From a bacterium (GTDB lineage Bacteria; UBA9089; CG2-30-40-21; SBAY01), in assembly GCA_040757115.1 (NCBI GenBank), contig JBFLYA010000137.1, positions 1-10,026 on the forward strand: 10,026 nt of DNA, in the 5' to 3' direction. How positions within the stretch are numbered: the first letter of the stretch is position 1; each line of letters opens with the position of its first letter. A model generated the notes under the pieces. The model did not search any database and was not told the DNA's origin. It saw only the letters and a program-made list of their open reading frames with translations. The translations under genes were made by a program, and so were the position numbers. This document shows positions 1-10,026 of the stretch, piece after piece.

Positions 1-1476
1 GAAGGGAATGTGCCTTATACTGGCTATCCGAAGGTTCATATATTAATTGGTGGAGTAGATATTCCAAGAAGTCCAATTATACTACCTTATCATGATGGAG
101 GAAATATTAGTTCTGGTAGGGTATATTCTAATCCTCTAATACTTGGATATAATAACTCAAATTATTCCTACTATTTTGAAGCAATGGATATATATCGGAA
201 GATGGCAACACCTACTTCTACTAATTATGGTCCTGTAGTTACTGGTGGAGCTAATTGGAGACCACAATTATTATGGGTAGGGACAGGTGGTTATGTATCT
301 GATGGATTAGAGCCAGAAATGGGAACAACGGGAACTATCTTTACCTTCAAAGTTAGATATCGTGATTTGAATAATGACCTGCCAAAACCTGGTTATCCAC
401 TATTGCATGTTAAAAAGAATGGTAGTGAGGTGGCTACTTTAACAATGACCTGGTTTAATGGTGAAATTGGAACACAAAGTTGTGGAATTTATATGGCAAC
501 TAAGACTTTACAGACTGGAAGTTATAGATATTGGATTGATGCTTATGAGAATAATCCGGCTAATTTATATGTGAAATTACCTGCTACTGGAGACAAGAGT
601 GGACCTGTTGTAACCAATGCTCCAATACTTACCTGGACAGGCGAATCTGGGTTTGAATCTGATGGCATCAATCCTGATTATGGCACAGTAAATTCGACTT
701 CATTCACCTATAAGGTTCGATATTATGATGCGGATGGGAATCTGCCAAAATATGTTCACCTGTGGATATATAAAGATGGGAAAAGAATTTTTGGTAGTCC
801 CTTTCCAATGGGGTTTGTTCCGACGAGTGGAAATTTAGCCGATGGAGATTATTATGCTAACATTAGTTTTACAGAGTCAGGAACTTACACTTATTTGATA
901 GAGGCAAAAGAGAAACTGGGAATCAATCTTAATCCTTTAGAGATAGGGAGTGAGTCACTATCTGCAAAAACGGCTACTTTAGAAGCAATTGGAGACCCGA
1001 GTTTGGTCGGGGAATTTTCCCCTTCACAAGTTGATATATTTGGTGATTTAGGGGAAGATGAGTTAATTATGGTAAGCTGGGCAGATGGAGTTTCTGCGGT
1101 CGGACCTGCGACTTTAGAGATGGTTGGACCAATAGTAAAAACAGAGCAACAACAAAATACAGAGATTAAATTACCTCCACCCACACCTCAAATTCAAATA
1201 ACCGATTTCCAATCTGTCTATTGTTATCCTAATCCGACAAAGAAAGGTGAAATAACCTTTGCTAATTTGCCTCAAAATAGACTGATAAAAATAAGAATAT
1301 TCAACATTGTTGGTGAGTTGGTTTATGAAGAAGAAAGAGAATCTAATAGCGCAGGTAAGATAACCTGGACCTGTCGGAATTCTGCTAATGAAAGAGTTGC
1401 CTCTGGAATATACATTTATATCCTGACAGATAGGATTGGCAATATGAAGAGAGGGAAATTAGGTGTGATCAGATAA
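1..1476 (+). CDS. Repeat-containing surface protein with FlgD/T9SS-like C-terminal domain (5' partial)
   Basis: The frame is open to the left edge (codons GAA GGG AAT before the first GTG at 10), so the true start lies outside the window. Numbering from the GTG at 10 gives 488 residues to the TAA at 1474-1476. Two clear beta-rich repeats are seen, at about residues 74-180 and 198-300, with a partial third at 1-60. They share a pattern of GPVVT, a W-x-G segment, SDG, a GT-rich turn, FT-(F/Y)-KVRY-x-D, and an ending like SYRYWIDA or TYTYLIEA. A Gln/Pro-rich linker (about 378-397) precedes a C-terminal domain (403-488) with YPNP, IRIFN, GELVYE, ASGIYIY and a final GKLGVIR. That order matches FlgD-like Ig and Por/T9SS type A sorting domains, which in known systems direct export and surface attachment. 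The repeat family and the ligand are not recognised. It is convergent with the XRE gene. Confidence 0.85.
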   Translation, partial: EGNVPYTGYPKVHILIGGVDIPRSPIILPYHDGGNISSGRVYSNPLILGYNNSNYSYYFEAMDIYRKMATPTSTNYGPVVTGGANWRPQLLWVGTGGYVSDGLEPEMGTTGTIFTFKVRYRDLNNDLPKPGYPLLHVKKNGSEVATLTMTWFNGEIGTQSCGIYMATKTLQTGSYRYWIDAYENNPANLYVKLPATGDKSGPVVTNAPILTWTGESGFESDGINPDYGTVNSTSFTYKVRYYDADGNLPKYVHLWIYKDGKRIFGSPFPMGFVPTSGNLADGDYYANISFTESGTYTYLIEAKEKLGINLNPLEIGSESLSAKTATLEAIGDPSLVGEFSPSQVDIFGDLGEDELIMVSWADGVSAVGPATLEMVGPIVKTEQQQNTEIKLPPPTPQIQITDFQSVYCYPNPTKKGEITFANLPQNRLIKIRIFNIVGELVYEEERESNSAGKITWTCRNSANERVASGIYIYILTDRIGNMKRGKLGVIR

Positions 1477-1585
1477 TTAAAATTGCAAGCCTTAAAGTTT
1501 AACCCTCAAAAAGTAAAAGGAAATAAGAGGACTAAACATTTTACTAACGACCGTTTTTAAAAAAAAGCAATAATTATCCTTAAAG

Positions 1586-1954
1586 TTAGCTCTGGGAATG
1601 TTTATAAACCCGATCAAAAAATTTCTTGCTTACAGAAATAATATATTTTATATCCTCTGTATCTTTATCTTTAAGTAATCCAACTAATTTCTTAATTAAT
1701 AAATCTGATTTAGAAAGTGATTTTATCTTTTGAGGTAGTTCATCCATATTAGTCTTGACAAAATAATCTACATTTACTTCTAAAACTTGAGCAAGCTTAA
1801 CTAATGTTTTTAGGGAAGGATATTTTTCTCCTCGTTCTATTTGACTAATATATCCTGCTTCTAATTCTACCATCTCTCCAAGTTCTTCTTGTGTTAGACA
1901 CATATCTTTCCTTATTTCTCTAATTTTTACCCCTATTTGTTTTCTAATATCCAT
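1586..1954 (-). CDS. XRE-family helix-turn-helix transcriptional regulator
   Basis: This is a 122-residue cytosolic protein. Residues 7-62 form a typical HTH_3 (Cro/CI-like) domain: TQEELGEMV is the positioning helix, AGYISQIERG covers the turn and recognition helix, and YPSLKTLVKLAQVLEVNVDYF is the conserved tail helix. The remaining 60 residues are charged and helical (KSLSKSDLLIKKLVGLLKDK and onward). They may mediate dimerisation and show no recognisable ligand or peptidase motif. The start is supported by a minus-strand Shine-Dalgarno GGAAGG at 1962-1967, 7 nt before the ATG. The gene is transcribed away from the 2264-8437 cluster, whose strong promoter lies about 120 bp beyond this start codon, the usual geometry of an autoregulated local repressor. 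Control of the cluster is inferred from that arrangement only. The HTH call is secure; the target genes are not. Confidence 0.9.
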   Translation of the reverse strand: MDIRKQIGVKIREIRKDMCLTQEELGEMVELEAGYISQIERGEKYPSLKTLVKLAQVLEVNVDYFVKTNMDELPQKIKSLSKSDLLIKKLVGLLKDKDTEDIKYIISVSKKFFDRVYKHSQS

Positions 1955-1984
1955 AAATAAACCTTCCTTGTATTTAGTATTTAG

Positions 1985-2013
1985 AGTATATCTTTTAACT
2001 TCTAAAAAGTGAA
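1985..2013 (-). promoter_or_regulatory. Candidate sigma-70-type promoter for the XRE gene
   Basis: On the minus strand, TTCACT (plus 2008-2013) is a 4/6 match to the -35 box. It is followed after exactly 17 nt by TATACT (plus 1985-1990), a 5/6 match to the -10 box. Transcription would start near 1978 and give a short leader of about 25 nt before the XRE start codon, containing its ribosome binding site. AT-rich DNA yields such matches by chance, so this is a reasoned candidate rather than a certain site. Confidence 0.5.
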
Positions 2014-2015
2014 GT
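1998..2015. promoter_or_regulatory. Inverted repeat ACTTC-N8-GAAGT overlapping the XRE promoter
   Basis: Two perfect 5-bp arms (1998-2002 and 2011-2015) are separated by 8 bp. The site covers the -35 box and part of the spacer of the candidate minus-strand promoter. A protein bound here would block RNA polymerase at the XRE gene, so it is a plausible autoregulatory operator. The arms are short and could be fortuitous. Confidence 0.3.
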
Positions 2016-2037
2016 AACTATATAATTATTTTTATTA

Positions 2038-2052
2038 TTAACTATTTGTTAA
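2038..2052. promoter_or_regulatory. Inverted repeat TTAAC-N5-GTTAA, candidate XRE operator
   Basis: A perfect 15-bp dyad with 5-bp arms and a 5-bp centre lies 18 bp upstream of the -35 box of the strong plus-strand promoter, between the two divergent promoters. The size and symmetry suit a dimeric XRE-type repressor or activator. A further TAACTAT copy lies at 2015-2021, 24 bp before the matching bases at 2039-2045, and could be a half-site. The identity of the bound protein is inferred from proximity. Confidence 0.35.
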
Positions 2053-2070
2053 AAAAATAAAAAAAACAAC

Positions 2071-2099
2071 TTGACAAATTAGTATTTTTATGCTATATT
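2071..2099 (+). promoter_or_regulatory. Strong sigma-70-type promoter of the 2264-8437 cluster
   Basis: A consensus -35 TTGACA (2071-2076) is followed after 17 nt by TATATT (2094-2099). TG at 2091-2092 gives an extended -10. An A-rich tract at 2051-2067 lies where an UP element would sit. Transcription should start near 2106, about 155 nt before the start codon at 2264. With no convincing terminator or second promoter in the following short gaps, it may drive the whole run of genes through at least 8437. Confidence 0.75.
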
Positions 2100-2159
2100 A
2101 TAAATAATCAAATTTAAATGAGAGATTGAAGGAGAATTCAATACTTACCAGCTAAAGAA

Positions 2160-2222
2160 GTGAGGAAGGTGAAAATCAACAAAAATCCCATCCGAATTCG
2201 TAGAATGTTGCGAAGCAAATAA
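2160..2222 (+). other. Possible basic leader peptide (20 codons)
   Basis: A GTG at 2160 opens a 20-codon frame ending at TAA 2220-2222, with an in-frame GTG at 2169 that is better spaced from the purine-rich GTGAGGAAG. The product would be strikingly basic: VKINKNPIRIRRMLRSK from the second start, with 7 Lys/Arg in 17 residues. Its last codons run through the 2203-2230 hairpin and its stop lies in the hairpin's bulge, the arrangement seen in translational attenuators. The absence of an ATG start and the small size make this speculative. Confidence 0.2.
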
Positions 2223-2230
2223 ATCCATTC
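2203..2230 (+). other. Leader hairpin
   Basis: GAATG (2203-2207) can pair with CATTC (2226-2230), and the directly adjoining TTGC (2208-2211) with GCAA (2215-2218) around a GAA loop. This gives nine pairs with a seven-base bulge (ATAAATC) on the 3' side. The structure ends about 20 nt before the ribosome binding site at 2250. There is no following U-run, so it is not an intrinsic terminator. Confidence 0.35.
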
Positions 2231-2249
2231 GATCCGTTTACCAAAAAAG

Positions 2250-2256
2250 AGGAGGT
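2250..2256 (+). promoter_or_regulatory. Ribosome binding site AGGAGGT
   Basis: A full-consensus Shine-Dalgarno lies 7 nt before the ATG at 2264. It fixes the start of the small exported protein and predicts efficient translation, in contrast to the weak signal before the gene at 7198. Confidence 0.85.
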
Positions 2257-2263
2257 ATTAAAA

Positions 2264-2716
2264 ATGTGTAAAAAGATTATTGTATTAGTTTTAGCTATAG
2301 GATTAATAGGAGTAGTTAATTTGAACAAGAATAGTTGGGCAAAAGAAACTAAAATAAAAAAAGTATATAAGGAAGAGGGTGTAAAGAAACTATCTATGGA
2401 GAAGAAGATTAAAGGGGAAAATGTGCATGGAGTGATAAAAGAAACTAAAGAAAGAGTTCAACCTCCTGGAGTTATATTAGAAATAAAGGGAGAAGAAAAG
2501 ATACCAGGATTTAAAAAATCAATTATTGATAAATCCCAAGAGTCTATATCTTCAAAAGAAATCTTAGAGAGTGAGAGTATTCCAATATCTAATGAGCTTC
2601 CAATTCCAGGCTTTGAACACAAACAGCCTGTATCTTCAATGGGAACCTCAACACCTGGAGTTATATTAGAAATAAAGGGAGAAGAAAAGATACCAGGATT
2701 CAATGTTAAACCATAG
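2264..2716 (+). CDS. Small exported protein with duplicated PGVILEIKGEEKIPGF motif
   Basis: This is a 150-residue protein of no recognised family. Residues 1-26 are a classical Sec signal peptide: MCKK, a hydrophobic core of about 15 residues, then SWA before a likely signal peptidase I cut at 26/27. Cys2 is too early for a lipobox. The mature part is Lys/Glu-rich and lacks hydrophobic segments, suggesting a largely disordered secreted or periplasmic polypeptide. The motif PGVILEIKGEEKIPGF occurs identically at 68-83 and 131-146, and a partial copy (ELPIPGFE) lies at 111-118, so IPGF appears three times. It is the first gene of the cluster, 79 nt before the large CARDB/FN3 gene. It could be an accessory or adaptor of that protein, or a precursor from which the repeated peptide is released; neither role is shown. 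The coding call is secure and the function unknown. Confidence 0.8.
   Translation: MCKKIIVLVLAIGLIGVVNLNKNSWAKETKIKKVYKEEGVKKLSMEKKIKGENVHGVIKETKERVQPPGVILEIKGEEKIPGFKKSIIDKSQESISSKEILESESIPISNELPIPGFEHKQPVSSMGTSTPGVILEIKGEEKIPGFNVKP
2465..2511 (+). repeat. 47-bp perfect direct repeat, copy 1
   Basis: This copy encodes the first PGVILEIKGEEKIPGF. It is identical base for base to 2654-2700, including synonymous positions. Start-to-start distance is 189 bp, so the copies are in the same reading frame. Confidence 0.95.
2654..2700 (+). repeat. 47-bp perfect direct repeat, copy 2
   Basis: This second copy of the 2465-2511 unit lies near the C-terminus of the small exported protein, four residues before its end. 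The flanks diverge at once (TTTAAA versus TTCAAT), so the duplicated unit is sharply bounded. Confidence 0.95.
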
Positions 2717-2756
2717 AAAGGGCTGATATGTTAATCAAAAAAACATAAGAATTAAA

Positions 2757-2772
2757 AATTAATGGATTAATT
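2757..2772. promoter_or_regulatory. AT-rich palindrome upstream of the large gene
   Basis: Perfect 7-bp arms AATTAAT and ATTAATT flank a GG centre, immediately before the ribosome binding site of the 2796 gene. With a 2-base centre it suits a DNA-binding site better than an RNA hairpin. It could also be a chance feature of AT-rich DNA. No convincing promoter was found in this 79-nt gap. Confidence 0.25.
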
Positions 2773-2777
2773 ATTTG

Positions 2778-2783
2778 AAGGAG
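2778..2783 (+). promoter_or_regulatory. Ribosome binding site AAGGAG with long spacing
   Basis: AAGGAG lies 12 nt before the ATG at 2796, longer than the usual 5-9 nt. It still supports this start over the in-frame ATG at 2823, which would lose the basic n-region (KRIK) of the signal peptide. The surrounding 13 bases recur at 2126-2138. Confidence 0.55.
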
Positions 2784-2795
2784 AATTAAGTATAA

Positions 2796-5700
2796 ATGGA
2801 AGTGGTAGTAAAAAGAATAAAGATGCTAATTATCATTATGGGGTGTCTTTTTCTTGTAAATAATGGTTTTGGGAAAGAAGCATTGGGAGCACCTAACTTA
2901 ACCCACTACACCCCTTCTGGCTGGGATTATCCCATTGTGCCATCATCTGTTCCAAATACACATAAGGTTGATACCCTTTACGGTAATCAAACAACATACA
3001 TAGACTGGGCAATTCAAAATAATGGAGATGCTAATGCAACAGGTAGATTTTATACCTACTTTTACATTGATGGGACATATATACAGAGTTGGTACACAGA
3101 TGGTTTATCTTCTGGATATTGGACTTATGTAGATGATTGGCAAAGGACATTAAGTGTAGGCTATCATACCCTAAAGATTGTCATCGATGCAACAAATGCC
3201 ATCTCTGAATCAAATGAGAATGATAATAGCTATGAGAGACAGTTTTATTGGCAAGGGAAGCCAAATCTAACTTACTACACTCCTTCTGGCTGGGATTATC
3301 CTATTGTGCCATCATCTGTTCCAAATACACATAAGGTTGATACCCTTTACGGTAATCAAACAACATACATAGACTGGGCAATTCAAAATAATGGAGATGC
3401 TAATGCAACAGGTAGATTTTATACCTACTTTTACATTGATGGGACATATATACAGAGTTGGTACACAGATGGTTTATCTTCTGGATATTGGACTTATGTA
3501 GATGATTGGCAAAGGACATTAAGTGTAGGCTATCATACCCTAAAGATTGTCATCGATGCAACAAATGCCATCTCTGAATCAAATGAGAATGATAATAGCT
3601 ATGAGAGGCAGTTTTATTGGCAAGGGAAGCCAAATCTAACTTACTACACCCCTTCTGGCTGGGATTATCCTATTGTGCCATCATCTGTTCCAAATACACA
3701 TAAGGTTGATACCCTTTACGGTAATCAAACAACATACATAGACTGGGCAATTCAAAATAATGGAGATGCTAATGCATCAGGTAGATTTTATACCTACTTT
3801 TACATTGATGGGACATATATACAAAGTTGGTACACAGATGGTTTATCTTCTGGATACTGGAGTTATGTAGATGATTGGCAAAGGACATTAAGTGTAGGCT
3901 ATCATACCCTAAAGATTGTCATTGATGCCACAAATGCCATTGTTGAGTCAAATGAGAATGATAATAGTTATGAGAGGCAGTTTTATTGGCAAGGGAAGCC
4001 AAATCTAACTTACTACACCCCTTCTGGCTGGGATTATCCCATTGTTCCCTCATCTGTTCCAAATACACATAGTGTTGATACCCTTTATGGTAATCAGATA
4101 ACTTATATCGATTGGGCAATTCAAAACAATGGAAATGCAAATGCAGCAGGTAGATTTCATACCTACTTTTACATTGATGGGACATATATACAGAGTTGGT
4201 ACACAGATGGTTTATCTTCTGGATATTGGACTTATGTAGATGATTGGCAAAGGACATTAAGTTCAGGCTCTCATACTTTAAAGATTGTCATTGATGCAAC
4301 AAATGCCATTGCTGAGTCAAATGAGAATGATAATAGTTATGAGAGGCAGTTTTATTGGTCTGCCTTACCTGCCTTACCTGATTTAGTGGTTACAAGTTTA
4401 ACCATAACCCCTTCAACCCCTGTCGGAGCTCAACCAGCAGAGATTAAATGGAGAGTAGATAATGATGGTAGTGCAGATATACCTGTCTCCATACGGTTTT
4501 ATACCAAACTCTATATTGATGAGAGTCTAAAAAAGACCTGGTATACTGATGGTTTAAAAACTACTCAATATATCTCTGATACCTACACAGAGACCTTTTC
4601 AATCGGGAGTCATAAAGTAAGGTTAGAAACAGATGTAGATAATGTTGTTTCGGAGTCAAATGAAGATAATAATAAAAAAGAAGACTCATTCACCGTTATT
4701 CGTATCCAACCACCAACAAATTTAACGGCAACTGTTATAGCAAACAACACCGTTAAATTAAACTGGGATTGGTCCTATGATAATTCTGTATTATGGGGAT
4801 TTTATATTTATAGAAGTCAAACTAATAATTTTGTGCCTTCAAATAGTAATTATATTGGTAATACCTCTAATGATGTCCGATATTATGAGGATAGGGGTGT
4901 TCCTAATGTAGGGACTTATTATTACAAGGTAACAGCGGTAGATTGGTATTCTTATCCTCCAGATGATGAAAGTGTTCCTTCAAATCAGGCTTCTGTAATT
5001 ATTACACCGCCGCAAGATATTACTCCTCCTTCAGCACCAACTAACTTAACCGTAACCAATCCACCAGATGATGATGGCACACATCTAAATCTAACCTGGA
5101 CAGCATCAACAGATGATGTCGCAGTAGCCTATTATCGTGTATATGAATCCACATCTCCCAATATATCGGAAGAAATTTATGATGCATATTATGAACCAAC
5201 AGGGAATAGCCTTCAAGCCTATGATTTAATAAAAGGGATAAAGTATTATTACAAGGTATTAGCTATAGATACTTCTGGCAATGAAAGTAGCCTATCCAAT
5301 CGTGCAGAAGGCATACCAAAGGATATAAGGCAACCTGACCCACCTACCAATCTATCTGCAGTTGGTAATGATGGTTATGTGTCTCTCTCCTGGGATTATT
5401 CCTGGGATGCCGGGAAATGGAACATCTACCGCCAGCCGGGTATAAATACATCTGATTATGAGAAGATAGATTATACCTACTCTAATTCCTTTACTGACTA
5501 CAGCGTAACCAATGACACAACCTATTATTACAAAATTAGGGCAGAAAGCTATGAAGGGGTAGAAAGCAATGATTCAAATGTTGTTCAGGCTACCCCAACA
5601 ATGGCAGACCTACCTCCTTCTGCTCCAGCAGGCCTTGCCGCTTATGGGGATAATGAAAGTATTACCTTGGTTTGGAGAAAGGACCATTTTGAACAAGATT

Positions 5701-7196
5701 TTGCCGGTTTTAATATCTATAGGGATGGAACAAAGCAAAATTCCTATCCTATAAAGGAGATGATATATGAAGATAGAGGGCTGACAAATGGTAGAACATA
5801 TAATTATCAGGTCAAAACAGTAGATAAAGGGGATAATGAAAGCATTCCTATTTCAATTGATGCCATTCCTAACCCTGTAAAAGTAAACATTATATCAATA
5901 AATGGATATTCACCAGGAACTTATTATACTGACACCAATAATCCCGAACCTATATACATCGAATACAAACAAGAAGGACAGATAAGTTATATAGAATTTC
6001 AGGTAGTAGATGTTACTGGTGGAAAAGAAGGAAGTATAGTTTATTCTGAGAAAATCTATCAACCGCCCCCTACATTTGTAAAGGGGAATCCGATAATTAT
6101 ATGGGACGGTAAGGATAAGTATAAAGGATATGTACCTCCAGGTGTATATGAATTCAGGTTGGTTGCCTATCAAATATTAGAACCTATAAAGGGGGTATTA
6201 ACTCCACCCATAAAAGAGGTAGGAGAATCACAAACAAGAATACTTCAAAGGACACAAGCGGTATTCAAAGTCCTTAAGGATACTGTCGAAATTAATCCCG
6301 GGGATTCAAAGATAAAAAAGATAGCTTATACTACCTTGGACTATGCTCCTTGTGGTGATGCGAGGGATATAGCCGCTCAAATATTCAGTGGTTTAGCAGG
6401 AGAGGATATAAATACATTTGTCTTAGTGGTAGCGGGTGTAGGGTTTATACTTGATGTAGGACTACCTGGTTTTCCTGGTGATGATATAGTCATAAATGTA
6501 CTTAAGAAGATAGGTAAAATAATTCCTTTTCAGGCAGCAGGAAAGCTTGGAGAGGTAGGAATGGATTTGTTGATGAAAAACAAAGAGGCTTGTGGTCATC
6601 TATTTGGTTTCTTAAGTAAGAATGAAGACCTGGCGATAAAACTTCTCAAGACCTCAGATGACGCTCAACAACTCGGCGAATTCTTTGTTAAATATGGGGA
6701 TGAGGGAGGAACATTGCTTAAGAAGTTTGGCGATGATATGGCCGATGAGGCGTTTGAGGTGTATAAGAGGGGTGGGGAGTTAAAAAATACAAGAGGTATA
6801 GCAAAAGGAATTAAAGGAGTAGGTTGGCTTGAAGAAGGAAATGAATCTTTCGGCTGGAAACATATATTTGGTAGGCATATAGATGGTACTTTAGAAGTAA
6901 ATATTTCTGCTTCTTTCTTCCCAACAGGAAGAAGAATAGAAAGGGCGATCCCTAAAACATTACCAAATGTAATGAAAGATAGTGAAGTAGAAGAGTTAAT
7001 ATATGAAAGCATTAGAAGAGTTGACCCTATAATAAGTGGGGATAAGTTAAAATATATTTACCAACCTTCTAAATACGGTATCGATGAAATGTGGACTATT
7101 ACTACTCAAGAAGGTAAAATAATTACTACCTACCCAATAAAAGGTCCAAATGTGTGGAAGTGGAATGTTGATAAACAAATATGGGAATTACAATAA
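2796..7196 (+). CDS. Exported CARDB/FN3 stalk protein with C-terminal EndoU/BECR-like RNase toxin domain
   Basis: This 1466-residue protein has modules in this order: Sec signal peptide (about 1-26, VKRIK then a hydrophobic core); four CARDB repeats of exactly 123 residues (33-155, 156-278, 279-401, 402-524) and a diverged fifth (525-636), each with a DxDN or DATN motif and an SNENDNS-like ending; four FN3 domains (about 638-738, 742-840, 846-934, 939-1024); a FlgD-like Ig (about 1028-1125, with IIWDGKD and PPGVYEFRLVAY); a helical segment with a hydrophobic stretch (1207-1222) resembling pre-toxin regions; and a C-terminal domain from about 1335. That domain has GWKHIFGRH (His1356, His1361), SFFP (1373-1376) and GKIITTYP (1440-1447), an order typical of EndoU/BECR-fold RNases in polymorphic toxins. 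The toxin activity is inferred. The ATG at 2796 follows AAGGAG (2778-2783) at a long 12-nt spacing. The next gene begins one base after the stop. No surface-sorting domain is present at the C-terminus. Confidence 0.85.
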   Translation: MEVVVKRIKMLIIIMGCLFLVNNGFGKEALGAPNLTHYTPSGWDYPIVPSSVPNTHKVDTLYGNQTTYIDWAIQNNGDANATGRFYTYFYIDGTYIQSWYTDGLSSGYWTYVDDWQRTLSVGYHTLKIVIDATNAISESNENDNSYERQFYWQGKPNLTYYTPSGWDYPIVPSSVPNTHKVDTLYGNQTTYIDWAIQNNGDANATGRFYTYFYIDGTYIQSWYTDGLSSGYWTYVDDWQRTLSVGYHTLKIVIDATNAISESNENDNSYERQFYWQGKPNLTYYTPSGWDYPIVPSSVPNTHKVDTLYGNQTTYIDWAIQNNGDANASGRFYTYFYIDGTYIQSWYTDGLSSGYWSYVDDWQRTLSVGYHTLKIVIDATNAIVESNENDNSYERQFYWQGKPNLTYYTPSGWDYPIVPSSVPNTHSVDTLYGNQITYIDWAIQNNGNANAAGRFHTYFYIDGTYIQSWYTDGLSSGYWTYVDDWQRTLSSGSHTLKIVIDATNAIAESNENDNSYERQFYWSALPALPDLVVTSLTITPSTPVGAQPAEIKWRVDNDGSADIPVSIRFYTKLYIDESLKKTWYTDGLKTTQYISDTYTETFSIGSHKVRLETDVDNVVSESNEDNNKKEDSFTVIRIQPPTNLTATVIANNTVKLNWDWSYDNSVLWGFYIYRSQTNNFVPSNSNYIGNTSNDVRYYEDRGVPNVGTYYYKVTAVDWYSYPPDDESVPSNQASVIITPPQDITPPSAPTNLTVTNPPDDDGTHLNLTWTASTDDVAVAYYRVYESTSPNISEEIYDAYYEPTGNSLQAYDLIKGIKYYYKVLAIDTSGNESSLSNRAEGIPKDIRQPDPPTNLSAVGNDGYVSLSWDYSWDAGKWNIYRQPGINTSDYEKIDYTYSNSFTDYSVTNDTTYYYKIRAESYEGVESNDSNVVQATPTMADLPPSAPAGLAAYGDNESITLVWRKDHFEQDFAGFNIYRDGTKQNSYPIKEMIYEDRGLTNGRTYNYQVKTVDKGDNESIPISIDAIPNPVKVNIISINGYSPGTYYTDTNNPEPIYIEYKQEGQISYIEFQVVDVTGGKEGSIVYSEKIYQPPPTFVKGNPIIIWDGKDKYKGYVPPGVYEFRLVAYQILEPIKGVLTPPIKEVGESQTRILQRTQAVFKVLKDTVEINPGDSKIKKIAYTTLDYAPCGDARDIAAQIFSGLAGEDINTFVLVVAGVGFILDVGLPGFPGDDIVINVLKKIGKIIPFQAAGKLGEVGMDLLMKNKEACGHLFGFLSKNEDLAIKLLKTSDDAQQLGEFFVKYGDEGGTLLKKFGDDMADEAFEVYKRGGELKNTRGIAKGIKGVGWLEEGNESFGWKHIFGRHIDGTLEVNISASFFPTGRRIERAIPKTLPNVMKDSEVEELIYESIRRVDPIISGDKLKYIYQPSKYGIDEMWTITTQEGKIITTYPIKGPNVWKWNVDKQIWELQ
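2892..4367 (+). repeat. Four tandem 369-bp CARDB-encoding repeats
   Basis: Units start at 2892, 3261, 3630 and 3999, each exactly 369 bp (123 codons). Units 1 and 2 are identical over 305 bp (2934-3238 versus 3303-3607). Unit 3 has scattered changes, such as a Ser for Thr codon at the GDANA(T/S)G site. Unit 4 has more, and a fifth unit from 4368 is recognisable only as protein. The gradient suggests successive duplication towards the N-terminal end, or gene conversion. Confidence 0.95.
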
Positions 7197-7197
7197 G

Positions 7198-7749
7198 ATG
7201 GAGAGTAAAAATATAGAAGTTTGTTTTAGAATAGAGGAAATTATCTTAAATTTGATAGGCGATGGTTGTTATTCCAATAATGTTCCTATTTCTTTTTGTG
7301 TAGGGAATAAATTAGCAGTTCAATTGTGTTTACGTTCTTTTGATTTAAAGGTAAAAAATTATTTAATCAAAAATATAAAATACATTAGTAATAAAAATTA
7401 CTATGAAATTAACGGAGAAATACTGTCTTTATTAGAAGCCTATTCTTGGCGAGATTTGTTAATAGATTGTGGGGTCCCTATTAGAGTTTCGGTAAATAAA
7501 GAAGAAGAAAAACTACTTTATGTTAAAAAAGGAGAATATTTATCAGGAACTGGATATTTATATGGTGATTTTGAATCAATATGGGAAAATAATCATTTAA
7601 TCCAAAAAATTGAAGGGAGGATTGTAAAAATAGAAGAATGTTTAAAATCAGAGAGAGAAATTTGTCTACAGTCACGAGAGATTAATGAATTCAAAGCAGA
7701 TATTCTTACTCAAAATTCAATTTACATTACATTGGGGATAACCAGATGA
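7198..7749 (+). CDS. Putative immunity protein paired with the upstream toxin domain
   Basis: This is a 183-residue soluble protein with no signal peptide or membrane segment; I do not recognise its family. Visible features are an alternating beta-like N-terminal part (about 5-75), the stretch AYSWRDLLIDCGVPIRV (81-97), a Gly-rich EYLSGTGYLYGDF segment (113-125) and IEGRIVKIEECL (138-149). The ATG at 7198 lies one base after the TAA of the toxin gene, suggesting translational coupling. Only a weak GGGA (7183-7186) precedes it. In-frame ATGs at 7150 and 7165 would overlap the toxin gene and are less likely. A small cytosolic protein encoded directly after a C-terminal toxin domain is the standard position of a cognate immunity protein, and that is the sole basis for the function. 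The gene is very AT-rich (10 G/C in 7321-7380). Confidence 0.6.
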   Translation: MESKNIEVCFRIEEIILNLIGDGCYSNNVPISFCVGNKLAVQLCLRSFDLKVKNYLIKNIKYISNKNYYEINGEILSLLEAYSWRDLLIDCGVPIRVSVNKEEEKLLYVKKGEYLSGTGYLYGDFESIWENNHLIQKIEGRIVKIEECLKSEREICLQSREINEFKADILTQNSIYITLGITR

Positions 7750-7780
7750 GAAGAGAAAGATTTATGAGGAAGGTTTTATT

Positions 7781-8437
7781 ATGGAAATGCTGACTTTTTT
7801 AAGTTTCTGGAGATTAATAGTCTTTCAGCCAAAGAAATTTTTTAGGGAATATTTCCGGGAGGAATCTTCACCATATCTTTGGTTTACACTTATAATCTAT
7901 GGATTGGCTGTTGAAATTAATAGAATTGACCGGCAATTTGTAAAAGGGGATTTGCAAAATAAATTAGATCAAGGTGAGTTTTTGAATAATTGGTTTAGTT
8001 ATTGGACATTTGCCATAATTATAGGATTGATAATAGGTTATTGTTTTTATAGATTAGGCGGTTGGTTCTTTAATCTACGGGTAAAATGGTCGAAAGGAGT
8101 GCCGAATGTCAAAACAGCAAGATTCATTAATCTTTACTCATGTTTCCTTCCCTGTTTTATTACGGTTTTTGTATCAATTATAGAGACTTTGAGCAAGCCA
8201 AAGCCTTATATTCCTGATGAGCCATTGTTGCCTACGAGAGACCTATTATTAGCTATAATTAGCATACTTGCAAGCTATTATTCTATTTATGTTAGTTATC
8301 AAGGAGTAACGATTGTAATGAAACCAGAAAAATGGAGATGCCGAATATGGTTTCTAATTTTGCCAATACTGTTTTTTTCTTTGATAGCATTGGGAACGAT
8401 GAGTATGTTTTGGGTAATTTTCAGTTTGAAAGGGTAA
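7781..8437 (+). CDS. Yip1-like multi-pass integral membrane protein
   Basis: This 218-residue protein has about five hydrophobic segments: a short one at 31-45, then 70-90, 116-136, 154-175 and 188-213. An N-terminal amphipathic part reads FWRLIVFQPKKFFREYF. The motif of a Pro followed by FF shortly before the first membrane segment, together with the length and spacing of segments, is what bacterial Yip1-domain proteins show. The biochemical role of that family in bacteria is poorly defined. The start is supported by GAGGAAGG (7766-7773), 7 nt before the ATG. It lies 31 nt after the putative immunity gene and probably shares its transcript. It could protect or modulate the membrane in the toxin producer, or simply be a passenger; the sequence does not decide. 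Confidence 0.7.
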   Translation: MEMLTFLSFWRLIVFQPKKFFREYFREESSPYLWFTLIIYGLAVEINRIDRQFVKGDLQNKLDQGEFLNNWFSYWTFAIIIGLIIGYCFYRLGGWFFNLRVKWSKGVPNVKTARFINLYSCFLPCFITVFVSIIETLSKPKPYIPDEPLLPTRDLLLAIISILASYYSIYVSYQGVTIVMKPEKWRCRIWFLILPILFFSLIALGTMSMFWVIFSLKG

Positions 8438-8535
8438 TTATTGAGCGATGAGAGGTTTTAATTCTTCTCTTTGGTATGAGTGGAATTCGTTGAGTAAATT
8501 TGGGAATTTTAATGTTGTTTGGATTATTTTGGATT

Positions 8536-8540
8536 GGAGG
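8536..8540 (+). promoter_or_regulatory. Ribosome binding site GGAGG that sets the NHL-protein start
   Basis: GGAGG lies 9 nt before the ATG at 8550. The frame is open further upstream to an ATG at 8448, which would add 34 residues (MRGFNSSLWYEW and onward) ahead of a good signal peptide. That ATG has no clear Shine-Dalgarno, so the 8550 start is chosen. Confidence 0.7.
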
Positions 8541-8549
8541 AATAAAATA

Positions 8550-10026
8550 ATGCAATACAAGTATTTAGCCTTGGCAATATTAATTACATTATTTCAAAGC
8601 AATGCCTATTCTTTAGACCTTACCAACCCCTATGGAATTGCAACAAATGGTAATTATCTCTATATTGCTGATACGGGTAATTGTCGTATCCTAAGGTGCA
8701 ATTTGGATGGCTCAAACCCCTTAACCTTTGGTAATTTAGGCAAAGGTGCAGGTGAATTTATGCATCCACAAGGTATTGGAGTTACCCCAGCAGGAGATAT
8801 CTATGTAGTTGATACAGGTAATCATCGCATCCAGAAACTAAAGGATAATGGCACAAGTATTACTTTTGTAAAGACAATTGGTTCTGAAGGGCAATCTCCA
8901 GACCAGTTCTTGCTACCCAGAGACATTGCTATTGATTTTAAGAAAAAGTATTTTCTTGTTTGCGATTCAGCCAATCAGAGAATATCAAAATTCGACCTTG
9001 ATGGCAATCCAATAAACTCTTTTTCTAACGGTAATTCCTTTGGTGAATGGGGAACTCAATCTGGGATGCTATGGCATTCCTATGGAATTGACCTGGACAA
9101 TGACGGCAATATCTATGTTGCGGATACTTACAATCATCGCATCCAAAAATTTAGCCCCGACGGAAAGGCTACTTTAAACTTTGGGGGTATGGGACAAGGT
9201 GAAGGACAATTTATTATGCCTGCAGATGTGGTTGTGGATAAAGAGGGCTATATTTTGGTCATAGATACAGAGAACCATAGAGTCCAGAAATTTTCCCCAA
9301 AGGGAATATACATTGAGTTATACGGTAAGTATGGCATAGAGAAAGGCAATCTATTCCTTCCACAAAAGGGAGTAATAAGTATAGAAAACAAACTCTATGT
9401 TATTGATTCAACATTATCTCGATTTGAAGTGTTTAATATATCTACTTATATCACCGATGTCTCAGCCTCTCCTATGTTATTTTCGCCCAATAGCGATGGT
9501 AAGTTTGATACTACGACGATTAGCTACACTATCCCGGAAACAGCCCATGTTACTATAAATATCTATGATAAAGATGGGAATTTGGTAAGAAATTTAGTTA
9601 ACGAAGATAGACCTGCAGGAACTCAGACTAAGGTATGGGATGGCAAAGATGATTCAGATAAAGTAGTCGCAGATGGTGAATATACCTATGTCATTAATGC
9701 AGTCAATGCCTTGAATTATCACGCCCCACAGAAAAAAGGTAATGTCTGGATAGACAACAGTCCACCTGAAATCACAAATCAAAAGGCAACACCTGATATA
9801 GTTATAGTGGGTAATACAGTAACTTTAACGGCTCAAATCACTGATGTTAATGGAATTGCCTCCGCTACTATTAACCTTATGCCTATTTTAAATAATTCCA
9901 ACCAACCAATGTTTGATGATGGGACATACGGGGATGAAATAGCCAATGATGGAGTTTATAGTTATAAAACTACAATACCAAATTCTGTCTTATGTGGAGT
10001 AAAGAGTTTAATTATCAGGGCTGAAG
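8550..10026 (+). CDS. Exported NHL beta-propeller protein with FlgD-like Ig domain (3' partial)
   Basis: At least 492 residues are encoded before the right edge, with the frame still open. Residues 1-21 are a Sec signal peptide (MQYKYLALAILITLFQSNAYS). Six NHL-type blades follow between about 24 and 298, with strands such as YIADTGNCRI, YVVDTGNHRIQKL, FLVCDSANQRISKF, YVADTYNHRIQKF, VIDTENHRVQKF and YVIDSTLSRFEVF; together they would close a six-bladed propeller. A FlgD-like Ig domain spans about 303-388 (SPNSDGKFDTTTISY, VWDGKDDSDKVVADGEYTY). A further Ig-like segment from about 404 includes MFDDGTYGDEIANDGVYSYK, a motif common in choice-of-anchor and Ig-like surface modules. NHL propellers are generally protein or ligand interaction platforms; no enzyme motif is visible. 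It follows the membrane-protein gene by 112 nt, so membership of the same operon is uncertain. Confidence 0.9.
   Translation, partial: MQYKYLALAILITLFQSNAYSLDLTNPYGIATNGNYLYIADTGNCRILRCNLDGSNPLTFGNLGKGAGEFMHPQGIGVTPAGDIYVVDTGNHRIQKLKDNGTSITFVKTIGSEGQSPDQFLLPRDIAIDFKKKYFLVCDSANQRISKFDLDGNPINSFSNGNSFGEWGTQSGMLWHSYGIDLDNDGNIYVADTYNHRIQKFSPDGKATLNFGGMGQGEGQFIMPADVVVDKEGYILVIDTENHRVQKFSPKGIYIELYGKYGIEKGNLFLPQKGVISIENKLYVIDSTLSRFEVFNISTYITDVSASPMLFSPNSDGKFDTTTISYTIPETAHVTINIYDKDGNLVRNLVNEDRPAGTQTKVWDGKDDSDKVVADGEYTYVINAVNALNYHAPQKKGNVWIDNSPPEITNQKATPDIVIVGNTVTLTAQITDVNGIASATINLMPILNNSNQPMFDDGTYGDEIANDGVYSYKTTIPNSVLCGVKSLIIRAE

Follow-up and report, generated by a model that had tools for sequence, protein, structure and literature searches.

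The locus and its stalk protein

The window, meaning the whole analysed stretch of 10,026 nucleotides, is one entire contig (G000:C137) of a genome that is 99.9% complete with 1.4% contamination and whose 16S fits the bacterial model. The host is an uncultured bacterium from a sparsely sampled phylum. An open reading frame at positions 2796-7196 (+) encodes the 1466 amino acid exported protein that a first-pass annotation of this DNA had described. This protein has a signal-like start as well as CARDB and fn3 domains. The signal-like hydrophobic N-terminus (MEVVVKRIKMLIIIMGCLFLVNNGFG) is encoded at 2796-2882 (+), and the protein's most hydrophobic 19-residue stretch begins at residue 3. It is followed by a stalk of CARDB repeats and fn3 domains (2883-6250, +; Pfam CARDB 2.4e-71, fn3 2.5e-12), which is 53-68% conserved in relatives. 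Within it, 3.9 tandem copies of a 369-bp CARDB unit with a 96% match are located at 2905-4358, in addition to one diverged copy. The near identity of these repeats suggests that the stalk was expanded or homogenised recently. Pfam recognizes only CARDB, fn3 and minor matches in the stalk, and no trafficking domain of the CdiA, LXG or Rhs kind. Export is most likely by Sec.

The constant part of a pre-toxin segment comes next (6252-6724, +), wherein DNA identity with a relative ends at 6724. This segment includes the hydrophobic stretch, at about residues 1204-1228, that had been predicted ahead of the tip. The protein then closes with a swappable tip formed by residues ~1310-1466, in which a toxin domain of 146 residues was modelled (6756-7193, +). 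The toxin stop codon TAA (7194-7196) is separated by a single base from the ATG of the next gene (7198-7749, +), in agreement with the spacing claimed earlier. This gene, hereafter 7198, encodes 183 amino acids, has a GC content of 0.27 and is a candidate immunity gene by virtue of its position. Further downstream are genes for a Yip1-domain membrane protein (7781-8437, +; Pfam Yip1 4.4e-13) and for an NHL-repeat / FlgD-Ig protein (8448-10025, +; NHL 9.6e-37).

Just upstream of the stalk gene there is a small gene (2264-2716) for an exported-looking protein of 150 amino acids with a repeated PGVILEIKGEEKIPGF motif. The stretch from 2070 to 2301, which lies mostly upstream of this small gene, is 67% identical to positions 1844-2084 of a locus from the same genus (L102). 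It is possibly a shared control region, and it is located near an ORF at 1586-1954 (-) that by eye resembles an XRE-type regulator.

Family and predicted fold of the tip

The four motifs noticed near the end of the protein, namely GWKHIFGRH, SFFP, YGIDEMWTIT and GKIITTYP, are present in the 1466 amino acid reading frame in the order given originally. Genome contigs were scanned for relatives of the tip with a hand-built degenerate DNA pattern for W-x-E-x-G-[ND]-x6-H-I-x2-R-H, which gave 0 matches in 200 shuffles of the window. There are 53 contigs that match this pattern, 51 of which carry true toxin-like relatives, and they represent haloarchaea, Methanolobus, Streptomyces, Clostridia, Proteobacteria and others. 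Searches of viral contigs with peptide patterns found no relatives of the tip. Whole-domain tblastn recovers relatives with E values from 1e-14 to 2e-4, including haloarchaeal plasmid sequences with 31-34% identity. These plasmid relatives are either the ends of TSP3-stalk proteins or orphan or truncated cassettes, and a gene for 164-174 amino acids is located directly after the tip in four of five. A profile search also yields a relative (GNLQEGWQHIEARHISGT...ITVFP) in a distant bacterial genome of 9 Mb (L065; G046:C51:79507-79791).

The tip belongs to a distinct subfamily, whose other members in this analysis all come from haloarchaea or a methanogen. In the tree, six archaeal tips group with that of the window with support of 100/99, and within this group the window sequence branches as sister to the archaeal ones at 82/73. 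An insert, SF[FW]P-x-GQ...LP, is common to the window tip and the archaeal tips and is absent from the other relatives. The archaeal-type profile matches the bacterial family profile at 97.9% and 4.5e-13; the motif region of this alignment was pattern-selected, yet the alignment continues to the C-terminal strands.

An AlphaFold2 model of the tip, built from an alignment of the relatives on genome contigs, has a pLDDT of 96.4. Its best solved structural match is 7m5f_C (Z 10.1, rmsd 3.2 over 105 residues; Foldseek 1.5e-4), which is the toxin domain (CdiA-CT) of CdiA from Serratia marcescens BWH57 and has been assigned to the BECR fold (PMC8616854). The next matches are BrnT (Z 6.3), colicin D (5.5-5.8), the CDI toxin 8ey4 (5.2) and RelE/HigB (3.4-3.9). 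In addition, a family profile of 39 rows matches 7m5f_C at 1.3e-33, and a smaller profile, compiled ahead of the pattern scan from the tip plus four relatives from haloarchaea, had ranked 7m5f_C first as well, with an E value of 0.19. Structure matches and family profiles thus bear out the BECR-type RNase fold that had been proposed, and the tip is predicted to have the BECR fold of the CdiA-CT (BWH57) family.

The more specific proposal of an EndoU toxin is not borne out. It draws on the T-T-Y-P ending of the tip (T1444-T1445-Y1446-P1447, 7125-7136, +), a strand with alcohol residues that aligns to the terminal [ST/G]-x-[YN]-P of relatives, and the archaeal relatives have weak Pfam EndoU matches (E 0.055-0.094) that fall mainly in the C-terminal half. 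However, the window tip has no match to EndoU (PF14436) at E<=10 and matches no other Pfam family, and the bacterial relatives lean instead to PBECR1 (PF18809), with matches below threshold. The structural matches listed for the tip model are single-core BECR RNases, and EndoU is not among them. Because CdiA-CT BWH57 is the nearest solved relative, being closest in both fold and profile, and because the tip has no Pfam EndoU match, EndoU appears to be the wrong branch, and it is very improbable that the tip belongs to the EndoU family proper.

The candidate active-site residues of CdiA-CT BWH57 are H47, E51, H52 and R89, and its activity was inferred from structure alone (PMC8616854). In the profile alignment, H47 corresponds to H1356, H52 to H1361 and E51 to R1360, all of which are located in HIFGRH (6861-6878, +), the predicted catalytic helix. 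R89 aligns with K1419, a position that is A or E in some relatives and varies among the archaeal-type tips. The invariance of H1356 and H1361 in alignment A6 is no evidence by itself, because the scan pattern imposed the W-E-G-H-H residues. The H-x4-H arrangement is also present in 7m5f_C and in relatives found without the pattern, either by whole-domain search (L003, L005 and L006) or by profile (L065).

We infer that the tip is an RNase. It is improbable that it is instead a BECR-fold domain that has lost its RNA-cutting activity and now functions in adhesion or binding. Such a tip would be consistent with the lack of equivalents of the colicin E5 catalytic residues in BWH57 (PMC8616854), and with a Haloarcula copy of the tip (L007 3515-4420) wherein both histidines have been replaced (YIRERY). 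However, the window tip retains H-x4-H, as do the other relatives that were found independently of the pattern. Moreover, no archaeal-type immunity gene was found near the His-less Haloarcula copy, where tblastn matches are at chance level only. This single case fits the toxin model, since loss of the histidines would remove the need for an immunity gene.

Exchange of the tip together with the following gene

Relatives were searched with the stalk and pre-toxin segment, and their endings were then compared. Two loci in genome G014 have the same pre-toxin segment, with 36-52% identity, and carry other tips. In G014:C142 (L101) the next elements are a tip that starts with NLDSHYQKHV and a gene for 253 amino acids, and in G014:C215 (L100) they are a tip with TDIDV...EAK and a gene for 232 amino acids. 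The latter motif recalls a PD-(D/E)XK nuclease, by eye only. A related stalk from the same genus (G001:C92) ends in a weak SLT/lysozyme-like domain, and no match to the window-type tip was found in these genomes with other stalk endings (G014 and G001).

A blastn comparison of the window with G014:C215 finds positions 6676-6724 in common, after which no similarity is seen across either the tip or the immunity-position gene. Identity is back at 7732, amounts to 91.8% up to 8438 and is 74% in the NHL gene (72-74% across both G014 loci). The constant downstream flank (7732-8438, +) therefore holds the end of the immunity-position ORF and the Yip1 gene, whose product is 87% identical in G014:C215 although it lies there behind an unrelated tip and gene. 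Because the same stalk carries unrelated tips and downstream genes, and because identity resumes at 7732, approximately 6725-7731 (+) behaves as one exchangeable cassette, wherein the tip and the following gene are exchanged as a block. Over this span the window DNA resembles neither L100 nor L101, and the GC content of the cassette is 0.305 versus 0.374 for the stalk and pre-toxin segment. The toxin unit first quoted as starting at 6798 is real, but the swapped unit starts somewhat earlier, where the shared DNA ends at 6724.

The same tip is also found elsewhere, namely on TSP3 stalks (L003 and L006), on Streptomyces and other large proteins, and as an orphan cassette (L005). Relatives with other tips on the same rod, and archaea with the same tip on other rods, indicate an exchangeable cassette of a known general kind. 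These findings uphold the initial view of this domain as a polymorphic-toxin tip.

The immunity-position genes in G014 have a common tail of ~65 bases (IKAE-[AT]-IEKHLGIK; L101 2872-2936 and L100 1611-1675), part of which occurs again in G014:C142 (L101 3653-3683). The window exhibits a decayed resemblance to this tail at ~7717-7750. The tail at the cassette ends may be a recombination tag.

Other stalk ends in this group have features of their own. Lysozyme-like ends are present in this genus and, by eye, in the window's own genome, which is consistent with bacterial targets. The C-terminus of another stalk relative from the same genus (L093 355-3324, -) resembles a caspase/gingipain-like peptidase by eye (SSHGSSG...AACS).

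By raw count, an ORF of at least 70 amino acids starts within 250 bases downstream in 46 of 52 tip relatives, and the tip and downstream ORF commonly overlap by 4 bases. All but one of these 46 ORFs fall into five families, and a single family of 164-174 amino acids follows all six archaeal-type tips examined that have a downstream gene. The 7198 product belongs to none of the five families. It has no family match, its single-sequence structure model has a pLDDT of 39, and no homologues were found in plasmids, viral contigs or 193 genomes, where the leftover matches are short, have E values of at least 0.005 and in several cases contain stops. A likeness to the downstream genes of Halocatena and Natronobiforma was suspected but was not borne out by hhalign.

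Thus, the expectation that a 7198-like gene always follows homologous tips fails in its literal form, although some gene is nearly always present, drawn from other, unrelated families. Unrelated immunity-gene families behind related tips are usual for polymorphic toxins. Because the genes downstream of the relatives are of unrelated families, it is position and co-exchange that point to 7198 as the candidate immunity gene of the tip.

An unlikely arrangement is that the tip is a true toxin whereas 7198 encodes another effector or is a passenger unrelated to it, with immunity provided elsewhere, for example by the Yip1 protein. The absence of a 7198 homologue and its lack of relationship to the family behind all six of those archaeal-type tips are in keeping with this arrangement, as is the presence of Yip1 behind an unrelated cassette. 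However, 7198 begins one base after the tip and is inside the exchanged block with it, whereas Yip1 is outside, and in each of the two G014 loci an unrelated gene takes the place of 7198. Yip1 could hardly provide tip-specific immunity, since it is constant across cassettes.

Proposed function and comparison with known systems

The locus very probably encodes a polymorphic toxin system in which a BECR RNase tip and its immunity gene, 7198, are exchanged together as a cassette. In the proposed mechanism, a Sec-exported CARDB/Fn3 stalk would present the C-terminal BECR-fold RNase tip, which would be released into a competitor upon contact. The tip would then cut RNA, with tRNA or rRNA as its most probable substrate, by using H1356 and H1361 without a metal, such that translation stops in the competitor. 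Inside the producer, the 183 amino acid product of 7198 would bind and block the tip. Tip and immunity gene would be swapped together between the constant pre-toxin segment (to ~6724) and the constant flank (from ~7732).

Systems of this kind are known, and the tip subfamily, the stalk and the immunity-position gene are new variants. The locus reveals that cassettes are exchanged in a bacterial lineage that is uncultured, and on a type of stalk for which no secretion route is recognised. It also ties a solved toxin family whose activity has only been inferred (BWH57) to archaeal cassettes. Two questions become testable as a result: the target that a BWH57-type domain cuts, and the way in which CARDB/Fn3 stalk proteins deliver their tips. 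A bolder and rather doubtful possibility is that this is a cassette lineage that spans domains of life. A subfamily of RNase tips known from haloarchaea and methanogens would also be present on a bacterial CARDB/Fn3 stalk, accompanied by an immunity-position gene that resembles none of those found in this analysis. Its cassette would move as the interval from a constant pre-toxin segment to a recurring tag at the 3' end, and the tip would be delivered by an undescribed route.

Among known systems, CdiA-CT/CdiI of BWH57 (7m5f; PMC8616854) shares the fold of the window tip across 105 residues (Z 10.1), and the two toxins have in common the motif LE-x-GN...G-x-x-HI-x-x-x-H, a terminal location on a long exported protein and a gene in the immunity position. 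However, identity is 16% over the structural alignment, and the window type, unlike BWH57, has the insert GT...SFFPTGRR...LPN and a C-terminal KWN extension. Its stalk is of the CARDB/Fn3 type, whereas BWH57 has a CdiA filament. The product of the following gene has 183 amino acids, against 98 for the CdiI of BWH57, and is unrelated to the immunity-position families of the tip relatives with which it was compared.

The tips of Halorussus, Natronorubrum, Haloprofundus and Methanolobus belong to the same subfamily group, have the same insert and are directly followed by a gene. However, they are on TSP3 stalks or in orphan cassettes, and their downstream family of ~164-174 amino acids is unrelated to 7198. 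The window tip also has the same fold as PBECR1 (PF18809), colicin D, BrnT and RelE, yet it matches no Pfam family. Finally, the VARTIG modules of Thermococcales (PMC8416519) similarly combine a large Ig-domain surface protein that has a variable C-terminus with variable downstream genes. The variable tip of VARTIG is an Ig domain (PMC8416519), whereas that of the window is an enzyme-like domain.
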